64,000 nucleotides of DNA from Bacteroidota bacterium. GTDB lineage: Bacteria > Bacteroidota > Bacteroidia > Chitinophagales > Chitinophagaceae. The position numbers and the translations under genes were made by a program. Position 1 is the first letter of the stretch; every line of letters begins with the position of its first letter. The notes beneath the pieces are model-generated. The model was not told where the DNA came from, made no database searches, and saw only the letters and a program-made list of their open reading frames with translations. The stretch spans positions 1-64,000 of the forward strand of contig JAUZOA010000010.1 in NCBI GenBank assembly GCA_030706685.1. The letters are read 5' to 3'. Of this stretch, positions 1-64,000 are shown in pieces.

Positions 1-299
1 GGCTCTCTGTACCTTTTATTAACAGCATAGTCCAGCTGCTTATCAAAAATGTCCATTGCCTTTGCAATGAAATAATCTTTCTTGATCGGATATTTATTAT
101 TTATCGCCGTCACCAAATATTTGCTTAGAACATTGTCGACAATCGTTCCTCTCCATGCGCTTACAGTTAGCAGTTTGGACAAAAGCGTAACCTCACGTCT
201 GAAAGCATCATTTTTTACTCGGGTATCAGCTGCTACAGTCGAATAGAACCATTGCCTTCTACATTTCTTAAATTTTTTATATCCAGTTACAGAAATCAT
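1..299 (-). CDS. RecB-like PD-(D/E)XK nuclease, N-terminal part (cut by window edge)
   Basis: The frame is open from an ATG at 299 leftwards to the window edge and gives about 99 residues. Its ATG overlaps the TGA of the XRE gene (ATGA), so the two are translationally coupled. The start reads MISVTGYKKFKKCRRQWFY, followed by Arg/Glu-rich helices and a W-R-G motif. This resembles the N-terminal part of RecB/Cas4-like PD-(D/E)XK nucleases, where an aromatic/Cys segment is followed by an 'S-x-W-R-G-x-x-V-D' helix. The catalytic D/ExK residues would lie outside the window, so nuclease activity is inferred. A role in DNA repair or phage defence together with the nearby helicase is possible but unproven. 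Confidence 0.6.
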   Translation of the reverse strand, partial: MISVTGYKKFKKCRRQWFYSTVAADTRVKNDAFRREVTLLSKLLTVSAWRGTIVDNVLSKYLVTAINNKYPIKKDYFIAKAMDIFDKQLDYAVNKRYRE

Positions 300-643
300 T
301 TTTTTCTATTTCTAATAAATTTCAGGTAATTCAATAATTCAAGCTCTTCGTCATTGCTTATTGTGCCTACTCTGTAAGCAATTGATTTTTTCTCAGCCTC
401 CTCCTTCTTTTTTTCCTTATTTGGAATCGGATATCCTACCTTTTCCATCAAAAGCTCATAACTAACGCCATAAATCTCCGCCAACTTATAAAGTGTTAAA
501 GGCGACGGTTGTTTTACTTTGCCGGACTCGAGTTGGCTGAGATAGGCATTTGACACGTCTGCTGCTTTCTCGACATCACGCAATGTCATATTTTTTGCCT
601 CTCTAAGCGCTTTGAAATATTCACCATAATTTTCCATAATCAT
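296..643 (-). CDS. XRE-family helix-turn-helix regulator
   Basis: This 115-aa protein has a Cro/C1-type HTH at about residues 8-65 (FKALREAKNMTLRDVEKAA, then SNAYLSQLESG as recognition helix) and a charged Lys/Glu-rich tail. I place the start at ATG 643 (or 637, MENYGEYF). A longer TTG-initiated reading would begin inside the operator at 646-669 and is unlikely. The gene overlaps the downstream nuclease by 4 bp, so it probably autoregulates that two-gene operon through the palindromes at 646-698. The architecture is that of a control protein for a nuclease or defence module; the target function is inference. Confidence 0.85.
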   Translation of the reverse strand: MIMENYGEYFKALREAKNMTLRDVEKAADVSNAYLSQLESGKVKQPSPLTLYKLAEIYGVSYELLMEKVGYPIPNKEKKKEEAEKKSIAYRVGTISNDEELELLNYLKFIRNRKK

Positions 644-645
644 TA

Positions 646-698
646 TTTTGCTTGATATTGCAAGCAAAAATATAAAAAAATGCTTGCTATTGCAAGCA
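646..698 (-). promoter_or_regulatory. Two palindromic operators upstream of the XRE-nuclease operon
   Basis: Two near-identical inverted repeats lie just upstream of the XRE start. Site 2 (681-698) is perfect: TGCTTGC-TATT-GCAAGCA. Site 1 (646-669) is TTTTGCTTGA-TATT-GCAAGCAAAA with one mismatch. Both share the TATT centre, and the centres are 32 bp apart, about three helical turns. This is the expected arrangement for a dimeric Cro/C1-type repressor and fits autoregulation by the adjacent XRE protein. Binding is inferred. Confidence 0.75.
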
Positions 699-737
699 AA
701 AATTTACGACCTCTATATTAAGCTGATTTACAATAAT

Positions 738-2498
738 TTATCTTTTTGGCCTAACAAACCCTTCAATCATCTCTTGGGCCATCGCAAAATCTTTCTTCTT
801 CTTATTTAAAGCTGTGATTAGGTTTTTGGCAAACTTGAATTTCAGCTTTTGTAACACACTTTCTTTGGTCTTGAGATATTCCTCAGTTAAAGCAGGCAAT
901 AGTTTTTCATCAATATACTTCGCAAAATAATTTCTCGCTGCGATAATTCTGCCTTCCAATTTTTCAAAATTTCTCTCATTACCTTCAATCGAATAACTAT
1001 TGATTTCTTTATTGAACTTTTCAGCAAACTCATTTAACTCAGCGATCGCAGTCGATACTTGTGATATTAAATATAGATTCAATAATGGGCTTTTATTCTC
1101 ATTCAAAAAGTCGAGAACTGCATCCCATTTAAAATATTTTTGAAGTGTTTGAAGCAAAAAGTGAATCTCCTCCTTTGTGAGGTGATTAGATAATTCTACG
1201 TTTGATAACATTTTCAACGATTCATTCGAAATTGTTCTTTTCTGATTTAACAATTCTGCAGTTACAGGAGAATTGAGCATAAGACCTTCCTTTGATCTAA
1301 CTCGGCTCAAAGCCACGTAGGCCTGGCCCGGAGCAAATACATTCTCCAAGTCAACTACCACATTATCAAAGGTCAATCCTTGGCTTTTATGTATAGTGAT
1401 GGCCCAAGCTAGGCGAATTGGGAATTGTGTGAAACTGCCTTTAACAACTTCCACAACTTTTCCTGTATTGGCATCGAATTCATAGGAGATGTTTTGCCAG
1501 ACTTCCTTTTCAATTTCCAATAGGTAACCTTCTGTGTCAACAATAAAGATCTTTCCATTCTCGATTTTTTTTATGCGTCCAATCTTGCCGTTGAAATATC
1601 GTTTGTTTTTATCTTTATCATTTCTCAAGATCATGATCTGCGCCTCCACTTTCAACTTCATCATTTTTTCAGTTGGAAAAGAATGTTCATCAAAAATCCC
1701 AGCTATTTCTGCTTCAAAAACCCATTCGTCGCTGCTTAATTTGTCTAGAGCTGATGAATTTATAGTATTTACAAGATTATTATGAGTACTTAGAACTATT
1801 GACCTCTCACTATACATGGCGCCTGAAACCTGACGCTTATTTAGTTCATCAATCTGACCAGGTGAACATGAACCGGTTCGTATGCTATTTAATAAAGAAA
1901 TGAAGCTTTTATCATTCTGCCGATATACTATTTGCAATTCGATAACTATGGGTGGTGCTTCTTTGCATACATTTGAATAGTTAAAGAATAATCCCTTGTA
2001 AAACTTATTAAGTTGCTTTAATTCTGCATCTGATGCAATGGGCGAAAGCTGGTAAAGATCCCCAATATATAAGACCTGCAAACCGCCAAACGGCTCCAAA
2101 ACATTCTTCCGAACTTTACGTAAAACATAATCAATAAGATCAAGTGTATCTGCCCTTAACATCGAAACCTCATCAATAACTAATAATTCAAGATTCTGCA
2201 ATAAGTTTCGCTTGGCTGCATTCAGTGGTATTTGTTTGGTGGTATCTCCGGGATTAAAAACAGTAATTGGTAAACTGAAAAATGAATGTATTGTTTCTCC
2301 ATTTGCGTTAATGGCTGCAATACCAGTAGGGGCAACTACTGCCATTTTTTTGGCACTTTTCCTTCTCAGGTCATTTAAGAATGATGTTTTCCCGGTTCCT
2401 GCTTTTCCAGTTAAGAATACATGCTGATTAGTTTTATTAATAAAGGATAGCGCTAGCTCAATTTCCCTATTGTTAATTATGTTATCCTGATTTGACAT
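738..2498 (-). CDS. PIF1-like superfamily 1 DNA helicase
   Basis: This 586-aa protein is an ATP-dependent helicase. Walker A is GKAGTGKT at 31-38, followed by APTGIAA. Walker B is VIDEVSM at about 107-113, and a GDxxQLxP-type motif (YIGDLYQLSP) follows. The C-terminal half holds the RecD/PIF1 signature (AITIHKSQGLTFDNVVVDL, then AYVALSRV). A lysine-rich, probably helical tail of about 150 residues follows. PIF1-family enzymes unwind 5'-3' and resolve stalled forks. It ends 95 bp before the XRE start, with the operators between, so the two units are probably transcribed separately. The DNA looks more AT-rich than the core genes further right, consistent with accessory DNA. Confidence 0.88.
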   Translation of the reverse strand: MSNQDNIINNREIELALSFINKTNQHVFLTGKAGTGKTSFLNDLRRKSAKKMAVVAPTGIAAINANGETIHSFFSLPITVFNPGDTTKQIPLNAAKRNLLQNLELLVIDEVSMLRADTLDLIDYVLRKVRKNVLEPFGGLQVLYIGDLYQLSPIASDAELKQLNKFYKGLFFNYSNVCKEAPPIVIELQIVYRQNDKSFISLLNSIRTGSCSPGQIDELNKRQVSGAMYSERSIVLSTHNNLVNTINSSALDKLSSDEWVFEAEIAGIFDEHSFPTEKMMKLKVEAQIMILRNDKDKNKRYFNGKIGRIKKIENGKIFIVDTEGYLLEIEKEVWQNISYEFDANTGKVVEVVKGSFTQFPIRLAWAITIHKSQGLTFDNVVVDLENVFAPGQAYVALSRVRSKEGLMLNSPVTAELLNQKRTISNESLKMLSNVELSNHLTKEEIHFLLQTLQKYFKWDAVLDFLNENKSPLLNLYLISQVSTAIAELNEFAEKFNKEINSYSIEGNERNFEKLEGRIIAARNYFAKYIDEKLLPALTEEYLKTKESVLQKLKFKFAKNLITALNKKKKDFAMAQEMIEGFVRPKR

Positions 2499-2863
2499 AC
2501 GAACATTACAATTCTTGTGGGTAATTGAATGAGGTTGAAAGAGGTTTAATCTTTTGTGGGTGATACCAAATTCACCGATATAAAAGACAATCTTTTTTAT
2601 CAGTTCCTCAAAATCTCCATTTCTATCTAGCTATTTGAAATAACCCTACAAATTTACAAGATGAGAGATACCGTTACCTTAAATGTGTCAAGCTATGCGA
2701 AAGTCATAGATAAAAGTGAAAAGAAGTAGGTACCTTTGTATGGTAATCGTAAGCTGTGTAAAGCAGTGTAAGAAAATGGCAGTTCTTTAAAGTTAATCGA
2801 GTAAAAGATCGAGTAAAAATATAAGTATTTGCTTTTCAATAAATTAAGAGGCCGACAGCGATG
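2499..2863. other. Intergenic region without a clear gene
   Basis: No convincing gene is visible between the helicase start and the tRNA-like fragment at 2864. It contains a tandem 12-bp direct repeat (ATCGAGTAAAAG followed by ATCGAGTAAAAA) near 2798-2821. A 22-codon ORF at 2660-2728 is too short and unsupported to call. Confidence 0.5.
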
Positions 2864-2906
2864 CCGTCCGGTCCGCAGAAACTCTGGAGATTTTCAGAGT
2901 TTTTTG
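2864..2906 (+). terminator. tRNA 3'-end-like fragment followed by an intrinsic terminator
   Basis: The sequence CCGTCCGGTCCGCAG at 2864-2878 resembles the T-arm and acceptor 3' end found again at 3249-3262. It is followed at once by a hairpin, AAACTCTG/CAGAGTTT (2879-2902), and a T run. That is the usual tail of a tRNA transcript, but no tRNA body precedes it, so it appears to be a leftover of a tRNA gene end. Confidence 0.6.
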
Positions 2907-2911
2907 CATTT

Positions 2912-3190
2912 ATGGCCTATTATGTTTACATCATTCAAAGCCAGGTAGATGATTCCTATTATAAAGGATATTCTGAGCATCCTTTACTACGGCTTATTCA
3001 ACATAATAATAAAGAATGCAACTACACTTCACATAAAACGCCCTGGAACCTGGTGTATGTCGAGGAAATGGAATCCAAAACGGCTGCACTTGCCAGAGAG
3101 AAGAATCTTAAGAAAGCAACAATTGATAGAATAAAAGCTTTATTGAGCCATCCTAAAAATATCGTTCATCGGTTTATTGAAGACAGGTAG
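2912..3190 (+). CDS. GIY-YIG domain nuclease (small, single domain)
   Basis: From ATG 2912 the product is 92 aa. It begins MAYYVYIIQSQVDDSYYKGYS, which is the GIY-YIG core in its common YxYxIQS...YYxGYS form, and contains the usual LIQHN and E-K-N-L-K motifs. A longer reading from 2861 would run through the tRNA-like fragment and terminator and is rejected. Single-domain GIY-YIG proteins of this size are common in Bacteroidota and of uncertain function. The stop codon TAG lies inside the tRNA D-arm-like sequence that follows, so both gene boundaries touch tRNA pieces. Confidence 0.85.
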   Translation: MAYYVYIIQSQVDDSYYKGYSEHPLLRLIQHNNKECNYTSHKTPWNLVYVEEMESKTAALAREKNLKKATIDRIKALLSHPKNIVHRFIEDR

Positions 3191-3262
3191 TTCAGTTGGT
3201 TAGAATGCCGTCCTGTCATCCCTACAGTATTGTGGGGACGGGTTCGAGTCCCGTCCGCAGAC
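3186..3262 (+). pseudogene. Degenerate tRNA-Asp-like sequence
   Basis: The segment has a tRNA-Asp-like D-arm region (GGTAGTTCAGTTGGTTAGAAT), an anticodon loop reading CTGTCAT (GTC, Asp) and a perfect T-arm (ACGGG-TTCGAGT-CCCGT). It is probably not functional. The 5' acceptor strand does not pair with the 3' CCGCAGA strand, and about 18 nt rather than 10 separate the anticodon loop from the T-stem, including a small CCC/GGG hairpin. Its 5' end is shared with the stop codon of the GIY-YIG gene. Confidence 0.65.
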
Positions 3263-3271
3263 TAATTTTAG

Positions 3272-3310
3272 AAGCCTCTAATGTTCTACACTTTAGAGGC
3301 TTTTGTTTTT
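3272..3310 (+). terminator. Intrinsic terminator after the tRNA-like sequence
   Basis: A perfect 10-bp stem, AAGCCTCTAA (3272-3281) pairing with TTAGAGGCTT (3293-3302), is followed by a T-rich run. Confidence 0.85.
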
Positions 3311-3415
3311 TGTATCCAAACAGGTGTCTCCTCTTGCAGGCAATAGTTCATCATTCAAAACCCTGATTTGCCGGTTCTCATTTTAGACGCAAGAAAACAA
3401 GCCAGAACAGTTTTA

Positions 3416-3826
3416 TTAAACTGTTACTCCTTCAGTTGTTACTCCATCAAACTCCTCTGCATGAGCTACAGCATCTGCTTTTGTAGATCTTACGATACCA
3501 TCTTTGTGATGAGCAGGAGAATAAATAGTGTACATTTTCAGTGCAGCGTCCTTGCTGATATTAATAACGTTATGTTTTGCACCTGCGGGGATCACAATGG
3601 CATCTCCATCCTTCAATTCATATTCAGTGCGATCTATAATACATTTCCCATGTCCTGACTCAATACGGAAGAACTGGTCATTGTCATGATGGATTTCTTC
3701 CCCAATTTCCTCTTTCGGTTTAAGACTCATAAGCACCAATTGGCTATGGCTGGAAGTGTATAAAACTTTCCGGAAATTATCATTTCCTGTTGCTGCTTTT
3801 TCGATGTTAATTTTAAATCCTTTCAT
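3416..3826 (-). CDS. Cupin-domain protein
   Basis: This 136-aa single-domain cupin has motif 1 at about 42-62 (EEIHHDNDQFFRIESGHG), with metal-ligand candidates H46, H47 and Q51/E56. Motif 2 is at 73-90 (DGDAIVIPAGAKHNV), with H85 as the last ligand. No partner domain or signal peptide is present, so it is cytosolic. Small cupins of this kind bind a divalent metal and act as isomerases, dioxygenases or regulators; the substrate cannot be read here. It is a monocistronic gene convergent with the tRNA-like region. Confidence 0.85.
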   Translation of the reverse strand: MKGFKINIEKAATGNDNFRKVLYTSSHSQLVLMSLKPKEEIGEEIHHDNDQFFRIESGHGKCIIDRTEYELKDGDAIVIPAGAKHNVINISKDAALKMYTIYSPAHHKDGIVRSTKADAVAHAEEFDGVTTEGVTV

Positions 3827-4044
3827 ATTCCAATAATTTTAAGTTTAAATAAATCAGTTTAGAAATTTGAACCTTGCCCCCCGGTTATCTCTCGTAACGG
3901 GCATAATGGCCAGAACGATACGAAAGGGATGACTCATTCTATTCCTACCCCGAGATTTCATTTCCTACCCCGAGATTTTATTGTCCAATTTAGTCCGGAT
4001 AAGAATGGATTTTCAATGATCTCCATCAGGAAAGTCGCTGACTC
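3827..4044. other. Intergenic region with a 20-bp direct repeat
   Basis: TTCCTACCCCGAGATTT occurs twice in tandem, at 3942-3958 and 3962-3978 (20-bp period). No gene was seen in the stretch between the cupin start and the MITE-like element. Confidence 0.6.
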
Positions 4045-4203
4045 TGCCAATAGGTAATGGGTCAGTTTGAAATATGTCCACTGAGAACCGCAGAGATAAA
4101 GAGTGCCACAGAGAGACTATCATGAATCCTCTGAGATTCTCTGTTTCTCGGCGGTCCTCTGTGGCCCACATAAATATTGAAACTGACCCACTACCTGCCA
4201 ATG
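4045..4203. mobile_element. MITE-like palindromic element, family A (copy 1)
   Basis: A 143-bp element (4053-4195) has terminal inverted repeats GGTAATGGGTCAGTTT / GGTAGTGGGTCAGTTT (one mismatch). It is flanked by TGCCAATA and TGCCAATG, an 8-bp target duplication with 7 matches. The interior is a long imperfect palindrome of CCACAGAG/CTCTGTGG stutters centred near 4120. It has no coding capacity, so it would depend on a transposase encoded elsewhere. Confidence 0.7.
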
Positions 4204-4301
4204 AATTCTATTGGCGATTAATATACTTGCTATCAACGTTGAAGGGGGTGAATGACCGCTTGAAATGGCTGATGGCGACCTCATAATTACCAGGTGGTCT
4301 T

Positions 4302-4360
4302 ACGTCCGGTCCCCAGGTCAATTTTAAAACCTCTAATGAACTGTCTTCCGGGGGCTTTTT
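4302..4360 (+). other. Second tRNA-tail/terminator remnant
   Basis: The stretch ACGTCCGGTCCCCAG, then AATTTTAAAACCTCTAATG, and a T-rich end parallels the T-arm end plus terminator at 3249-3306 (CCCGTCCGCAG, AATTTTAGAAGCCTCTAATG). The hairpin is broken. It reads as a decayed duplicate of the tRNA tail and suggests repeated insertion or deletion at a former tRNA locus. Confidence 0.4.
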
Positions 4361-4380
4361 TATTTTTTGGTGTCTTGTAA

Positions 4381-6189
4381 TTATTTATCGTCAATCCCGT
4401 ATTGATAATTTAAAAAATCCAGTTCTATCCCCGCATTAGTCAGTGCTTTGACAAACTGATTCCTGCGGGTGGCGGCTATACCGGGCAACGGGCGATAATA
4501 CCTGATACCATCCCTTAAATTCTGATAAAAGGAGATATAGTATTTTTTTCTTTTTGAAAATTGACCAGCAAGCATGTCTGCTTCCAACTGCTCTTTGAGA
4601 TAATCAATATATAAATGCAGTTCAGCAATAAACATATGAGGTCTGTCAGAATTGGTAACAATATTCGTTCTCCCGTAAATATGATCGGTCATCGTTTGCA
4701 GCGAAACTACCCTGGAAAAATTAACAATATTCGGCCCCGGGCAAATAGTTACGGCACTAAGTGTTTTTATAAAAGTTTGTTTATAGTTAATTGCAGCGGC
4801 ATTACTCAGACCTACACATAAACATTCTTTGTCCAATACAGCATTTACCTGGTTGTTATATTCTTGCTCAGGCAAATTAAGCGATCGTAACTGCGCGATT
4901 TTTAATTTTTGATATTGGTGAGAAGCTGTACAAATCGGCTCTTTGGTGAATTCTGTATTGGAACCGAGGTGCTTTTCAGTACAAGGACTGCCGGGTTTCC
5001 CATTCCTGCGTCTTAGTAATTTTTCATTTTCAGCGCTGGTCCCTTTCAGGTAATGAAACCGGACATTCAATGGGGAATTGTGGCTCAGCACCATATCTTT
5101 TTCTTTTGCCGCGCACAATAGTTTCATAGTGGCTTCATCAACAGTAGTAGCCTCCGGTACAAGTAAAAAAGGTGTTCCCCATCCCGTACTTTCTATCTGG
5201 TAATGCCTGTGTAAAAATTCATCTTCTTCATGGGTACCAATACCTCCCTGTACAGAAAATATTATTTTAGGCGGGTAAATAAGCTGGGTGTTATTTTTTC
5301 TCTTTAGAGCAGCATTGTAGATTTCAAAAAGTATATCTGTAAGTTCCTGCCTGTTGGATTTGAATTCTTCCAGGAGAGGACCCATCAAATAGCCATCCGT
5401 TGCAAAAGCATGGCCCCCGCAATTCAAGCCGGATTCAATCCTGAACTCACTAACCCAGATAGCTTTCTTTGCCAGGTATTTTCCCTGGATTAATGCAGAA
5501 CGGTAATCGCTGACTTTTATGATTATTTTTTTTGTGAACTTTCCATCTTCATTTACATCAAACTCCCTGCAATTTTCAAGGTAATTATAGACCCTGGGAT
5601 TCATGCCCGCAGAAAAAACTACCGAAGAATTTTCCAGGGTACTTTTTGCATATCCTCTCAATGCAGCTACCGCATCAGAACCGTTTTCCAGTAATTCGCC
5701 GGTCTTATTATAGTTGTTCCGGTCTATTTTGGTCATAATATTTACGTCAATGCTGCCCGCGATTATTTGTGTCCGTAAATAAGTTTCTATCCTTTTCTTT
5801 TCCAATTCGCTGGTCATCTTCACCATTTTCCGGTAGCATTGTTTTAGCAGGCTATCATCGGGCAGCATCTCAAAATACTTTACTATTTCAGAACCCGCTT
5901 CAAAAGCAGCGTTCCTGAGTTTTTCAACCTGTGCTTGCACAATTGTATTGACAAGATCCAGGTAATCGGTAATCCTTTTGGCCCGGTAATCCTCTTCATG
6001 AGTGGAGATAGGATAATACTCTTTGTTGATAGCCGGGTAATAATGTTTTCTCATCATTTCTATTAACCTGTCTTCGACAATTGAAATAACGGATGAGATA
6101 CCAAAGCGGGCGACTTTTACCGGGCTATCTATGGTATAAGCCAAACCCATTACCGGGATATGGAATTTGTGTGGTGAAGAATAATGCAT
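4381..6189 (-). CDS. Uncharacterised 602-aa protein, possible TIM-barrel enzyme
   Basis: I do not recognise a named family with certainty. The N-terminus (IPVMGLAYTIDSPVKVARFGISSVISI) and the middle (LNCGGHAFATDGYLMGPLLEEF; IIFSVQGGIGTHEEDEFLHRHY; WGTPFLLVPEATTVDEAT) are reminiscent of FMN-dependent nitronate monooxygenase-like TIM barrels, with glycine-rich turns where phosphate would bind. The last third is cysteine-rich (SPCTEKH, EPICTASH, ECLCVGL, TICPGPN) and could bind a metal or Fe-S cluster. There is no signal peptide or membrane segment. It is divergent from the QueD-like/Rrf2 pair and shares their control region, which suggests a joint redox- or NO-responsive pathway. Function is unknown. 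Confidence 0.8.
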   Translation of the reverse strand: MHYSSPHKFHIPVMGLAYTIDSPVKVARFGISSVISIVEDRLIEMMRKHYYPAINKEYYPISTHEEDYRAKRITDYLDLVNTIVQAQVEKLRNAAFEAGSEIVKYFEMLPDDSLLKQCYRKMVKMTSELEKKRIETYLRTQIIAGSIDVNIMTKIDRNNYNKTGELLENGSDAVAALRGYAKSTLENSSVVFSAGMNPRVYNYLENCREFDVNEDGKFTKKIIIKVSDYRSALIQGKYLAKKAIWVSEFRIESGLNCGGHAFATDGYLMGPLLEEFKSNRQELTDILFEIYNAALKRKNNTQLIYPPKIIFSVQGGIGTHEEDEFLHRHYQIESTGWGTPFLLVPEATTVDEATMKLLCAAKEKDMVLSHNSPLNVRFHYLKGTSAENEKLLRRRNGKPGSPCTEKHLGSNTEFTKEPICTASHQYQKLKIAQLRSLNLPEQEYNNQVNAVLDKECLCVGLSNAAAINYKQTFIKTLSAVTICPGPNIVNFSRVVSLQTMTDHIYGRTNIVTNSDRPHMFIAELHLYIDYLKEQLEADMLAGQFSKRKKYYISFYQNLRDGIRYYRPLPGIAATRRNQFVKALTNAGIELDFLNYQYGIDDK

Positions 6190-6300
6190 GAAATCTTTTT
6201 AATATTAGAAAACCTGTGGAATGGGCTCAAAAAAAAGGAACACGGCAGGCAATTAACGGGATGCAGTCAATATCGACTTTAAATCCTTTCCGGGCAATTA

Positions 6301-6340
6301 TTGGCAAATATAACAATTAAGGATAGATTTGTCCTGAATT
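6301..6340 (+). promoter_or_regulatory. Bacteroidota promoter embedded in a palindromic operator (QueD-like/rrf2 operon)
   Basis: A -33 TTG (6301-6303) and a -7 TAGATTTG (6324-6331) are 20 bp apart and match the Bacteroidota consensus TAnnTTTG. The -7 box is exactly the 8-nt spacer of an inverted repeat AATTAAGGA / TCCTGAATT (6315-6340, 8 of 9 paired). A repressor bound there would cover the promoter. The Rrf2 protein encoded downstream is the obvious candidate. On the other strand TATATTTG at 6303-6310 could serve the divergent 602-aa gene. Confidence 0.7.
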
Positions 6341-6404
6341 ATTTAATAATCATCCTTTTGCCAAAAACGGAACAAATGCTTTGTTCCCTCATCTGACCTT
6401 AATT

Positions 6405-6848
6405 ATGTTACAACTCACAAAAATCTTTCATTTTGAGATGGCTCATGCCATTCATGGTTATTCCGGGGCTTGCAAGGATATACATGGCCATTCTTATGAA
6501 TTGCATGTAACAGTATCCTTAACTGAAGAATCGAAGGGGTATATTCCTCCTCCAGGCTTTATTTTTGATTTCAAGGAATTAAAAAGAGTGACGACAGAAA
6601 GTGTAATTAAACGGTTGGATCATAAACTCGTTCTGTCAAATGACTACCTGGCCAAACACCCTGGTATTGTCCGGCAAGAGAACCTGGTAAACTGGGAAGC
6701 TGAACCAACAGCAGAGAACCTGCTTATTTATATGCAACATACAATAGCAGAAGAATTGCCACCCTTCATTAAACTTGCCGGGTTAAAGTTATACGAGACA
6801 GCAGATTCCTACGCAAGTTGGATAGATACAGCTCCGGGCAAAGAATAA
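6405..6848 (+). CDS. 6-carboxytetrahydropterin synthase / PTPS-like protein (QueD family)
   Basis: From ATG 6405 this 147-aa protein has the complete PTPS/QueD signature. It shows F-x-x-A-H-A-x-H with C-K-D-I-H-G-H-S-Y (three zinc histidines and the catalytic cysteine), L-D-H-K-L-V-L, P-T-A-E-N-L and the late L-Y-E-T strand. Upstream TTG starts would shorten the leader and are less likely. The family converts dihydroneopterin triphosphate to a carboxy- or pyruvoyl-tetrahydropterin, in queuosine or biopterin synthesis. No queC/queE/queF lies nearby and it is followed 43 bp later by an Rrf2 regulator, so the gene may serve another pterin-dependent process. Confidence 0.88.
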   Translation: MLQLTKIFHFEMAHAIHGYSGACKDIHGHSYELHVTVSLTEESKGYIPPPGFIFDFKELKRVTTESVIKRLDHKLVLSNDYLAKHPGIVRQENLVNWEAEPTAENLLIYMQHTIAEELPPFIKLAGLKLYETADSYASWIDTAPGKE

Positions 6849-6891
6849 GTTTGCTGAAAGAATATATAATTTACTTTTCAAAATTACTTTA

Positions 6892-7335
6892 ATGTTTACT
6901 AAGGCAACCGAATATGCATTGAGAGCAATTATTTATATTGCTCAAAAGGGCACTGAAGAAAGAAAATGCAGTATTGGCGAAATAGCAAAGGCTATTGATT
7001 CGCCGCTGCCGTTTACGGCTAAAATATTGCAGGCGCTTCGTAAGGATAATAAAATTATCCGCTCGGTTAGCGGCCCCAATGGCGGATTTTATATGACTGA
7101 AAAATCCAGGAAACAGCCTCTTCGTGCAGTGCTCGAAGCGATGGGAGAGGACCAGGTGCTGGAAAAATGTGTATTGGGCCTGGTTAAATGTTCAGGAACA
7201 AAACCCTGTCCAATGCATTTTCAATACAAAACGATAAAGGAACAATTCATAAAACTATTTGAAACGAACACTATCCAATACCTCGCCGATGATATCAAAA
7301 ATGGCGATGTGTTTATCAGTAATAAGAATAAATAA
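6892..7335 (+). CDS. Rrf2-family regulator with Fe-S cysteine motif (NsrR/IscR-like)
   Basis: This 147-aa protein has a winged helix (KATEYALRAIIYIA; GEIAKAIDSPLPFTAKILQALRK; VSGPNGGFYM) typical of Rrf2. Three cysteines, C93-x6-C100-x5-C106, match the cluster-ligand spacing of IscR/NsrR/RsrR-type sensors, so it probably senses NO, iron-sulfur status or redox. It is cotranscribed with the QueD-like gene and is the likely ligand of the palindrome at 6315-6340. Which signal it reads cannot be told from sequence. Confidence 0.88.
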   Translation: MFTKATEYALRAIIYIAQKGTEERKCSIGEIAKAIDSPLPFTAKILQALRKDNKIIRSVSGPNGGFYMTEKSRKQPLRAVLEAMGEDQVLEKCVLGLVKCSGTKPCPMHFQYKTIKEQFIKLFETNTIQYLADDIKNGDVFISNKNK

Positions 7336-7433
7336 CGTAAAATACCTGCTCAGCAACCTGTTATTTTCAGGAAAGAGGAGCAGCCATCGTTATACGGGGA
7401 AGAATGTTTTATGACTGAGCGATCAGCGATTAT

Positions 7434-8066
7434 CTAAACGTTCCATTCCCCAAGATATACACTATGTGACTGCCTTTCCCGGTCGGATGCAACAAAAGCG
7501 GCATAAAGATGATAGGTTCTTTTCCGCGTACGGGGCACCGGCAATATATCTGATCCCGTGTTCCTGAACTGGCCGGTGATGGTAAAAGAAGCCTGGCTGT
7601 TTTCAATATCGTAGGCCAGCAACATTACCTGGTCACTGGGACTGGCTCCTTCAACTATGGACACATCCCATGTAAACTTTAATTGACCGGGTGATGGCTG
7701 TGACACAGTAATATTATTCGCTACCGGCAGATCGCCAAAGCTTACCTTGACCAATGCGGGGTTAATGCGGATGGCTGTTCCATCTTCTTCAAAGGAATTT
7801 TTCAATAGCCAGGATTTTGCCGCCACAAATCCTTCCGATCTTTCACTATAATTCTTAAACCCCTGGCGCAGGAACCCCAAAATGGGCTGCAGCCATAACT
7901 GCGCCATGGCGAACCTATCCCGGTTGGCTTTTTCCTTTTTACTTATCCGCTTTGTACGTTTTTTATAAGGCCCCTTTACATAAGCGACCCCGTTCCGGGA
8001 TGAGCCAATGATAGTGCCCACCCTGCCTGTGACAGGCCCGTTGATGCCATTAATAAATCTTCCCAT
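7434..8066 (-). CDS. DUF6266 family protein
   Basis: This 210-aa protein starts MGRFINGINGPVTGRVGTIIGSSRNGVAYVKG, the conserved Gly-rich N-terminus of DUF6266. A basic stretch (PYKKRTKRISKKEKANRDRF) and a beta-rich C-terminal half with a fibronectin-like pattern follow (VSQPSPGQLKFTWD). No signal peptide is seen. Function is unknown; the family is largely confined to Bacteroidota. An 11-bp repeat array sits about 90 bp upstream of its start, in the place of a promoter or regulator region. Confidence 0.85.
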   Translation of the reverse strand: MGRFINGINGPVTGRVGTIIGSSRNGVAYVKGPYKKRTKRISKKEKANRDRFAMAQLWLQPILGFLRQGFKNYSERSEGFVAAKSWLLKNSFEEDGTAIRINPALVKVSFGDLPVANNITVSQPSPGQLKFTWDVSIVEGASPSDQVMLLAYDIENSQASFTITGQFRNTGSDILPVPRTRKRTYHLYAAFVASDRERQSHSVYLGEWNV

Positions 8067-8120
8067 AAATCATAGTTTGATACTGGTCATGAATATACTA
8101 AAAACGTATCAGAAAGGAAA

Positions 8121-8232
8121 GGAAACCGGATTAAACAGGGATAAAAGAGGGGCAATATCCGTGTTTTATCCGTCTTTTATCCGTGTTTGATCCGTCTTTC
8201 ATCCGTCTTTGACCTATGTTTGACTCTTTTTA
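8121..8232. repeat. 11-bp tandem repeat array with inverted left arm
   Basis: Seven contiguous 11-bp units run from 8156 to 8232 with consensus (T/G/C)ATCCGT(G/C)TTT; the last two are degenerate. To the left, 8121-8152 carries about two and a half units in the opposite orientation, so the whole can fold back. The period equals one DNA turn. The remaining gap, 8233-8414, shows nothing recognisable. Confidence 0.8.
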
Positions 8233-8414
8233 GTTTTAGTATATAGCCAGGGTATTTCATGGTTAACCGGGCAGAAGGTTAATGCATAGCACCCGGGGGA
8301 CCGGTTTCGTTTATTTTGGATTACTTGTGAAGCGGGGAAATGGCTGAAAACAGGAAGCTGCTCAACGATTTGATGGGAACAGTTACATTTTTTATCAGCG
8401 TTAAGCTTCCGGGA

Positions 8415-9605
8415 TCATTTAACCGCTTCCGGATGTTTCGGGTGGTTATCTTTATCCCTGGTCAACGCTATCAACCCTAACACAGGTCCTATCGCCAGCA
8501 GCATATAAATATACCGGGCATTATCTTCAGTTCGCAATGCATTAATCAACTGAATGCTGATGATCGTAATGGAAAACCCGATACAATTCACTATGGTTAG
8601 CGACGCGCCTTTCGATACCGGGGGAGCATTTTGAGCCACTAAGGTTGAAAATAAAGGGGAGTCCGCGATGACGGCCATGCTCCAGGTAAATAAGAATACA
8701 ATAAGCGCCGGCTCTGAACGATTAAATAATAATAGCGGGGAAATAATACAGCAGGCACAGGATATCAATAATGCAATAGAAGCTGTTTTCTTTGCCCCCA
8801 GCCATTGTGAAATCAATCCGCTCAAGACACAAGAAACACCGCCCGCCGCGATTATCAGGAACGATAAAAAGGGAATATTAAAACCCGCTCCCGGGTAATG
8901 ATCTTTATAAGCCGTCAATATTACCGGCACGAATACCCAGAAGGCATATAGCTCCCACATATGTCCGAAATATCCAAAAGAAACAGCTCTGAATTTCTTA
9001 TCACGGAAACCTTTTAAGAATGCTCCCGGGTTTAATGGCTGACCGGCTTTACGATAGGGCCCGTCGGGTATCCAGAGCAGCATGGCTAACCCGCCCATCA
9101 CCGAAAGAAATGAAGTTGAAAAAATAACCCATTTCCAGGGCAGGGCTGCCGTGATGCTTTTCAATAAATGAGGAAATGATGTTCCGATCACCAATGCGCC
9201 TACCAAAAAGCCTAATGATTTTCCGAGTCCCTGCTGGTAATAATCAGCGGCGATCTTCATCCCGACCGGGTAAATTCCTGCGAGAAAAAAACCAGTCAGG
9301 AAACGAAATAGCAATAGCCAGGATGAATTGATCCCATTAAAACTTATAGCCAGGTTAAATAAAGCGGCTACCAGGGAACTGAGAAAGAAAACCAGGGAAG
9401 GCGAAAACCTGTCGGAGATGCTGAGCACGGCGAAAATTAAAGTTCCTGCGATAAATCCTGATTGCACCGCGCTTGCCAGGTGGGCTAAATAAGCGGGTTC
9501 AAGATGGAATTGCTTAACTATATCCGATATGATTGCATTCCCTGCAAACCACAAAGAGGTACAAAAAAACTGGGATAAGACAATTACCGGCAAGACCCTT
9601 TTCAT
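8415..9605 (-). CDS. MFS transporter
   Basis: This 396-aa protein has about twelve hydrophobic segments. The loop between helices 2 and 3 is degenerate (SISDRFSPSLVF), and RFLTGFFLAGIYPVGMKIAADYYQQGLGKSLGFLVGALVIGTSFPHLL is typical of the major facilitator superfamily. It sits in the inner membrane. The substrate is unknown; cyanate/nitrate-like and sugar-like MFS branches have similar length. No linked pathway genes are present and it stands alone between two intergenic repeats. Confidence 0.85.
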   Translation of the reverse strand: MKRVLPVIVLSQFFCTSLWFAGNAIISDIVKQFHLEPAYLAHLASAVQSGFIAGTLIFAVLSISDRFSPSLVFFLSSLVAALFNLAISFNGINSSWLLLFRFLTGFFLAGIYPVGMKIAADYYQQGLGKSLGFLVGALVIGTSFPHLLKSITAALPWKWVIFSTSFLSVMGGLAMLLWIPDGPYRKAGQPLNPGAFLKGFRDKKFRAVSFGYFGHMWELYAFWVFVPVILTAYKDHYPGAGFNIPFLSFLIIAAGGVSCVLSGLISQWLGAKKTASIALLISCACCIISPLLLFNRSEPALIVFLFTWSMAVIADSPLFSTLVAQNAPPVSKGASLTIVNCIGFSITIISIQLINALRTEDNARYIYMLLAIGPVLGLIALTRDKDNHPKHPEAVK

Positions 9606-9703
9606 TTTTTATACTTTGTTTAATGGCAGGATTGGCGCAACCAGGATTTTTAAGCAGGTTTTTAATAATTCGCTGTTTCGGCAGTGCATCAATTTGACTA
9701 TTC

Positions 9704-9785
9704 TTTTTCAAAAAGACACAAAGATCACAAAGCGCATGCTTTTCATTGAAATTTATTTGTGACCCTGGTGTCTTTGCGGGAAAAA
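9704..9785. repeat. Imperfect palindrome of CAAAGACAC type
   Basis: The left arm (TTTTTC, then AAAGACACAAAGATCACAAA) pairs imperfectly with the right arm (TTTGTGACCCTGGTGTCTTTG, then GAAAAA). It belongs to the widespread intergenic class built of CGCAAAG/CACAGAG stutters seen several times in this window. It is noncoding. Confidence 0.55.
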
Positions 9786-9831
9786 GTAGTAAAAGGGGCG
9801 CACTACCGCCGTTTCATACAGGGATCAGTGT

Positions 9832-10113
9832 TTACCTCAACGGATTGCTGGTGATCGGATCAATAACAACTTTTACTTCGGATACTGTATTGATGGGAAA
9901 TTTGCCCAGCCTGGCATGTTCACGAATTACTTCTTCACTTTCGGCTATATGAATACAATAGATCTTATCACCGGTAATAAATGATTGTATCCAGTGATAG
10001 GGTTTGCCCAGTTGGGTAACCGCCTCGCAGGAAGTTTGAGAAATAGCTTGCAATTCTTCAGGAGTAAGGTTCCCGGCGCCGGGCAGGTTTCTTTCAACAA
10101 CAAATTTTTTCAT
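9832..10113 (-). CDS. DUF4242 protein (SCO4226-like), single domain
   Basis: This 93-aa cytosolic protein reads KKFVVERNLPGAGNLTPEELQAISQTSC and later DKIYCIHIAESEEVIREHARLGKFPINTVSEVKVVIDP, the hallmark of DUF4242. A crystallised member binds nickel; the physiological role is unknown. It lies just downstream of the large ATPase/LuxR regulator on the same strand. The 96-bp gap carries two AAATAGGGAA motifs that also precede the tandem-DUF4242 gene at 13148. Confidence 0.88.
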   Translation of the reverse strand: MKKFVVERNLPGAGNLTPEELQAISQTSCEAVTQLGKPYHWIQSFITGDKIYCIHIAESEEVIREHARLGKFPINTVSEVKVVIDPITSNPLR

Positions 10114-10183
10114 ACAACAAATTTTTAATAATGAATAATAGCTGCAAAACTCCGGGGATGGTTGTTGTTGAATGACAGGGTTG

Positions 10184-10216
10184 TTCCCTATTTAAATATA
10201 AAGGATTCCCTATTTT
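10184..10216 (-). promoter_or_regulatory. Paired AAATAGGGAA motifs upstream of the DUF4242 gene
   Basis: On the minus strand AAAATAGGGAA (10216-10206) and AAATAGGGAA (10193-10184) are direct repeats 22 bp apart. The first overlaps the end of the regulator gene. The same motif occurs twice, 31 bp apart, in front of the second DUF4242 gene, which suggests a common activator. Confidence 0.6.
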
Positions 10217-12810
10217 ATGATTCCCAGCCTGGCCGCCTCCTGTACAGCCTTTACACGCGATTTTACTTCCAGTTTATATAATATAGATGAAATATGATGA
10301 TCCACCGTTTTAGCCGATATAAAAAGCCGGGTGGCGATTTCTTTATTCTGCATGCCTTCATTTAACAACTGCAGCACATCCAGTTCGCGGCCTGTTAAAA
10401 GGGCAGGATTGGATTGGGTGGTTTTCCGGATACCCCGCGGAATGCTTTTAATACCGGAACTCCTCATTTCCAATTTCAGTTTTTCGTAAACCGCATAAGC
10501 GCCGAGCCGGTGAACAATGGCGATGGCTTTTCTTTTATCATTTTCATCGCCTTCAAATAATGCAAGCGCCTGTTCGTAAGGACAACCTGTTTTTTCCCAA
10601 TGCGCCGCTGCTTTTAAAGCCTTTTTTGTATTGCTTATTTCGTAGCCCTCATATATTTCTGTTAGCAACAGTTTTTGTTTTTTCCCTTTGCATAACCAGA
10701 AAGCGAATTCATTGTTTTCATACACGTTGCCCATTCTGTCCACCATATTTATCGTAGTATCAATAGCTGATTGTTCAATGACTTCTTTCCCTGTCAGCCA
10801 TTCATATTCCAATAGAGCGGATATGGAAGGGATGATCCTTTGGAGTTCCATTGTGTCAAAGGCTTTTGCTTTGGCTTCCTGCAGGAGGGGAAGCGCGTCA
10901 TCCGGGGAGCCCCTGCGCATTTTTATTTTTGACATAACGTTCAGGGCGCCAATTTTTACATAAGGGGCATGGTTTTCATTTTTGAGAAGATCGCCCGCTA
11001 TTCGTTCGGCTTCATTCCAATTGCCTGTTTCCAGGTACAAGCGGGCTTTCCAGGCCAGCATATACGCTCTCCAGGAATCAAGATCTCTTTCTTCGCAATA
11101 CCGTATGCCTTCGTCCAGGATATTTTTTGCAGAAGTATAATCTTTCGTAGTAACCCCGATACCGCCGAGATTGGTATAGGCGCGGGCCCCATGTTCGTGG
11201 TACGAATTTTTTAAAGCGATTTCCAGGCTTTGCCGCAACAACTCAATGCCTTTTTGATTGGAGGAGGGAAACCACATTTGCGCAGTACCTACATTGTTCA
11301 AAGCATGGGAAAGAATTTCTTCATCCGATAATTCTTTTGCCATGGCAATAGCTTTCTCGCCCCAGAATATGCATTCAAGCGGCTGGTGAGCCAACATTTT
11401 TAATTGTGACATAGTACTTAAAGCCAGGGCTTTTGCCTTTGACGAAGGCTGGGTTTCAAAAACCTCAATGGCTTGTTCGGCGAAACGTTCAGCCAGTTTC
11501 CGGTTACCTTCAAACCACCAGAGCCGTGATAAAAAGCGGAGGCAGTCCCCGATCTTTTCCGTATCGTTTTTTTCCTTCCAGATGTTTAGCGATTTTCCTG
11601 CATAAATAATGGCCTCTTTAATCTGGTAGGTGAGATAACATTCATACGCGTACGATTCATAAAACCTGATCAATATGTCTTTATCATTTCCCTGGTAATA
11701 TTCAATGGCTGTTAAATATAATTTCGATGCTTCGATATGAGCGCCCACGGAAGCTGCCTGGGTGGCGGCCAATGGCGCATATTGAACTACTACTTCGTAT
11801 TCGTTTGCATTTTTCGCGTGATGAATGATCCGTTCGATCTCCTGGTTTTGCTCAAAACTCTCCCGGAGCAGGCCCAGTACTCTTTTATTCAGGGCAACTC
11901 TTTTCAGCGGCGACAGGGATGTTTCGATCGTTCTCCTGAATAATTCATGTTTAAAATAGATATGGCCATCATTAATGATAAGAATTTTTTTTTCAAGACA
12001 GTTTTCAATGGCGCCAGCATATAAAGGCTCAAATTTTTCAAGATATTTTATCTCGAAACTGGCAGGAATGACAGACAGTAATTCCCAAACCTGCTTCGTT
12101 CTTTCCGTGGCGCCGTTATAACTGGATAAGACGGAGGTTTTAATATTATCCGGCACACCCGGGCTGTAACTGGCCAATATCTCATTTACATAAAAAGGAT
12201 TGCCACCCGAAATACTATAGACATCTTCGCCGCTATAGCCTTTTTCATTAGCCATTTTCTCTACCGCCTCCCTGGATAAGGAGGTAAGCTGCAGCCGTGT
12301 AAAAGAATCCGGGGGCAACTGGCCCAGGACATTTCTCAATGGATGATGAGAATTTATCTCATCGTCACGGTAGGTAAGAATAAACAGGCATCGCAGTTGC
12401 GTAATGCGCCTGGCAAAGAATTTTATAAAGTCAAGCGTGGCTTCATCAGCCCAGTGTATGTCCTCAAATACGATCAGGGTTTTTTGTTTTTGATGACTCA
12501 GCTCACGAAAAAAACAGGAAAATAATTCGGACCTTTCTTCAATGCTATGGCTGCTGGGCCAGAGATCATTTTTTACCTGCCATACGATATCGTACAATGG
12601 CGCCAGCGGACGGGGCGTAAACAGGGCATCACAGGCTCCCTGGTAGATATTACAATCCCCGGCTTGCTCTTTACAAAACGCTCTTACCAGCGATGTTTTA
12701 CCGATGCCGGCCTCACCACTTATAAAGACACAATGTCCTTCCCCTTCTGCGATGGTTGAAAATTTTGTTTGCAGGGCGGCCAGGAATCCGTCTCTTTCGA
12801 TCAGCTCCAT
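10210..12810 (-). CDS. Large ATPase-TPR-LuxR transcriptional regulator (LAL/MalT-like)
   Basis: This 866-aa protein has an AAA/STAND-type ATPase at the N-terminus (Walker A GEAGIGKT at 32-39; Walker B LIVFEDIHWADE near 113-124; LTYRDDE sensor). A long array of TPR-like helices fills about 330-760. A LuxR HTH occupies the last 65 residues (LTGRELDVLQLLNEGMQNKEIATRLFISAKTVDHHISSILYKL). Such LAL regulators are ligand-gated activators. It lies between two DUF4242 genes, which are its likely targets. The ligand is unknown. Confidence 0.9.
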   Translation of the reverse strand: MELIERDGFLAALQTKFSTIAEGEGHCVFISGEAGIGKTSLVRAFCKEQAGDCNIYQGACDALFTPRPLAPLYDIVWQVKNDLWPSSHSIEERSELFSCFFRELSHQKQKTLIVFEDIHWADEATLDFIKFFARRITQLRCLFILTYRDDEINSHHPLRNVLGQLPPDSFTRLQLTSLSREAVEKMANEKGYSGEDVYSISGGNPFYVNEILASYSPGVPDNIKTSVLSSYNGATERTKQVWELLSVIPASFEIKYLEKFEPLYAGAIENCLEKKILIINDGHIYFKHELFRRTIETSLSPLKRVALNKRVLGLLRESFEQNQEIERIIHHAKNANEYEVVVQYAPLAATQAASVGAHIEASKLYLTAIEYYQGNDKDILIRFYESYAYECYLTYQIKEAIIYAGKSLNIWKEKNDTEKIGDCLRFLSRLWWFEGNRKLAERFAEQAIEVFETQPSSKAKALALSTMSQLKMLAHQPLECIFWGEKAIAMAKELSDEEILSHALNNVGTAQMWFPSSNQKGIELLRQSLEIALKNSYHEHGARAYTNLGGIGVTTKDYTSAKNILDEGIRYCEERDLDSWRAYMLAWKARLYLETGNWNEAERIAGDLLKNENHAPYVKIGALNVMSKIKMRRGSPDDALPLLQEAKAKAFDTMELQRIIPSISALLEYEWLTGKEVIEQSAIDTTINMVDRMGNVYENNEFAFWLCKGKKQKLLLTEIYEGYEISNTKKALKAAAHWEKTGCPYEQALALFEGDENDKRKAIAIVHRLGAYAVYEKLKLEMRSSGIKSIPRGIRKTTQSNPALLTGRELDVLQLLNEGMQNKEIATRLFISAKTVDHHISSILYKLEVKSRVKAVQEAARLGIIK

Positions 12811-13056
12811 ATTTCCTCTTTATTAATGATGAGATTACTGTTCTAAAATCGCCAAAGCTCCATAATTCTGTTGGCCAAACAAAACACAAAAGACAAACAG
12901 GGAGACCGGAGATAAAGCTTTTTTTGCGGGAAATGCCGGTGGAAGAACAAGGTCAGCCGGTAATCATCTGCAGGTTACCAATGGGTAATTTCCGTTTGCT
13001 GCAGCACCCCATCTTTTTTTTACGAACATTTTATAAAATACAGAAAGAGCGATTCT

Positions 13057-13100
13057 AAAATAGGGAAAACTCCTTATATGCTATGGGCGAATAGGGATTT
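13057..13100 (+). promoter_or_regulatory. Paired AATAGGGA motifs upstream of the tandem-DUF4242 gene
   Basis: AAAATAGGGAAAA at 13057-13069 and AATAGGGATTT at 13090-13100 are direct repeats 31 bp apart, 48-91 bp before the ATG. Between them lies CTCCTTATAT, similar to the TCCTTTATAT found between the paired motifs upstream of the other DUF4242 gene. Spacings of 22 and 31 bp are about two and three helical turns. Confidence 0.6.
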
Positions 13101-13147
13101 GTTTTGCATCGAAATTATATTTCATCATCATTAAATCAAATTTTATC

Positions 13148-13816
13148 ATGAAAATGTTTTTTAAAATGTTCTTTGTTTTTCCAACATTCATTATTGCCAG
13201 TATCATTTCTTGCCGCTCATCCTCTCAACCCGCTATTGCTGAAACAACACAGGGTACAGACAGCCTGCCAGTTGCTCATAAATCCGACAACATGTATTAC
13301 CTGGATGTGCATCATATAGGGCCCGGAAAAGTGAAGTATGAAGCGGTAGCCCAGGCACATGCCAAAGACCTGGCCGTACAGGAAAAATATGGCGTTCATT
13401 TCATTAAATACTGGGTAGATGAAGCCGATGGGAATGTGTATTGTCTTTCATCCGCCGCCGATTCGCAATCCATAAGGAAAACACATGCGGAAGCGCATGG
13501 GCTCTTACCCGACCAGATATACGCCGTAACGGGCGGGACGGAAGCGTCATTGATCAACCAGGATAATTTTTTCCTCGATGTGCATGAACTTGGCGCTGGC
13601 AAGGTTTCGGCCAAGGATGTAGCAGCGGCCCATCAAAAAGATCTTTCCGTTGAGAAAAAGTATGGAGTGAACTTTACCAACTACTGGGTAAACGAAAAGG
13701 AAGGTCGCGTGGTATGTTTGTCGCAGGCGCCGGATTCAGCAGCAGTTATTAAAACTCATAAGGAAGCTCATGGGCTGATCCCGGTTTCCATAGTAAAAGT
13801 AAAGCCAGGGAAATGA
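13148..13816 (+). CDS. Lipoprotein with two tandem DUF4242 domains
   Basis: This 222-aa protein has a lipoprotein signal (hydrophobic stretch, then IISC with Cys22 as the lipidation site) and two homologous domains at about 49-128 and 141-218. Each starts with a FLDVH/YYLDVH strand and ends in K-T-H-x-E-A-H-G-L. The repeat K-D-L-(A/S)-V-(Q/E)-(E/K)-K-Y-G-V-(H/N)-F in both halves shows an internal duplication. It is probably anchored in the periplasm or outer membrane. DUF4242 members may bind metal; here each domain carries conserved His-x3-His near its end. Confidence 0.82.
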   Translation: MKMFFKMFFVFPTFIIASIISCRSSSQPAIAETTQGTDSLPVAHKSDNMYYLDVHHIGPGKVKYEAVAQAHAKDLAVQEKYGVHFIKYWVDEADGNVYCLSSAADSQSIRKTHAEAHGLLPDQIYAVTGGTEASLINQDNFFLDVHELGAGKVSAKDVAAAHQKDLSVEKKYGVNFTNYWVNEKEGRVVCLSQAPDSAAVIKTHKEAHGLIPVSIVKVKPGK

Positions 13817-13827
13817 ATAATGATGAA

Positions 13828-14029
13828 GAGCCGGTTGGCAGTGGTCAAATTTGAAATTTCCAGGATGTCGCAAAGACGGATTTTGATCTCCCGCAACGGC
13901 GCAGAAACGGGGCGAATTGACAATGAGAGACAGCCGTTGGGTCTTTGTGAGAGGTTTTATTGAAGGGCCGAATCAGTGTGTAATACGGGCAAAAACCTCT
14001 GTGTGAAAATTGACCACTACCGGCTGGTT
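13828..14029. mobile_element. MITE-like element, family A (copy 2)
   Basis: The element at 13836-14021 begins GGCAGTGGTCAAATTT and ends AAAATTGACCACTACC, whose reverse complement is GGTAGTGGTCAATTTT. These match the ends of the element at 4053-4195. Flanks AGCCGGTT and GGCTGGTT agree at 6 of 8 positions, a decayed target duplication. The interior carries CGCAAAGACGG-like stutters and no gene. Confidence 0.6.
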
Positions 14030-14068
14030 ATTTATCCTTTGAAAACCTTATCCTTTCCTATATTCTAT

Positions 14069-14222
14069 AATAAAGAGGCTGTCTTCATAAGGTATTTATT
14101 TCACGCAAGGACCGCTAAGGAGCAAAGGGCGCAAAGTGTCAGACTTCCTTTGCGCCGCTGCGTTAACTTTGCGGCTTTGTGTGAATTTTTCTTTTTTGAC
14201 CTTATTAGACAGCCTCTTTATT
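14069..14222. mobile_element. MITE-like element, family B (16-bp perfect TIR)
   Basis: AATAAAGAGGCTGTCT (14069-14084) is repeated exactly inverted at 14207-14222. Inside, near-palindromic halves (TTCACGCAAGG, GGGCGCAAAG and CTTTGCGCC, TTTGTGTGAA) fold into one 154-bp hairpin. GAGGCTGTCT-type ends are seen on several transposase families, so a non-autonomous derivative is likely. It lies in the noncoding gap between the DUF4242 lipoprotein and the L,D-transpeptidase. Confidence 0.75.
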
Positions 14223-14432
14223 GATTATCCTGTCTGAAATAAGCCGGCGGGCCCGTTTGACCCGGATCAACCTTCCAAAAAATTAACAAAAAGAGTCTTG
14301 CTAATTCACCGGTCTTTTTTATATTTATAGACTTATCCCGAAAGAAGGGCATTCATTAACAGAAAGGAAAAATATTTTGGCGGGTCGGAGCGTTGTTATC
14401 CAGTTTAAGTATTAAAAGTCTAATGAGTAGCT

Positions 14433-15188
14433 ATGAAAAAAACGCTAAAAGGATTTTATCTCCTTCTATCATCCCTGTTCATCACTTTATTGCATTTGCC
14501 TTCTGTATTCGCAAAGCCGGTTTTGGGAAACAGGCTCCATCCGCGGCCCACTGTTGCGACAACGCCTTCGCCGGGTGACTCTCTTCAACGGATGATCCAT
14601 TTCAAATCGGTATATGACAGCCTGCACCTTGATCTTTCGGGTCTTAGCCGCCAGGCATTTCTCTATGCCCAGAAAGGCTGGAAGAAACTGCTTAACCAGG
14701 GCAAGATCCTCAATGAATCGGTAATGGCCATTATTGATTTCAGTCAACCAAGCGATCACAAAAGGTTGTATGTGCTGGATATGAAAAATTATAAGGTCCT
14801 TTTCAATACATTGGTGGCGCATGGAAGAAATTCCGGCAAAGAATGGGCTTCTTCTTTTTCCAACAGACCCGCATCCTATAAAAGCAGCCCCGGATTTTAT
14901 ATTACCGGGGACACTTACTTTGGTAACAATGGATATTCATTGAAACTGGAAGGCATTGAAAAAGGAATCAATGATAAGGCTTATGCCCGGGCCATTGTGA
15001 TGCATGGAGCAGAATATGTAAGCGAATCATATATCGAAGCGCAGGGATATATTGGCAGAAGTGAAGGCTGCCCGGCTGTACCAGTTGCGGAGGCCAGTGA
15101 TATTATTGATGTGATTAAAAACGGAACCTGTCTCTTTGTATATGCTGCCAATAATCATTATACGTCCCGGTCGGCAATCCTGAAATGA
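14433..15188 (+). CDS. Murein L,D-transpeptidase catalytic-domain protein (YkuD-like)
   Basis: This 251-aa protein has an N-terminal signal peptide (hydrophobic 8-27, cut after VFA). The catalytic region ends in the diagnostic I-V-M-H-G (H191) ... S-E-G-C-P (C213) motif of L,D-transpeptidases and their relatives. An upstream lysine/arginine-rich segment (RLYVLDMKNYKVLFNTLVAHGRNSG) forms the beta-strand entry. It acts on peptidoglycan stem peptides in the periplasm. It is a single gene flanked by repeats. Confidence 0.88.
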   Translation: MKKTLKGFYLLLSSLFITLLHLPSVFAKPVLGNRLHPRPTVATTPSPGDSLQRMIHFKSVYDSLHLDLSGLSRQAFLYAQKGWKKLLNQGKILNESVMAIIDFSQPSDHKRLYVLDMKNYKVLFNTLVAHGRNSGKEWASSFSNRPASYKSSPGFYITGDTYFGNNGYSLKLEGIEKGINDKAYARAIVMHGAEYVSESYIEAQGYIGRSEGCPAVPVAEASDIIDVIKNGTCLFVYAANNHYTSRSAILK

Positions 15189-15316
15189 TCCTGATCAGAA
15201 CAAGGATAACACCAATCAGACGGATAAACAGGGATGCGGGTAAATCTTTACCTGATCCGATACATTAATAGAAGGTGACCATTACTTCTTCAAGGAATAA
15301 ATCTGTTCAATCCTCT

Positions 15317-15436
15317 CATCCGTGAATAATGGTTATTTTTAAAAATAGCCGGTAAGACAAGAAGCTGGTAAGCGTTAATTTTCAAATCATTTTTTCTTAT
15401 CGTCTTCCCGGCTAAATTGATCACTACCCATCCGTG
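15317..15436. mobile_element. MITE-like element, family A (copy 3, perfect 8-bp duplication)
   Basis: CATCCGTG at 15317-15324 and 15429-15436 forms a perfect 8-bp direct repeat around a 104-bp element. The right end TAAATTGATCACTACC matches the family A end; the left end is diverged. An internal stem pairs TAGCCGG...AAGAC (15346) with GTCTTCCCGGCTA (near 15415). Its last 55 bp closely match 24866-24920, confirming a family. The gap before it (15189-15316) shows nothing else. Confidence 0.72.
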
Positions 15437-15592
15437 GTCCCTTTCCATTATTGTCCGGGGAAAATATTCTCAAATCAGGCAAACCTGCTAAGGCATTAGA
15501 CTTTGCGAACCATTAGATTCAGGGGCATGCACTCTAATTTCTTTTCGAAAACTCTATTTACTTTTTTTTGACAAAAAAAAGTAACAAAAAAA

Positions 15593-15773
15593 GTCCCGGC
15601 TCCAGAAAAATGGCTAAAAATTACTGCGTAAGCCTAAACGCAGGGAACTCGCCCCGGGCATACCTTGCCTTGAAAATACCACGGGCTCAAACAGCCCTGC
15701 GTTTCTTTCCCGCGATGCGGGAAAGACGGCTTACTCCGTAATTTTCTTAACGCCATTTTTCTGATGCCGGACA
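15593..15773. repeat. Long hairpin repeat (about 180 bp)
   Basis: AAAAATGGC (15606-15614) pairs with GCCATTTTT (15752-15760). Nested inside are AATTAC/GTAATT, GTAAGCC/GGCTTAC and AACGCAGGG/CCCTGCGTT. The outer GTCCCGG / CCGGAC extends it to 15593-15773. An A/T-rich block (TTTTTTTTGAC, AAAAAGTAAC) precedes it. This ordered nested pairing is a structured intergenic element, perhaps a decayed MITE or a noncoding RNA. Nothing else is seen up to accA. Confidence 0.7.
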
Positions 15774-15925
15774 TGCGCGAATTTTTACCAGACAACAATG
15801 GTTCCTTTCTTCAGCATAAAGATGTATCCTGGGATTAGCCCTTAATGCCACTGAATGAACAGGATACCCGGCCTCATTATTTCATTATAATTTAATCCTT
15901 AATTTAGCCTCTTCATTTATGGAGT

Positions 15926-16897
15926 ATGCCAACTAATGCGAACCGACAATTCCTGGATTTTGAAAAGCCGATAAAAGACCTCATTGACGAAATTGAGAAT
16001 GCAAAGCACCGGCAGGAAAAGACGAAGATTGATATGAGCGACCTGGTCTCGCGTCTTGAACAAAATATACTGGAAAAAAGAAAGGAGATCACGGCAAATC
16101 TTACCAGTTGGCAAAGGGTACAACTCAGCCGCCACCCCGACCGTCCCTATACCCAGAAATATATCGAGAAGATGACAACAAATTTTGTTGAGCTTTTCGG
16201 GGACCGTAATGTCCGGGATGATAAAGCGATGATCGGGGGATTCGCCAGCCTTGATGGGGAGACCGTCATGATCGTTGGCCAGCAAAAAGGGATCAATACC
16301 AAAATGCGGCAGCTTCGCAATTTTGGTATGGCCAATCCTGAAGGATACAGGAAGGCATTGCGCCTGATGAAAATGGCGGAGAAATTCAATAAGCCTATCA
16401 TAACTTTAATAGATACTCCCGGGGCTTATCCCGGCCTGGAAGCGGAGGAAAGAGGACAAGGCGAAGCGATAGCCAGGAATATTTATGAAATGATCCGTCT
16501 TCGCGTGCCTGTCATCTGTGTTATCATTGGAGAAGGAGCCAGCGGCGGCGCCCTGGGTATTGGTGTAGGTGACAGGGTTTTTATGATGGAAAATACCTGG
16601 TACACTGTCATCAGTCCCGAAAGCTGTTCGTCTATCCTGTGGAGAAGCTGGGAAAAGAAGGAAGTCGCGGCTGAACAATTGAGATTGACAGCGGATAAAA
16701 TGCTTGGATTTGGCCTGATTGATGGGATCATACCAGAACCAACAGGAGGCGCTCACTGGGATTACGACGCGTCGGCGCAAATTCTCAAAAATTATATCAA
16801 GCCTGTATTGAAAGAACTGAAGCAGGAACCTCCGGCGAAGAGGATACATGACCGGATAGAAAAGTTTGGTAAGATGGGATTCTGGGAGGAAGTGTAG
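15926..16897 (+). CDS. accA: Acetyl-CoA carboxylase carboxyltransferase subunit alpha
   Basis: This 323-aa protein has the usual family length. The coiled N-terminal helix region ([17 protein letters not shown]), R-H-P-x-R-P-Y, the crotonase-like core ([44 protein letters not shown]) and the glycine-rich [10 protein letters not shown] oxyanion region are all present. With AccD, not in this window, it transfers carboxyl from carboxybiotin to acetyl-CoA, the first step of fatty-acid synthesis. accB and accC lie 18 kb away at 35.3-37.2 kb. Confidence 0.97.
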
Positions 16898-17085
16898 CCC
16901 CCCTGTCCGCGCCCTGGCGAGATGACTTAGGCGCCAAACTGCTTTTATTGCAGTGGCAGCGGTAAATAGGAAAGGTTTTAGTGATTATTTGCCCGGCTTT
17001 AGTATTATAATCTTTAATTGCAGCCATGAGTGAACACTTCATATTTCTGAACTTTACTCGTAACTCATAACTAATAACTCATCAC

Positions 17086-17991
17086 ATGTCTCTGAGAAAA
17101 AAATTTACAGGTACTGGTATCGCGATTGTGACCCCGTTTCATACAGACGGAAAAATAGACTGGAATAGTTTTAAGAAGCTCATTGAGTTTTGGATAGCCG
17201 GAAAGGTGGAATATCTCGTCGTGCTTGGCACTACCGGTGAAAGCGCTACGGTGCATGGTGAGGAAAAACAACAGGTTTTTTCTTTTGTAAAAGAAATGGT
17301 AGCCGGCCGCTTACCCCTGGTAGCCGGCATTGGCGGTAATGATACGCGCGAAGTGACCCATGACTTTAAGAAATTTGATCTTAATGGTTATGAGGCTATT
17401 CTTTCAGTAGCTCCCTATTATAATAAACCTAACCAGGAAGGGCTCTTTCAGCATTATAAGGCGTTGAATGATGCTACGCCTCTCCCTATCATCATGTATA
17501 ATGTGCCTTCCCGGACAGGTATGAATGTTGCAGCGGATACTCAATTACGGATCGCCCATGAGTGCAAAAATATATTTGCCACCAAAGAGGCTTCCGGCAA
17601 TTTCGAGCAGATCAGCCAGATCATTAAACATAAGCCGGATGAATTCATGGTCATCAGTGGTGATGACCCGATTACCCTGCACATGATCGCCTGCGGGGCT
17701 GAGGGACTTATATCAGTTGTAGCTAATGCTTACCCGAAAGATTATGCTGACATGGTCAGGCTATGTCTTGCCGGGCAATTTGAAGAGGCGCAAAAATTAC
17801 ATTTCAAATACACAGATATTATCGCTTCCATGTTTGCCGAAGGAAGTCCGAGTGGCGTAAAAGCCTATTTAAGCGAGATGGGGCTTTGTGAAAATACCTT
17901 TCGCCTGCCTGTATGGAGGGTGAGTGAGAAGCACCATCTGAGGATTAAAGAGCTGATGAAGCAGGCCAGATTGAATCTTAGCCTGATTTGA
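17086..17991 (+). CDS. dapA: 4-hydroxy-tetrahydrodipicolinate synthase
   Basis: This 301-aa class I aldolase has GTTGE at 48-52, the catalytic tyrosine in MYNVPSRTG (Y138) and the Schiff-base lysine in ATKEASGN (K167). It condenses pyruvate with aspartate semialdehyde, the entry to lysine and diaminopimelate synthesis. The stop codon is followed within 2 bp by the start of the esterase gene, so they may be cotranscribed. Confidence 0.96.
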   Translation: MSLRKKFTGTGIAIVTPFHTDGKIDWNSFKKLIEFWIAGKVEYLVVLGTTGESATVHGEEKQQVFSFVKEMVAGRLPLVAGIGGNDTREVTHDFKKFDLNGYEAILSVAPYYNKPNQEGLFQHYKALNDATPLPIIMYNVPSRTGMNVAADTQLRIAHECKNIFATKEASGNFEQISQIIKHKPDEFMVISGDDPITLHMIACGAEGLISVVANAYPKDYADMVRLCLAGQFEEAQKLHFKYTDIIASMFAEGSPSGVKAYLSEMGLCENTFRLPVWRVSEKHHLRIKELMKQARLNLSLI

Positions 17992-17993
17992 TT

Positions 17994-19115
17994 ATGCCCA
18001 AACCTTTACTTTACATATTTGTCTTATTACTCGCATCACCCGTTATGTCACAAAGCACGGTAAGGATTGAAATAAAAAAGTTACCAGCTTATCATCCTTC
18101 CGGGAGCGAGATATATATTGCCGGCTCTTTCAATGACTGGAATGCACAGGATAAAAACTATCGTTTCCAAAAGACCGCTAAGGGGGATTATTATATTAAC
18201 CTGAAGCTTAATGACGGGAAATACGAATACAAGATTGCAAGAGGAAGCTGGGATAAAGCAGAATGTAAAAAAGGCGGGGCTTTCCTCCCGAATCATGACC
18301 TGGTGGTGCCGGGTGATACAGTCATTCAGCTAGATATCGAGGAGTGGTCCGATAGATTTCCTGCAAAGCCAAGGGTTAGTACAGCCAGTAAGAATGTTCA
18401 TATTATTGATACTGCTTTTGTAATCCCTCAACTGAAGAGGATAAGAAGGGTCTGGATCTACCTGCCGGAAGGATATGAAAAATCCGGTAAACATTATCCT
18501 GTTCTGTATATGCACGACGGACAGAATGTTTTTGATGATTCAACTTCCTACGCCGGTGAGTGGGGAGTAGATGAGTGTCTTGATACCATGAAAAAGAAAT
18601 GTATCGTGGTAGCAGTGGATCATGGAGGCACTAAGCGTATGAATGAATATTGCCCTTATGATATGGAGCGGTTTGGAAAAGGTGAAGGCGACAAGTACGT
18701 TGATTTCCTGGTAATCACGCTGAAACCTTATATAGATAAGCATTACCGCACATTGAAGACCCGGGAGAATACATTTGTGGCGGGAAGCTCTATGGGAGGC
18801 ATCATTTCTTTGTATGCTGTATTAAAATACCCGGGGGTATTTGGCGGTGCGGGGGTGTTTTCACCGTCTTTTGGGATAGGCCCGAAAATATTTGATGATA
18901 TAAAAGCAAAAGGAAAGAAGGTAAACGCAAAAATATATTTCTATGCCGGTAAACAGGAAGGAGAGGGGATGGTGCCGGATATGCAAAAAGCGTTTGACCT
19001 GATGAAACAGGTGTCAAAATCAACAATGACAACTGTTATCCGCGATGACGGCAAGCATAATGAAACAAGGTGGAGAGTGGAATTCCCGTTATTTTACAAA
19101 TGGTTGATGAAATAG
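17994..19115 (+). CDS. Secreted esterase: CBM48-like domain plus alpha/beta hydrolase
   Basis: From ATG 17994 the protein has 373 residues. It carries a signal peptide (cut near MSQ20), a glycogen-binding/CBM48-like N-terminal domain (EIYIAGSFNDWNAQDKNYRF ... GKYEYKIARGSW, about 30-110) and an esterase D/Fes-type hydrolase domain. The nucleophile is S266 in GSSMGG; D and H follow near the end (DDGKHNE). The pairing is typical of enterochelin-esterase-like and feruloyl/acetyl esterases. It acts outside the cytoplasm, and the substrate is unknown. Confidence 0.85.
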   Translation: MPKPLLYIFVLLLASPVMSQSTVRIEIKKLPAYHPSGSEIYIAGSFNDWNAQDKNYRFQKTAKGDYYINLKLNDGKYEYKIARGSWDKAECKKGGAFLPNHDLVVPGDTVIQLDIEEWSDRFPAKPRVSTASKNVHIIDTAFVIPQLKRIRRVWIYLPEGYEKSGKHYPVLYMHDGQNVFDDSTSYAGEWGVDECLDTMKKKCIVVAVDHGGTKRMNEYCPYDMERFGKGEGDKYVDFLVITLKPYIDKHYRTLKTRENTFVAGSSMGGIISLYAVLKYPGVFGGAGVFSPSFGIGPKIFDDIKAKGKKVNAKIYFYAGKQEGEGMVPDMQKAFDLMKQVSKSTMTTVIRDDGKHNETRWRVEFPLFYKWLMK

Positions 19116-19122
19116 CCATCCT

Positions 19123-19605
19123 ATGAGATTTATTTTATTATCATTATTTGTATTTATTGTTTGTTTTACCGGCAGCGGTCAAACTGAAAAGAAAATTGAA
19201 ATCCCGGTACTGGTAAAGATTGCAGAAACATCAGATTTTCCCGGCCTGGTAAAACTTGTAAAAAGCCTTTCTTACCAGGTTAGCGATAGCTCCACACAGT
19301 CGGATGGCTCTTTAATTTATATTAGCAGGGAAAGCGAAATAAACGGCAATATATTAGGCTGTTTTGTTGATGCGAAACATAAGATCAACCAGGTTAGTTT
19401 TTCAACCTATAGCAAAGAGATTTACAACGATTTAAAACAGCAGGCTAAAAACTCAGGCTTCAGGTCTTCGGGCCTGCGTAAAAGACACGAGAACGGAATA
19501 TCCGAAACAGAGGATCTTGAAAAAGGGAAAACGCTGATCAGTATCGCGGCAAAAAATAAAGAGAATGGACATACCGAGTACGAGTTTACCATTTTGCAAT
19601 GGTGA
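19123..19605 (+). CDS. Small secreted protein of unknown function
   Basis: This 160-aa protein has a signal peptide (FILLSLFVFIVCFTGSGQ). The rest is charged, alternating beta and helix, and matches no family I know. It starts 7 bp after the esterase stop and is surely in the same transcript. It ends 5 bp before the convergent rnz stop. A role linked to the esterase is only suggested by the operon. Confidence 0.75.
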   Translation: MRFILLSLFVFIVCFTGSGQTEKKIEIPVLVKIAETSDFPGLVKLVKSLSYQVSDSSTQSDGSLIYISRESEINGNILGCFVDAKHKINQVSFSTYSKEIYNDLKQQAKNSGFRSSGLRKRHENGISETEDLEKGKTLISIAAKNKENGHTEYEFTILQW

Positions 19606-19610
19606 ACTCA

Positions 19611-20513
19611 TCATACTTTAAAAGTGACTCCTTCCAGCGCTAATTCACTGTTTGGAAAGACTTCCCTGGCTTCCTGCTCAAACTCTTCCAGTGTATCATA
19701 TTTACTGCTGAAGTGTCCAAGCAAGAGTTTGCCAACATTGGCCTTTTTGGCTATCAGGGCAGCTTGTTTGGAAGTGGAGTGAAACCTTTCTTCTGCTCTT
19801 TCGCGAAGATTATCCAGGTAAGTAGCTTCATGATAGATCATATCGGCATCCCTGATATGATCTATCATGGTCTCGTTATATTTTGTGTCGGCGCAAAAAG
19901 CATAGGTCTTTCCTTTGGGGCCTTCTATCGTCAGCCATTCGTTTTTGATCACCTCCCCGGCGGTAGTAATAAAATCTTCCCCATTTTTGAGTCTTTCATA
20001 AAAGTGCAGGGGGATATTGTTCTCCCGTATACTTTCGAGGATCAGTTTGCGGGGTTTCTTTTTTTCCCGGAAAGAAAAGCCATAACACTCGATCCGGTGA
20101 TGAGTGGGGAAACACCTGATTTCGATCTTTTCATTGTCTACCAGGGTGTCCGCTCCACTTATGGTATGAAAATGCAGCGGGTAACAGAGCCGGGTATCGG
20201 CTACTTTGATCTGCATCTCGATTATTTCCTGGAGGGGCGAAGGGCCGAAAATATGAAGTTCCTGCTGGTGGCTGAGCAAACTGAATGAATTGATGAGCCC
20301 TACCAAGCCAAAATAATGATCGCCGTGAAGATGTGAAATGAATATATGGGAGATCTTGCTTCGCCGGATCTTATAATTGATCATTTGTATCTGCGTCCCC
20401 TCTCCGCAATCCACTAAAAAATTGTCGCCATCCAGGGTTACCACCTGGCTGGTGGGGTGACGGTCAAAGGCCGGGACGGCAGAATTATTTCCAAGGATCG
20501 TAACAGCGAGCAT
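19611..20513 (-). CDS. rnz: Ribonuclease Z
   Basis: This 300-aa metallo-beta-lactamase-fold endonuclease has the HLHGDH motif at 61-66, F-L-V-D-C-G-E-G-T at 32-40, a further metal Asp in CADTKYNE, and H-S-T-S and L-L-G-H-F-S-S-K-Y later on. The family processes tRNA 3' ends. It is the last gene of a leftward run after the STAS protein and the ketosamine kinase. Confidence 0.95.
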   Translation of the reverse strand: MLAVTILGNNSAVPAFDRHPTSQVVTLDGDNFLVDCGEGTQIQMINYKIRRSKISHIFISHLHGDHYFGLVGLINSFSLLSHQQELHIFGPSPLQEIIEMQIKVADTRLCYPLHFHTISGADTLVDNEKIEIRCFPTHHRIECYGFSFREKKKPRKLILESIRENNIPLHFYERLKNGEDFITTAGEVIKNEWLTIEGPKGKTYAFCADTKYNETMIDHIRDADMIYHEATYLDNLRERAEERFHSTSKQAALIAKKANVGKLLLGHFSSKYDTLEEFEQEAREVFPNSELALEGVTFKV

Positions 20514-20587
20514 TCTTCAAAAATAGAAATATAATTTTATCAAACACCGGGGAAAGACGGTATTTTAATGGGTAGGGCTGCTTTCTT

Positions 20588-21472
20588 TCAAACAAGTTTT
20601 TTCAGTGTATGGGTTATATCTGCAAGATAGCTCTTCCCGAAAAGATTGAGATGGATCAATAAAGGGTAGAGATTACAAACTTCCCATTGTTCATGATAGT
20701 TTGCCGGCAAAGGGAAATGGTAGTGATAAGTATCGTAGAAAATTTTGTCAAAACCGCCAAACAGTGTTGTCATAGCCAGGTCCATACTGCGGTGACCGAA
20801 ATATACGGCCGGGTCTATCAATACGGGCGATGACTGGCCGCTGCACATAAAATTACCATTCCAGAGATCGCCATGAAGTAAGGAAGGTTTTTCATTATCA
20901 AAGATTGATTCGAGTTTTTTGAACAGGGTTTCAAAAGAGGCGGCCAGGTTTTTTCCAAGATGATTTTTTTCAAGAGCGAGATTTATTTGAGGTTCCAGCC
21001 GGTAATGAATAAAAAAATCGGTCCAATTACCGGTAAAAGTATTCGCCTGCGGCAGCGAGCCCATAAAATTATCTTCGGGGAACCCGAAATGGGGATTGCT
21101 GCAATGATGCAGGCATGCAAGCTGCTCACCTGATTTTTTCCAGAAGTCTTCATTCCGGGTTCCCGGTTCTATCCATTCAAGCAGTAACCATTGATGGTTA
21201 TGATACGTTTCACAAAGGAAGACGGAGGGGGTCAGGATACAGTTTTGCCGGGCTATAAATTCAAGGCCATTCTTCTCTTTTTGAAAAAGCCCGGCCAGTG
21301 TTGTTGCAGAATTAAGTTTCAGGAAAAACTTGTGGGTATCGTTTATCTTTACCTGGTAAGTATCGTTTATAGAACCTCCTCCTACGGAAATGATCCCGAT
21401 TGAACTAACTACTATATTTAGTTGTTTTGATATATGACTGCTAAAAAGCTCTTTTATTTGTTGAGGGGTCAT
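20588..21472 (-). CDS. Fructosamine/ketosamine-3-kinase family protein
   Basis: This 294-aa protein kinase-fold enzyme has V-G-G-G-S-I-N-D-T-Y at the nucleotide loop, a Lys in FFLKLN, LLHGDLWNGNF as catalytic loop and LIDPAVYFGHRSMDLAM as the metal-binding Asp segment. Relatives phosphorylate fructosamines on glycated proteins and so repair them. It lies 74 bp upstream of rnz in the same direction. Confidence 0.93.
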   Translation of the reverse strand: MTPQQIKELFSSHISKQLNIVVSSIGIISVGGGSINDTYQVKINDTHKFFLKLNSATTLAGLFQKEKNGLEFIARQNCILTPSVFLCETYHNHQWLLLEWIEPGTRNEDFWKKSGEQLACLHHCSNPHFGFPEDNFMGSLPQANTFTGNWTDFFIHYRLEPQINLALEKNHLGKNLAASFETLFKKLESIFDNEKPSLLHGDLWNGNFMCSGQSSPVLIDPAVYFGHRSMDLAMTTLFGGFDKIFYDTYHYHFPLPANYHEQWEVCNLYPLLIHLNLFGKSYLADITHTLKKLV

Positions 21473-21634
21473 TGATCAGGAGTATGAGTTTTGCCGGGGT
21501 ATTTTCAAAGATTTGGGTTACCAAACGATGAAATGGGTGACCCGTGATAACAGTTCCGGATGCAGGATAGGGCTGCAAAAAAATGATTACTGCAGGTTTT
21601 GTATGATTAAGAAATGACCGGTACAGGTCGCCTT

Positions 21635-22024
21635 TTAGGGGACAGAGGCATCCTCTCCGCCCAAAAGCTCTCTTTCGATCTCTTCCATCTGGACGATATC
21701 CCAGGCTTCGCTTTCCGTCGGTGTTACATTCATCATCTCCAAAAGTTCATCCTTGTCAAGAAACTCTTCGACCTTTTTTTGCAACTCACAGATGACGAAG
21801 GAAGCGCCTTTTTCATAGAATTTTTGCTGGATCGACACGAGTTTCTCAGCGGCAGCATTATCCAGGCTTTCTATGTCTTTGAGTATTAGTACCACGTTTT
21901 TAACGTCATTTTGCAGGTAGGGTAGTAAACATGCGGCTAATTCTTCTGTCATACTTGCAGAAATCGATGGTCCGGGCAGCGTGATGGCATGAAATTTTTC
22001 TTTGGTATCTGTTTTGACCTGCAT
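21635..22024 (-). CDS. STAS-domain protein (anti-sigma antagonist-like)
   Basis: Starting at ATG 22024 (MQVKTDTKEKFHAITL) the protein has 129 residues; an extension to 22084 adds 20 residues without family support. The pattern K-N-V-V-L-I-L-K-D-I-E-S-L-D-N-A-A-A-E-K-L is the STAS core, with serine replaced by N-A around the usual phosphorylation site. The tail is acidic (DIVQMEEIERELLGGED). It faces clpC across 147 bp and leads the leftward run with the kinase and rnz. Confidence 0.78.
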   Translation of the reverse strand: MQVKTDTKEKFHAITLPGPSISASMTEELAACLLPYLQNDVKNVVLILKDIESLDNAAAEKLVSIQQKFYEKGASFVICELQKKVEEFLDKDELLEMMNVTPTESEAWDIVQMEEIERELLGGEDASVP

Positions 22025-22170
22025 ATCCTGATATTTAGGCACTAAGCCGGGCGAAGCGCCGAAAATGTTGACCCCCGTGAACAACTAATGTTATCAACAT
22101 TCCGTTTATAATTACGGGAGAACAGGAACCAAATATATTTGTTAATATTGTATCAACCAATTATCTAAAA

Positions 22171-24696
22171 ATGGATAATAATTTTTCAGCACAGGTAAAA
22201 GAGATCATTTCGTTCAGCAGGGAAGAAGCATTGAGATTAGGAAACGATTTTATCGGCACCGAGCACCTTCTCCTGGGATTGATCCGGGAGGGGGATAATA
22301 CAGCAGTCCGTATCCTTAAAAGTTTCAATGTCGATCTTTATGAACTCCGGAAAGAAATAGAACTCGCCGTAAAAGATAAAACAGGAAAAAACATTGCTAA
22401 CATTAACAGTCTCCCGCTGACCAAGCAAGCCGAAAAAGTCATCAGGGTGACGGTACTGGAAGCAAAAGCTTTAAAAAGCACGACTGTTGAGACAGAGCAC
22501 CTGATGCTTTCTATTCTTAAGAATAAAGAAAATATTGCTACACAAATCTTAAACCAGTTTGACGTGGACTACGATCTTTTCAGGCAGGAACTGGGTATAG
22601 TAAAATCCAATGACCCCAGGGCCGATTATACTGATGAAAACGACGATGATTTTGATGAAGAAAAAAAATATTCCCAGCAAAAAAGTTCAAAGCAATCGGG
22701 CAGCGCTAAAAGCAAGACGCCTGTATTGGATAATTTTGGCCGGGATATTACCAAGTTGGCTGAGATGGGAGCATTGGATCCCATTGTTGGCCGTGAAACG
22801 GAGATAGAAAGAGTATCCCAGATCCTTTCCCGCCGGAAAAAGAATAACCCGATCCTGATCGGCGAACCCGGCGTAGGTAAAACCGCCATAGTCGAAGGTC
22901 TTGCTCTCCGGATAGTTCAGCGGAAAGTCTCGAGAGTATTATTTGACAAAAGAGTGATCTCTCTTGACCTGGCTGCGCTGGTAGCCGGTACAAAATATCG
23001 CGGCCAGTTTGAAGAAAGGATGAAAGCCATCATGAACGAACTGGAAAAGAACCGTGATGTGATCTTATTTATCGATGAGCTGCATACTATTGTAGGTGCC
23101 GGTGGCGCGAGTGGTTCATTAGATGCCAGTAATATCTTCAAACCCGCTTTGGCCAGGGGAGAACTTCAATGTATCGGGGCTTCTACACTGGATGAATACA
23201 GGATGTATATTGAAAAGGACGGAGCTCTTGACCGCCGCTTCCAGAAAGTGATGATTGAACCTCCGACCGTAGACGAGACGATCCAGATACTGAATAATAT
23301 CAAGTCCAAATACGAAGATTACCACAATGTGATATACAGCAATGACGCGATTGATGCCTGTGTGAAGCTGAGCGACCGGTATATTACAGATCGTCTGTTG
23401 CCCGATAAAGCCATTGATGTTATGGACGAAGTAGGAGCCAGGGTGCACCTGAAAAACATCAATGTACCGCAAAACATTGTTGATCTTGAAAAGAAGATTG
23501 AGGATGTAAAGAATGAGAAGAATAAAGTGGTAAAAAGCCAGAAATTCGAAGAAGCCGCTTCTTTGCGGGATACAGAAAAAAGATTGGCCGAAGATCTTGA
23601 AAAAGCAAAAGCAGACTGGGAGGAAGAGAGCAAGCACAAGCGTTACCCGATAGATGAAGAAGCCATTGCTGAAGTAGTGAGTATGATGACGGGAATCCCT
23701 GTCAAGAGAATGGTACAGGCTGAAACAGAAAAGCTTCGCAAAATGGCTGACGACATGAGGGATATGGTTGTTGGCCAGGAAGAAGCCATTGCCAAAGTGG
23801 TAAAAGCTATTCAACGTAACAGGGTAGGGTTGAAAGATCCTAAGAAGCCAATCGGCACATTTATTTTCCTTGGCCCGACGGGTGTTGGTAAAACCGAGTT
23901 GGCGAGAGCGCTGGCAAGATATATGTTCGATTCTGAAGATGCGCTGATTCGCATTGATATGAGTGAGTATATGGAAAAATTCACGGTAAGCCGCCTGATC
24001 GGGGCTCCTCCGGGGTATGTTGGCTATGAGGAAGGCGGTCAATTGACGGAAAAAGTTCGCCGCAAGCCATATAGTGTTATTTTATTGGATGAAATAGAAA
24101 AAGCTCATCCGGATATTTATAATATTCTTTTACAGGTGCTGGATGATGGTCAGTTAACCGATGGTCTTGGAAGAAAAGTGGATTTTAAGAATACCCTGAT
24201 CATTATGACTTCTAATATAGGCGCCCGCCAGTTAAAGGACTTTGGAACCGGCGTTGGTTTTGCCACTACTTCACGGGTTGAGCACCAGGATGAAGCAAAC
24301 AAAGCAGTCATTGAAAAGGCATTGAAGCGTACTTTCTCACCGGAATTCCTGAACCGTATTGATGATGTGGTCATTTTCAACAGCCTGACAAAGGAAAATA
24401 TCTTCAATATCATAGATATCCTGATGAAGGGTGTGCTGAAAAGACTGGCCAATCTTGGTTTCAGTCTCGAGTTAACGGAAGATGCCAAATCCTTCCTGGC
24501 AGATAAAGGATATGATGTCCAGTTTGGCGCACGTCCTTTGCACAGGGCTATCCAAAAATACCTGGAAGACCCGTTGGCTGAAGAAATACTGAGCCTGCAT
24601 GTAAAAGCCGGCGATGTATTGGTAGTCGATCTCGATAAGGAAAACCATAAGCTGAAATTCTCATTCAAAAACGTGGAAGAGAAGTCAAAAGCATAA
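22171..24696 (+). CDS. clpC: ATP-dependent Clp protease ATP-binding subunit ClpC
   Basis: This 841-aa AAA+ unfoldase has a double Clp N-domain (1-145), an acidic linker ([12 protein letters not shown]), D1 with Walker A GEPGVGKT at 231-238, a UVR-type middle region (about 445-480), and D2 with Walker A GPTGVGKT at 568-575 and the FxxEFLNRID sensor. It feeds substrates to ClpP. Length and order are normal for ClpC. It has its own promoter region with TATATTTG near 22133 and is followed by a terminator at 24719. Confidence 0.96.
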
Positions 24697-24718
24697 GACA
24701 TAGTTTTGATAAATTCGT

Positions 24719-24749
24719 AAGGAGTGTTTTAACCAGGCACTCCTTTTTT
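24719..24749 (+). terminator. Intrinsic terminator after clpC
   Basis: AAGGAGTG (24719-24726) pairs with CACTCCTT (24738-24745), followed by a T run. Confidence 0.88.
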
Positions 24750-24777
24750 GTTGCCTGCTGCTAAGCAAAATAGCCAG

Positions 24778-24928
24778 GTATGGCCACAGAGACACCATCA
24801 TGTATACTCCGCGGTTATCTGTTTCTCTGAGATCCTCTGTGGCCAATATCAATATTGCCCTTAGCATTAATCTTCAAATCATTTTCTCTTATCGACTTCC
24901 CCGCAAAATTGACCGCTACCGGTATTTT
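24778..24928. repeat. Family A-related repeat upstream of cmk
   Basis: GGCCACAGAG and CTCTGTGGCC (24782-24844) form an imperfect palindrome like the interior of the element at 4053. The right end, AAAATTGACCGCTACC (24905-24920), matches the family A terminus, and about 55 bp before it match copy 3. The left terminus is not clear, so this copy is truncated or diverged. It fills the clpC-cmk gap. Confidence 0.55.
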
Positions 24929-24992
24929 AAGGATTTAATAAATTCACATTCTATCCCTATTTTGCGAAGCAGTATTTTTGGTATAATTATAA

Positions 24993-25679
24993 ATGGCAAA
25001 AAAAATCATCATAACCATTGACGGCTGGTCAAGTTGCGGTAAAAGCACACTGGCCAAACAACTGGCAAAAAAGCTCGGCTATGTGTACGTGGACAGCGGG
25101 GCGATGTACCGGGCTATCACGTTATATTTTCTCAGGAATCATATTGACTGGACCAATAAATCGAAAGTAAAAGCTGCCCTGAAAGAAGTTTATCTTGATT
25201 TTCATTTCAATGAAAAGGATGAATCCAGTGAGATATACCTGAATGGCGAAAACGTGGAATATGTCATTCGTGATCTTGTCATAGCAGAAAAGGTAAGTGA
25301 TATAGCGGCGATTAAAGAAGTTCGCGAATTTGCCGTAGCCCAGCAGAAAAAGCTGGGCGCCAAAAAAGGAATCGTGATGGATGGAAGGGATATCGGAACA
25401 GTCGTTTTTCCCAGGGCAGAGCTGAAAATATTTATGACAGCAGACAATGCGGTGAGAGTCGAAAGAAGGTTTAAAGAATTATTCGAAAAGAACCCCAACA
25501 TTACTATCGAAGAAGTAAAAAACAACCTGGAGATGCGGGACTATATTGACTCGCACCGTGCGGTAAGTCCTTTGAAGAAGGCCCATGATGCTCTCGTACT
25601 TGACAACACTAACCTGACCCCCGAAGAACAATTTCAAAAAGCTCTCTCCTGGGCCAAAGAACGGCTCAAAGACAAATAA
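24993..25679 (+). CDS. cmk: Cytidylate kinase
   Basis: This 228-aa P-loop kinase has GWSSCGKST near 11-19, D-S-G-A-M-Y-R-A-I (NMP-binding), D-G-R-D-I-G-T-V-V-F-P and the lid-like E-R-R-F-K-E-L. It phosphorylates CMP/dCMP. Its stop is 2 bp from the convergent FKBP gene stop. Confidence 0.96.
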   Translation: MAKKIIITIDGWSSCGKSTLAKQLAKKLGYVYVDSGAMYRAITLYFLRNHIDWTNKSKVKAALKEVYLDFHFNEKDESSEIYLNGENVEYVIRDLVIAEKVSDIAAIKEVREFAVAQQKKLGAKKGIVMDGRDIGTVVFPRAELKIFMTADNAVRVERRFKELFEKNPNITIEEVKNNLEMRDYIDSHRAVSPLKKAHDALVLDNTNLTPEEQFQKALSWAKERLKDK

Positions 25680-25681
25680 GA

Positions 25682-26389
25682 TTATTGATGCTTCTTTACA
25701 TCGAGTAATTCCACCTCAAATATCAATGTAGAACCTCCCGGTATAGGCGGGTTTTCAAAGAGGCCATAACCGAGATCGTAGGGAATATAGAATTTATATT
25801 TTGACCCAACCGTCATCAATTGCAAACCCTCGGTCCAGCCACGGATCACTGAAGTGACCGGAAGGATCAAAGGCTGACCACGTTTATAGGAGTCATCGAA
25901 TTCTGTTCCGTTGAGCAGTGTTCCCCGGTAATTGCATACAAAGGTATCAGCGGCAGCGGGTTTTATGCCAGTTCCTTCCCTGATAACTTCATATTGAAGC
26001 CCGCTGGGAGTTGTTTTTACTTCAGGTCTTTTTTTATTGTTTTCCAAAAATACTTTACCGGCTTCAACAGCAGGCTTCGCTTTATCTTCCTGTATCTGCA
26101 TCATTAATTTATTCATGCAAGCATTAGCGGCCTGGTCGTTCATCAGGGTTGGTTTCTTTCCGTATACATCATTAATTGCCTTTGCGATTAATGATGTGCT
26201 CATATTATTGACACCCTGCTGTTTGTAAAAATTTGCTACACTCAGGCCAATGGCATAACTGACTGAATCATTCAGGTTCTTCAAAAGAGGTTTCGGGGCT
26301 ACGGGCTTAACGGCCGGTTTTTTGGCCGGTTGTGCTAAAACTAAGTCACAGGTTATAAGTAAACAGGTAAAAAAGATCAGTTTCTTCAT
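25682..26389 (-). CDS. FKBP-type peptidyl-prolyl isomerase, exported
   Basis: This 235-aa protein has a signal peptide (cut near LAQ20) and a Pro/Lys-rich linker. A helical N-terminal dimerisation domain (NDSVSYAIGLSVANFYKQQ) precedes an FKBP domain (about 125-232; GLQYEVIREGTG, NGTEFDDSYKRGQP, VIRGWTEGLQLM, YGLFENPPIPGGSTLIFEVELL). This is the FkpA/Mip layout. It acts as a periplasmic or outer-membrane-associated folding catalyst. Confidence 0.93.
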   Translation of the reverse strand: MKKLIFFTCLLITCDLVLAQPAKKPAVKPVAPKPLLKNLNDSVSYAIGLSVANFYKQQGVNNMSTSLIAKAINDVYGKKPTLMNDQAANACMNKLMMQIQEDKAKPAVEAGKVFLENNKKRPEVKTTPSGLQYEVIREGTGIKPAAADTFVCNYRGTLLNGTEFDDSYKRGQPLILPVTSVIRGWTEGLQLMTVGSKYKFYIPYDLGYGLFENPPIPGGSTLIFEVELLDVKKHQ

Positions 26390-26485
26390 GAGTTTTAATT
26401 GAGTCGCAAAAATAAAAGTTATCGGCCGTATTCTGATACCAGCAATCCGTTAATTTAGCCTCGTTTTATAGCTTATTTTTCAGGT

Positions 26486-26923
26486 ATGGAGAGTTTTTTA
26501 AAAGAAGTACAGGTTCGATGGTCTGACCTGGATCCTAATGTTCATCTCAGGCATTCGGTTTATTATGACTGGGGCGCTTTATGCAGGATCGAATTTTTAT
26601 ATAAGTATGGCCTCACAGCAGGCTTGATGCAGGAATTGCATTTCGGGCCGATTCTATTCAGGGAAGAATGTGTCTTTAAAAGGGAGATTCACCTGGGCGA
26701 TAAGGTCCATATAGGGTTAAAACTTATTAAAGCCAGGAAGGATTTTTCCCGCTGGTCAATACGGCATGATATTATTAAAAACCATGACACCGTTTCAGCT
26801 ATTCTTACAGTAGACGGGGCCTGGCTCAATACAAAAGAGAGAAAGCTGGCGGCGCCTTCTGAAAAAGTGTCGGAGGTTTTCCTGCAAATGCCGATGGACA
26901 GGGATTTTCAATGGCTGGACTGA
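26486..26923 (+). CDS. Acyl-CoA thioesterase (hot-dog fold)
   Basis: This 145-aa protein starts with the 4HBT signature V-R-W-S-D-L-D-P-N-V-H-L-R-H-S-V-Y-Y-D-W; aspartate is in the usual catalytic position. The remainder (GPILFREECVFKREIHLGDKV) fits the hot-dog strand-helix order. It hydrolyses acyl-CoA thioesters; chain preference is unknown. Its last 16 bp overlap the end of the convergent exonuclease gene. Confidence 0.88.
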   Translation: MESFLKEVQVRWSDLDPNVHLRHSVYYDWGALCRIEFLYKYGLTAGLMQELHFGPILFREECVFKREIHLGDKVHIGLKLIKARKDFSRWSIRHDIIKNHDTVSAILTVDGAWLNTKERKLAAPSEKVSEVFLQMPMDRDFQWLD

Positions 26924-28299
26924 ACAACTTCTATTTCAAAAACCCGGACTTTGGCCGGAAATTTAGCTGCGTAGCTATTAATAAGATTGGAAATAAAGCC
27001 GTTTTCTTTATAAGGAGTAAGAAAACTTTGTATCATTCCGGGCTCGGTGACCTGAACATCTGCAGGAATATATCCCATTCCGTAGAATTTCCCCCTGATA
27101 ACAAGAACGCAGGATTGTTCGTTTTCATTCAGCCCGTCTTCGATGATTGCAAAGGATGGCCGGGCCTGTAAAAATTCAATCGCTTCCCGGATACGTTCAT
27201 TGTAGGCAAAATTGTCTTCTTTATTTTCGCAGGCGCCGTAGCAGCAGGCTTCTTTGATCCCTTCGCATTTTCCGTCGCCGGTTTGCATAAAACACAGCTT
27301 TGGACAAAGATGAAATTGTTTGATGATTCGCCGCATCGTGTCATGCCCGTCTATGATGCGGTGAAAAGTGCAAACGGGAGTAAGTTGCTTTTTGTTTTTT
27401 TCAATCGCCAGGCGTATATAACCATTCTGATCCTCGTAAGCGAAAATGCCGTAAGTATCTTCCCTGCTTTTTTGTGAATAATTAAAAATGGGCCAAAGTT
27501 TTTTAATCTCGGTAGATTCAAGGACACAAGCCATCAGTTCAGTAGCGCAAGGCTGGCAGCTAATAGCATGCACATGGCGGAGAAAATTCTGTTTTTGCCT
27601 GCTTTGTGAGTTATTACTGAAATGACTGTTTACGCGATAGCGTACATTCCTCGCTTTACCGACATAGATGATCTTTCCCTTTTGATCATGGAAATAGTAA
27701 ACACCCGGGGTATAGGGCAACTGGTCGAAATGCTCTTTTGGAACATTGGGGGGCAAAATGTGTTCTTTTGAGTTTCGCAGCAGGCTCTTGTGGATGAACT
27801 GATCTTTATCTTCTTCCAGGAGTTTTTTAAATAGTTGAACGGTAGCTTCGGTATCACCCCCGGCGCGGTGGCGATTGTACATGGGAATGCCCAGGGAATG
27901 ACAGAGGTTGCCTAAACTATACGAAGGAAAGCCGGGCAGAATTTTACGGCTCAGCCTTACCGTACATAGTTTCTTCGAATTAAAGGTAAAGCCGCATCTT
28001 TCCAGGTGACCTTTTACAAAAGAGTAGTCAAAATTTACATTGTGGGCTACAAATATTTTATCAGTAAGCAGGTTATAAATAGCAGGAGCTACCTCTTCAA
28101 ATGCAGGAGCGCCGGCGACCATTTCATCTGTGATACCAGTCATAGCCTGTATATACCGGGGGATGGGCAAACCCGGGTTGACCAGGGTCTCAAATTTTTC
28201 TGTAACCTGGTTGCCGTCAAACACATGAATAGATATTTCAGTAATACCGTGGGCATCCGCATAACCTCCCGTAGTTTCAATGTCGACAATAGCATACAT
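26908..28299 (-). CDS. DnaQ-type exonuclease fused to a GIY-YIG (UvrC/Cho-like) nuclease
   Basis: This 463-aa protein has a DEDDh exonuclease at 1-170 (AIVDIETTGG; AHNVNFDYSFVKGHL; HRAGGDTEA) and, after a linker, a GIY-YIG domain at about 205-290 (TPGVYYFHDQKGKIIYVGKARNVRYRVNSHF) as in UvrC and Cho. A C-terminal region with several cysteines follows (LCPKLCFMQTGDGKCEGIKEACCYGAC). The fusion probably combines incision with resection in excision repair. Known homologues exist in Bacteroidota. Confidence 0.92.
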   Translation of the reverse strand: MYAIVDIETTGGYADAHGITEISIHVFDGNQVTEKFETLVNPGLPIPRYIQAMTGITDEMVAGAPAFEEVAPAIYNLLTDKIFVAHNVNFDYSFVKGHLERCGFTFNSKKLCTVRLSRKILPGFPSYSLGNLCHSLGIPMYNRHRAGGDTEATVQLFKKLLEEDKDQFIHKSLLRNSKEHILPPNVPKEHFDQLPYTPGVYYFHDQKGKIIYVGKARNVRYRVNSHFSNNSQSRQKQNFLRHVHAISCQPCATELMACVLESTEIKKLWPIFNYSQKSREDTYGIFAYEDQNGYIRLAIEKNKKQLTPVCTFHRIIDGHDTMRRIIKQFHLCPKLCFMQTGDGKCEGIKEACCYGACENKEDNFAYNERIREAIEFLQARPSFAIIEDGLNENEQSCVLVIRGKFYGMGYIPADVQVTEPGMIQSFLTPYKENGFISNLINSYAAKFPAKVRVFEIEVVQSSH

Positions 28300-28418
28300 G
28301 GCACCTATATATTAAACCAGGATGAAAATCGTATGTGGGTCAATAATTAAAAGCAGACTGCTAATTTCGGAATAAATGAGGAAGGAGTACAGAAATTTTT
28401 AGGCAATTTTACCGGGAT

Positions 28419-29369
28419 ATGATAACGGCCGAAAAAATAATGATGTTTAGTAATCGCCTGGCGAAAGTCTTTCGGCATACCGGTAAAATCGCTAAAAAAA
28501 CAGGGGTTACCTGCTATAGGATATATGACCACGATCTGCCGGAATTCCCTTTCTGCATCGAATTTTATGAAGATAATTTATACGTGGCTGAATACCGGCG
28601 CAGGCACGGCATGACAGAAGACGAGCACGACCAATGGTTAGAAGAAAGTTTGAAAGTAATCAGCGAAGTTTTGAAGGTCACGGGTCATAAAATCTTTTTG
28701 AAGCTCCGTCAGCGAAAACCCGGAAGGCTGGGGCAGTATTCAAAATTGGACGGTATAAAGCAGGAATTTGTCGTAAATGAAAATGGATTGAAGTTCATTG
28801 TAAACCTGAGCGATTATCTTGATACCGGTTTGTTTTTGGATCATCGCATTACCCGCGAATACGTAAGAAAAGAAGCACACAATAAAAAGGCATTAAACCT
28901 GTTCGCTTATACAGGTTCTTTTTCCGTTTATGCGGCCGCAGGCGGGGCTGCAGAAGTAGTGACGGTTGATCTTTCCAAAACTTACCTGGATTGGGCAAAA
29001 AGGAATATGCAACTGAATCATTTTAGCGACGACCTGAAATATACATACATTCATACTGATGTCGTCCGCTACTTACAAACCCTGCAGGAAGAATATTTCG
29101 ACATCATTATTTTAGATCCGCCGACTTTTAGTAACAGTAAACGAATGAATGATTTCCTGGATATTCAGCGGGATCATGCCGTCCTGATCAATGCCTGTTT
29201 AAAGGGATTAAAACAGGGGGGGATTTTGTATTTCAGTACGAATTACAGAAAGTTTATGCTGGAGAAAGCTAAACTTCATGCTTCTTTGGTACAGGAAATC
29301 ACAAAAGCTACGACGCCATTTGATTTTGAGGGGAAGCTCGCCCGGTATTGTTTTAAAATAACAAAATGA
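28419..29369 (+). CDS. RlmK-like 23S rRNA guanine-N7 methyltransferase
   Basis: This 316-aa protein matches the C-terminal (RlmK) half of E. coli RlmKL. The N-terminal part reads NRLAKVFRHTGKIAKKTGVTCYRIYDHDLPEFPFCIEFYED. The Rossmann fold has NLFAYTGSFSVYAAAGGA and TVDLSKTYLDWAKRN (SAM-binding), and D-P-P-T-F-S-N-S is the catalytic motif IV. It probably makes m7G in 23S rRNA as a stand-alone enzyme. Confidence 0.88.
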   Translation: MITAEKIMMFSNRLAKVFRHTGKIAKKTGVTCYRIYDHDLPEFPFCIEFYEDNLYVAEYRRRHGMTEDEHDQWLEESLKVISEVLKVTGHKIFLKLRQRKPGRLGQYSKLDGIKQEFVVNENGLKFIVNLSDYLDTGLFLDHRITREYVRKEAHNKKALNLFAYTGSFSVYAAAGGAAEVVTVDLSKTYLDWAKRNMQLNHFSDDLKYTYIHTDVVRYLQTLQEEYFDIIILDPPTFSNSKRMNDFLDIQRDHAVLINACLKGLKQGGILYFSTNYRKFMLEKAKLHASLVQEITKATTPFDFEGKLARYCFKITK

Positions 29370-29389
29370 TTTTTCCCGGTTAGCTGTAT

Positions 29390-29414
29390 AAAAAAAGCCC
29401 CGTGTTAGCGGGGC
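29390..29414 (-). terminator. Intrinsic terminator of the small-ORF operon
   Basis: On the minus strand GCCCCG-CTAACA-CGGGGC is followed by TTTTTT. It closes a leftward transcript that includes the two small ORFs at 29467-29801. Confidence 0.82.
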
Positions 29415-29466
29415 AATCACTTTGAACCGCCAGTGGCGGAGTACAATTAAGGTTTCGGGATAAAAA

Positions 29467-29577
29467 TTACTTACCCCAAGTAAGGATCATAATAGCAGCA
29501 ATCACTAAAAGCATTCCGCCAATGATCAAATTACCTTGTACTTTCTCATCGTGAAGAATTGTGTTTAATTTCTTCAT
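29467..29577 (-). CDS. 36-aa single-pass membrane peptide
   Basis: ATG 29577 to TAA 29467 encodes 36 residues: a charged N-terminus (MKKLNTILHDEKVQGN) and one hydrophobic helix (LIIGGMLLVIAAIMILTW) ending in GK. Its ATG overlaps the TGA of the preceding ORF, and a terminator follows 53 bp later. Start, helix and terminator together support a real small gene. Its function is unknown; small membrane peptides often regulate transporters or membrane enzymes. Confidence 0.6.
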   Translation of the reverse strand: MKKLNTILHDEKVQGNLIIGGMLLVIAAIMILTWGK

Positions 29578-29801
29578 AACCTGATTTTTTTGATGTTTTC
29601 AAATTGGTTTACGATCAGGTTTTCAAGGGGGCGAATCAAATCCAGGCGGGTACTGTCGAGGATTAAATTTGTTGGATATATATTGTAAAGGTATGATTCA
29701 ATGACTTCACCTGCAAGAATATAGCCAAATTTATTATTTGCAAAATAACGATTCAGGGCACGTAAAAATACGATGATGTAAGCCAGTAATGCAAAGATCA
29801 T
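29574..29801 (-). CDS. Small protein of unknown function, possibly membrane-bound
   Basis: This 75-aa ORF begins with a hydrophobic stretch (MIFALLAYIIVFLRAL) that could be a membrane helix; the rest is mixed. It ends with an ATGA overlap into the 36-aa peptide gene and starts 65 bp after mdh. No family was recognised. Support comes from the overlap and shared terminator, not from homology. Confidence 0.45.
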   Translation of the reverse strand: MIFALLAYIIVFLRALNRYFANNKFGYILAGEVIESYLYNIYPTNLILDSTRLDLIRPLENLIVNQFENIKKIRL

Positions 29802-29866
29802 TTAGAAAATCAGGCAGATACACGGGCAGAAAGCATCCCGATCGAAATTATACCAGCTTTTTTTAA

Positions 29867-30796
29867 TCACAATGTTTTCAATACATCGTTCATACTTCTT
29901 ACAGCATCTGCGCTTTTATTGAATTCTGCCTGTTCCTGTTGATTGAGGCCAAAGTCAACAATTTTCTCCCATCCATTCTTCCCGATTACTACCGGCACCC
30001 CGAGGCAAATATCCTTCTGCCCGTATTCGCCTTCCAGTTTTACGCAGCAGGTAAATAATTTTTTTTCATCCCGGACTATACTTTCTACCAAAGCAGCTCC
30101 GGCAGCTCCGGGAGCATACCATGCTGAAGTACCAAGAAGTTTTGTGAGTGTAGCCCCGCCTACCATCGTATCAGCTACAATTTGTTTTTGCTGCTCATCA
30201 GTTAAGAATTTTGTAACCGGCACGCTGTTCCAGGTAGCCAGCCGTATAAGAGGTATCATGGTAGTATCGCCATGACCACCGACCACCACAGCGTTCAGAT
30301 CACCGGGGCTACAACCGAGACGCTGGCTCAATTGATACCTGAACCGGGCGCTGTCCAATGTACCTCCCATACCGATAATCCTGTTCTTGGGTAAACCGGT
30401 AGCTGAAAGGGCCAGGTAAGTCATTGTATCCATCGGGTTACTTATAACTATGATAACAGCATTGGGCGAATGTTTTAAAATATTTTCGCAGACACCCTTT
30501 ACTATACCTGCATTAGTACCGATCAGTTCTTCACGCGTCATACCCGGCTTTCTTGGAATACCTGAAGTGATTACCACCACATCGCTGCCGGCCGTTTTAC
30601 TATAATCATTTGTTGATCCCTTGATCTTTGTATCAAAACCAAGAAGGGCCGCAGTCTGCATCATATCCTGTGCTTTGCCTTCAGCCAGGCCCTCTTTGAT
30701 ATCCAGCAATACTAATTCTTCAGCCAGCTCTTTGCGGGCAATATTATCAGCACAGGTAGCGCCAACAGCGCCTGCGCCTACAACGGTAACTTTCAT
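29867..30796 (-). CDS. mdh: Malate dehydrogenase
   Basis: This 309-aa protein is of the LDH-like MDH type. Its parts are G-A-G-A-V-G-A (NAD-binding, 7-13), D33 in LLDIKEG for NAD preference, I-T-S-G-I-P-R-K-P-G-M-T-R-E-E-L (R for malate), I-V-I-S-N-P-M-D and the catalytic V-V-G-G-H-G-D-T. It catalyses the last TCA-cycle step. The -7 element CAAAGGTA (minus strand TACCTTTG) at 30835 lies 39 bp upstream of the start. Confidence 0.96.
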   Translation of the reverse strand: MKVTVVGAGAVGATCADNIARKELAEELVLLDIKEGLAEGKAQDMMQTAALLGFDTKIKGSTNDYSKTAGSDVVVITSGIPRKPGMTREELIGTNAGIVKGVCENILKHSPNAVIIVISNPMDTMTYLALSATGLPKNRIIGMGGTLDSARFRYQLSQRLGCSPGDLNAVVVGGHGDTTMIPLIRLATWNSVPVTKFLTDEQQKQIVADTMVGGATLTKLLGTSAWYAPGAAGAALVESIVRDEKKLFTCCVKLEGEYGQKDICLGVPVVIGKNGWEKIVDFGLNQQEQAEFNKSADAVRSMNDVLKTL

Positions 30797-30834
30797 TCAT
30801 TAACTTTTATGTTGTAAGGAATTTATTTGCCCGG

Positions 30835-30842
30835 CAAAGGTA
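30835..30842 (-). promoter_or_regulatory. Likely -7 element of mdh
   Basis: TACCTTTG on the minus strand matches TAnnTTTG. A TTG at the -33 distance is not obvious. Confidence 0.5.
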
Positions 30843-30900
30843 AAAGAAAGTTGTTTTTAATAACAGAAGTTTTTGATTGGTTTTACAGGGAAAGCGCGGC

Positions 30901-31401
30901 TTATTTAAAAACTTTAATCAGGTCCTCCATTTTCATAGTGCCTTCAAAGGTGGAAAGTAATTTCCCGTCTTTATCGTACATGGCAAGATAGGGCAGGTTG
31001 CGAACCAAATAAAAAGAAGGCAGCATATATTGAATATCCTGGCCCACTTTAATATTTTTATACTTTTCCAACTCATATTTTGCATAAAATTCTTTCATCT
31101 GCACAAAGGGCATAGTCGTAGCCATTACAATCTGGATCTTTTTGAATTCATCCATGTTTTTGAGTAATTCTTCCGTCTCATGCTGGCAATGTTCACAAGT
31201 AGGGCTGAAGAGCATTAGTAAAACCGCTTTGTTTTTTTTCAGGTCAGCTTTAGTAAAAAAAGAAGCGCTGTCTGTCTCCAGTAATTTAAAAGGAGGGACA
31301 GTTGGAAAACGCTTGTACGGAAGACTTGAATCGGGGCTATTTTGCGCCGCTAAGGTACCTGCTGACAGCGCCAATAATACAATGCAAAAAAACTTCTGCA
31401 T
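30901..31401 (-). CDS. Thioredoxin-like exported protein
   Basis: From ATG 31401 the protein has 166 residues: a signal peptide (cut near AAQ20) and a thioredoxin fold with FSPTCEHCQHETEELL (C69-x2-C72). Relatives are the TlpA/ResA and redoxin-type periplasmic reductases. A longer reading from 31479 is excluded because the promoter-like TACCTTTG at 31453 would lie inside it. It probably reduces disulfides or cytochrome cysteines in the periplasm. Confidence 0.9.
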   Translation of the reverse strand: MQKFFCIVLLALSAGTLAAQNSPDSSLPYKRFPTVPPFKLLETDSASFFTKADLKKNKAVLLMLFSPTCEHCQHETEELLKNMDEFKKIQIVMATTMPFVQMKEFYAKYELEKYKNIKVGQDIQYMLPSFYLVRNLPYLAMYDKDGKLLSTFEGTMKMEDLIKVFK

Positions 31402-31452
31402 AAATAATTTTTTTAGATCAATTGGTAATAAGTGTAAAAAATTTGAACCGGG

Positions 31453-31460
31453 CAAAGGTA
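31453..31460 (-). promoter_or_regulatory. Likely -7 element of the thioredoxin-like gene
   Basis: TACCTTTG on the minus strand, 52 bp before ATG 31401, matches TAnnTTTG. Confidence 0.5.
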
Positions 31461-31538
31461 AGCTAATATTATACCGCATTTTTTTAGCAAAATAATTTTA
31501 AGAAAGTCCTGCCGGATTTAACCACTTATTAATTCCCT

Positions 31539-34394
31539 TTATCTTATTAATGTCGTGGTGCCTCTTCTTGTCACTGTCTTGCCGGTATAATCAACCCCTT
31601 CCGCCGTCCAGACAAATACACCGCTGGGCTGATCAATACCCTGGATCGTTCCATCCCATCCTTTATCCGGGTTTTGCGAACTAAAGATCATTTCTCCCCA
31701 TCGGCTAAACACCCGGAAAAACCTGAATTCTTTCATTCCAACCGGCAAGGCCATTAACCAGTCATTTTTTCCGTCATGGTTCGGAGTAAAGGCCGAAGGA
31801 ACATAAATTTCAGGCCCCTGGTAAACTTTAATCTTTATTTCATCCGATCCCTGGCATCCTGCCGGTGTTGTACCTGTGATCGTGTAGACATATTCATACG
31901 GGACTATGGCGGCGGGAGAAGTAAATAGCGCTATCGGGGATGAGGTAAAAGTATTATCAAAGAAAGCAGCAGGGGACCATTTCCATTGGGTAACTCCGCT
32001 ATTGCTCAGTTCAACGGCATGAAGTTGTAAGGGTTGATTCATTGCCACCAATGTATCGTTGCCTGCAAAAATTTTTACAGAAGGTGTTACGGCTACCGTT
32101 ACCGCGCCCGGTTGCAATGAATAACAGCCATGGATATCTTTTACATTCAAATAGTAGGTAGTTGTTGCCGAAGGCTTGACGACAGGGTTACTGATATTTG
32201 TGGCAGAAACAAAGCTCGGGTCGGGTATCCAGTGATATTCTATGCCGCCGGAACCATTTAGCTGGTCAGTTATACCATAACAAATCGGAAGAGCGTTTCC
32301 CGCGTCAGCGGTAGGGGCAGGCCATACCTTCAATACAATGGAATCAGTGCGGGTGCAGGTTCCGAAACTGGCAGTTACATAATATTTGGTTGTACTCAGA
32401 GGATTCGCTGTTGGTGTCAGCGTGGTTGAATTCGTAAGGGCTGTAGTGGGCGTCCAATTGATATTTGTGGTGTTGGATGTAGCGGCGATAGTATAGCTTG
32501 TGCCTTCGCAAAGAGTAGTATCAAGCCCCGCATCGAGAGTGATCGTATTTATTTTCGGTACTATAATGGGTGATTTGGTTGCCACACATCCATTACCATC
32601 TTTTACAAAGATTGTATAACTGCCTCCGGCTACAGTGAGGACATTATTGTTTTGATAAGATGCCCCGTCTGACGAGAAAGTATAGCTGCCATTACCTCCT
32701 GAAGCTGTCACTTGTATATTTCCATCCGGCGTAATACTGCAAGTCGCTGCTTCTGTACTGGCACTGATGGCAATATCAGGAAATGATTGTATCAGGGATA
32801 CAGGTATGGAGTCTTTACATCCCGATGGATCATTCAATATTGCCCAATAATCGCCGGCGGGCAATCCTGAAAAAGTATTTCCCGGCTGGAAGGGTCCGTT
32901 ATTAATCGCATAGCTAATAGGATTTTCCCATCCTGTCCCGGCTACTGTAATAGCGCCATTGGTCCCGTTGGTACAGGGAATATCGGTTTTGCTGATTAGC
33001 GATATGGTCTTCCATTTCACCAAAACAGAATCACGGGCTATACAATTTCCGATAGTAGCGGTACAAATGTAATTGGTAGCGGCCGATCCCGGCGTTGCTA
33101 CAGGGTTATTGATATTACTGGCCGAAAGGGAAGCGCCGTTCGTCCATGCATAATTAAGATAGCCGGTTGCCGCTTCCATTTGAACAGGGCTATTTCGGCA
33201 AATACGGACGCTGTCTGCCGGCGTTATAGCAAGTATATCAATATCTCTTATTTCAATTTCAATACTGTCAGAAAAAAGGGTAGCGCAACTATTCGATATA
33301 TAGATTTTCAACTTTTCATGTCCTTCCGGGATAAAATCAGCTATGGCTGTAACCGGGATAATAACTACCGAATCATTGGCAGGAATAGTGATAGTGGACG
33401 GCAGAAGCGACACATCCACACCATTAGTCGCTGTTCCGGAATAGGAAAGACTAAATGTTTGGGCATAAGGTCTTTTTTGGTTGCGATAGATATGAAGAGA
33501 ACCGCCGGTACAGCCTTCTGCCAGGTAGGGTTGGTTGAATTCATTGAGAGGAGTATGACCATCAAATTTTACAGGATCTGATCTCAGGCTTCCGGCTTCA
33601 AGAAAAACGCCGGTGTCCCAGGCATGGTCACCCTTATCAGCGATTACTAATTTCAGATGATAAGTCTGGCAGGGTTGTACTTGTGAACGGGCGGTAAACA
33701 GGGTAGTATGCCCTTCATGTGTAAAATAGATATTGGTGGTGTTATCCACGTAATATTGAGGATTATTGACACAGCCTGCCGTAACAATATTGTTTACATT
33801 GCTGATTGTTACCGGGGTATTTGTTCCCGGTACTAATGCAATATTCTTATTGCCTGTGATACCCGGGCCGGATATAAAAAAAGCGAAAGCGTCATAATAA
33901 ATACATACCGTCCCGGTTGTGTATTCTTCGGAACTCAGTATATAATTGAATCTAATACTGTCTCCGAGAGGAATAAAATCAAATTCAAGCGCTATGGCAT
34001 CATAGAGCTGGTTAACCGGGATACCCAGCTCATTGGCGAGGTCCTGATCGCCGGGAAGATTCAGGTTGGCATCAGCTCTCTGGGCAGAAGCCGGGAATGT
34101 GCCATTACCATCAAGGCCTATTAAATTATTACGAAAATCGGATTTGGCTCTGCCATTGGTCAGTACAATGCCGCTGTCCATACCAATATTGGGTCCTCCG
34201 AAGTTTCTGAAAAAACCTGTAGCAATAGGATTGCTTGTTATGGTAGCATTGCTGATGATAACGCCATCGCCAACAAGTTTCTGGGCTAAAGCGAAGGCAG
34301 TATTATTGGTGGTGATCTCAAGCTGCCCGAATAAATCATTGCCGGTAAAACAAAACAATAACGCAGCTACGATCGGCAGTCGGATAGGTTTCAT
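31539..34394 (-). CDS. Large secreted adhesin-like protein with T9SS type B sorting domain
   Basis: This 951-aa protein has a signal peptide (cut near FGQ24). A 'choice-of-anchor L' type N-terminal domain (about 27-270; EFDFIPLGDSIRFNYILSSEEY) is followed by a middle of repeated bacterial Ig/SprB-like domains (DAGLDTTLCEGTSYTIAAT, DAGNALPICYG; VKPSATTTYYLNVKD). The gliding-motility-type C-terminal domain is present (YVPSAFTPNHDGKNDWL ... FSRWGEMIFSS ... GWDGT). It is exported by T9SS and attached to the surface or secreted. A single gene. Confidence 0.92.
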   Translation of the reverse strand: MKPIRLPIVAALLFCFTGNDLFGQLEITTNNTAFALAQKLVGDGVIISNATITSNPIATGFFRNFGGPNIGMDSGIVLTNGRAKSDFRNNLIGLDGNGTFPASAQRADANLNLPGDQDLANELGIPVNQLYDAIALEFDFIPLGDSIRFNYILSSEEYTTGTVCIYYDAFAFFISGPGITGNKNIALVPGTNTPVTISNVNNIVTAGCVNNPQYYVDNTTNIYFTHEGHTTLFTARSQVQPCQTYHLKLVIADKGDHAWDTGVFLEAGSLRSDPVKFDGHTPLNEFNQPYLAEGCTGGSLHIYRNQKRPYAQTFSLSYSGTATNGVDVSLLPSTITIPANDSVVIIPVTAIADFIPEGHEKLKIYISNSCATLFSDSIEIEIRDIDILAITPADSVRICRNSPVQMEAATGYLNYAWTNGASLSASNINNPVATPGSAATNYICTATIGNCIARDSVLVKWKTISLISKTDIPCTNGTNGAITVAGTGWENPISYAINNGPFQPGNTFSGLPAGDYWAILNDPSGCKDSIPVSLIQSFPDIAISASTEAATCSITPDGNIQVTASGGNGSYTFSSDGASYQNNNVLTVAGGSYTIFVKDGNGCVATKSPIIVPKINTITLDAGLDTTLCEGTSYTIAATSNTTNINWTPTTALTNSTTLTPTANPLSTTKYYVTASFGTCTRTDSIVLKVWPAPTADAGNALPICYGITDQLNGSGGIEYHWIPDPSFVSATNISNPVVKPSATTTYYLNVKDIHGCYSLQPGAVTVAVTPSVKIFAGNDTLVAMNQPLQLHAVELSNSGVTQWKWSPAAFFDNTFTSSPIALFTSPAAIVPYEYVYTITGTTPAGCQGSDEIKIKVYQGPEIYVPSAFTPNHDGKNDWLMALPVGMKEFRFFRVFSRWGEMIFSSQNPDKGWDGTIQGIDQPSGVFVWTAEGVDYTGKTVTRRGTTTLIR

Positions 34395-34512
34395 TAGTCT
34401 TAATTGTCCAGGTAAGTAGGTCGAAAGCAGTCCGATAAAGATAGCAGAAAAACCGTCAACCCGGAACGATAGGGGGAATTTACTAATGTGTTAACAATAT
34501 GTATTTTCTACT

Positions 34513-34542
34513 TTGCGCTCAACCGTCACTGCCTTATCTTTG
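34513..34542 (+). promoter_or_regulatory. efp promoter
   Basis: TTG (34513-34515) and TATCTTTG (34535-34542) are separated by 19 bp, the Bacteroidota consensus. The position supports ATG 34563 and rules out the longer ORF from 34488. Confidence 0.75.
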
Positions 34543-34562
34543 CGCCTCTTAAATTTTTTGTT

Positions 34563-35129
34563 ATGGCGAATACAGCGGATATCGGTCGGGGAATGATCCT
34601 TAACCTGGACGGGAGTTTATATTCAGTTATTGAGTTTGGGGAAAATAAGACTGCAAGGGCAGCCGCCAAGGTATGGGCTAAATTAAAGGGAGTTGATAAT
34701 AACCGCAGTATAGAAAAGACCTGGAACTCCGGGGACACTATTTACCCGGTCCGTGTAGAGAAACGTTTTTATCAATTCTTGTATAAGGACGATACGGGGT
34801 ATAATTTCATGGATAACCAGACTTTTGAACAAATAGCCCTGCAGGAATCTGCTATAGACGCCCCTCAATACCTTAAGGAAGGACAGGAAGTGGGCATACT
34901 CATCAACACTGAAAACGACCAGGTACTGGCAGCAGAATTACCCGACAAGATCACTCTAAAGGTCACTTATTGTGAGCCCGGTCTCAGAGGTGATACAGCC
35001 ACACGCACTTTAAAACCCGCCACACTCGAAACCGGCGCGACAGTCGGAGTTCCATTGTTTGTAAATGACGGAGAATTAATACGCATTAATACAAAAACAG
35101 GCGAATACGTTGAAAGAGTAAAGGAATAA
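34563..35129 (+). CDS. efp: Elongation factor P
   Basis: From ATG 34563 this 188-aa protein has the KOW-like N-domain and two OB domains (YQFLYKDDTGYNFMDNQTFEQI; YCEPGLRGDTATRTLKPATLETGATVGVPLFVNDGELIRINTKTGEYVERV). In the loop that is normally P-G-K(34)-G it reads K29-T-A-R32-A-A-A, so the modified lysine is replaced by arginine at 32. It promotes peptide-bond formation at polyproline stalls. Start and promoter agree. It heads the efp-accB-accC stretch. Confidence 0.96.
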   Translation: MANTADIGRGMILNLDGSLYSVIEFGENKTARAAAKVWAKLKGVDNNRSIEKTWNSGDTIYPVRVEKRFYQFLYKDDTGYNFMDNQTFEQIALQESAIDAPQYLKEGQEVGILINTENDQVLAAELPDKITLKVTYCEPGLRGDTATRTLKPATLETGATVGVPLFVNDGELIRINTKTGEYVERVKE

Positions 35130-35212
35130 ATGCCCGATTTTATTCAAAAATGGCCCAAAATCATTTGATTTTGCCCCGTTTTACCCTTCTTTTGCCTCAA
35201 AATCAATAAAAA

Positions 35213-35242
35213 ATAGGGAAATACTGAGTTTGATTTCCCTAT
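35213..35242 (+). promoter_or_regulatory. Inverted repeat at the accB promoter
   Basis: ATAGGGAAA (35213-35221) and TTTCCCTAT (35234-35242) form a perfect 9-bp inverted repeat with a 12-bp spacer, 50 bp before ATG 35292. The right arm overlaps TATCTTAG, a -7-like element. It is a candidate operator for fatty-acid-synthesis control. Confidence 0.5.
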
Positions 35243-35291
35243 CTTAGCCTCCCTTTCATACTAACAAAAATTGCCTGTTAAATTGAAAAAC

Positions 35292-35789
35292 ATGGACTTC
35301 AAGCAAATTCAGGAGTTGATTAAAATGATCAACAAGTCAAATATCGGTGAGCTGACCATTGAACAAAAGGATTTCCGGCTGACCATTAAACAGAAGGAGG
35401 AACATATAACCCAGGTCGTTTCTTCCCCTGCCCATCCGGCTCCTGTTTATGCGGCGGCTCCTCAGCCTGCAGCCATTCAACAGCCTGCGGCAGCCAGCAG
35501 TACCTCAGCCGGCGATAAATCGAAAGCCGCTGAAACCATATCTCCGGATCTTGTAACCATAAAGAGCCCGATGATCGGCACGTTTTATCGCCGTTCCTCG
35601 CCGGATAAGCCTAACCTGGTAGAAGTAGGGGATGAAGTCGCCCCGGGCAAAATAGTTTGCATTATTGAAGCTATGAAGCTTTTCAACGAGATTGAAAGCG
35701 AAGTAAAGGGTAAAATAGTAAAAGTGCTTGTAGAGGATGCATCGCCGGTTGAATATGATCAATCGTTGTTCCTGGTAGAACCTGTTTAA
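35292..35789 (+). CDS. accB: Acetyl-CoA carboxylase biotin carboxyl carrier protein
   Basis: From ATG 35292 (MDFKQIQELIK) this 165-aa protein has the N-terminal helical region, an Ala/Pro-rich linker (about 45-70) and a biotinyl domain ending EAMKLFNEIESEVKGK, with K129 in E-A-M-K-L as the biotin site. A TTG start 21 bp upstream is possible. accC follows after 90 bp. Confidence 0.95.
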   Translation: MDFKQIQELIKMINKSNIGELTIEQKDFRLTIKQKEEHITQVVSSPAHPAPVYAAAPQPAAIQQPAAASSTSAGDKSKAAETISPDLVTIKSPMIGTFYRRSSPDKPNLVEVGDEVAPGKIVCIIEAMKLFNEIESEVKGKIVKVLVEDASPVEYDQSLFLVEPV

Positions 35790-35879
35790 TGGTGAAATTT
35801 TGGGATTGGTGAAAATTGAAATTTCTCCATTTCCTTCCTGTAAAAAAGCGGGATACAATTTCAAAATCAAATTAATTCA

Positions 35880-37217
35880 ATGTTCAAAAAAATACTGATT
35901 GCCAACCGTGGTGAAATCGCTCTTCGTGTTATCAGAACCTGTCGCGAAATGGGTATTAAAACGGTTGCTGTTTATTCTACTGCTGACCGGGATAGCCTGC
36001 ATGTAAAGTTTGCGGACGAAGCTGTTTGTATCGGCAAGCCTCAAAGCAGCGATTCTTATCTTAATATTCCGCATATTATGTCTGCCGTGGAGATCACTAA
36101 TGCTGACGCGATCCATCCCGGCTATGGTTTCCTGGCAGAGAATTCAAGGTTTGCGAAAATTTGTAATGATCATGATATAAAATTCATTGGTCCTACTGCT
36201 GAAATGATCAGTTCCATGGGGGATAAGATCACCGCCAAGGAAACGATGATCAAAGCAGGAGTTCCCGTTATACCCGGCGGAGCCGGATTATTGCAAAGCC
36301 TCGATGAAGCGAAAGCCTTTGGCAGGGACATGGGTTTCCCGGTTATTCTGAAAGCGACTGCAGGCGGTGGCGGAAAAGGAATGCGTATTGTATGGGAAGA
36401 AAGTGAAATGGAAAGGGCCTATAATACGGCCAAGGCGGAAGCGTTAGCAGCATTCAAAAATGATGGTATTTACATGGAGAAATTTGTAGAAGAACCCAGG
36501 CATATTGAAATACAGGTTGCCGGTGATCAATATGGAAATGTATGCCACCTGAGTGAAAGGGATTGTTCTATTCAGCGTCGTCACCAGAAGCTGGTAGAGG
36601 AATCGCCTTCACCGTTCATGACCGATGAATTGCGCTATAAAATGGGAGAGGCAGCCAAGAAAGCCGCCGCCGCCATTAACTATGAGAGTGTTGGCACCAT
36701 CGAATTCCTCGTTGACAAACACCGCAATTTCTACTTCATGGAAATGAATACCCGTATCCAGGTGGAACATTGTGTTACCGAAGAAGTGATCAACTTTGAT
36801 CTTATCAAAGAACAGATAAAGATCGCCGCCGGCGAAAAAATAAGCGGTGAAGATTATTTCCCCCAAATGCATTCCATCGAATGCCGTATCAATGCCGAAG
36901 ATCCCTACAATGATTTCCGGCCCTCACCCGGCAGGATCACCGTATTGCATCAACCGGGAGGTCATGGGGTGAGAGTGGATAGCCACGTTTATGCCGGTTA
37001 TGTCATACCTCCGTATTATGATTCTATGATTGGTAAACTTATCACTGTTGCCCGCACCCGGCTCGAAGCGATTGACACCATGTACCGCGCCCTGAGCGAG
37101 TATGTGATCGAAGGCGTGAAGACAACCATCCCTTTTCATTTGCAATTGATGAGTGATGAGCGATTCCTTAGCGGTGATTTTAATACTAAATTCCTGGAAG
37201 GATTTGAGTTGAGGTAA
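35880..37217 (+). CDS. accC: Acetyl-CoA carboxylase biotin carboxylase subunit
   Basis: This 445-aa ATP-grasp enzyme starts [24 protein letters not shown]. It has [12 protein letters not shown] (ATP loop), the metal-binding H-I-E-I-Q-V and [10 protein letters not shown]-x-V-T-E, and a C-terminal lid. It carboxylates biotin on AccB at the expense of ATP. Length and order are normal. It is cotranscribed with accB. Confidence 0.97.
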
Positions 37218-37249
37218 AACAGGAAGGAGACCTTTTACCGCCCGTTGTT

Positions 37250-37975
37250 TTATCTTTTTATCATTTTGTCTTTCAATATTCCCCTCATTGTTTCTTCGTA
37301 GAGATTCTGGCTGATGACAACTTTTGCGTGCCCCAGGTCAATTTCATTGCCATTAATGCTTTTTATCTTATTTATATTGATGATATAGGACTTATGTATT
37401 TTAAGAAAGATAGTGGGAGGCAACTTTTCCGTAATACCCTTTATCGTCAGGTAAACCATCATTTTCCGGGTAGTAGTATGCAGGACGATATAATTAAGCA
37501 TCGCCTCGATATAAATTAACTCTTCATACAATACTTTTTCGATTTTTCCGTCACATTTCACGAAAAAATAATCGTTGTATTGCCCGCCGGGCTGATTTTC
37601 TCTGCTGTTCTTTTGAAGCTCGTAATAATCTTTTGCTTTATGGCAGGCTTTCAGAAATCTTTCAAAAGATATAGGTTTCACCAGGTAGTCAAGAACATCC
37701 AGTTCAAATCCTTCAATGGCGTACTCGGCATAGGCGGTGGTCATAATCGTCATGGGTAATGAACGGGAAGTGCGCAAAAATTCGATACCGCTAAGCCTGG
37801 GCATATTGATGTCGAGGAACATCAGGTCAATAGTCGTGTTGTTGAGGATAGTACTGGCTTTGACAGGGTCTTCCGCTTTGCCCGCAAGCTCCATAAAATC
37901 AATGTCTTCAATATATTCTTCCAGCACTTTGCGGGCTACCGGTTCATCATCAATGATAATACAATTCAGTTTCAT
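37250..37975 (-). CDS. LytTR-family response regulator
   Basis: This 241-aa protein has a receiver domain at 1-120 (IIIDDEPVARKVLEEYI, phosphoacceptor D55 in LMFLDINMP, K105 region YLVKP) and a LytTR DNA-binding domain at 140-238 (FVKCDGKIEKVLYEELIYIEAMLNYI ... FLKIHKSYIINI). Its ATG overlaps the stop of the sensor kinase gene by 4 bp. It acts as a transcription factor; the target is unknown. Confidence 0.95.
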   Translation of the reverse strand: MKLNCIIIDDEPVARKVLEEYIEDIDFMELAGKAEDPVKASTILNNTTIDLMFLDINMPRLSGIEFLRTSRSLPMTIMTTAYAEYAIEGFELDVLDYLVKPISFERFLKACHKAKDYYELQKNSRENQPGGQYNDYFFVKCDGKIEKVLYEELIYIEAMLNYIVLHTTTRKMMVYLTIKGITEKLPPTIFLKIHKSYIININKIKSINGNEIDLGHAKVVISQNLYEETMRGILKDKMIKR

Positions 37976-39012
37976 GATAGTTGCAGTTTTAAAATAACTT
38001 CATAGGTGGATTCATGCTCATGTATCGCCAGGTCATGTTTGCCCGGGTATACCAGTTCCATCCTTCGCCGGGCATTCATTACGCCGATGCCATTATGCTC
38101 TATGCCTTTGTTATTATTTATTCCTTTTGTGTTATAGGTTTGGAATAACAGCGAGCCGTTTTCAGCGCGGAAGGATATCTTTATCCTGTTTTCTTTTTTG
38201 TCATCGTTGCTCACATACTTAAAAGCATTTTCGATAAATGCGATGAAAAGCAAAGGAGCGATCATAAAGCTTCTTACATTTTCATCAATATCCAGTTCTA
38301 CGACCAGGTTATCCCCCTTTCGCACCTGCTGAAGAGCGACATAATTCCTGATATAATTCAGTTCTTTGTCAATGCTTACGCTGTCAGTATTGCATTCATA
38401 CAACTGGTAACGGAGCATATCCGAGAACGTGAGCAGCATATTTCTCGCCGAAGTATTCCCCTTATCTATATGACCGTAGATCGAATTGATCGAATTGAAC
38501 AGGAAATGAGGATTGAATTGCGCTTTCAGAAAATCAAGCTCAGCCTTTGAACGCTCCTTTTCAATTTTATGTACATATTTCTGGAACCTGGCCCTGTCCA
38601 TTACCAGTTTGGCCGCTACCAGGCAGATCACCCAGATAAAAATATTGATAAAGGAGTTATAAAATAATTCGGCAAACCCCGGCTGAGCTTTGCCAACCAG
38701 GAACCAGGTTTTGTTGAGATACATGGCCACCGGTACCCGCATCAGCGCGCCTGCCATGATGGCCGCAAGAGCCACTATGACAAAAGAGGTGATTTTCTTC
38801 TGGTATAAAAATTTTGGTATGGCGAACCATATATTAAAATAGTAATTCGCGGCAATAAAAAACAGGTAACAAAATTGGACAGTGGCTGTCCGGGAAAAAA
38901 CAACACTCCGTTTCTGGAACACCAGGATCCATAGAAGATACAAGGCGACCCATCCTGCTATATGTACCGGGGCTCGTTTAATCATTACCGGATCCTTTTC
39001 CAGGTTTTTCAT
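37972..39012 (-). CDS. LytS/YehU-type sensor histidine kinase
   Basis: This 346-aa protein has four hydrophobic N-terminal helices (20-135), a coiled linker (KYVHKIEKERSKAELDFLKAQ) and a His_kinase domain (FNPHFLFNSINSIYGHID with the phospho-His). The compact ATPase motifs are F-I-E-N-A-F-K-Y-V-S, then G-I-E-H-N-G-I-G-V-M-N-A-R-R-R. It is paired with the LytTR regulator by an ATGA overlap. The signal is unknown. Confidence 0.93.
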   Translation of the reverse strand: MKNLEKDPVMIKRAPVHIAGWVALYLLWILVFQKRSVVFSRTATVQFCYLFFIAANYYFNIWFAIPKFLYQKKITSFVIVALAAIMAGALMRVPVAMYLNKTWFLVGKAQPGFAELFYNSFINIFIWVICLVAAKLVMDRARFQKYVHKIEKERSKAELDFLKAQFNPHFLFNSINSIYGHIDKGNTSARNMLLTFSDMLRYQLYECNTDSVSIDKELNYIRNYVALQQVRKGDNLVVELDIDENVRSFMIAPLLFIAFIENAFKYVSNDDKKENRIKISFRAENGSLLFQTYNTKGINNNKGIEHNGIGVMNARRRMELVYPGKHDLAIHEHESTYEVILKLQLS

Positions 39013-39191
39013 AAAGGTATATCAAGATGGGTGATACCGGGAAGGTTTTACATGAGCGATAACAAAACCTTGATTATCCAATCAGGGTGCATAATCAAGA
39101 AATCATCTTACATGATGTAAAAGATTTTTCCCCGGGTGATCTTTTCTCTTTTTTGCGGTCTGATTCATAAAATTCAAAAAAAAGAAAAATC

Positions 39192-40424
39192 ATGGGTAAC
39201 ATCATTTTGCAGGATGACAACGAGGATGGTCTCGACCGGCGCGGGTTTTTGAAATGTATGGCATGGGCAGGAACCGGCATGCTATGGGTTATGAACGGGG
39301 GGATATTAAAATCTTATGGCATGAGCCAGGTTATTGACAGGCAAACCGGTAATATCAAGCGCGGACTCGACCTGCCTAAAGGAGACTTTAGTTTCGTACA
39401 ACTGAGCGACAGCCATATTGGATTCAGTAAAGAGGCGAACCCTGATGTGGTGGGAACCCTGCAGGCTGCCATTGCAAAGATCAATGCTCTGCCGTCGCCT
39501 CCTTCCTTTATATTGCATACAGGAGACCTTTCGCATCTTTCGAAAGCGGAAGAATTTGATACGCTTGACCAGGTTCTCAAATCAGCTAAGAGTGAAAAAG
39601 TATTTTTTGTGCCGGGCGAGCACGATGTATTGACTGATGACGGCAAACAATATCTGGAACGTTATGGAAAGGAAACGAAAGGCGCCGGATGGTACAGCTT
39701 CGATTCAAAGGGAGTGCATTTCATTGGATTGGTGAATGTGGTAAACCTCAAAGCAGGCGGTCTCGGTTTCCTTGGCGATGAGCAGTTGGAATGGCTGGAG
39801 GAGGATGTAAAAAGACTTTCCTCCAGTACCCCGATTGTTGTCTTTGCACATATTCCCCTCTGGTCCGTTTATCCTGAATGGGGCTGGGGGACCGATGATA
39901 GTGCGAAGGCGCTTTCTTACCTGAAACGATTTGGTTCCGTGACAGTGTTGAACGGTCATATTCATCAAACATTGCAAAAGATCGAAGGCAATATAACATT
40001 CCATACGGCTATGTCTACTGCGTTTCCCCAGCCGCAACCCGGCATGGGTCCTTCGCCGGGTCCAATGAAAGTGCCGGCGGAAAAACTCCGCAGTTTACTC
40101 GGATTGTCCGGTGTTAATTATGTTGAACATGGTCATACACTGGCCATTACCGACATGCCGCTTATTTCGGATATGACCAACAGGGTAGTCATTGATAATT
40201 TCAGCTTTACCCCGAAAGAATTAACCGTTTCGCCCGGTACTAAAGTAACCTGGGTCAATCATGACGAAGTACCGCATACTGTAACGAGTACAGACAAACG
40301 GTTTACTTCATCCAGGGTACTGGATACGGATGGAGAATTTTCAAATACGTTTAATGAAAGTGGTGTATTCGATTATTATTGCACTATTCACCCGCATATG
40401 ACAGGAAAAGTAATCGTAAAATAA
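39192..40424 (+). CDS. TAT-exported metallophosphoesterase fused to a cupredoxin domain
   Basis: This 410-aa protein has a twin-arginine signal (RRGFLK, R16-R17). A calcineurin-like phosphoesterase domain follows (FVQLSDSHIGFSK; ILHTGDLSH; PGEHD; VVFAHIPLW; LNGHIHQ). A plastocyanin/amicyanin-like domain covers about 325-410. Type-1 copper ligands are visible: H362 in EVPHTV and C397-T-I-H400-P-H-M403. It is periplasmic. The fusion could couple copper redox state to a phosphoesterase, but the substrate is unknown. Confidence 0.9.
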   Translation: MGNIILQDDNEDGLDRRGFLKCMAWAGTGMLWVMNGGILKSYGMSQVIDRQTGNIKRGLDLPKGDFSFVQLSDSHIGFSKEANPDVVGTLQAAIAKINALPSPPSFILHTGDLSHLSKAEEFDTLDQVLKSAKSEKVFFVPGEHDVLTDDGKQYLERYGKETKGAGWYSFDSKGVHFIGLVNVVNLKAGGLGFLGDEQLEWLEEDVKRLSSSTPIVVFAHIPLWSVYPEWGWGTDDSAKALSYLKRFGSVTVLNGHIHQTLQKIEGNITFHTAMSTAFPQPQPGMGPSPGPMKVPAEKLRSLLGLSGVNYVEHGHTLAITDMPLISDMTNRVVIDNFSFTPKELTVSPGTKVTWVNHDEVPHTVTSTDKRFTSSRVLDTDGEFSNTFNESGVFDYYCTIHPHMTGKVIVK

Positions 40425-40485
40425 ATTGAATTTGGGTGGAGATATGCAGGACGCGTTTTCCCGGAAGACCGACAGCGGCAAAATT

Positions 40486-40512
40486 ATCCCGGCCATAATA
40501 GCCGGGATTTTT
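40486..40512 (+). terminator. Intrinsic terminator after the phosphoesterase-cupredoxin gene
   Basis: ATCCCGGC (40486-40493) pairs with GCCGGGAT (40501-40508), followed by a T run. Confidence 0.88.
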
Positions 40513-40537
40513 TATTTTCACCCAATAAAATCCTTTC

Positions 40538-41752
40538 ATGAAACAATTGCTGGTCATTTTATGGCTTTTCCTTGTTTTTGTCAATATTGCTTCATCGCAG
40601 TCTTCCGGGAAACTGCATCAAAAAGCGATACTTGCAGATACACACAATGATGTTCTTTCCTCTTCTGTGCTGGAAGGAAAGGATATTTCCCACCGGCTCA
40701 CTACGGGCCACAGCGATCTTGACCGTTGGAAAGAGGGTGGGGTGGACGTACAATTCTTTTCGGTATGGACAGATAAAACACCCAGAAATAAGGAGGGGTT
40801 TTTTAAAGATGCCAACCAGGAGATAGATTCATTGGATGCCATAGTCAATAGAAACCCGCAACGGATAATATTGGCAAAAGATTACAAGGAGGTAAAGGAA
40901 GGTATTCGCGGTAAAAAATTAGTCGCATTGATCGGCGTGGAAGGGGGCCACATGATTGAAGATGATCTTCATAAGCTGGAAGAATTGTATAAACGCGGTA
41001 TGCGATATATGACATTGACCTGGAATAACAGTACGAGCTGGGCATCGAGTGCGATGGATGAAACAGCCTCCTCTAAATCTCCCCTTCCAGGAGAGACTTT
41101 ACGCGATTCACTTAAAAAGAAAGGCCTTACAGCTTTTGGGAAACAAGTAGTACAAAAGATGAATGAACTGGGAGTTATTGTTGATCTTTCCCATACCGGT
41201 GAACAAACGTTTTATGATGCAATCGCTACCGTGACAAAACCCGTTTTGCTTTCCCATAGCTCTGTCTGGAATATTTGCCCCGTCTTTCGCAATGTAAAAG
41301 ACGACCAGATCCGGGCAGTAGCGAAAAACGGAGGAGTTATCTGTATTAATTTTTATTCGGGATTCATCAGCAAAGAATATGATCAGCGATCAACTTACCT
41401 GAACGGTCCGGGTGGCAGGATCATACAGGATTCATTATTTGCCGTATCACATGATTCCGCCACTATGAAAGCACAATGGACGAAATACTTAAACACAGAA
41501 TTGAATAAAGTAAGGCCCACATTGGCCCAACTGGCAGATCATATTGATTATATCGTAAAATTGGTGGGAGATGATTATGTTGGTATCGGTTCTGATTATG
41601 ACGGTGTCGGCTCATTGCCGGTGGGGCTGGAAGATGTAACGACCTACCCGAAGATTACAGGGGAATTGGTAAGAAGGGGCTATTCTAAAAAATCTATTAA
41701 GAAAATACTGGGTGGGAATGTGATGCGGGTAATGAAAGCTAATTTTAAATAG
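40538..41752 (+). CDS. Membrane dipeptidase (peptidase M19), exported
   Basis: This 404-aa protein has a signal peptide (cut near ASSQ21). The M19 metal motif is present (LADTHNDVL near 32-40; E in GVEGGHMIEDD; H in VDLSHTGEQTF; H in LLSHSSVW; D in GIGSDYDGVG). It cleaves dipeptides, including beta-lactam-like or D-containing ones, outside the cytoplasm. It is a single gene. Confidence 0.93.
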   Translation: MKQLLVILWLFLVFVNIASSQSSGKLHQKAILADTHNDVLSSSVLEGKDISHRLTTGHSDLDRWKEGGVDVQFFSVWTDKTPRNKEGFFKDANQEIDSLDAIVNRNPQRIILAKDYKEVKEGIRGKKLVALIGVEGGHMIEDDLHKLEELYKRGMRYMTLTWNNSTSWASSAMDETASSKSPLPGETLRDSLKKKGLTAFGKQVVQKMNELGVIVDLSHTGEQTFYDAIATVTKPVLLSHSSVWNICPVFRNVKDDQIRAVAKNGGVICINFYSGFISKEYDQRSTYLNGPGGRIIQDSLFAVSHDSATMKAQWTKYLNTELNKVRPTLAQLADHIDYIVKLVGDDYVGIGSDYDGVGSLPVGLEDVTTYPKITGELVRRGYSKKSIKKILGGNVMRVMKANFK

Positions 41753-41848
41753 AAGTTCTTCTCAAAGACCATCTTCCCTGTTTTTATCATACAAGATTAA
41801 ATCCGTTAATTTTGCGGCGCTTGCTGAAATCAGAAATATGACCCGGTA

Positions 41849-44782
41849 ATGAAAGAACAATTGCAGCAATTAGCCGCTACGCTTGAAGGAGAATTTTACA
41901 GTGATGATATGATACGTACCCTTTATGCTACGGACGCCTCGGCATACCGCGAAATGCCGTTGGCAGTCGCGATCCCCAGAACTAAGGACGATATCAAAAA
42001 GCTGATCTCTTTCGCCCGCCGGTTTGAAACATCCTTAATTCCCCGTACGGCCGGTACTTCATTAGCAGGGCAGGTAGTTGGCAATGGGATCGTGGTGGAT
42101 CTATCAAAATATTTTACGCAGGTACTTGAATTCAATGCAAAAGAGAAATGGGTCCGGGTGCAACCCGGCGTTATCCGTGATGAATTGAATATGTTCCTCA
42201 AACCGCATGGACTATTTTTTGGCCCTGAAACTTCTACGGCCAACAGGGCCATGATCGGCGGTATGGTAGGAAATAATTCCTGTGGCTCCAATTCGGTTGT
42301 TTACCGGAGCACAAGGGAGCACCTGCTCGAAGTGAATGCCTTGCTGAGTGATGGATCGGAAACTGTTTTTAAAACAGTAAGTCTTGATGAGTTTCACGCG
42401 AAATGCGAAGGCGATAGTCTTGAAGCCGGTATTTATCGTACGGTTCGGGGCTTATTGAGTAATTATGAATGCCAGTCAGAGATTCGCAAAGAATATCCTA
42501 AGAAAACAATAGAAAGGAGAAATACGGGCTATGCGGTTGATCTGTTAGTGGAAACAGCGCCATTCACGGCCGGGGGACCTGATTTTAATTTTTGCCAGCT
42601 GATCGCAGGTTCAGAAGGGACTCTGGCTTTTATTACCGAAATAAAACTTCGTGTCGTTCCGCTGCCGCCGAAGGAGACGGGTCTGCTCTGCGTTCATTTT
42701 AATTCTATTGATGAATCGTTGCGGGCTAACCTTATTGCATTGAAGTATAAACCCAGTGCCAGTGAATTAATTGATCATTATATCCTGGAATGCACCAGGA
42801 ATAATATTGAGCAGCTAAAGAATCGTTTTTTCGTGCAAGGTGATCCGGGAGCCATATTGGTGATTGAATTCATAAGAGAAACAAGGGCAGAAGTAGAAGC
42901 GATGGCTAAACAGGTAGAAAACGATATGCGTGCCGCGGGATTAGGTTATCATTTTCCTTTATTGTTTGGCGATGATACCAAAAAAATATGGACGCTTCGC
43001 AAAGCTGGCCTGGGCCTGCTGGGAAATATGCCGGGCGATGATAAAGCAGTACCTGTTATTGAAGATACTGCCGTGGATGTAAATGACCTGCCTGCTTATA
43101 TCCGGGAGTTTAATGAAATATTAAAAAAATATGGGTTATATGCTGTGCATTATGCCCATGCTGGTTCGGGTGAATTGCATTTGCGGCCAATTATCAATTT
43201 AAAAACCGAAGAAGGAAATAAATTGTTCCGGACCATTGCTGAAGAAATAGCCACCCTGGTTAAAAAATATAATGGTTCATTAAGCGGTGAACATGGCGAC
43301 GGAAGATTACGCGGCGAATTCATCAGGCAGATGGTAGGCGGGAAGAATTACCAATTATTGAAAGAAATTAAAAAAGCGTGGGACCCCCAGAACATTTTCA
43401 ACCCGGGTAAAATCGTTGATACACCACCGATGAACACGATGCTGCGGTATACTCCGGGGCAACACACACCTGCTTTCAAAACCGTTTTTCGTTTTTATCA
43501 CCAGGATGTGCTGCAACATGCTGAACAATGTAACGGTTCGGGTGATTGCCGTAAGACATATCTGAGCGGCGGTACTATGTGTCCTTCCTATATGGCTACC
43601 CGCAATGAAAAAGATACAACAAGGGCGAGGGCAAATATTTTAAGGGAGTTTCTCACTCATTCGGGGAAGCTGAACCGTTTTGATCATAAAGAAATTTATG
43701 AAGTGATGGACCTCTGCCTGAGTTGTAAAGGTTGTAAATCCGAATGTCCAAGCAATGTAGATGTGGCCAAACTAAAAGCTGAATTTTTGCAGCATTACTA
43801 TGATGCTAACGGCGTGCCTTTTCGTAGTAAGCTGATCGCTAATTTTAGCCGTTCTGCCAAAATGGGCGCCCTGGCCCCCGGCCTCTATAATTTTTTTATG
43901 ACTACGCCGGGTATCAGCCACCTGGTCAAAGGGATTTCAGGATTTGCCACAAAACGAAGTATGCCGGAGCTTTATAAAACAACATTGAAGAAATGGTATA
44001 GCAATAAGTTCCCGGTTGCCAGTTACCAATTACCGCTAACCGGTGACCGGAAGCAAGTATACTTGTTCTGTGATGAGTTTACCAATTACAACGATACTGA
44101 AATCGGCATCAAGACTATTTTATTATTGCAAAAGCTGGGATATGAAGTAATCATTCCGCAACACGAAGAAAGCGGGAGAGCCTGGTTATCTAAGGGCTTG
44201 CTGAGAAAAGCAAAACAGATAGCCAACAAGAATATTGAATTGTTATACCCGGTTATTACCGGTGAAATACCCCTTATCGGTATCGAGCCATCGGCCATTC
44301 TCACTTTCCGCGATGAATATATTGACCTGGCAGACGATGATAAATTAGATGCGGCAAAAGCTTTATCCAAAAATGTCTTTCTATTCGAAGAATTCATTGC
44401 TGCGGAAATAGATAAAGGGAATATTACAAAAGGTTCGTTTACAACGGAAACTAAAACGATCAAATTGCATGGTCATTGCCAGCAAAAGGCTTTGTCTTCT
44501 ATGGCTTCGTCGGTAAAAGTTTTATCCTTTCCTGAAAATTATTCCGTACAGGCTATTCCATCGGGCTGTTGTGGCATGGCGGGTTCATTTGGTTATGAAA
44601 AAGAGCATTATGATCTTTCGATGAAAATTGGAGAGATGGTATTGTTTCCTGTTGTACGTGAGCAACCGGATGATGTAATCATTGCTGCAGCCGGTACCAG
44701 TTGCCGTCACCAGGTAAAAGATGGAACGGGAAGAAAAGCTTTACACCCTGCAGAGATATTGTATAATGCACTGTTACCCTAG
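41849..44782 (+). CDS. FAD-linked oxidase fused to Fe-S reductase (GlcD-GlcF / YdiJ-like)
   Basis: This 977-aa protein combines an FAD-binding PCMH domain (1-270; IPRTAGTSLAGQVVGNGIVVDLSKYF) and FAD-oxidase C-terminal domain (to about 530; HAGSGELHLRPIINL; SGEHGDGRLRGEF). Next is a 4Fe-4S region with CNGSGDC...MCP and C623-x2-C626-x2-C629-x3-C633-P. Last comes a cysteine-rich CCG domain (HGHCQQKAL, SGCCGMAGSFGYE). Such proteins oxidise D-lactate, glycolate or D-2-hydroxyglutarate and pass electrons to the quinone pool. The substrate cannot be chosen from sequence. A -7-like TAATTTTG lies near 41806. Confidence 0.93.
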   Translation: MKEQLQQLAATLEGEFYSDDMIRTLYATDASAYREMPLAVAIPRTKDDIKKLISFARRFETSLIPRTAGTSLAGQVVGNGIVVDLSKYFTQVLEFNAKEKWVRVQPGVIRDELNMFLKPHGLFFGPETSTANRAMIGGMVGNNSCGSNSVVYRSTREHLLEVNALLSDGSETVFKTVSLDEFHAKCEGDSLEAGIYRTVRGLLSNYECQSEIRKEYPKKTIERRNTGYAVDLLVETAPFTAGGPDFNFCQLIAGSEGTLAFITEIKLRVVPLPPKETGLLCVHFNSIDESLRANLIALKYKPSASELIDHYILECTRNNIEQLKNRFFVQGDPGAILVIEFIRETRAEVEAMAKQVENDMRAAGLGYHFPLLFGDDTKKIWTLRKAGLGLLGNMPGDDKAVPVIEDTAVDVNDLPAYIREFNEILKKYGLYAVHYAHAGSGELHLRPIINLKTEEGNKLFRTIAEEIATLVKKYNGSLSGEHGDGRLRGEFIRQMVGGKNYQLLKEIKKAWDPQNIFNPGKIVDTPPMNTMLRYTPGQHTPAFKTVFRFYHQDVLQHAEQCNGSGDCRKTYLSGGTMCPSYMATRNEKDTTRARANILREFLTHSGKLNRFDHKEIYEVMDLCLSCKGCKSECPSNVDVAKLKAEFLQHYYDANGVPFRSKLIANFSRSAKMGALAPGLYNFFMTTPGISHLVKGISGFATKRSMPELYKTTLKKWYSNKFPVASYQLPLTGDRKQVYLFCDEFTNYNDTEIGIKTILLLQKLGYEVIIPQHEESGRAWLSKGLLRKAKQIANKNIELLYPVITGEIPLIGIEPSAILTFRDEYIDLADDDKLDAAKALSKNVFLFEEFIAAEIDKGNITKGSFTTETKTIKLHGHCQQKALSSMASSVKVLSFPENYSVQAIPSGCCGMAGSFGYEKEHYDLSMKIGEMVLFPVVREQPDDVIIAAAGTSCRHQVKDGTGRKALHPAEILYNALLP

Positions 44783-45010
44783 CATTTCACGGAATAAGTT
44801 GAATTATAAATGATTATGTTTTGGAATTGTCAATTACTTAGGGAAACCACGACTAAATTTCACCAAATAGACATAAGTCTCCAACTATCTTTCCACAATC
44901 TGATTTCATTTCACGCGTTGGCACCTTTTTGGCTTTAGTACTTCCTCAAATTGCTGGCATAATGCCACGGACATTTATTAGCCAAATTCAGTAATTCAAT
45001 TATTTTATTT

Positions 45011-45883
45011 ATGAACAAACAAATCAAAGCACTTGTTGCAGGAGGACTGGCATTTATAACACTAATCCTGTTTTATGCTTGCCAGAAAGAATCTTCCGCT
45101 AATAGTAGTATACCTGCGGGTAAAACAAAGCTATCTGTGTTCCTGACAGATGGCCCTTATGATTTTCAGCAGGTGCTGGTAGATATCCAGCGCATTGAAG
45201 TAAAGGTGGACACTTGTCGTCGTAATGGAGATGATGATCATGACGGTCCCGGTTGTGATGATGATCATGACTCCCTGAGCAGTCACTGTGAAATATGGGA
45301 TACACTTGATATTCGCCCGGGAGTGTATGACCTGCTGACTCTTCGAAACGGAGTGGATACTTTATTGGCCAATGGTTTCCTGATTAATGGCAAAATTGAG
45401 AGAATAAAAGTTGTACTGGGAACCAATAATAGCGTGATGGTGGATAGCGTCGTACACCCACTGCATCTTATTGATAACAGGAATTATGTTTATATCAATA
45501 TCCATCACGATCACCTGGATTCACTTTCTTCGAATAATTTCCAGTTGTTCCTGGATTTTGACCTGGCTCATTCAATTAAATTAATAAACGGTGATTACTG
45601 GTTGAAACCTGTTCTTAAGCCCTTCGGACGGCACAGCAGTGGCGAGATCGAAGGCAAAGTGAGACCTGTTCATTCATTTGGTCTCATCAAAGCTTTCAAC
45701 TCTACCGATACCGCTTTCGCATTTCCGGAAGATGAGGGTGAATTTAAAATACGCGGATTAAGAGAAGGCACTTACAGCCTCTTCATAGATGGTATCAATG
45801 GATACCGTGATACCACGATCAATAATATAATGGTTCGGCGAAATCACGAAACCGAGCTGGGGACTATTCAACTTAGTCATTAA
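45011..45883 (+). CDS. DUF4382 lipoprotein with an Asp/His-rich insertion
   Basis: This 290-aa protein has a lipoprotein signal (FYACQKESS, Cys24). The DUF4382 core (KLSVFLTDGPYDFQQVLVDIQRIEVKV) carries an unusual acidic/His insertion NGDDDHDGPGCDDDHDS near residues 76-92, then a C-terminal carboxypeptidase-regulatory-like domain (EIEGKVRPVHS ... LREGTYSLFIDG). It is surface- or periplasm-anchored. The insertion may bind metal; this is inference. Confidence 0.85.
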   Translation: MNKQIKALVAGGLAFITLILFYACQKESSANSSIPAGKTKLSVFLTDGPYDFQQVLVDIQRIEVKVDTCRRNGDDDHDGPGCDDDHDSLSSHCEIWDTLDIRPGVYDLLTLRNGVDTLLANGFLINGKIERIKVVLGTNNSVMVDSVVHPLHLIDNRNYVYINIHHDHLDSLSSNNFQLFLDFDLAHSIKLINGDYWLKPVLKPFGRHSSGEIEGKVRPVHSFGLIKAFNSTDTAFAFPEDEGEFKIRGLREGTYSLFIDGINGYRDTTINNIMVRRNHETELGTIQLSH

Positions 45884-45891
45884 GAAGATAT

Positions 45892-45929
45892 AAAAAAGGA
45901 GGCCGCCTGAAAAGACGGCCTCCTTTTTT
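45892..45929. terminator. Bidirectional intrinsic terminator
   Basis: AAAAAAGGAGGCCG pairs perfectly with CGGCCTCCTTTTTT around a short loop, so it can end transcription of the DUF4382 gene and of the convergent gene at 46037. Confidence 0.92.
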
Positions 45930-46036
45930 ATATCTTTTATCCTTTGGTTCAAGAATGAGATACCCGTGTCTGCCAGCAGGTAATGCAATGATTGTTTTTG
46001 AAATCTCTTTTTGCAGCTACTAATGGGTACAAGCCT

Positions 46037-47560
46037 CTATTTTGACAGATCCATTTCCTTAACCGCACTTTCATTTCCGGTACGATCAACTGCTGTTACA
46101 GCAATTTTGTTTAAGGCGACTCGTTTTACATTTTCGCCTGTAAAAGGGCTTAGTGTCAGTGATCTGCTGTTACGAGTCATGATCGTATCACTCCAATTGT
46201 TTCCATATTTATAATAAACTATCCACTGAAAAACATCTTTCTCATCAGGATGGGCCCAGTTTATTTTTACTGTACTGTCCTGCCGTGTTGTTGTTACTGC
46301 CGGGGGAGCAGGCTTTTTTTTGTTCAACCAGGGGCTGGCGGGGACAAGCGCTTGTTTATGATAAGGACCATTCAGTAAAGCATTCGCCATGTTCGGGTTT
46401 TTCGTCAAGGAAGAAATACTCCAATGCACAATTCCTTTACTTTGCGGCAACATGCCCCTTGTAATCATTAGTTCGCTGAGTGTTTCATTTACGTTTTTAG
46501 CGCTGGTATCACGACCTACACTGACACCCGGCCATAAATGGCGATGCTTTGTATTTTCACCAGACCACCAACCCAGCAACACAGGAAAGCTTTGAGGCAT
46601 CCTGTTGATCGGCCAATATAGCTGCGGGGAAAAATAATCTACCCAGCCTTTATTCAGCCAAAGACGCGCGTCAGCATATAACTGGTCATATTGATCAAAT
46701 CCGGAAATACTTTCCGGATAGCCGGGCCGCCAGATACCGAAGGGGCTCAGGCCAAATTTTACATAAGGCTTTACTTCTTTAATATTTTTATACAGTCTTT
46801 TGATCAATGTATTCACCGCCTTTCGACGCCAGTCGCCACGGGATAATTTACCACCACTTTGCTGGTAAGCTGTCCAGCTTGCAGAATCAGGAAAGTCAGC
46901 GTTCCCATTATAAGAAGGATAAGGGTAGAAATAATCGTCGAAATGGACGCCATCTATATCATATCTTTTCACAATATCCATTACAACATCCACGGTATGA
47001 TCCTGTGTTCCTTTCATGGCGGGATCCAACCACCAATAGCCTTCTTTCAATTTTACTACCAGTTCAGGATGAGTTTTTACAATAGACTGATCGCTTATTT
47101 CTTTCCCGTCTTTATGATGGGCCCGGTATGGATTAAGCCATACATGCAGTTCAAGACCACGGTCGTGCGCCGCTTCAATCCAGAATTCCAGCGGATCATA
47201 ATAAGGATCAGGAGCTTTGCCCTGTTGCCCGGTGAGATAATATGACCAGGGTTCGAGATCGCTTTTATATAAAGCATCACATTGCGGCCGCACCTGTAAA
47301 ATGACGGCATTGAAATGATGTTGTTGTAAAAAATCAAGTAAGGCAATAGCTTCATCCTGTTGTTCTTTGTCAGTAAGCCCTGGCTTACTGGGCCAATTGA
47401 TATTGGCTACGGTTGCCACCCATGCCGCGCGAAATTCCCTGTCTGCTTTGGGAGAGCCTTTAATAATTTCGTCTTTGGTGGCAGATTTAGTAGAAGAACA
47501 GGCATACAATAGCAAAAGGATGTAAAGGCCTGCGAAGATGGATAATAATTTCCTGTTCAT
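46037..47560 (-). CDS. Family 10-like glycosylhydrolase lipoprotein (GHL10, YngK-like)
   Basis: This 507-aa protein has a lipoprotein signal (LLLYACSS, Cys21) and the GHL10 domain (about 40-370; REFRAAWVATVANINWPSKPGL; FNAVILQVRPQCDALYKSDLEPWSYYLTG; DGVHFDDYFYPYP; FSPFGIWRPG). A C-terminal fibronectin-like beta domain follows (about 405-500). Relatives degrade peptidoglycan-linked or other glycans in the periplasm. It is a single gene. Confidence 0.9.
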   Translation of the reverse strand: MNRKLLSIFAGLYILLLLYACSSTKSATKDEIIKGSPKADREFRAAWVATVANINWPSKPGLTDKEQQDEAIALLDFLQQHHFNAVILQVRPQCDALYKSDLEPWSYYLTGQQGKAPDPYYDPLEFWIEAAHDRGLELHVWLNPYRAHHKDGKEISDQSIVKTHPELVVKLKEGYWWLDPAMKGTQDHTVDVVMDIVKRYDIDGVHFDDYFYPYPSYNGNADFPDSASWTAYQQSGGKLSRGDWRRKAVNTLIKRLYKNIKEVKPYVKFGLSPFGIWRPGYPESISGFDQYDQLYADARLWLNKGWVDYFSPQLYWPINRMPQSFPVLLGWWSGENTKHRHLWPGVSVGRDTSAKNVNETLSELMITRGMLPQSKGIVHWSISSLTKNPNMANALLNGPYHKQALVPASPWLNKKKPAPPAVTTTRQDSTVKINWAHPDEKDVFQWIVYYKYGNNWSDTIMTRNSRSLTLSPFTGENVKRVALNKIAVTAVDRTGNESAVKEMDLSK

Positions 47561-47613
47561 GTCATTTTGTTTTGGCCTTACCCCGCCATGAATTCTTTTG
47601 ATGGGAGATACTG

Positions 47614-47682
47614 TCCCTCCTCTCCTGAGGAGAAGGGATGAAGATACTTCTATTAGCGAAATAATAATGGGGAGAGGCTAAA
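47614..47682. repeat. Left direct repeat flanking the DUF559 gene
   Basis: The hairpin TCTCC-TGA-GGAGA (47621-47633) is followed by TGGGGAGAGGCTAAA (47668-47682). The same order, hairpin then the identical 15-mer, recurs on the right of the gene at 48241-48309. Confidence 0.65.
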
Positions 47683-47687
47683 ACAGA

Positions 47688-48074
47688 TCATGTAATAAGA
47701 TATTCAGCTATTTTTTCCAAAACCTTCTCCACCTCTTCCATTATTTGTTCATTCCTGAATCGTATCACTGTAATTCCGTATTCACTTAAAACACTTTTTC
47801 TTGCAGCGTCATACTGCCTGTTTTCTTTCAGATCATGAATGCCGCCGTCCAATTCTATTGCAAGGCGGCATTCATGGCAATAAAAATCAAGAACATAATT
47901 GTCTATAGCATGTTGTCGCCGGAATTTTTTCTGCTTCACCTGGCGGTTCCTTAATAGCTGCCAGAGTTTTTTTTCAGCTTCTGTTTCACTGTGGCGAAGT
48001 TCAAGGGCATTTTGAAAAGTAGATGGTTTAGCGCCTTTATGGAGGTTATCAATATAGTCTTTTTCGTTTGCCAT
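47688..48074 (-). CDS. DUF559 (VSR/PD-(D/E)XK-like) nuclease protein
   Basis: This 128-aa protein carries the DUF559 pattern: L-R-H-S-E-T-E-A-E-K-K-L-W, then R-R-Q-H-A-I-D-N-Y-V-L-D-F-Y-C-H-E-C-R-L-A-I-E-L-D-G-G-I-H, an endonuclease-fold core with E and D in place. DUF559 genes are frequent, small and mobile-looking, often in intergenic repeat context. This one lies between two copies of a repeat (47614-47682 and 48241-48309). Substrate and function are unknown. Confidence 0.88.
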   Translation of the reverse strand: MANEKDYIDNLHKGAKPSTFQNALELRHSETEAEKKLWQLLRNRQVKQKKFRRQHAIDNYVLDFYCHECRLAIELDGGIHDLKENRQYDAARKSVLSEYGITVIRFRNEQIMEEVEKVLEKIAEYLIT

Positions 48075-48240
48075 AGAAGATGAATAATAAAGTTACTTTT
48101 TTTTCACTTTGCTATCATTCAATTTGTATTGGTTTTTTTGATTAAAGGAGGACTTATGATTAAAGATGCAAAAAGGAATATGGAGTCTGGAATTTGATCA
48201 ACCTCACCCCTTCAGCATACTGCTATTAGTAGAGTCTTTA

Positions 48241-48309
48241 TCCCCTCTCCTTATGGAGAGGGGGCGCAGAGTTTTCAATTTAAATAATTCGTGGTGGGGA
48301 GAGGCTAAA
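48241..48309. repeat. Right direct repeat flanking the DUF559 gene
   Basis: CCCCTCTCC-TTAT-GGAGAGGGG (48242-48263) and then TGGGGAGAGGCTAAA (48295-48309). It runs into the stop of the acyltransferase-like gene. The hairpin lacks a T run, so it is not an intrinsic terminator. Confidence 0.65.
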
Positions 48310-49489
48310 GATACTTCAACCACCATTGCCCGTGATTCATTTTATATGTATAAAACCAGCGGCAGGGAAAATACAGCGAGGCCACTACTGTTATCCATAT
48401 AAGATATACAACAGGCAACCTGAACCCAAAAGTCAGCGGGCGAAATAAGAAAGGCAGTGCAGGATCCCTGATCTGCGATGTAGTATGGCCAGTAGCAAAA
48501 AATGCGATTACCAGCAAGAGATGCAGGATATAAAAATGAAGAACATAATAAAAGAAAGGAACTTTTCCATACACCGAAACTACACGGCTCCATTTCGACT
48601 TTACACTTTCTGATAAGGCAAGAAATAGCAGAGCAGGCCCAAGAGTAGCACAGGAATACAACAGCGAGGGAGGGTATTTACTTACGTTCATAAAGGATAA
48701 AAAGCTTCGCCAGGTTTCAGGAAGAGTGACCCGCTGAGACGGGTCGCCATATTTATTGATGAATCGGAGAACAATAAACAAAGCAATCGATAAAAGACCA
48801 GAGACAAGCAGGTTGCGTTTTCTTTTTTGGGCAGAATATTCTTTATTAAACCAATACCCGATGCCATAACCTAAAAACATGATTCCTGTCCATGGAAGAA
48901 TAGCATAAAAATCACCGATTATATGGGTTGAATTAAGCGGGATAATATTGTTAAATGCAGTAAAAAGTACTGTGACCAGGTCTACCTTAGTTCCGGGTTG
49001 CGGGGGATGTACGTAGTTTAGCAGGTCATGTCCCAAAAAAAGAATACAGCCCATCACTAGTATCCATTTATTGGATAATTGCCTGGCCAGGCCAAGTAAA
49101 ATCATGCTGCATCCAATCGCCCAGATCACCTGCCAGATAATAAAGCTGAATGTTGGGTCAAACGTAAGACCAAAACTAACGATCACTACTTCCACGAATA
49201 TCAGCCATAACCCGCGCTTAACCAGGAACAGACCGGCTTCGGCAGGAGTTTTCTTTTGTGAGGAGAGATAGGCCGACAAGCCCGATAAAAAAACAAAGGT
49301 AGGCGCACATAAATGCGTAATCCATCTTGTAAAGAACAGGGCCCAGGTCGTAGAAGCCGGATCAAGCGGGTTACCCGTCATTGCTGCAATATGAAAGAAA
49401 TCTCTTGTATGATCCAGCGCCATAATGATCATGACGAGACCGCGCAAAATATCTATAGATCCAATACGGTAACTGGTTGATGAAGGCAT
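48305..49489 (-). CDS. DUF1624-type integral membrane protein (heparan-alpha-glucosaminide acyltransferase-like)
   Basis: From ATG 49489 (MPSSTSYRIGSIDILRG) this 394-aa protein has about ten membrane helices. The family motif R-x-x-S-I-D-I-L-R-G-L-V-M-I-I-M-A-L-D-H-T-R-D appears near the N-terminus and T-H-L-C-A-P-T-F-V-F-L-S-G later. The 50-residue extension upstream is unsupported. The family includes membrane acyltransferases. It lies 156 bp downstream of the sulfatase-like gene and may share its transcript. Confidence 0.85.
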   Translation of the reverse strand: MPSSTSYRIGSIDILRGLVMIIMALDHTRDFFHIAAMTGNPLDPASTTWALFFTRWITHLCAPTFVFLSGLSAYLSSQKKTPAEAGLFLVKRGLWLIFVEVVIVSFGLTFDPTFSFIIWQVIWAIGCSMILLGLARQLSNKWILVMGCILFLGHDLLNYVHPPQPGTKVDLVTVLFTAFNNIIPLNSTHIIGDFYAILPWTGIMFLGYGIGYWFNKEYSAQKRKRNLLVSGLLSIALFIVLRFINKYGDPSQRVTLPETWRSFLSFMNVSKYPPSLLYSCATLGPALLFLALSESVKSKWSRVVSVYGKVPFFYYVLHFYILHLLLVIAFFATGHTTSQIRDPALPFLFRPLTFGFRLPVVYLIWITVVASLYFPCRWFYTYKMNHGQWWLKYL

Positions 49490-49645
49490 AGCGGTTGGTT
49501 TTTTAAAGATAAGGAATAGCGAAGAGTGAGTGAAGGGTTTAATGGTTTTAAGGGTTGAATGGTTTGAAGTTGTTCCGGGTTCGCTGTTTCTTATTGATGA
49601 CCGGCTGTTCGCTTTATAGCCATTCGCATCAGTTTTCAAAGCAAC

Positions 49646-52072
49646 CTACCTGATACCATAAATATTTACCCTGAGTTGTTTCATCTGTAAATGGATAGGA
49701 ACTTTTTGATTGAAGAGGGCCAGCTCAAAAACCATATTGTTATCGTCACGGTAACTGTCGAGGGTAAACATATCATTGGTAGAAACATGGTTCCATTGAC
49801 GCGGTTGGTAATCATTCCGGGTCATCAGGACTATATCCCTGTTGCTCCAGTAAATATAGTTTTTTGCATTCTTTTTTATATCCACCAGGGCGAGACGGAA
49901 AGAAGGCTGATCTTCTTTACCCGGCGCAGAAAGATCGACATCCGCGGCTACTTCTACAAAAAGATATTTGTATTCTTTTGGGACGGCAAAAACCGGCATC
50001 AGGCTGGTGTCAGTTTTCATCGTATAAATCGTCTTTACCAGCGAATCATTAAATGTGAACAATAATTCTTTTTTCCCGGGCAACAGTTCCTGGCCCGGCG
50101 GGTATATTTTATTGTTATCACACACATAGGAATTAATGATCTTGAAATTGTCCAGCAAGCGGGTAATATGTTTTTTTACTGAATCATTTTTACAGGGCAC
50201 TTCCAGTAATTCCGGGGTTAGCTGGTATAAATCACCCTCTGAAAGCATATAATCTTTATAGATGTAGTCGTTGATCTCCCTGCTCCACGACATAAAAGGC
50301 ATGGATTGCCGGTTCCGGAATGTGGCGCAGGTATCCATTACATCGCCCAGCCAATGAACCTGGTCGGGGACATACGGCAGGTTGTAATTGTTAAATAAAA
50401 GGGCGCTGATAGTCGGGGCCAGGTTATTATGGGAATTTACAGAATAAAATTTCTTTGCTTCCTTCAGCATCGGTGAATAAACAATCAGGGGCACATGATA
50501 ATCATCAATATTGCCCGTTGAAGGAAAAGAACCGATATGGTGATCGCCGGTAATGAAGAAGATCGTATTTGCATATTCTGGTCTTTTGGCATAGTCTGCA
50601 AAGAATTTTTTTATACAATCATCGGAGAACATATAAGTGACCAGCACTTTTTTACAGGCTTTTAATGTTCTCTTGATGCCTGCTGAAACACTTATCGTTT
50701 TCATTTTTGCATCAAACAACTTTTCATAGAGCGGTTTTTGCTCAAATAAATAAGGCATATGCGTTGTGCCGGTATGATAGATGTTTAAATAGGGCGTTTT
50801 TTTGAGGGAATCCATTACTTCAAAACTCCGGCTGTAAAGGGCATCATCGGGATAACCCATTGACCATCCTTCCGAGCCTACTCCCATTTGTTTATATTTG
50901 GGGCCATAATTCGACAATATAAAATCAGTTCCCTGGAGGCGGATATAACCGCCCATATTATCAAAGTCGGGATTAAAACCGATCATAAAATTGGTTTGAT
51001 AGCCGTTTAACCGCAATATCTTGATCAGCGATAAATGATCGGGCATCACACTCATTAATGAAAAGCCGCGTTTGCCATAAGGAAGCGAACCTGAAATTGC
51101 CGGATGTGCCGCGAATGTTCCCGGGGCTGTACTTAAAAAGTTATCCCATACCAAACTCTTTTTCGATAAAGAATCCAGGAAAGGAGTAAAACTGGTAGCA
51201 TAAGCGCTGTCACCACAGAAATCACGGGACAAGCCTTCAACGACGAGGATAACAATATTGGGAGGTGTTTTACCAAGAGCAAAAAAACTGCCCAGTACAT
51301 CTTTGCCATTATCCTTATGCATCAAAGGATATTCGGTATTGGTAAAGTCAAAAGGGTGATTGGCCTGGTAGAAATTAATTTCTTTTTCCAGTTCAGCATT
51401 ATTCAGTTTACGGGCGTTGAATTGATCCCGGGTATTGAGATAATGATAGCAATCATGTATCCAGTAACTGAACTTATTGCTGGCGAGATAATAACCGCCT
51501 GTCTGTGCAAATCCGTCTTCGTTGGGTAGGGAGAAGCGGGCGAAGCAAACGGAAAGCAGGGTAAGGCCACTTAAAACGATCAACAGGGGTTTTTTAATAG
51601 TAATCTTTTGAAACAGCAGAAAGTATAATGCAAAATAGAGAAGGATGTAGGCTGTAAAAGGAATATAAATCCTGAAGCCACTTGCCAGCATTTGCTTGGT
51701 GGTGAGCCAGGAATCGGCCCAGTTCCGGGTGAACAATTCATGATCATAAGGGCGGGTACGTTCGGAGAAAACGACTAATAAAGCGAGATATAGAATGATC
51801 AACAATACATTCAGGAAATGAAATACGAAACCAGCCAGTCGTTTATTGATCCAATAGAATAGCAAATAAGGCAAAAGAAAGAGGCTGCTATAAATAAAGC
51901 AGGCCCATATATCATAAAGAAGCCCGGCCAGTTCAAACTGGTAAGCATGAGAAATAAAATACTTGGAGGCTGCTGTAAAATATTCAAAGACCCTGATCAA
52001 ACAAACGGTGATGACAAAAGCAATAAGTACACGGAAATAGGATCGGAAAAATGAAATGGTTCCAGACGGCAT
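49646..52072 (-). CDS. LTA synthase-like membrane sulfatase/phosphotransferase
   Basis: This 808-aa protein has five N-terminal membrane helices (10-180) and a sulfatase-fold domain (about 270-560; NIVILVVEGLSRDFCGDS ... FLSTAPGTFAAHP ... FFITGDHHIGSF). A threonine in S-T-A-P-G-T-F is in the nucleophile position of LTA synthase-type enzymes. A beta-rich tail follows. It probably moves phosphoglycerol or phosphoethanolamine groups or cleaves sulfates at the envelope. It is oriented with the acyltransferase-like gene. Confidence 0.88.
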   Translation of the reverse strand: MPSGTISFFRSYFRVLIAFVITVCLIRVFEYFTAASKYFISHAYQFELAGLLYDIWACFIYSSLFLLPYLLFYWINKRLAGFVFHFLNVLLIILYLALLVVFSERTRPYDHELFTRNWADSWLTTKQMLASGFRIYIPFTAYILLYFALYFLLFQKITIKKPLLIVLSGLTLLSVCFARFSLPNEDGFAQTGGYYLASNKFSYWIHDCYHYLNTRDQFNARKLNNAELEKEINFYQANHPFDFTNTEYPLMHKDNGKDVLGSFFALGKTPPNIVILVVEGLSRDFCGDSAYATSFTPFLDSLSKKSLVWDNFLSTAPGTFAAHPAISGSLPYGKRGFSLMSVMPDHLSLIKILRLNGYQTNFMIGFNPDFDNMGGYIRLQGTDFILSNYGPKYKQMGVGSEGWSMGYPDDALYSRSFEVMDSLKKTPYLNIYHTGTTHMPYLFEQKPLYEKLFDAKMKTISVSAGIKRTLKACKKVLVTYMFSDDCIKKFFADYAKRPEYANTIFFITGDHHIGSFPSTGNIDDYHVPLIVYSPMLKEAKKFYSVNSHNNLAPTISALLFNNYNLPYVPDQVHWLGDVMDTCATFRNRQSMPFMSWSREINDYIYKDYMLSEGDLYQLTPELLEVPCKNDSVKKHITRLLDNFKIINSYVCDNNKIYPPGQELLPGKKELLFTFNDSLVKTIYTMKTDTSLMPVFAVPKEYKYLFVEVAADVDLSAPGKEDQPSFRLALVDIKKNAKNYIYWSNRDIVLMTRNDYQPRQWNHVSTNDMFTLDSYRDDNNMVFELALFNQKVPIHLQMKQLRVNIYGIR

Positions 52073-52218
52073 TACAAAATGGTTAGACGGACGAAATTAA
52101 TAGTTTTTAGGGTATTGCCACAGCCGGCAATGGATCATTTTGGGTTCACGCAAAGAAACACTAAGAATACTATAAATCTTTGCGGTCCGGTCTGCCGCTC
52201 CAACAGATAAAACGATTC

Positions 52219-53202
52219 TTACTTGTTTTTTATTTTGTCATCTTTAACAGGGGAGTAGTCAGTTTTTATTTGACCGTTTACTAGTATTTGGTCAAAATAA
52301 CATTTTACCCCTGTGGCAATATTCATATCCTCGGTATTTTGGATATGAAAATGCAAATGAGGTTCGGAAGAGTTCCCGGAATTGCCGCAAAGCCCCAAAA
52401 TTTGTCCTTGCTTAACCTTTTGCCCTTCGGTCACCCTTAGTGAATGTTGTTTGAAATGGGCAAAGAAAAGATATTCATTAGCCGAATCCTTTAAAATGAC
52501 AGAATTTCCCGGAAGATAGACGGGGTTTAATGTTCCGGGCTTATTATCTTTTATACCGTCAACCACTAAAACGATCTTGCCATCGCAAGGTGCGAATATT
52601 TCTTTTCCAAAAGCGTAATAGTCTTCATTCGTTAGCCCGTCCGTTTTAAACGAATTTCCCTTTGTATCTCTTATTACAATATCAAAAGCATTTTTCTGAG
52701 CCTGGTTTTCTACGTGATAATTTAGCTCTTTTGTATCACCGCCCCAGAAAACAGTCCATTCCCCGGTAAAAGGTAATTGCAGTTTTGTTGAGTTTCTTTC
52801 TATTTTGGGCAGGTTATCATCTGTGAAAGGTTTTAGAAACAGCCCGTTAATTTTAAGATTATTATCCACGGAAATATTCAGGGCGAATAATCCTCTTTCA
52901 AAATTTGTTTTATAAGAAGCATATGTCTGCTCATATTTTACAAATTGTCTTTTTTTGATATTCCCTGCCTGTGATTTTAAAGCGTTCAGGAAATCCAGGG
53001 TCTTATCAGCCGGCAAGGCTTTTTGCATCTCTGCCGAGAATAGGGCAAAAATGCTGTCATAATTGTTATTGTTATAGTTGCTCTCAAATTTGCCGGCAAC
53101 GGTCTTATACACCGCTTTCTCTGTTTGCCCCCGAAGATTACTTAGGGTAAATAATAGCGCAAGAATTAAAAGTAGAGTCCGCACTTCAAATAATTTCCAC
53201 AA
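52219..53202 (-). CDS. M23 metallopeptidase with DUF3887-like N-terminal domain
   Basis: This 327-aa protein has a signal peptide (cut near LRGQ26). An N-terminal NTF2/DUF3887-like segment (AGKFESNYNNNNYDSIFALFSAEM) precedes an M23 domain (about 165-310) with N-A-F-D-I at the usual HxxxD site and the H-L-H-F-H-I motif. A histidine in the first metal motif is replaced (KNAFDI), so activity should be questioned. It acts on peptidoglycan outside the cell membrane. Confidence 0.85.
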   Translation of the reverse strand: MWKLFEVRTLLLILALLFTLSNLRGQTEKAVYKTVAGKFESNYNNNNYDSIFALFSAEMQKALPADKTLDFLNALKSQAGNIKKRQFVKYEQTYASYKTNFERGLFALNISVDNNLKINGLFLKPFTDDNLPKIERNSTKLQLPFTGEWTVFWGGDTKELNYHVENQAQKNAFDIVIRDTKGNSFKTDGLTNEDYYAFGKEIFAPCDGKIVLVVDGIKDNKPGTLNPVYLPGNSVILKDSANEYLFFAHFKQHSLRVTEGQKVKQGQILGLCGNSGNSSEPHLHFHIQNTEDMNIATGVKCYFDQILVNGQIKTDYSPVKDDKIKNK

Positions 53203-53379
53203 AGTTAGCTACTATCTTGTTGCATTTAATTGTAAAATATAGATCTTCCGGGTAGTAATCTTCAGTATTTCATCCTGTAATTTTACGGTATGGCCGGTAT
53301 TTTTTTCCTGCGCGCCTAAATTGTAATTAATAGCCGCCGATTATTACTTTTGATAAAGAATCCGGGTGTTAAATAGCTA

Positions 53380-54099
53380 ATGATAAAAGCAATTCATTTT
53401 CCCCTTCATCTTGCCAGCCACGAGCTGGATGACTACCTGGCACGCGGCTGGTTCCGCATGGGGCAAACCATCTTTACCACCGATTTCGTTCCGGTCCATG
53501 AAAAGATGCTTCCTGTTTATTGGCTCAGGGTATTGGTACAAAAAGTCCGGTATGGTAAAAAACAGAAAAGATTATTAGCGGTCAACAAAAACTTTTCAGT
53601 AACTACTAAACCATTCAAGGTTACTGATGAACTCGAGGAACTTTATGCATTGTACAGGGCCTCTGTAAATTTTGAAGCACCGTCATCTGTAGAAAGTTTT
53701 CTCCTCGACGGAACAGGCGATACATTTAAAAGCGTTTATGATACCCGGGTTATCGAATTGAGGGACGCTGGCCAATTGATAGCCGCCGGAATTTTTGACA
53801 AAGGTGATACCAGCATTGCCGGTATCATGAATTTTTATAACCCGTCTTATAAGACAAAGAGCCTGGGTAAATACCTGATGCTTCTAAAGATCAACTATGC
53901 CATTGAATCGGGTAAATTATATTATTATCCTGGTTATATCGTAGGTGGGTTTCCCAAATTCGATTATAAACTCTTTCCCGATCCGGATGCTACTGAATTC
54001 TATGATTCCAACCGTGAGGAATGGATTTCTTATGCAGGAGCATCTTTACCTATAGCTGCTAACCTTAATATGAAGAATGACTTCGCGGGAGAAGCTTGA
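53380..54099 (+). CDS. Arginyl-tRNA-protein transferase-like (ATE C-terminal/GNAT fold)
   Basis: This 239-aa protein starts at ATG 53380 and reads like the C-terminal transferase half of bacterial Ate/Bpt proteins: DELEELYALYRASVNFEAPSSVESFLL, AAGIFDKGDTSIAGIMNFYNPSYKTKSLGKYLMLLKINYAIESGKLYYYPGYIVGGFPKFDYK. The N-terminal cysteine cluster of canonical Ate is absent. It may attach amino acids to protein N-termini. It is a single gene. Confidence 0.8.
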   Translation: MIKAIHFPLHLASHELDDYLARGWFRMGQTIFTTDFVPVHEKMLPVYWLRVLVQKVRYGKKQKRLLAVNKNFSVTTKPFKVTDELEELYALYRASVNFEAPSSVESFLLDGTGDTFKSVYDTRVIELRDAGQLIAAGIFDKGDTSIAGIMNFYNPSYKTKSLGKYLMLLKINYAIESGKLYYYPGYIVGGFPKFDYKLFPDPDATEFYDSNREEWISYAGASLPIAANLNMKNDFAGEA

Positions 54100-54178
54100 G
54101 CAAGCTGTGATACCGGTCACTGGTTACAATGATGCTGATCATTTTACCAGCTTTGACCGGTGAATACCTTTGTGATTC

Positions 54179-57100
54179 ATGTGGATTTGTGTGAGAGTTT
54201 TTTCCCTGATATTGATAATAGTGCTGCTGGGTTTTTCTGCAAAATCACAATTATCTGGTATTAAATCAATCCCCGGCGATTATCCTGACTTGGCTGCGGC
54301 TATTGCTGATCTGAACAACCACGGCCCCGGCAGCGGGGGTGTTACATTTAATATTTTGGCTTCACAAACAGCTCCGGAAGGGGGGTACTTAATTACTGCT
54401 ACGGGAACTTCTTCCAATCCTGTTATTTTCCATGGGAATAATAACACCGTATTGGCTGCTGGCACCACAACAAATACCGATGGTATTTTCAAACTGGTAG
54501 GAAGCGATTATATCACGATCACCAATTTTATCCTTAGTGGTGATAGCTCAGTAGAATGGGGTGTTGCATTATTGAAGAAAGTGACAGGAATTAAGAGAGA
54601 TGGCTGTCAATACAATGTTTTTTCACGATTAACAATTACGCTGGATAAGAATAATGTAAAATCTGTTGGCATCTATGGTGCGCATCATTCATCAACCGAC
54701 ACCACTGTTTTATCTTGGGACGGGTACAGTAGTGAGGCAAATTCCTGGAATCAAATCCTGTCAAATAATATATCAAACGTCTACATTGGTATAAAGCTTA
54801 CCGGCATAATCACTCCGTATCCGAATGCGATTGAATATGCCTATGACAAAGGAAACGTGATAGGGTATCCCGACGGTCAGGGAAATAGAATTTTCGATTT
54901 TGGCGGAAAAATAGAAACAGCGTATGGGATCAAAGTGGAACAATCTATTGGTGTGTGGATTCGGGCAAACAAAATCACACTTTCGGAAAGAACCCTGGGA
55001 CAGGCTTATGGGATCGCAGCATCGTCAGGGAATGGTAATGTGGAATACGATACGATCAGTCTCCAATCAACTCTAGCCCTCTCGGGCATTGATGTGAGCA
55101 ATGCGGGAATGTATGTGATAGGTAACGTAGTTAAAGGATGTTCTAATTTAACGGGGGATTTTCATGGTATATCCAGCAAAGGCGGTTATTGTTACAGTAA
55201 CCAGGTTATAGAAAACAGATCGTCGGGTTCAAATATGTATCTTATATCATATTCAGCCGGGGGCGAGGTCGGCAATAGCCAGTTGTATCATAATGTAAAA
55301 AGAGGGGCCGGGTCTCTCTTCTGCGTTTACTTGACGTCTGCATCAGCTTCCGGTAATCAAATTTATACTGACTCAATTATCACAGCCGATCCAGGCGCCT
55401 CGGCCAGCATTTATGGGATTTATTTTAGCAATGCCGCAGGGTCAGTATACGAGATGTGCTCAGGTAATACAATATACAATTTGATTTTTTCAGGAGCTAC
55501 CACTACACAATCTTCTGTAATTTCGGGGATTTATTCACAAACAATGGGTGGTAACAGAGTTTATTCATCAAATAAAATCTACGGTTTAAACTTTAATAAT
55601 TCTTCAACAGGCGGAGCAAGAGTAAGCGGTATATGTGAGGACAATGGGTTGGGAATATATATTTCCGGGAATAAGATCGGCAGCCTGAGGGCCGACGGTC
55701 CGACTTCGACCATTTACGGCCTGCATATAGGTTTTACCGGAAGTTCTGTTATGTTCAACAACCTTATCGGAAACCTTTATGCGCCAGAAGCAAATGTTGA
55801 TAATGCGGTCAGGGGTCTGGATATAAATGGAAGCGGTGACATAGATGTCTGTTTTAACACAATTGTTTTGCATGCAGCCAGTTCAGGAAATAATTTTGGA
55901 TCCTCAGCTATCTCTGTTTCATCTGACACCAGGCTGACCATGTGGAGTAATATTTTTATCAATAATTCAAACCCGGGTATCAACGGCCGGTCAGTTTCCT
56001 ACAGGCGTTCGTCAGATTCTTTAGAGACCTATGGACCGTTATCAAACAACAATCTGTTTTACGCAGGTACTCCGGGTGTTCATCATCTTATTTTTTATGA
56101 TTCCGTCAACGGAGATTCATCCCTGGAATTATATAAAAACCGTGTAGGAACAAGAGATTCCCTTTCAGTGCAGGAAAATACCCGGTTTCTGGATACTGTG
56201 GTTATGTCAGCTTATTTTCTTCATGTAGATACAACCATAGCTACCCTTGCAGAAAGCGGAGGTGCATCAATAGTTACTACCAATGGAAATAGTGATGGCA
56301 ATATTGCAGATTACGATGGAGATAGACGTTATGGCCATCCTTATTATACAGGATCAGGTTTTGCCCCTGACATCGGCGCAGATGAATTTGAAGGATTATC
56401 CTTCCTGCAAAATGATGTGGGGGTTACCACGCTCAGTGAGCCGTCAGCTTGTTTCAGCAGTGGGGGAGTGACGACGGTGGTAGTCAGAAATTATGGCCCG
56501 AGAGCAATCAATTTCAGCCGGAGGCCTGTTACCGTACGACTGCACATTACAGGTGTCGTCGATATTGAGAAAGACACCGTGCTTAATGCTGGCATTCTGT
56601 TTCCGGCTACTACTATAGCAGTTAATATGTTTGATTCCTTAGACATGTTTGCTTCAGGCACTTATATTTTCAACGCTTCCACCAGCCTGGCAAATGACCT
56701 TGACACCACCAACGATGCCATGATCGAAGCAATACGTGCAGGAGGACATCCGGCAACTCTTCCTATATTGGTCGATTTCAACGGATATGATGGCACTAAC
56801 CTCGCTGAAACTTTCCCGAATTGGAAAGAAGGAAGCGGGGTGAATAGCCCATCAGGTACACAGTCATCCTGGACAAGTTGTTCTGATCTCGGCGCTGCGG
56901 GTAATAGCTCAGCTAAAATACGGTTGTCAGGTAATACAGCTAACGAATGGATCATTTCTCCCTATGTTATACCTGCCCCGGCTCTTGAATTAAAATTAAA
57001 AGCCGCACTTACCGGGCATGGCAGTCTTACTAATAGTGCTGTAATGGGTGCTGATGATAAAGTCAGCGTTATGGTTTCTGCAGATTGCGGAGCAAGCTGG

Positions 57101-57859
57101 GCAGCTATAAAAGATTTTACCGCTGCTGATGCATTGACACCGGTATTAACTGAATTTACGATCTATACCCCGTCTTACTCAACACAAAAAATAGTAGTAG
57201 CATTGCGAGCTACGGATGGACAAGTGGATGATCCCAATGACTACGATTTTCATATTGATGATTTGCGACTGCAGGCGGTTCCTTTCGCCTTGCCTGTTGA
57301 ACTATTGAGCTTTTCCGGGCAGCGAACAAGAAACATCAACCTGTTGAAATGGTCAACAGCCAGTGAGCAGAATGTAAAGGGATTCCAGGTTGAACGTTCA
57401 GGAGATGCCCTTCATTACGATCCCATTTCTTTTATTAATTCAAAAGCCAATGGCGGTAACAGTGATACCCGCCTGGACTATGAATATACCGATGATAATA
57501 TAACCGGCGATAAGCAATATTACCGGCTGAATGAATATGATATAGATGGCAAAAGCCATTTCAGCAACGTCATCCTGGTAAGAAATAATAATCCTTCTCA
57601 CCTCGTAGTGGCAGGCCTTTATCCCAATCCTGTGACTTCTGCATTGCAGGCAGCCATTCAATCACCTTACCGCGATGACATAAAATTCTTTGTACTGAAT
57701 AGCCTGGGGCAAGTGGTGAAAGAGAAAAGTGCTGTGGTTGAAAGAGGAATAAACACAATTGACCTTGATACGCAGAATCTTCTTCCCGGCATATATATTG
57801 TAAAAGTGCGATCACAGGCAAATAACGAAATCGCAACCGGCAAGTTTGTGAAGCAATAA
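54179..57859 (+). CDS. Large secreted beta-helix protein with T9SS type A sorting domain
   Basis: This 1226-aa protein has a signal peptide (VFSLILIIVLLGFSAKSQ). A right-handed parallel beta-helix occupies about 25-730 (repeating N-x-I-x-x/G-I-x-I turns). A beta-sandwich of about 150 residues follows (FNGYDGTNLAETFPNWKEG), and the C-terminus is the T9SS type A Por-sorting domain (LYPNPVTSALQAAIQ ... GIYIVKVRSQANNEIATGKFVKQ). It is secreted by T9SS and either surface-attached or released; it may bind or cut polysaccharide. Confidence 0.9.
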   Translation: MWICVRVFSLILIIVLLGFSAKSQLSGIKSIPGDYPDLAAAIADLNNHGPGSGGVTFNILASQTAPEGGYLITATGTSSNPVIFHGNNNTVLAAGTTTNTDGIFKLVGSDYITITNFILSGDSSVEWGVALLKKVTGIKRDGCQYNVFSRLTITLDKNNVKSVGIYGAHHSSTDTTVLSWDGYSSEANSWNQILSNNISNVYIGIKLTGIITPYPNAIEYAYDKGNVIGYPDGQGNRIFDFGGKIETAYGIKVEQSIGVWIRANKITLSERTLGQAYGIAASSGNGNVEYDTISLQSTLALSGIDVSNAGMYVIGNVVKGCSNLTGDFHGISSKGGYCYSNQVIENRSSGSNMYLISYSAGGEVGNSQLYHNVKRGAGSLFCVYLTSASASGNQIYTDSIITADPGASASIYGIYFSNAAGSVYEMCSGNTIYNLIFSGATTTQSSVISGIYSQTMGGNRVYSSNKIYGLNFNNSSTGGARVSGICEDNGLGIYISGNKIGSLRADGPTSTIYGLHIGFTGSSVMFNNLIGNLYAPEANVDNAVRGLDINGSGDIDVCFNTIVLHAASSGNNFGSSAISVSSDTRLTMWSNIFINNSNPGINGRSVSYRRSSDSLETYGPLSNNNLFYAGTPGVHHLIFYDSVNGDSSLELYKNRVGTRDSLSVQENTRFLDTVVMSAYFLHVDTTIATLAESGGASIVTTNGNSDGNIADYDGDRRYGHPYYTGSGFAPDIGADEFEGLSFLQNDVGVTTLSEPSACFSSGGVTTVVVRNYGPRAINFSRRPVTVRLHITGVVDIEKDTVLNAGILFPATTIAVNMFDSLDMFASGTYIFNASTSLANDLDTTNDAMIEAIRAGGHPATLPILVDFNGYDGTNLAETFPNWKEGSGVNSPSGTQSSWTSCSDLGAAGNSSAKIRLSGNTANEWIISPYVIPAPALELKLKAALTGHGSLTNSAVMGADDKVSVMVSADCGASWAAIKDFTAADALTPVLTEFTIYTPSYSTQKIVVALRATDGQVDDPNDYDFHIDDLRLQAVPFALPVELLSFSGQRTRNINLLKWSTASEQNVKGFQVERSGDALHYDPISFINSKANGGNSDTRLDYEYTDDNITGDKQYYRLNEYDIDGKSHFSNVILVRNNNPSHLVVAGLYPNPVTSALQAAIQSPYRDDIKFFVLNSLGQVVKEKSAVVERGINTIDLDTQNLLPGIYIVKVRSQANNEIATGKFVKQ

Positions 57860-58030
57860 ATACGCCCGGGCGCATAACTACTATCATTGTCCGTCGCGGG
57901 CTACCCAAAGCAAACTGATGGATTTCGTTTAAAAATCTGTTCTTTACCCAGCAAATCAGAAGTTAATGCAGCATATATGGCCGACATAGATAAGGAAATA
58001 GTATAATTTTACAGACTTTAAAAATTTATT

Positions 58031-58321
58031 ATGGCAAACTTCACTACAAGGGTAGAACTGCGTGCTGCTGCATTGGAGGATTATGAAAAACTGAACGAGG
58101 AAATGGCCAAACAGGGATTTCGAAAAAGAGTTCAGATGCCCGGGCAACCCGTCTATCAACTGCCTACCGGTGAATATAATTTCAATGAAGACTTTTCTTC
58201 CGTTTCTCACGTACTTGACCTCGCGAAAATAGCTGCCGCGAATACAGGAAAAGAATTCAGTGTATTAGTTACTAAAGCGGATGGAAACAGGGAGTGGTTT
58301 AACCTGGATGCGGCTACGTAA
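58031..58321 (+). CDS. Small conserved protein of unknown function
   Basis: This 96-aa cytosolic protein reads RVELRAAALEDYEKLNEEMAKQGFRKRVQMPGQPVYQLPTGEYNF and ends SVLVTKADGNREWFNLDA. The alternating strand-helix order suggests a ferredoxin-like fold, loosely reminiscent of the DUF2622/GhoS type, but I cannot place it with confidence. There is no toxin partner beside it. A single gene. Confidence 0.65.
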   Translation: MANFTTRVELRAAALEDYEKLNEEMAKQGFRKRVQMPGQPVYQLPTGEYNFNEDFSSVSHVLDLAKIAAANTGKEFSVLVTKADGNREWFNLDAAT

Positions 58322-59162
58322 TTAGCGATACTATATAAATGGTTTTTCTTTCATCGGAAACTAATTCTTAGTAATCTCCCTGTCTTTTATTTTTTGCCGG
58401 CAGTACTGATTTTATAATCAGCCTTCACAATTTCCCTGATCCTGTCTAAGTAAGGGGCAGGTTTATAATTATTCCCCGGAGTTCTGTTCCCGGCGCCATT
58501 TTGCTGACAGGTTTCCTGGGTGACGCGCTACAGCTGTCAAGGCCCGGTTTGAAGATCCATGGTTCCTCTTTTCTGTCGGTATTGGCATATTGATCTGGGC
58601 GGGAATCTTTTTGCGGGATCCTCAAAGTGCGCTTTAACTCCGGGCAAGAGTTGAACAAGACTCGAACAAGGGCTTGATATTCAGCCAATGTTTAATTGCG
58701 AAGAGTTTGTGTTCCCGTATAGATGGTTCTACCTTCACCTTTTTAAATAAAGACTTGATTATGAGCTATCCATGTGTCAACCATGTATCAACCTTGCCTA
58801 ATCTTTGTGCCATCCTTGTGCTATTTATGTGTATTTAAACGGGAGAGCACAAGGATAGCACAAGGATGGCACAAGGATGGCACAAGGATTAGGCATTGTT
58901 CGATCGTTGAAGCCCGGAAATTGAAGTTTCTTATACTAAAATAGCTAACAGGCAGACCTTTCAGCTTTCCCAGTTTTCATCCTCCGTACAATTACTTGTC
59001 TTCGAACAGCTATAACTGCTTATGAAGCCTGGCAGGAGCGTACCACCCCAGCCCTGATAATACAAGGCAAAACTTCATAGAATGATCAACCAGACCCGCA
59101 TAATTGTGCCAATACAAAAACCATTATCTTAGTTTTTTAAGCCCAATTTTAATATTATCATC
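58322..59162. other. Long intergenic region (repeat array plus possible coding remnant)
   Basis: No intact gene is seen. On the minus strand, fragments in different frames between 58387 and 58740 look protein-like (for example NNYKPAPYLDRIREIVKADYK ending at 58387) and may be a decayed gene, but no family is recognised. The 11-bp repeat array at 58766-58895 occupies the middle; nothing clear follows up to the ThuA gene. Confidence 0.45.
58766..58895. repeat. 11-bp tandem repeat array in two inverted arms
   Basis: Seven 11-bp units (58766-58842) with core YYATCCTTGTG are followed, after a short spacer, by four inverted units CACAAGGATRG (58848-58891). The two halves can form a cruciform or hairpin. 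The core ATCCTTGTGCT matches the first array's ATCCGTGTTTT at 8 of 11 positions, so both belong to one family. The unit length is one helical turn. Confidence 0.82.
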
Positions 59163-59990
59163 ATGCCCAAAAACAATCGTCGCGAGTTTCTATCAAAAGC
59201 AATCGCCCTTGGTTCCGTAGCCTTCTTGCCTTTTACCGGGATGGCTAAAGAAGCCGAAACAGAAGAAGCCAATGAACTTCCGTCATTAAAAGGAAAAAAG
59301 ATACTTTTTACCTACGGTGGATGGAATGGTCATGAACCGGAAAAGTTCAGGGATTATATGGTGCCATGGCTGAAAGAGGAAGGCGCTGAAGTGCTGGTGT
59401 ATGATAAACTCGATCCCTATACGGATAAGACTTTAATGGACAGTATTGACCTTGTGATCCAGATATTCACCATGTCGCAGATAAGCAAGGAGCAGGAAAA
59501 AGGATTGTTGGAAGCCATAGAAAAAAATGGTACAGGCATGGCCGGCTGGCATGGCGGCATGGGTGACGCTTTTCGCAATAATCCCGATTACCAGTTTATG
59601 GTCGGTGGTCAATGGGTGGCGCACCCCGGCGGCGTGATTGATTACCGCGTTAATATTACGAATCACCAGGATGAAGTCACCAAAGGCTTGAAGGATTTTG
59701 CTATGCACAGCGAACAATATTACATGCATATTGATCCCAATACCAAAGTGCTGGCCACTACAACCTTCAATGGCGCTATTGATTCATGGATCAATGGTTG
59801 TGTAATACCGGTGACCTGGAAAAAAATGTATGGCAAAGGAAGGATATTTTATACTTCAGTAGGGCATAACCTCGATCATATTATTAAAGTGCCGGATGCT
59901 ATTGAAATGCTGAAGCGGGGAATTAAGTGGGCGAGCGCCGGTAAATATCTTCCGGCGGAGAAATGGGTGTCGCCGGTGTATGGAAAATAA
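59163..59990 (+). CDS. ThuA-like domain protein with twin-arginine-like signal
   Basis: This 275-aa protein begins NNRREFLSKAIALGSVAFLPF, a TAT-type signal. The ThuA fold follows: KKILFTYGGWNGHEPEKFRDYMVPWLKEEGAEVLVYD, GMAGWHGGMGDAFRNNPDYQFMVGGQWVAHPGG, and E-Q-Y-Y-M-H-I-D. The family is linked to trehalose/sugar utilisation and is glutamine-amidotransferase-like. It starts the sugar-related group at the right end. Confidence 0.9.
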   Translation: MPKNNRREFLSKAIALGSVAFLPFTGMAKEAETEEANELPSLKGKKILFTYGGWNGHEPEKFRDYMVPWLKEEGAEVLVYDKLDPYTDKTLMDSIDLVIQIFTMSQISKEQEKGLLEAIEKNGTGMAGWHGGMGDAFRNNPDYQFMVGGQWVAHPGGVIDYRVNITNHQDEVTKGLKDFAMHSEQYYMHIDPNTKVLATTTFNGAIDSWINGCVIPVTWKKMYGKGRIFYTSVGHNLDHIIKVPDAIEMLKRGIKWASAGKYLPAEKWVSPVYGK

Positions 59991-59999
59991 AATAAGGCA

Positions 60000-60135
60000 T
60001 TGGCTACAGAGAGCCACAGAGTTTAGGAGAATCCAGAGAATTCCAAAGGCTCCATTGCAGTGGCCGGGTATCAAAAAATAATTAATAACCTGCCTGCTCT
60101 GTGACCCCCGGTTTCCCTGCTGCTCCCTGTGGCAA
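60000..60135. repeat. CACAGAG-type degenerate palindrome
   Basis: TTGGCTACAGAGAGCC at the left and GCTCCCTGTGGCAA at the right are imperfect inverted copies with CACAGAG/CTCTGTG stutters inside. This is the intergenic class seen elsewhere in the window. Nothing else is visible up to the esterase at 60316. Confidence 0.45.
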
Positions 60136-60315
60136 TTTCTAAAACCGGGGTTTCAGTTGTTTCCATCTTTATCCTTTTGTTTCTTTTCCATCAAGGAATA
60201 AGAATAGAAAATGTTATTGAATGTTTGCTACTGGAAAAGAACAATAACCTGCCAAAATATATTATCCCGAATTATCAATTAACTTAGTTTCATCTTTTCA
60301 ACAAAAGAGACCAAC

Positions 60316-61185
60316 ATGAATAAACTTCAAATAACCATACAGGCATGGGTAATTATTTTTTTAACATCTGCCTTGTCTGCTCAGCAAAATAAGGAGATAC
60401 TTCTTTGGTCTCATGGCGCTCCCGGTTCTGAAAGTAAAACAGGAAAAGAAAAAATAAGAATAGCGGAGGGAGGCGATCATGTGATATCCGGGATACATCA
60501 TCCTTCCATCACGCCCTATCTTCCCGCCAAAGAAAAAAATACAGGCGCCGCGATCATCATTGCTCCCGGCGGTGGTCACCGCGAACTATGGATCGATCAT
60601 GAAGGTTATAATCCCGCGCAATGGTTTAGCGAAAGAGGTATTGCCGCTTTTGTATTGAAATATCGTTTAGCCAAAGAAGATAGTTCTACCTATACCGTAG
60701 ACGACAATGAGCTGGCCGATATGCAACGGGCGATTCGTTTGGTAAAAAGCAAAGCGAAAGAATGGGGTATCGATACGGCAAGAATTGGCGTGATGGGTTT
60801 CTCCGCGGGTGGTGAAGTAGCTGCTTTATCCGCTATGCGGTTTGATAATGGGAAAGCCATATCGATGGATACGATTGAAAGACAATCATCCCGTCCTGCT
60901 TTCCAGGCATTGATCTATCCCGGCAATTCGTCGAGGTATATGGTATCAAAAAATTCGCCGCCGGTATTTATTGTATGTGGCTATAATGACCGCCCGGATA
61001 TTTCAAAAGGAATGGCAGAGCTATACCTTAAATATAAAGACGCAGGAGTGCCGGCAGAGCTGCATATTTATGCTACAGTAGGTCATGGCTTTGGTATGCG
61101 GGCAAGCAATAAAGGCGGAGTGGCAGGCTGGCCAATGCGATTGGCAGAATGGTTAACAGATATCGGGATAGTAAAAAAGAACTGA
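60316..61185 (+). CDS. Exported alpha/beta hydrolase (acetyl-xylan-esterase-like)
   Basis: This 289-aa protein has a signal peptide (cut near LSAQ23). The hydrolase core shows A-I-I-I-A-P-G-G-G-H-R-E (oxyanion), the nucleophile S in IGVMGFSAGGEVAALSA, D in VCGYNDRPD and H in TVGHGFGMR. The closest match by eye is the BD-FAE/endo-xylanase-linked esterase group that deacetylates plant sugars. Confidence 0.88.
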   Translation: MNKLQITIQAWVIIFLTSALSAQQNKEILLWSHGAPGSESKTGKEKIRIAEGGDHVISGIHHPSITPYLPAKEKNTGAAIIIAPGGGHRELWIDHEGYNPAQWFSERGIAAFVLKYRLAKEDSSTYTVDDNELADMQRAIRLVKSKAKEWGIDTARIGVMGFSAGGEVAALSAMRFDNGKAISMDTIERQSSRPAFQALIYPGNSSRYMVSKNSPPVFIVCGYNDRPDISKGMAELYLKYKDAGVPAELHIYATVGHGFGMRASNKGGVAGWPMRLAEWLTDIGIVKKN

Positions 61186-61338
61186 TACACTGCAGCGATC
61201 CGAAGCAGGGTAGAAAAGTAAGGCGTCAATTTTGTTTCACGCAATAACGCAGGATTCGCCGGGGATAGAGAGAGTTCTTTGCGGTTTTGTAAGCTTTCCG
61301 TCTTTTCATGAAATAAACCCGCTATCAAATAAAGCAAT

Positions 61339-62208
61339 ATGCTTTCTGCCTGGAAAAGATTACCCCTCATCGTAAGAGCTATTCTTACCGGCGGCATTGC
61401 GGCAGCCGTTGGAACTTTTACATGGAGTTTGCTCGTACAGGCAAACCTTAAGATCCTTCCGGGTGTGCCCTGGTCAATATTTCCGGCTTCTTTTTTTCTC
61501 TGGATTTTCTGGCGGTATCTGCAAGGTAAGGGATGGCCGCGGTCAACATCAGAAATACGAAAAACAAATCTTCGGGCCAACCGGCTTTCCGGCGATGTAT
61601 GGGCATCAGCTATTTTTGCCGGCATTTTAGGATTGATAGCCTTGCTACTTTTTATGCGTGTCATGAACAGGATGATCAGGTTGCCTCAACAAGAGGTTGC
61701 TGATTTGGTATCTATTCCACGGATTACATTATTTTTCCTGTTACTGATGGGCTCCGCCGTTGCAGGTATTGTCGAAGAAGCATCATTCCGCGGCTATATG
61801 CAGGGGCCAATTGAAAGACGGTACGGCCCGGTGATGGCTATATTGATTACCGGACTTCTATTTGGGTCAGCACATTTTGTACATCCCGAAACTACAGTAG
61901 CATTAATGCCTTTCTACCTTGGTGTCGCCGCCGTATATGGTATGCTGGCTTATATTACCAATTCGATTCTTCCGGGTATGATCCTTCATGCGGTTGGAAA
62001 CGTATTTGGAGGAATTGACTTGTTGACGAGTGGCCAGTCGGAATGGCAAGCATCAACGAAACCGATGCCGCTGATCTGGGAAAAAGGTACCGATTCATCC
62101 TTCCGGGTATCTTGTATCATTTTTATCGTTTTCGGCATTGCTGCTATTTGGGCGTACAAGGCTTTGGCGGCAGTTGTTCGAAAGCAATGGCAGGAAAGTA
62201 ATGAATAA
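61339..62208 (+). CDS. CPBP-family intramembrane metalloprotease
   Basis: This 289-aa protein has about seven membrane helices and the CPBP (CAAX/Abi) motif E-E-x3-R in IVEEASFRGYMQ near residues 148-159, a second motif F-x3-H in LLFGSAHFVHPE, and G-M-I-L-H-A-V-G-N. It cuts substrates in the membrane; the target is unknown. Its stop is 18 bp from the convergent gene. Confidence 0.9.
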   Translation: MLSAWKRLPLIVRAILTGGIAAAVGTFTWSLLVQANLKILPGVPWSIFPASFFLWIFWRYLQGKGWPRSTSEIRKTNLRANRLSGDVWASAIFAGILGLIALLLFMRVMNRMIRLPQQEVADLVSIPRITLFFLLLMGSAVAGIVEEASFRGYMQGPIERRYGPVMAILITGLLFGSAHFVHPETTVALMPFYLGVAAVYGMLAYITNSILPGMILHAVGNVFGGIDLLTSGQSEWQASTKPMPLIWEKGTDSSFRVSCIIFIVFGIAAIWAYKALAAVVRKQWQESNE

Positions 62209-62226
62209 AGATAGTAGTGAAAAAAA

Positions 62227-63762
62227 CTACTTAATCACCGGTCCTGTGTTACTAATAAACGCGATGTGTTTACTGTCGGGGCTCCAGGAAGGAGTATTGA
62301 TGGTACCCTGCCCGCCATACAGGTAAGCAATTACTTTAGGCGCACCGCCACCCGCGGGCATCAACCGCAACATTATTCTTTTATAAAATGGATGATCACC
62401 GGGATCAATGCCCGGAGGGAATGACAGAAACGCGATCCATTTTCCATCCGGCGAAATATGGGCGAACCAATTATTGTATTCATCAAAAGTAATTTGCTCC
62501 TGCCCGCTACCGTCCGGTTTCATGCGCCATAATTGCATCGTGCCGCTTTGATCGGCATTGTAATAGATCCATTTGCCATCAGGAGAATATTCCGGGCCGT
62601 CGGCCAGGCCTTTGTCATTAAATGTAAGCTGTACTTCAGGACCGCCATTGATAGCTTTTTTATAAATATTATAGACAGGGCTCTTGCTGACGCGTTGAGC
62701 AGTATACACCACTTCTTTTCCATTGGGATTCCAGCCATGCAGGTAGGAGGGAGTGCTATCGGTAATAATTTTCGGCTCGCCACCCGTGATCGGCAAATAA
62801 TAAATAGTGCTTCCGCCACCCGGCATACCATCGCGGTGCGAACTGATGCCAAGCATTTTGCCATCAAACGAAATAACATGATCATTATTATTTCGTTTGA
62901 TAGTACCCGTATTCAATAATTCAGGTGTGCCGCCTTCAAGAGGGATAGTATAAATGCTTCCTCCCTGGTTGAATAATAATCTTTTTCCATCCGGCATCCA
63001 GTTCGGTGCTTCCAATCTTCCTTTGTCTTCATAAATGATCCTGCGTTGACCGTCAAATACATTCATGATCTCCAACTTGCTTCCCAGTGTTCCATCCCTG
63101 TAACCATTGTGTGTATCCGGCACTGTTTGTTCTATCCGGATATTCCATGCCGAACCTTCTTCCATTATATCGGGGTTGTGACTGCATAGAAATATGCCTG
63201 CCAATACTTCTTCGGGCATTTCTATAGCATCGGTTCTTCCAATTTCTTGCAGAGGTTCGCCCGGATTGGCAATACGCAGGATAAAGGTTTTGCCGATCCG
63301 TTCCAGTTGTATGATTTCAGCGTTTCTTTTAACCGAAAAAATTTCATCCTGCGGGTCCCGCATATAAGCGCCGCGCAGACGCCGCCATTGCAAAACGGTC
63401 AGACCATCACCGTGTACTACAGCCGTCATATGAGCCGCATCATCTTCTTCACCGGCACGGATCATCCAGCCGATCTTGCGATGCGGGTCGGTACCCTTGC
63501 CGGCCAATTTAAAATTGCCCGTTAGTATAAAATCGCCTTTGATCTTATTGTACGCGTAATGAAACTCATCCCTGTTGAACCAGATATTATAGCCACCTGC
63601 TTTCAGGTCATAACTCTGTTCGGCGGTATTGTAGGTTACACTGCCCTTTATCTTCGGTTTGCCTATATCGGCCTGGTTACCGAACAGGCCCACTGCATTT
63701 GATTGCGCTATCATGCCGGCAGTATGAGTAAGGAAGAGGCCAATAAATAAAAGATTTTTCAT
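62227..63762 (-). CDS. Secreted TolB-like beta-propeller protein
   Basis: This 511-aa protein has a signal peptide (cut near IAQ20). A jelly-roll N-terminal domain (YDLKAGGYNIWFNRDEFHYAYNKIKGDFILTGNFKLAG, DUF1349-like, 30-210) precedes a six-bladed TolB/PD40 propeller with repeated S-P-D-G-K-W-I, P-D-G-K-R-L-L-F and N-P-N-G-K-E-V-V-Y. The family is extracytoplasmic. It is divergent from nothing on the left and lies about 100 bp downstream of the partial isomerase gene, same strand. Confidence 0.88.
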   Translation of the reverse strand: MKNLLFIGLFLTHTAGMIAQSNAVGLFGNQADIGKPKIKGSVTYNTAEQSYDLKAGGYNIWFNRDEFHYAYNKIKGDFILTGNFKLAGKGTDPHRKIGWMIRAGEEDDAAHMTAVVHGDGLTVLQWRRLRGAYMRDPQDEIFSVKRNAEIIQLERIGKTFILRIANPGEPLQEIGRTDAIEMPEEVLAGIFLCSHNPDIMEEGSAWNIRIEQTVPDTHNGYRDGTLGSKLEIMNVFDGQRRIIYEDKGRLEAPNWMPDGKRLLFNQGGSIYTIPLEGGTPELLNTGTIKRNNNDHVISFDGKMLGISSHRDGMPGGGSTIYYLPITGGEPKIITDSTPSYLHGWNPNGKEVVYTAQRVSKSPVYNIYKKAINGGPEVQLTFNDKGLADGPEYSPDGKWIYYNADQSGTMQLWRMKPDGSGQEQITFDEYNNWFAHISPDGKWIAFLSFPPGIDPGDHPFYKRIMLRLMPAGGGAPKVIAYLYGGQGTINTPSWSPDSKHIAFISNTGPVIK

Positions 63763-63862
63763 GGCAGATCGTTTTCCTAATGTAAGAACAGGGCGGTCCT
63801 GATAAAAAAGAAATGACCTGTTTGATAAGATAGTAATGGAAGGGGATAAAAAAGTATCATCA

Positions 63863-64000
63863 TTATCCTTTCAGCTTATCCAGGTAATCCAGGTCAAACT
63901 TTATGCTTTCGGAGGCTGTGCTGGCAAATTCCTCCTGTTCGATGAACATATATTTCATTCCCGCCTGCTGGCGATGACTGAGCATGGCAGTTATATCCAA
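63863..64000 (-). CDS. Sugar phosphate isomerase/epimerase, C-terminal fragment (cut by window edge)
   Basis: The frame is open from the window edge to TAA at 63863 and gives the last 45 residues: LDITAMLSHRQQAGMKYMFIEQEEF, then IKFDLDYLDKLKG. The MKYMFIEQEEF strand is typical of xylose-isomerase-like TIM-barrel sugar epimerases. Orientation and spacing suggest an operon with the TolB-like gene. Confidence 0.7.
   Translation of the reverse strand: MDITAMLSHRQQAGMKYMFIEQEEFASTASESIKFDLDYLDKLKG

Follow-up and report, generated by a model that had tools for sequence, protein, structure and literature searches.

F602, a remote member of the FabX/nitronate-monooxygenase superfamily in Bacteroidota, and its apparent co-regulation with genes of nitric-oxide respiration

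The window, i.e., the whole stretch of 64,000 nucleotides of Bacteroidota DNA that was analyzed, carries on its minus strand a gene for a 602-aa protein (F602), from which two plus-strand genes diverge:

4381 to 6189, minus strand: F602, 602 aa, a protein of the FabX/nitronate-monooxygenase (NMO) superfamily with a predicted FMN TIM barrel, inserted helices and cysteines in its C-terminal part
6405 to 6848 from the first ATG (155-aa ORF at 6381 to 6848), plus strand: PTPS/QueD-fold gene, assigned from family profile and residues
6892 to 7335, plus strand: Rrf2-family regulator, 147 aa, with C93-x6-C100-x5-C106

The ORFs of the 602-, 155- and 147-aa proteins lie exactly where the original prediction had placed them, and its two family assignments were borne out. 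PF01242 recognized PTPS (E 4.6e-25; 88.4 over 22.4), which places it in the PTPS/QueD fold family; the QueD equivalog TIGR03367 was not reached (75.2 vs. a cut-off of 89.25). The regulator, with its C93, C100 and C106, was recognized by PF02082 (E 1.2e-20) and belongs to the Rrf2 superfamily by TIGR00738 (76.3 over 73.3), while it stayed below the equivalog cut-offs for NsrR (NCBIfam; 34.5 bits vs. 182) and IscR. No queuosine genes were seen by eye within the window, as had been stated. F602, for which no family could previously be named, indeed gave no Pfam, NCBIfam or PADLOC match up to E 1; the curated cut-off of the NMO family PF03060 was not reached, and there was no Pfam match even at E 10. 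PHROG yielded nothing better than matches of E 0.014 and 0.034, and no plasmid relatives were found. The F602 sequence did not retrieve FabX from the PDB; the sole match of that search, the RNA polymerase alpha subunit (E 0.029, 0.01), was not credited.

F602 is a real gene, since matches occur in 142 of the 395 sampled genomes of the phylum, own genome counted, with identities of 43–73% for full-length matches other than the own copy. Among the 142, the match in genome G290 is partial only and was left out of the genome-level comparison with FabX-type genes. The remaining analyses use 81 near loci, which are closest relatives and thus non-independent (best 80 of 131 relatives), and 60 distant loci, of which L132, L133 and L135 duplicate near loci, leaving 57 distinct. 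The 141 F602 proteins include 137 that are distinct over residues 21–500. A hand-picked alignment combined the window with 66 of the 80 relative loci.

The AlphaFold model of F602 (pLDDT 89.6) is a barrel, in agreement with the TIM-barrel guess of the original prediction, and its top fold match in the PDB is FabX of H. pylori (Foldseek E 1.3e-9; Z 21.1; rmsd 3.4 across 334 residues). FabK follows about one Z unit below (Z up to 20.1), PfaD and the NADH:quinone reductase PA1024 likewise match, and chains named nitroalkane or nitronate enzymes reach a Z of 19.0 or less; matches to IMPDH and FAS were taken to reflect the common barrel only. A FabX/NMO profile built from 45 sequences (42 distinct) was run against a set of 2,546 proteins, where it found all 141 F602 proteins at E ≤ 10 and 117 of them at E ≤ 1e-3, and ranked 140 before the first non-F602 protein (E 0.28). 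HHalign of F602 against the FabX-like set gave a probability of 2.2% and an E of 0.022 in a sensible register; in the reverse test, the F602 profile reached a best E of 0.21 on FabX-like sequences, not clearly separated from the best shuffle at 0.99. On profile and predicted fold, F602 belongs, as a remote member, to the nitronate-monooxygenase/FabX superfamily taken broadly, and its fold, residues and neighborhood are well supported.

Three segments of F602 bear on its predicted cofactors:

5410 to 5421, minus strand: C-G-G-H, codons 257–260, in which His260 aligns with the catalytic His182 of FabX; invariant in 141 of 141 proteins
5167 to 5250, minus strand: QGGIGT...GWGTPF, codons 314–341, aligned to GGI and GTRF, the segments of FabX/NMO that bind FMN
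4816 to 4983, minus strand: candidate Fe-S ligands C403-x16-C420-x35-C456-x-C458, codons 403–458; 141 of 141 proteins

With residues mapped to H. pylori FabX numbers by eye, the FMN contacts of FabX, as given in PMC8626469, align with N150, E252, G258, G316, G338 and T339 of F602. N150, E252, G258, G316 and H260 are invariant in the 141 proteins; position 338 is Gly in 138 and Ala in three, and position 339 is Thr or Ser in all. By alignment, F602 thus has the catalytic His and the FMN-contact residues of FabX, while Q240 of FabX is not kept. Six cysteines (257, 403, 420, 456, 458 and 483) are invariant in all 141 proteins, so that the conserved cysteines once ascribed to a Cys-rich end do exist but are placed at 257–483 and not at the extreme C-terminus. 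Their spacing departs from that of C300, C304, C308 and C320 in FabX (C-x16-C-x35-C-x-C vs. C-x3-C-x3-C-x11-C), although the four-Cys region sits where FabX has its cluster domain instead of the NAD(P)H domain of FabK.

FabX (H. pylori HP0773) is the closest known system in its TIM barrel, aligned FMN contacts, catalytic His and conserved C-terminal cysteines, whereas it has ~363 aa against the 602 aa of F602 with its extra helices, and the two share 16–18% identity over aligned residues. The order C..C..CLC, akin to that of F602, occurs in two other NMO groups: long FabX-like NMO proteins of about 420 aa from two other families of Bacteroidota, together with a 483-aa NMO protein (L245), carry both GGH and C..C..CLC, but are shorter than F602 and, unlike it, are recognized by Pfam NMO. 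The ~420-aa form was found in no genome with F602. F602 and FabX-type genes occur together in 0 of 88 genomes, an exclusion confounded by lineage because 83 of the 88 lie in two families. A further likeness, by presumed superfamily, is to gonococcal NGO1024 (UfaA). PMC3032703 describes NGO1024 as induced anaerobically, as is aniA; PMC11300592 calls it a FabX homologue and cites a UFA role for it. FabX itself requires O2 as acceptor, according to PMC8626469.

Across loci, the genes near F602 include norCB, qNOR, Ric, NnrS or nos. NO/N2O genes lie at 12 of the 57 distinct distant loci as compared with one of 40 control stretches (p 0.013), and Rrf2 genes at 11 of 57 vs. one of 40 (p 0.013); one control stretch (L255), which hits a nos locus by chance, was retained among the 40. 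Before filtering, any NO/N2O gene was present at 30/81 near and 15/60 distant loci, a count that includes 'NorB' members longer than 520 aa (five rows), and a stricter search, for which those of the near set were not used as queries, gave 12/60 distant; nine of these 12 belong to one family (f24). The co-occurrence tests ignore phylogeny; once the 83 long-FabX genomes are excluded, the association of F602 with NosZ drops to p 0.05, and that with qNOR stands at p 0.0004. The Fe-S repair protein Ric is the commonest immediate neighbor in distant loci (7 of 91), and no fatty-acid synthesis family recurs among these 91 neighbors (at least 62 of their 87 families are single). The sole neighbor hinting at acyl chemistry is a 4HBT thioesterase, in 12 of the 81 near loci. 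O2-independent HemN lies within ~8 kb of F602 in five of the 60 distant loci. Other recurrent neighbors are CtaA and a U32 protein that is related to TrhP/UbiU but scores under both cut-offs. The own genome carries NosZ, a NirK-like gene, six desaturase-family matches and a FabK-like protein (314 bits vs. the equivalog cut-off of 453); no FabX-type gene, qNOR or close NorB was found in it. Its COX1 match is not NorB, but a cbb3-like subunit by length (709 aa; open frame 713) and operon.

F602 and the nitric-oxide-respiration genes appear to be under a common genetic switch. In some of the loci, an 18-bp palindrome, AAGGAYA-N4-TRTCCTT, lies upstream of F602, PTPS, norC and qNOR; in the window it is found, along with a second palindrome, between the divergent genes:

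6319 to 6336, no strand: AAGGATAGATTTGTCCTG, between the divergent F602 and PTPS genes, a candidate operator for Rrf2; at ≤1 mismatch, 0.05 matches would be expected per window
6369 to 6387, no strand: GGAACAAA-TGC-TTTGTTCC, perfect palindrome with 8-bp arms before PTPS; not conserved in related loci

The palindrome at 6369, initially considered as the operator, was dropped for this lack of conservation; another AAGGAYA-type site in the window, at 38171 inside a histidine-kinase-like gene, was taken as chance. The upstream counts of AAGGAYA-N4-TRTCCTT (F602 19/79, PTPS 15/31, norC 6/9, qNOR 3/9 and other genes 7/759) are partly circular, since the motif was derived from the same upstream regions, and most F602 genes do not have it, including all but one of the 60 distant ones. 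It is perhaps the Rrf2 operator. It is unlike the NsrR motif gATGyAT-N5-ATrCATc (PMC1274295), and the window regulator, though of the Rrf2 family with three cysteines like the NsrR/IscR-type regulators, is set apart by its C-x6-C-x5-C spacing, which is kept in 47 of 53 Rrf2 neighbors of F602. An FNR-like site, TATGAC-N4-GTCATA, is also enriched upstream of F602 (20/139 vs. 29/1,398; near 15/79, many of them close relatives, and distant 5/60), and none occurs in the window at ≤1 mismatch.

The original prediction had proposed a redox- or NO-responsive system in which PTPS is linked to F602 through a pterin. Of this proposal, the FMN-type barrel, the NO/anoxia neighborhood and the conserved co-location of Rrf2 are supported, whereas the pterin link is not. 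PTPS keeps its conserved residues in 9 of 9 sequences (H12, C21, H25, H27, D70-H71 and E129, numbered by the first row of the alignment; +2 when counting from ATG). In favor of a pterin supply, PTPS is a divergent neighbor with one candidate operator between the genes in the window, and it lies near F602 in 31 of the 81 near loci. However, it is on the strand opposite F602 in every locus that has it; in 23 of the 31 loci it has Rrf2 as a same-strand neighbor, and in 11 it adjoins norB. Among the 60 distant loci it appears once, in a duplicate of a near locus. The PTPS–Rrf2 pair resembles the end of a nor operon, and, because of this resemblance and the absence of PTPS beside F602 in distant lineages, the pterin system is unsupported. 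With most F602 loci devoid of PTPS and a superfamily whose cofactor is FMN, a PTPS that supplies F602 with pterin is very improbable. The original prediction is not refuted on its own terms: F602 falls in an FMN-related superfamily, and its gene cluster is conserved, though in the form of a nitric-oxide/denitrification neighborhood instead of a pterin system. A literature search with partial coverage returned no report linking nitric oxide reductase with PTPS/QueD in Bacteroidetes, joining nitric oxide, tetrahydropterin and NsrR/Rrf2, or joining nitronate monooxygenase and Rrf2 with nitric oxide reductase/PTPS.

Two further alternatives take the neighborhood or the fold as their starting point. 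F602 might be a flavo-iron-sulfur reductase or oxidase of NO stress, acting on a nitro compound or a nitrosated metabolite alongside NO reductases and Ric, in keeping with recurrent neighbors that are NO and Fe-S-repair genes and not lipid genes, with the palindrome common to F602 and nor genes, and with the same fold in nitronate monooxygenases. We regard this as doubtful, since FabX fits the model better than the nitroalkane and nitronate chains do, the own genome was found to be without qNOR or close NorB, and 51 of the 141 carriers have no NosZ, qNOR or short NorB among the matches listed, where NosZ was counted for strong matches only (~300 bits, judged by eye) and the counts of short NorB are at least those given. 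The fold matches to FabK, PfaD and PA1024 and the recurrence of HemN, CtaA and the U32 protein would also accommodate an O2-independent stand-in for the synthesis or modification of a different cofactor or lipid in anoxia, such as a FabK/PfaD-like enoyl reductase or an enzyme of a quinone- or haem-related step; this appears unlikely, as the four-Cys region takes the place of the NAD(P)H domain of FabK, as in FabX, and a FabK-like protein is already present in the own genome.

In the reading that we prefer, F602 would act as an acyl-ACP dehydrogenase-isomerase with FMN and an Fe-S cluster, through which unsaturated fatty acids are made independently of oxygen; to this, as to its acyl substrate, we assign a probability of about 40%. 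In its favor we count the fold and profile matches, the aligned residues and six cysteines, the NO/N2O neighborhood, the shared palindrome, nearby HemN, the apparent exclusion of FabX-type genes, the gene content of the own genome and the anaerobic induction of NGO1024. Against it stand the narrow lead of FabX over FabK, the divergent cysteine spacing, the lack of a recurrent fatty-acid synthesis neighbor, the 51 carriers mentioned above, the concentration of distant NO/N2O loci in one family, the limits of the palindrome counts, the O2 requirement of FabX itself, and the HHalign and reverse profile results. F602 would be a divergent flavin/iron-sulfur enzyme that falls on the side of FabX within the NMO superfamily, with FMN held in its TIM barrel, His260 as the putative catalytic base, and C403, C420, C456 and C458, possibly with C483, holding a cluster in the region that carries the cluster in FabX and the NAD(P)H site in FabK. 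Most likely, it would dehydrogenate and isomerize medium-chain acyl-ACP, and its electrons would leave via the cluster to a non-oxygen acceptor, such that unsaturated fatty acids could be made where O2-dependent desaturases cannot work. In the lineage of the window, an Rrf2 repressor may sit on AAGGAYA-N4-TRTCCTT and, when relieved by NO, would switch on F602 together with norCB/qNOR; some other loci have the FNR-like site in place of this palindrome, and the trio in the window may be what is left of a nor locus that has lost norCB. A broader version, proposed tentatively and with the odds against it, would make F602 a widespread family for O2-free unsaturated, perhaps branched, fatty acids in aerobic and denitrifying Bacteroidota, made by a FabX-like flavin/Fe-S dehydrogenation with an electron acceptor other than O2; a hitherto undescribed Rrf2 regulon with the AAGGAYA-N4-TRTCCTT site would tie this membrane switch to NO reductases and to a pterin synthase of its own.

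The F602 gene is present in more than one third of the sampled Bacteroidota genomes and is unnamed in Pfam and NCBIfam. If the preferred reading is true, F602 would explain how membrane fluidity is kept in desaturase-bearing bacteria during N-oxide respiration, it would offer a second system where the electron acceptor of the anaerobic FabX-type reaction could be sought, and the candidate operator could be read for NO control across Bacteroidota.

The 602-aa protein F602 is encoded by a real and common gene, with matches in 142 of 395 Bacteroidota genomes, almost always in single copy (the match in genome G290 is partial); plasmid records held no match. No significant match was obtained in Pfam, NCBIfam, PHROGs or PADLOC, and F602 falls outside the Pfam cut-off for nitronate monooxygenases (NMO). 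Its PTPS and Rrf2 neighbors are clear family members whose scores lie under the QueD, NsrR and IscR equivalog cut-offs. The relevant features of the window are as follows.

4381-6189, minus strand: 602-aa ORF (F602)
6319-6336: palindrome AAGGAYA-N4-TRTCCTT, located by motif scan
ATG at 6405 to 6848, divergent from F602: PTPS/QueD-fold gene, PTPS family match
6892-7335, divergent from F602: Rrf2 gene, Rrf2 family match
38171-38188: second AAGGAYA-N4-TRTCCTT-like site, one mismatch, inside a histidine-kinase-like gene

Additionally, a non-coding, REP-like 20-nt inverted repeat, with arms 90% complementary and 105 nt apart, lies at 4052-4196.

A structure model of F602 built from an alignment of 67 members (pLDDT 89.6, pTM 0.90) retrieved Helicobacter pylori FabX as the top Foldseek match (E 1.3e-9), with PfaD and related enoyl reductases next in rank. 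VIA-align likewise ranked FabX first (Z 21.1, rmsd 3.4, 334 residues), almost tied with FabK (Z 20.1 and less), and then PfaD and the NADH:quinone reductase PA1024. A profile of 45 collected FabX-like, NMO and FabK proteins (42 distinct), searched against 2,546 proteins, recovered each of the 141 F602 proteins at E <= 10 and 117 at E <= 1e-3; 140 of the 141 outranked the first other protein (E 0.28), and one ranked lower. The reverse profile test and HHalign against the FabX-like set gave weak results.

The FMN contacts and base of FabX include N99, E175, G180, H182, G221, A242 and T243 (PMC8626469), which correspond, in an alignment read by eye, to N150, E252, G258, H260, G316, G338 and T339 of F602. 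The first five are invariant in 141/141 F602 proteins, while position 338 is Gly in 138 and Ala in 3, and position 339 is Thr in 91 and Ser in 50. However, Q240 of FabX is replaced by G336, and the N-terminal GGMG loop aligns only partially. Six cysteines are conserved throughout the 141 proteins, of which C403, C420 and C456-x-C458 map to the region of the FabX [4Fe-4S] ligands and may hold an Fe-S cluster, although their spacing is unlike that of FabX. The same C..C..CLC order occurs in two other NMO groups, and this shared motif could mark further Fe-S flavoenzymes; a 483-aa NMO-family protein at L245 493-1944 carries RRACLCNGL.

Neighbors were counted within about 8 kb of F602, contig permitting, in 81 near loci, i.e., the window and the best 80 of 131 relatives from named genomes, many of them Chitinophagaceae and unclassified Bacteroidota MAGs; families were named from one representative each. 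Rrf2 (37/81) and PTPS (31/81) lead, followed by DGC (17), norB-like (16 raw, 14 when < 520 aa), Ric and 4HBT (12 each), qNOR (10), norC (9) and NnrS-like genes (7). The names NnrS-like, NosL and NosF/Y were assigned by reading, and the NnrS-like and NosL representatives lack a Pfam match. PTPS looks like the tail of a nor operon: of its 31 loci, 23 have a same-strand Rrf2 gene directly beside it and 11 have norB beside it, and it always lies opposite F602. In L032 (138-2898), norC-norB-PTPS-Rrf2 run on a common strand as a single unit, and other near loci show variants of it, an arrangement that ties the pterin synthase to NO reductase. The same locus encodes a DGC-domain protein (PF08859; 5367-5759), a type that recurs in NO loci, in some with the palindrome upstream. 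Tyrosine phenol-lyase/tryptophanase-family gene pairs also recur beside F602 (L034 5528-6934 and the next gene; L088; L154).

Sixty distant loci, three of which duplicate near loci, show recurring Rrf2 (13), Ric (9), NosZ (9), HemN-type (5) and CtaA (5) genes, and Ric domains occur in 7 of 91 immediate neighbors. PTPS appears there once, in a duplicate locus; the pterin-linked system of the original prediction is thus abandoned. Its redox- or NO-responsive component is retained. Of the 57 distinct distant loci, 12 contain NO/N2O families, versus 1 of 40 arbitrary stretches from the same genomes (p 0.013); nine of these 12 loci come from a single family (f24).

The palindrome was scanned in near loci at <= 2 mismatches within 250 bp upstream. 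It precedes F602 (19/79), PTPS (15/31), U32 (10/18), norC (6/9), qNOR (3/9), 4HBT (4/12), DGC (3/19), Rrf2 (5/39) and c2 (2/31), and was absent before Ric (0/11) and norB (0/16), against 7/759 for other genes and 0-2/79 over 20 shuffles of F602 upstreams. These counts are partly circular because the regions counted also served to discover and refine the motif, and they overlap where divergent genes share one site. The window holds two sites at <= 1 mismatch (0.05 expected). Rrf2 is commoner where the palindrome precedes F602 (14/19 versus 23/62), and we infer that it binds this site, which occurs before F602 in 1/60 distant loci. A perfect palindrome, GGAACAAA-TGC-TTTGTTCC, lies directly before PTPS (6369-6387), without conservation in related loci. 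An FNR-like palindrome, discovered on the same data as counted, is enriched before F602 (20/139 versus 29/1,398; near 15/79, distant 5/60).

Across 395 genomes, from hand-transcribed lists uncorrected for relatedness, F602 (141 genomes) and NosZ (129) coincide in 67, F602 is present in 27 of 37 qNOR genomes, and at least 90 of the 141 carry NosZ, qNOR or short NorB; long or short FabX-type genes and F602 coincide in 0/88 genomes. FabX dehydrogenates decanoyl-ACP using FMN, His182 and its cluster, with O2 as acceptor (PMC8626469). Its gonococcal homologue NGO1024 is anaerobically induced, like aniA (PMC3032703); PMC11300592 describes it as indispensable for unsaturated acyl synthesis under anaerobic conditions and gives its acceptor as unknown.

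By analogy with FabX, F602 may be an acyl-ACP dehydrogenase/isomerase for anoxic growth (probability about 0.4), as suggested by the FabX core, the O2-independent and NO-respiratory neighbors and the desaturase-family genes in the genome. Confidence is held at this level because no fatty-acid family recurs among the 91 immediate neighbors in distant loci, FabK scores nearly as well and the cysteine spacing differs; for the latter reason, and since FabX-type activity is putative, F602 is not classed as FabX. In the window's own genome, nosZ sits in an apparent nos cluster and there is also a NirK-like gene. FA_desaturase has six matches there, and a cbb3-like oxidase and a FabK-like protein are encoded as well; a search of this genome for qNOR, a close NorB or a FabX-type gene found none. 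If this picture is right, the F602-PTPS-Rrf2 trio persists there without a NO reductase, which favors a role in anoxia over NO detoxification alone.
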